Assembly (NCBI GenBank): GCA_026981635.1
Contig: JALSIF010000003.1
Coordinates: forward strand, 1 to 7,074
From: a bacterium
Lineage (GTDB): Bacteria; 4484-113; JALSIF01
Length of the DNA stretch: 7,074 nt
Reading direction: 5' to 3'
Position 1 is the first letter of the stretch; every line of letters begins with the position of its first letter. Both the position numbers and the translations under genes were made by a program. This document shows, one piece after another, positions 1-7,074 of the stretch. The notes beneath the pieces are model-generated. The model did no database searches, was not told the DNA's origin, and saw only the letters and a program-made list of their open reading frames with translations.

Positions 1-2242
<2,242 letters not shown>

Positions 2243-2255
2243 CTCTTGGCTCGTT

Positions 2256-2261
2256 ACCTCC
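2256..2261 (-). promoter_or_regulatory. Shine-Dalgarno of acnA, unusually far from the start
   Basis: The minus strand reads GGAGGT, a strong match to the anti-SD, 13 nt before the acnA ATG. That is longer than the usual 5-9 nt. I kept the ATG at 2242 because the protein from there has the expected AcnA N-terminus and no alternative in-frame start sits closer. Confidence 0.6.
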
Positions 2262-2286
2262 CTGGCTGGTTTTCCACTGGCTTGGA

Positions 2287-2324
2287 TAAAAACCCGAGAC
2301 CTGGCACTTTCTGTCCCCTCGGGT
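2287..2324 (-). terminator. Terminator-like hairpin in the acnA leader (attenuator or second 5S terminator)
   Basis: On the minus strand ACCCGAG (2324-2318) pairs perfectly with CTCGGGT (2298-2292), a 7-bp stem with a 19-nt loop. It runs straight into a T-run (2292-2288). The T-run ends 45 nt before the acnA ATG and points the same way as acnA. I see no convincing promoter in the 45 nt between hairpin and start codon. Two roles are possible: a backup terminator for the 5S unit about 100 nt upstream, or a conditional terminator in the acnA leader. The structure is seen directly; the role is inference. Confidence 0.5.
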
Positions 2325-2350
2325 GAGCTCTCACTAAGGATACCCTATCC
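2323..2350. repeat. Two adjacent short inverted repeats upstream of acnA
   Basis: GTGAG-CT-CTCAC lies at 2323-2334 and GGATA-CCC-TATCC at 2338-2350, read on the plus strand. Both are perfect 5-bp-arm inverted repeats, separated by 3 nt. The first overlaps the terminator-like hairpin by two bases. They could be operator half-sites for an acnA regulator or small RNA hairpins in a leader. Arms this short also arise by chance in GC-rich DNA, so confidence is low. Confidence 0.3.
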
Positions 2351-2398
2351 CTCCCTCCGGCGAGGAAGTGGCGGGGAGCCTAGGCGAGGGCCAGAAAT

Positions 2399-2423
2399 GG
2401 AAAGACCCCACCGAAGTGGGGTC
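2399..2423 (-). terminator. Terminator of the 5S rRNA unit (UUCG tetraloop hairpin)
   Basis: The minus strand has GACCCCAC-TTCG-GTGGGGTC (2423-2404), a perfect 8-bp stem closed by a UUCG tetraloop, followed by TTTCC. It starts only 3 nt after the mature 3' end of 5S rRNA. The U-run is short, but the stem is very stable and its place directly behind a 5S gene fits an intrinsic terminator. Nothing codes between here and acnA. Confidence 0.85.
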
Positions 2424-2426
2424 AGA

Positions 2427-2548
2427 GGTGCCGGCGATGACCTACTTTCCCACGGGGTCGCCCCCGCAGTATCATCGGCGCTGGGAGGCTTAGCTTCCGG
2501 GTTCGGAATGGTTCCGGGCGTTTCCCTCCCGCTATCGTCACCGGCACC
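2427..2548 (-). rRNA. rrf: 5S ribosomal RNA (stand-alone gene)
   Basis: The gene encodes 5S rRNA of the large ribosomal subunit. On the minus strand the 122-nt sequence begins GGTGCCGG and ends CCGGCACC, so its ends pair to form helix I. Diagnostic bacterial 5S segments appear in order: CGATAGCGGGAGGG, then CCATTCCGAACCCGGAAG (loop C/helix III region), GCGCCGATGATACTG, and GGGAAAGTAGGTC near the 3' end. I see no deletions, so it looks functional. It is not part of a local rRNA operon: upstream is a protein gene that stops 48 nt before it, and downstream is a terminator and then acnA. It has its own promoter and terminator. The end positions are set from helix I pairing and could be off by one or two bases. 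Confidence 0.96.
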
Positions 2549-2551
2549 AGA

Positions 2552-2580
2552 GTTATATACCACTCCTGCCCGATTGTCAA
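2552..2580 (-). promoter_or_regulatory. Sigma-70-type promoter of the 5S rRNA gene
   Basis: On the minus strand TTGACA (2580-2575, a perfect -35) is followed by a 17-nt spacer and TATAAC (2557-2552, five of six bases of the -10). An overlapping alternative is TGG-TATATA, an extended -10 ending at 2554 with a 15-nt spacer. The expected start is at about 2547-2544, which falls at or within a few bases of the mature 5S 5' end. The promoter lies wholly in the 48-bp gap after the preceding gene. GCCCGA and TCGGGC arms (2592-2597 and 2567-2572) flank the -35 box; this may be incidental. Confidence 0.88.
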
Positions 2581-2596
2581 TCGCACTCCTTTCGGG

Positions 2597-3031
2597 CTAG
2601 AGGTTTGCCCACGGGTCGGGCAGGGGGTTTCCCTCCTCGTCCACCGGGCCGGTGAGCTGGTAGTGGTAGACGTTGGCGACCCCCTCTATGTAGCAGGTGC
2701 CGAAGTAGGGGTAGAAGGAGAGCCACTGGTCATCCTCGGTAAGCACCATCAGCCTCAGGTTCTCGGCCCGGATGCGCACGTTGTAGCGGGGGATGAAGGG
2801 GAGGGAGTCGTATTCGTTTAGGTGGGGGTCGTCGCCCATTCCCAGGCGGAAGTAGAAGGTCCAGCGGGGCTTGTCGCGTACCTTGTCCTCCACCTCGTAA
2901 AGGTCGATCCGGTAGCGCACCCCCTCGCCTACGTAGGCGGGAAGGACGGTGGGGTCGCCGCCGAAGACCTCGTCTGCGATCTCCTTCAGGTCCTGACGGG
3001 TGGCCAGGGTTCTTCCGTCAATCTTTGGCAT
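2597..3031 (-). CDS. Hypothetical protein, 144 aa, family not recognised
   Basis: I do not recognise this protein. It is soluble, with no signal peptide or membrane segment, and it is acidic and rich in aromatic residues (many Tyr, Phe and Trp between residues 40 and 115). It has one cysteine (C103). The alternating pattern in residues 37-62 and 83-115 suggests a mostly beta fold. It ends in a loop-like, Pro- and Gly-containing tail. The ATG at 3031 has AGAGGA (3046-3041) 9 nt upstream, a good ribosome-binding site. A TATAGT hexamer at 3074-3069 could be its -10, but no -35 is visible. The gene reads toward the 5S gene and has no clear terminator of its own, so read-through into 5S is possible. 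Coding status is supported by the RBS, GC-biased third positions and a protein-like composition. Confidence 0.75.
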   Translation of the reverse strand: MPKIDGRTLATRQDLKEIADEVFGGDPTVLPAYVGEGVRYRIDLYEVEDKVRDKPRWTFYFRLGMGDDPHLNEYDSLPFIPRYNVRIRAENLRLMVLTEDDQWLSFYPYFGTCYIEGVANVYHYQLTGPVDEEGNPLPDPWANL

Positions 3032-3068
3032 GGCGATGGCTCCTCTGGGAACCCTTGGGTAGGGGCCT

Positions 3069-3116
3069 ACTATATCAAGCGGGCAGGCTTTTCACCCACC
3101 CTGCGGGACGGGGTGG
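3069..3116. promoter_or_regulatory. Divergent intergenic region: weak -10 and an 8-bp-stem hairpin
   Basis: The 102 bp between the minus-strand gene starting at 3031 and the plus-strand gene starting near 3134 must serve both. A TATAGT hexamer (minus, 3074-3069) may be the -10 of the left gene. An inverted repeat at 3096-3116, CCACCCTG with CGGGGTGG around a 5-nt loop (one G-T pair), sits between the two starts. It has no T-run on either side, so it is not an intrinsic terminator. It could be a shared operator. Role inferred and uncertain. Confidence 0.35.
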
Positions 3117-3133
3117 ACTAAAATCCTTTCAGC

Positions 3134-3403
3134 TTGGGCTCCCTTTTTAGAGCGGTGCTGGAGACCGACTGGGGGGGCTACTTCCTCAGCCGGCGGATGC
3201 TTTTTTTCCTCATGGCCCTGGGGGTGATACTGGTGGCGGTTGGGGTGCGCGACCTTATCCGCCGGCGGCTGGTGAGGCCCGAGTTTCGGGTAAGCCCGCT
3301 CGTTCCCCTTCTCTTCCTGGGGATTGGGATAGCGGCGGTGGCGCTGAGCGTCTTCTGGCTGCTGAGGGAGTTTCCCGAGCTTCGGGCGCTTATCTTCGGC
3401 TAG
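3134..3403 (+). CDS. Small two-helix membrane protein, function unknown
   Basis: The 89-residue product has two strong hydrophobic segments, about residues 22-38 and 53-77. They are separated by a basic loop (RDLIRRRLVR), which should face the cytoplasm. I cannot assign a family. The start is uncertain. TTG at 3134 is the first possible codon after an in-frame stop at 3119-3121; GTG at 3155 and ATG at 3197 are alternatives, the last directly before helix 1. None has a convincing Shine-Dalgarno. A TAAAAT hexamer at 3119-3124 lies 9 nt before the TTG, which would suit a leaderless transcript. The gene converges on the CADD-like gene, and the two stop codons overlap in a CTAG. Confidence 0.6.
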   Translation: MGSLFRAVLETDWGGYFLSRRMLFFLMALGVILVAVGVRDLIRRRLVRPEFRVSPLVPLLFLGIGIAAVALSVFWLLREFPELRALIFG

Positions 3404-4116
3404 GCCCGGGCGCCCTGGCCGGTCTCTTCCATCAGGTGGGGGCAGAAGGCCTGGCAGATGGCGGAAAGGAGCGACCAGGCCGCCTCGGCCCCCTCTTCGG
3501 CGGCCCGCTCGGCCTCCGCGGCATCCTCCGGAGTCTGGATTAGGCTGGCGATAAGCTCAAGCTCCTCCTCCCGGTGGCGTATATCCGCCTCCTGGTGGAC
3601 CCTGAAGTAGGCGGTGGTCTTGGGGTCGGTGATGCCGAAGTATTCCCTGAGCCCCTCAAGCTTTGCCGCGCTCACTTCGGGGATCTGGCTCTCGTAGGCA
3701 TAGAGGGCGGCCAGGCCCGAGAGGGGCGAGCGGGCTGAGAGGCCGCGAAACTTGGCCACCGCCTGCCTCACTCCGATGAGGCCCGGGTTCTGCCTCACCC
3801 GCTCCCGGTCAAGCCCCAGCCCCTCGGCGAAGTCCAGCCAGAGGGTGAGGTGATCGGGGACCCCGTCCGCCCCCAGGTCCTCCTCCACCAGATTTCTTAG
3901 CACCACCTGGCGGAGCTCCGGGTCATCCAGCCCGGCGTGGACCAGACTGAGGTAAGTGGGGAAGGCACGCACATGGACGTAGTACTCGCGGGCGTAGCCG
4001 CAAAGCTCGTCCAGGCTGAGCCTGCCCGCACTCCATGCCTGGTAGAAGGGGTGCTCAAGCATGGAGTAGGGCCGGATGGCGCGACTTAAAAGTGAGTGGA
4101 GCTCTCGCTTTTTCAT
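3400..4116 (-). CDS. CADD-like TenA/PqqC-fold dimetal protein, candidate p-aminobenzoate synthase
   Basis: This 238-residue all-helical protein belongs to the TenA/PqqC fold and most resembles Chlamydia CADD, an Fe/Mn oxygenase that makes p-aminobenzoate for folate from its own side chains. From memory of CADD, the six metal ligands are all present here: E79 and H89 (EEDLG...DHLTLW), E142 (YESQIP), and H174, D178 and H181 (HQEADIRH). The residues CADD consumes, Tyr27 and Lys152, correspond to Y25 (LEHPFYQAW) and K152. The motifs are seen directly; the alignment to CADD is by recall. The activity is inferred, and a TenA- or PqqC-type role remains possible. The gene starts 25 nt after htpX ends, so the two are probably co-transcribed. 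The leader has only a moderate SD (GGGAGA, about 8 nt before the ATG). Its stop overlaps that of the convergent gene at 3401-3403. Confidence 0.9.
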   Translation of the reverse strand: MKKRELHSLLSRAIRPYSMLEHPFYQAWSAGRLSLDELCGYAREYYVHVRAFPTYLSLVHAGLDDPELRQVVLRNLVEEDLGADGVPDHLTLWLDFAEGLGLDRERVRQNPGLIGVRQAVAKFRGLSARSPLSGLAALYAYESQIPEVSAAKLEGLREYFGITDPKTTAYFRVHQEADIRHREEELELIASLIQTPEDAAEAERAAEEGAEAAWSLLSAICQAFCPHLMEETGQGARA

Positions 4117-4141
4117 GGCCTCTCTCCCGCGGGGAATTCTA

Positions 4142-5287
4142 TCAGCCGCCGCCGGAGCCTGGCCCGGCAGTGGGGGGCAGGGGGAGGCCGGGGAGGGGGA
4201 GCTTCTGGCTGGGGATGGTGGTGCCGGGGAGGCCGGTTCCCCTGAGCAGGTCTTCCAGCCGCTCCCTGGCGGTGGCGGCCCCGGCCCGGCGCTCCTTTGC
4301 CGCCCTCTCCCTTGCCCTGCGGGCCTCGGCGATGAGCAGGCGGCGGCGCTCCGGCCAGTACTGCTTCCACTCCTCGGGGGTCATCCCGCGAAGCTTCCGG
4401 ATGCGCTCCTCAATGGGGGGGTGAGTGGAGAAGAGGTTTTCGGTCAGTTCCTTGCCGGAGAGGGGGGTGGCGATGAAGAGGGGGGCATAGGCTTCGCTTG
4501 TGAGATGCACCCGGTTGTCCAGCACGGCCAGCTTCTCCAGGGCGGAGGCGATCCCCTCGGGGTTGCGAGTGAGGGAGACGGCGGTGGCGTCGGCCATGTA
4601 TTCCCGCCGGCGGCTGACCGCAAAGTGGATGATGGCGGCAACCATGGGGGCAAGCACCAGCGCCACCAGGGCAAAAAGGAGCATGAGGGCGTTCCCCTGG
4701 CCTGAGCCCTTGCCCCGGCTGCGGCTGGAGCCGCCGCCCCAGTGGAGGGAGCGCCAGACCAGACGAACGAATATGTAGATGGCGGCGGCCAGCACCGCCG
4801 AGATGGTCATCACCAGGGTGTCACGGTTGTAGATGTGGGCAAGCTCGTGGGCCAGCACCCCCTCCAGCTCCTGGCGGTTTAGCCGCCTTACCAGCCCGGA
4901 AGTGACCGCTATCACCGCATCCTGGGGGGAGCGGCCGGTGGCGAAGGCGTTGGCCGCCTCCTCCTCCACCAGGTAGAGGCGGGGGACCTGGGGAAGGCCG
5001 GCGGCGATGCAGAGGCCCTCCAGGGTGTTGTGCAGGTGGGGAAACTCCTCCTTGGTGATGGGGCGGGCCCTGACTGAGCGCAGGGCAAGCTTTGGCCCCA
5101 TGAGGTAGGCACTTAGGCTTGAGGCGCCCGAGTAGAGGAAGGCAAAGCCGGCCAGCATATAGGCCTCCATCGGCTCAATCATGTAGCCGGCCAGCCAGGC
5201 CACCCCCACCAGGAGCAGGTTGAAGATCAGCAGCAGCAGGACCGTCTGGCGCAGGTTGCGGCGGATCTCGTCCTCAAAGAGAAGCAT
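4142..5287 (-). CDS. htpX: HtpX-like M48 membrane zinc metalloprotease with C-terminal extension
   Basis: HtpX is an integral membrane zinc endopeptidase that degrades damaged or misfolded membrane proteins, acting alongside FtsH. The 381-residue protein shows HELAH at 147-151 (zinc ligands H147 and H151, catalytic E148) and E229 in REYMADA as third zinc ligand. FSTHPPIEERI is at 286-296, as in the family. Membrane segments lie at about 15-34, 43-63, 157-176 and 200-222, in the standard layout, with a Gly/Ser-rich loop at 184-198. Typical HtpX ends just after FSTHPPIEERI. Here about 80 residues follow: a highly charged Arg/Glu/Ala helix (about 312-348), then a Pro/Gly/Leu-rich tail. The ATG at 5287 gives the expected N-terminus but has no Shine-Dalgarno. 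It is first gene of an operon with the CADD-like gene. Confidence 0.95.
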   Translation of the reverse strand: MLLFEDEIRRNLRQTVLLLLIFNLLLVGVAWLAGYMIEPMEAYMLAGFAFLYSGASSLSAYLMGPKLALRSVRARPITKEEFPHLHNTLEGLCIAAGLPQVPRLYLVEEEAANAFATGRSPQDAVIAVTSGLVRRLNRQELEGVLAHELAHIYNRDTLVMTISAVLAAAIYIFVRLVWRSLHWGGGSSRSRGKGSGQGNALMLLFALVALVLAPMVAAIIHFAVSRRREYMADATAVSLTRNPEGIASALEKLAVLDNRVHLTSEAYAPLFIATPLSGKELTENLFSTHPPIEERIRKLRGMTPEEWKQYWPERRRLLIAEARRARERAAKERRAGAATARERLEDLLRGTGLPGTTIPSQKLPLPGLPLPPTAGPGSGGG

Positions 5288-5305
5288 GGCTTAAAAGTTA
5301 GCGAT

Positions 5306-5311
5306 ACTATA
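5306..5311 (-). promoter_or_regulatory. Possible -10 element of the htpX operon
   Basis: The minus strand reads TATAGT 18 nt before the htpX ATG, in the 71-bp gap shared with the divergent DUF2231 gene. No -35 match stands at 16-18 nt spacing. The leader it would produce (about 12 nt) has no Shine-Dalgarno. The same hexamer precedes the gene at 2597-3031. Confidence 0.35.
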
Positions 5312-5343
5312 AGAGTTAAGCTCCCTTCCCTGCCGAAGGGGTT

Positions 5344-5351
5344 TATATTAT
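5344..5351 (+). promoter_or_regulatory. Possible -10 element of the DUF2231 gene, suited to a leaderless mRNA
   Basis: Overlapping TATATT (5344-5349) and TATTAT (5346-5351) end 9 and 7 nt before the ATG at 5359. At normal -10 to +1 spacing, transcription would begin at or next to the A of the ATG. There is no Shine-Dalgarno before this ATG (TTCACCCC) and no recognisable -35. This AT-rich stretch stands out from the GC-rich surroundings. Confidence 0.45.
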
Positions 5352-5358
5352 TCACCCC

Positions 5359-5949
5359 ATGCCCATCAACTATCACCCCATCGTGGTCCACTTTCCGGTG
5401 GCACTGCTGCCGCTGGCGCTTATCTTCGTCGCCCTCCACTGGGGGCTGGGCAGGCGGTTTGGCTGGCTTTCCAGCGCCGGGCTCACCCTGGCGGGGGTGG
5501 GCTTTGCCTTCGCCTACCTGGCCATGGTGACGGGCAACTGGGTAGGCGAAGTGGTGGAGAAGCAGCCCGGGGTGAGGGAGGCGGTGCTGGAGGAGCACGA
5601 GGGGGCGGGCCAGTTCATCGGCATTCTGGGGCTGGTTGCCCTCATCCTCCTGGTGCTCATCCTGCTGGTGGCCTGGCGCTCGCCGGCGGTGAGGGGGAGG
5701 GCGGTTGTGCTTGCCGAGCTTGTCACCCTGGTGGTGTTGGTGGTATTGGTTCCGCTCACCCTCTCCACCGCCAAGCTGGGAGGGGAGCTGGTCTACGAGA
5801 TGGGGGCGGGGGTCAAGGTGCTGGGTGGCCCGGGGGCACCGCCGGTTAACTTCCCCCAGCTTACCGCCCTGTTTGGGGAGCGGGAAGAGGAGGGAGCTGA
5901 GGATGAGGTCCGCCCGGGTGGAATCTACCGGGAGGAGGAAGACGACTGA
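5359..5949 (+). CDS. DUF2231-family four-helix membrane protein
   Basis: The 196-residue protein carries the family's N-terminal HPIVVHFPVALL motif, with H6 and H11 at the start of helix 1, and the GGELVYEMGAGV motif after helix 4 (residues 141-152). Membrane helices lie at about 10-28, 36-57, 86-106 and 115-136. A third conserved-looking histidine, H80, lies in the loop before helix 3. The molecular function of DUF2231 proteins is not established; the histidines suggest a metal or heme site, which is inference. The C-terminal 35 residues are polar and very acidic. The ATG has no SD (see the -10 element). The gene is divergent from htpX and convergent with the parvulin-like gene, whose stop is 6 bp away. 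Confidence 0.87.
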   Translation: MPINYHPIVVHFPVALLPLALIFVALHWGLGRRFGWLSSAGLTLAGVGFAFAYLAMVTGNWVGEVVEKQPGVREAVLEEHEGAGQFIGILGLVALILLVLILLVAWRSPAVRGRAVVLAELVTLVVLVVLVPLTLSTAKLGGELVYEMGAGVKVLGGPGAPPVNFPQLTALFGEREEEGAEDEVRPGGIYREEEDD

Positions 5950-5970
5950 GCGCCCCTACTTTGCGGCGCT
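5949..5970. terminator. Inverted repeat between convergent stops, possible bidirectional terminator
   Basis: AGCGCC (5949-5954) and GGCGCT (5965-5970) form a perfect 6-bp stem with a 10-nt loop. The repeat spans the end of the DUF2231 stop codon and the stop of the convergent parvulin-like gene. No T-run follows on either strand, so termination by this element alone would be weak. It is the only structure seen that could separate the two convergent units. Confidence 0.3.
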
Positions 5971-6900
5971 GCCAAACTTTAGGGGGCTTTCCTCCTTGGG
6001 CTCAAAGAGGGGGGTCTTGATCATGATCTCAGCAATCCCCTTCTTCATCAGCTCGTTGTAGTGCTTGGCCAGCGGCTGGCGCAGTTTCTGCTCCAGCAGG
6101 ATCTGGCGGATCTGATCCTTGATCTCGTCAAAGGAGGGGTTGTACTCGGGCAGGTGGCGGTGGACGAAGATGATGTTGTAGTTGTTGATCTTGATGGGCT
6201 TCTCAGTGTAGGTGCCCTCGGGCTGCTTGAAGGCGGCCTCCTCCAGCTCCTTGGGCAGCTGGCCGCGGCGGACGATGCCGATGTAGCCGGCGGTGGCCTT
6301 TAGCTCGGGGGTCTTGTTGTACTTGACCGCCACCTTCTCAAAGGGAGTGCCCGCCTTGAGCTCGGCCAGGGCCTGGTTGGCCTCCTGTTCGGTCTCCACC
6401 GAGATGATGGAGACCTCCACCCGCTCCGGCTTGTCTATCTTGGTCTTGTTCTGGATGTAGAACTGGCGCATCTCCTCTTCGGTCACCTCAATGCCCAGGT
6501 CCTGCTGGAGCTTCTGCTTGATGTAGTCGTCGTAGCGCTTGGAGATGATGAAGGCGTCCACCAGCCGGTCCACCCGCTTCTGGTCAAAGACCTCCAGGTA
6601 GTTCTGATAGACCTTGCGGCCCAGGTTCTCGTCAATGAACTTGTCCCGCTCCTCCTTGGTGGGGGCGAGGCCCAGGCGCTTGCCCTCCTGGTAGATGATG
6701 ATCAGCTGGATGTAGTTTAGGAAGCCCTCCCCGCCTGCCTCCTCGGTGTAGAAAAGGGCCAGGTCCTCCAGGGTGAAGGGCTCGCCGCCCTTCTCAAAGA
6801 TCACCTTGTCCAGAGCTGCCCGGGCCGGTCCCCCCACCGAGGCGAGGAGGGCGCCCGCAAAAAGTCCCACCACAAGCAGTCTGCTCAGCCAAGCTTTCAT
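5956..6900 (-). CDS. Exported SurA/PrsA-like parvulin-domain protein (active-site histidines apparently replaced)
   Basis: This looks like an exported folding factor. From the ATG at 6900 the 314-residue product begins with a Sec signal: basic MKAWLSR, a hydrophobic core, then GGPARA with likely cleavage after A28. There is no lipobox cysteine, unlike PrsA of Firmicutes. A helical SurA_N-like region covers about 43-150, the parvulin-type domain about 158-248, and a Lys/Glu-rich helix about 256-288. The parvulin signature is seen in GYIGIVRRGQLPKELEEAAF (205-224). However, the usual RHI strand reads VSI (S164) and the usual GYHII reads NYNII (N242). An ATG at 6942 is in frame, but it would overlap the upstream gene and put a polar stretch before the signal, so I reject it. 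The start follows the upstream stop by 4 nt, with AGGGG about 10 nt before it. Confidence 0.9.
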   Translation of the reverse strand: MKAWLSRLLVVGLFAGALLASVGGPARAALDKVIFEKGGEPFTLEDLALFYTEEAGGEGFLNYIQLIIIYQEGKRLGLAPTKEERDKFIDENLGRKVYQNYLEVFDQKRVDRLVDAFIISKRYDDYIKQKLQQDLGIEVTEEEMRQFYIQNKTKIDKPERVEVSIISVETEQEANQALAELKAGTPFEKVAVKYNKTPELKATAGYIGIVRRGQLPKELEEAAFKQPEGTYTEKPIKINNYNIIFVHRHLPEYNPSFDEIKDQIRQILLEQKLRQPLAKHYNELMKKGIAEIMIKTPLFEPKEESPLKFGSAAK

Positions 6901-6904
6901 GGTC

Positions 6905-7074
6905 TCAGTTCCCCTTGTCTTGCTTTTCCCTGCCGTTGGCACCGGACGGGGCAGGGGAGGGGGCGGAGCGCCTCCTCCTTGCCAGAGCCTCGCCGGCCCA
7001 GTCCAACATGACGGTGGCGATCTCCTCCCGGTTCAGGCGTCCGGTTGCAAGCTGGACCACTTCGTCTCCCTCCC
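6905..7074 (-). CDS. C-terminal end of an unidentified protein (5' part beyond window)
   Basis: A reading frame enters from the right edge and stops with TGA at 6907-6905, giving 55 visible residues. It begins EGDEVVQLATGRLNREE and continues with a probable helix (EEIATVMLDWAGEALARRRR), then a Pro/Ser/Ala-rich, polar tail ending REKQDKGN. I do not recognise the family. Its stop lies 4 nt before the ATG of the parvulin-like gene, whose SD is inside its last codons. This supports a shared operon, perhaps with translational coupling. The short frame and lack of a start limit confidence. Confidence 0.6.
   Translation of the reverse strand, partial: EGDEVVQLATGRLNREEIATVMLDWAGEALARRRRSAPSPAPSGANGREKQDKGN

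What the first reader, a model, noticed from the sequence alone, without database searches (positions are those of the whole stretch)
3400..4116. CADD-like protein outside Chlamydia keeps both self-sacrificed residues
Besides the six metal ligands, the protein keeps Y25 and K152, matching the Tyr27 and Lys152 that Chlamydia CADD uses up to make p-aminobenzoate. The spacing of E142, K152, H174, D178 and H181 appears identical. This points to a non-canonical, possibly oxygen-dependent, single-protein route to the folate precursor in a GC-rich free-living-type bacterium. The alignment is from memory.
Basis: partly seen in the sequence, partly recalled or inferred. Interest (0 to 1): 0.65.

Follow-up and report, generated by a model that had tools for sequence, protein, structure and literature searches.

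The report
CADD-type self-consuming p-aminobenzoate synthase
The gene encodes a bacterial version of a known enzyme that uses up parts of itself to make the folate building block p-aminobenzoate, in a genome with the later folate genes but no detectable standard genes for this step; it is a good new example of something already described.

Summary
The minus-strand ORF at 3400-4116 (238 aa) is a genuine CADD-family protein: TIGR04305 241.8 bits (cut-off 200), closest PDB relatives CADD and NePabS, and an AlphaFold model (pLDDT 96.9) 1.3 Å from CADD over 213 residues. Both sacrificed residues (Y25, K152), the six metal ligands (E79, H89, E142, H174, D178, H181) and helper residues Y41, Y45 and W93 are present. 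Only the E79-H89 spacing differs (10 versus 7 in CADD), as in some other members. The genome (a MAG, 85% complete) has folP, folK and folC, no chorismate-binding enzyme, no pabA/trpG over cut-off, and only ilvE in the pabC family. Among 31 other CADD-bearing genomes no PabB was recognised: 16 lack the family, and the copies I could classify are TrpE or isochorismate synthase. It is not new: NePabS from free-living Nitrosomonas was characterised in 2025, that paper already lists Chloroflexi and Sphingomonas, and I find the family in many phyla. The small extra: Y141/Y170, the pair linked to Mn/Fe use, occurs here and in many soil-type lineages, but not in the sampled Rickettsiales or Coxiellaceae.

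The parts
3400..4116 (-). CADD/PabS-type self-sacrificing p-aminobenzoate synthase, 238 aa
   Evidence: TIGR04305 241.8 bits, cut-off 200; phmmer to CADD 1rcw 2.6e-47 and 9pj4 1.2e-43; AF2 model pLDDT 96.9, Z 30.8 and 1.3 A to CADD
4042..4044 (-). codon of Y25, predicted sacrificed tyrosine (CADD Tyr27, NePabS Tyr25)
   Evidence: alignment; role from PMC11965152; coordinate computed from ORF start 4116
3661..3663 (-). codon of K152, predicted sacrificed amino donor (CADD Lys152, NePabS Lys159)
   Evidence: alignment; invariant in 50/50
3850..3882 (-). E79 to H89: first two metal ligands and the loop that is 3 residues longer than in CADD
3574..3696 (-). Y141 to H181: remaining metal ligands E142, H174, D178, H181, with Y141 and Y170, the pair linked to Mn/Fe preference
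   Evidence: meaning of Y141/Y170 from PMC11965152
4142..5287 (-). HtpX-like M48 metalloprotease gene directly upstream, same strand, 25-base gap; possibly cotranscribed, no known functional link to folate
   Evidence: PF01435 1.3e-35; HtpX models up to 296 bits, below their equivalog cut-offs

Best explanation
The protein is a self-sacrificing p-aminobenzoate synthase of the CADD/PabS family. A dimetal centre held by E79, H89, E142, H174, D178 and H181 activates O2 (inferred). A radical is passed through aromatic residues to Y25, whose side chain is cut off and oxidised to the carboxylate-bearing ring, and K152 gives the amino group, leaving a spent protein (overall reaction shown for CADD and NePabS, inferred here). 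The product feeds FolP in a genome that appears to lack the chorismate route. From Y141/Y170 I predict a preference for Mn/Fe over Fe/Fe (inferred from two characterised enzymes).
For: TIGR04305 above cut-off; the closest solved relatives are two proven pABA synthases; CADD fold at 1.3 A over 213 residues; all residues found essential in NePabS (Tyr25, Tyr41, Lys159) and those with strong effects (Tyr45, Trp99) are present at the equivalent places. Own genome: folP, folK, folC present, no Chorismate_bind, no pabA/trpG over cut-off, only ilvE. Among 31 CADD-bearing genomes 16 have no Chorismate_bind, and in 12 of the other 15 the best match of the protein is TrpE or isochorismate synthase, never PabB. 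In G041 CADD sits beside folB and a folK-folP gene.
Against: No assay. The MAG is only 85% complete and in 317 contigs, so absence of pab genes is not proof. Five same-class genomes (G002, G003, G005, G006, G009) have folP, folK and folC but neither Chorismate_bind nor any CADD-like protein found, so lack of pabB in this class does not by itself point to CADD. The gene is not next to folate genes here. In three CADD genomes the Chorismate_bind protein was not classified (L115, L124, and L122, read only in its TrpG-like part), and one TrpE (L114) slightly passes the pabB cut-off as well.
Confidence: 0.9

Rival explanations
1. A CADD-family paralogue that keeps the residues but now acts on an external small molecule, like other HDO oxidases (BesC, UndA, PqqC-like).
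For: The HDO superfamily is functionally diverse and the fold is shared. Some same-class genomes seem to live without either route.
Against: K152, Y25, Y41, Y45 and W93 are kept together; a non-CADD HDO (G056) and PqqC lack Y25 and K152 in the same alignment. No other pABA source is seen in the genome although folP is present.
Confidence: 0.05
2. The organism makes pABA by the standard chorismate route encoded in the unsequenced 15% of the genome, and the CADD protein is a second source or a backup.
For: 85% completeness, 317 contigs.
Against: No Chorismate_bind in six of nine same-class genomes; of the three that have one, G001 and G007 are closest to TrpE and G008 was not classified; no PabB recognised in the other CADD-bearing genomes sampled.
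Confidence: 0.08
3. A PqqC- or TenA-type enzyme wrongly called CADD.
For: Pfam match to TENA_THI-4 (71.9 bits) and a shared fold.
Against: PqqC model 64.1 bits against a cut-off of 240; CADD model over cut-off; PqqC differs at five of the six aligned ligand positions; CADD is best by Z and rmsd.
Confidence: 0.01

Closest known systems
CADD (CT610) of Chlamydia trachomatis, pABA synthase, Mn/Fe
   Same: All six ligands, Tyr27/Lys152 pair, Y141 and Y170, fold (Z 30.8, 39% identity)
   Different: 3-residue longer E79-H89 loop and a longer C-terminal end; gene beside htpX rather than folate genes; no evidence of a host-cell role
NePabS (NE1434) of Nitrosomonas europaea, pABA synthase, Fe/Fe (PMC11965152)
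   Same: Sacrificed Tyr25 and Lys159 and helper residues Tyr41, Tyr45, Trp99 have equivalents; similar C-terminal end in the alignment
   Different: NePabS has Phe at both metal-adjacent positions where the window has Tyr, and an extra loop of about 10 residues absent here
PqqC, TenA, BesC, UndA (other heme-oxygenase-like proteins)
   Same: Fold
   Different: PqqC and a non-CADD HDO aligned here lack Y25 and K152; TenA, BesC and UndA were compared by fold only

Membership tests
CADD/PabS self-sacrificing pABA synthase (TIGR04305) | profile score above curated cut-off | tested here: met
   241.8 v 200 bits
CADD/PabS self-sacrificing pABA synthase (TIGR04305) | sacrificed Tyr (CADD 27) and Lys (CADD 152) | tested here: met
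   Y25 and K152
CADD/PabS self-sacrificing pABA synthase (TIGR04305) | six dimetal ligands, three His and three carboxylates | tested here: met
   E79, H89, E142, H174, D178, H181, invariant in 50/50
CADD/PabS self-sacrificing pABA synthase (TIGR04305) | CADD fold | tested here: met
   Z 30.8, 1.3 A, 213 residues
CADD/PabS self-sacrificing pABA synthase (TIGR04305) | genome with folate genes but without PabB | tested here: met
   with the limit that the genome is 85% complete
CADD/PabS self-sacrificing pABA synthase (TIGR04305) | makes pABA from its own residues | not testable with these tools
   needs a protein assay
CADD/PabS self-sacrificing pABA synthase (TIGR04305) | Mn/Fe or Fe/Fe metal use | not testable with these tools
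   Y141/Y170 predict Mn/Fe (PMC11965152)
PqqC (TIGR02111) | profile score above curated cut-off | tested here: not met
   64.1 v 240 bits
TENA/THI-4/PQQC superfamily (PF03070) | Pfam match over cut-off | tested here: met
   71.9 v 22 bits; superfamily level only, and PF14518 scores higher (99.8)

The most novel reading that the evidence does not exclude
Mn/Fe-type pABA synthases (Tyr at both metal-adjacent positions) are widespread in soil-type lineages such as Acidobacteria, Verrucomicrobia, Armatimonadetes and Gemmatimonadota and in this bacterium, while the sampled Rickettsiales and Coxiellaceae homologues have Tyr/Phe; Mn/Fe use would then not be an adaptation to iron starvation inside a host, as PMC11965152 suggested.
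Probability: 0.35. Interest if true: 0.4.

Novelty: new member of a known kind. Interest (0 to 1): 0.22.

Why it matters
It adds a genome where the only visible pABA source is a protein that works once and is spent, tying folate supply to O2 and to continued protein synthesis. The Y141/Y170 pattern across lineages makes the metal-choice hypothesis testable outside Chlamydia. The enzyme type itself is already established.

Tried and rejected
(1) The longer E79-H89 loop as a new metal site: rejected, because six other homologues have the same spacing and the model keeps the fold. (2) PqqC or TenA identity: rejected. (3) Naming the phylum from ribosomal protein L2: the window's genome groups with its same-class genomes, not clearly with any named phylum sampled (a first run, missed the window's own protein). 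(4) The tree gave no resolved place for the window protein within CADD. (6) Gene neighbourhood as functional evidence: htpX upstream and a small ORF downstream say nothing about folate. (7) Rows L097 and L074 were left out of the alignment because their frames stop early.

Full report
What is there. The ORF at 3400-4116 (minus) is intact, 238 aa, ATG to TAG. It starts 25 bases after an htpX-like M48 protease gene on the same strand (4142-5287), and its end overlaps by 4 bases the end of a small convergent ORF (3134-3403, plus strand). The other window genes are an aconitase (cut by the window edge), a hypothetical protein, a DUF2231 membrane protein and a PpiC-type isomerase.

Identity. NCBIfam gives TIGR04305 (CADD family putative folate metabolism protein) at 241.8 bits, cut-off 200; PqqC reaches 64.1 of a required 240. 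Pfam gives Haem_oxygenas_2 at 99.8 bits. The nearest solved structures by sequence are CADD (1rcw, 2.6e-47; 8va9) and the '4-aminobenzoate synthase' 9pj4 (1.2e-43), whose sequence and peptides fit NePabS of Nitrosomonas europaea (my inference). An AlphaFold model from 50 homologues has pLDDT 96.9; its best structural matches are CADD entries (Z 30.8, rmsd 1.3 over 213 residues), ahead of PqqC (27.0, 2.4) and TenA (about 22).

Residues. Y25, K152 and the ligands E79, H89, E142, H174, D178 and H181 are invariant in 50 homologues from many phyla. Y25, Y41 and Y45 lie inside the search patterns, so only the others are an unbiased test. Residues equivalent to NePabS Tyr41 (essential), Tyr45 and Trp99 (strong effect) are also present (PMC11965152). 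The E79-H89 spacing is 10, not 7 as in CADD; seven of 50 rows have 10 and three have 9, so this is ordinary loop variation in the family.

Genome. The window is contig C3 of a 1.745-Mb MAG, 85.08% complete, in 317 contigs. It has folP (dihydropteroate synthase, TIGR01496 292.9 bits), folK and folC. It has no Chorismate_bind protein, no TrpG/PabA above cut-off, and its one Aminotran_4 protein is IlvE. TrpE is missing too, so tryptophan may be imported, or that part may be unsequenced. Absence in an incomplete MAG is not proof, but six of nine same-class genomes also lack the family.

Family-wide test. A scan of one genome for each of 84,980 species gave 311 stretches that encode a relative; the 80 kept come from Elusimicrobia, Acidobacteria, Myxococcota, Chlamydiae, Gemmatimonadota, Ignavibacteria, Planctomycetota, Verrucomicrobia, Armatimonadetes, SAR202, Rickettsiales, Nitrosospira, Sphingomonas and others. 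Of 31 such genomes, 16 have no Chorismate_bind, 13 have one and two have two. In 12 of the 15 with a match the best NCBIfam model is TrpE or isochorismate synthase, never PabB; two of these (L123, L125) match TrpE best but below its cut-off, and L128 matches isochorismate synthase below its cut-off. Three (L115, L122, L124) were not classified. Among 65 other genomes of the sample (no TIGR04305 match over cut-off), 38 have two or more Chorismate_bind proteins (counts). Fisher's test of 2 of 33 against 38 of 65 gives p about 2e-7, with genomes treated as independent, which overstates it. This fits CADD replacing PabB.

Mechanism. For CADD and NePabS the literature shows (PMC11965152, PMC13108848): O2 and a reduced dimetal centre, cleavage of the tyrosine side chain leaving glycine, both carboxylate oxygens from O2, and the lysine as the source of nitrogen. 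Radical transfer from the metals to the tyrosine is proposed there. For the window protein all of this is inference from residues, fold and genome. The metal prediction uses Y141/Y170: Tyr at both positions in CADD (Mn/Fe), Phe at both in NePabS (Fe/Fe). In 50 rows the pair is YY in 19, YF in 28 and FF in 3. The YY rows include the window, Chlamydiae, and many Acidobacteria, Verrucomicrobia and Armatimonadetes; the Rickettsiales and Coxiellaceae rows are YF. What YF enzymes use is unknown; the NePabS F148Y variant, which has that pair, used either metal set.

Tree. CADD rows are parted from PqqC and other HDOs by very long branches, but the root and deep forks are weak and the window's place within CADD is unresolved.

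Verdict. The kind of enzyme and its occurrence in free-living bacteria were already known (PMC11965152, which also cites earlier rescue of an E. coli delta-pabABC strain by NE1434), so this is a new member of a known kind.

Noticed in passing
L004 1465-2097 (+), L005 1474-2085 (-), L007 1483-2073 (-), L008 1462-2103 (-): A short CADD-like clade (about 200 aa, TIGR04305 90-113 bits by hmmscan for two of them, below cut-off) in three same-class genomes and one other keeps the Y25, Y41, Y45, W93, E142 and K152 equivalents but has Glu at the H181 ligand, mostly Asn at D178, and a shortened segment before the H89 equivalent. No PabB was recognised in G001, G004 and G007. Whether it makes pABA is open.
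   Followed up: partly
G002, G003, G005, G006, G009 (same class as the window): These genomes have folP, folK and folC, but no Chorismate_bind and no CADD-like protein was found; their pABA source is unexplained.
   Followed up: partly
L001 1100-2163 (G041): CADD gene followed on the same strand by folB and a folK-folP gene, a folate cluster in a genome without Chorismate_bind.
   Followed up: partly
window 3134-3403: A small hydrophobic ORF of 89 aa without family match ends convergently with the CADD gene, overlapping its end by 4 bases.
   Followed up: no
L097 4983-5078 and L074 133-159: In a Rickettsiaceae MAG (L097) and an Ignavibacteria MAG (L074) the CADD frame meets an early stop within the tblastn match; this may be decay or a sequencing error.
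   Followed up: no
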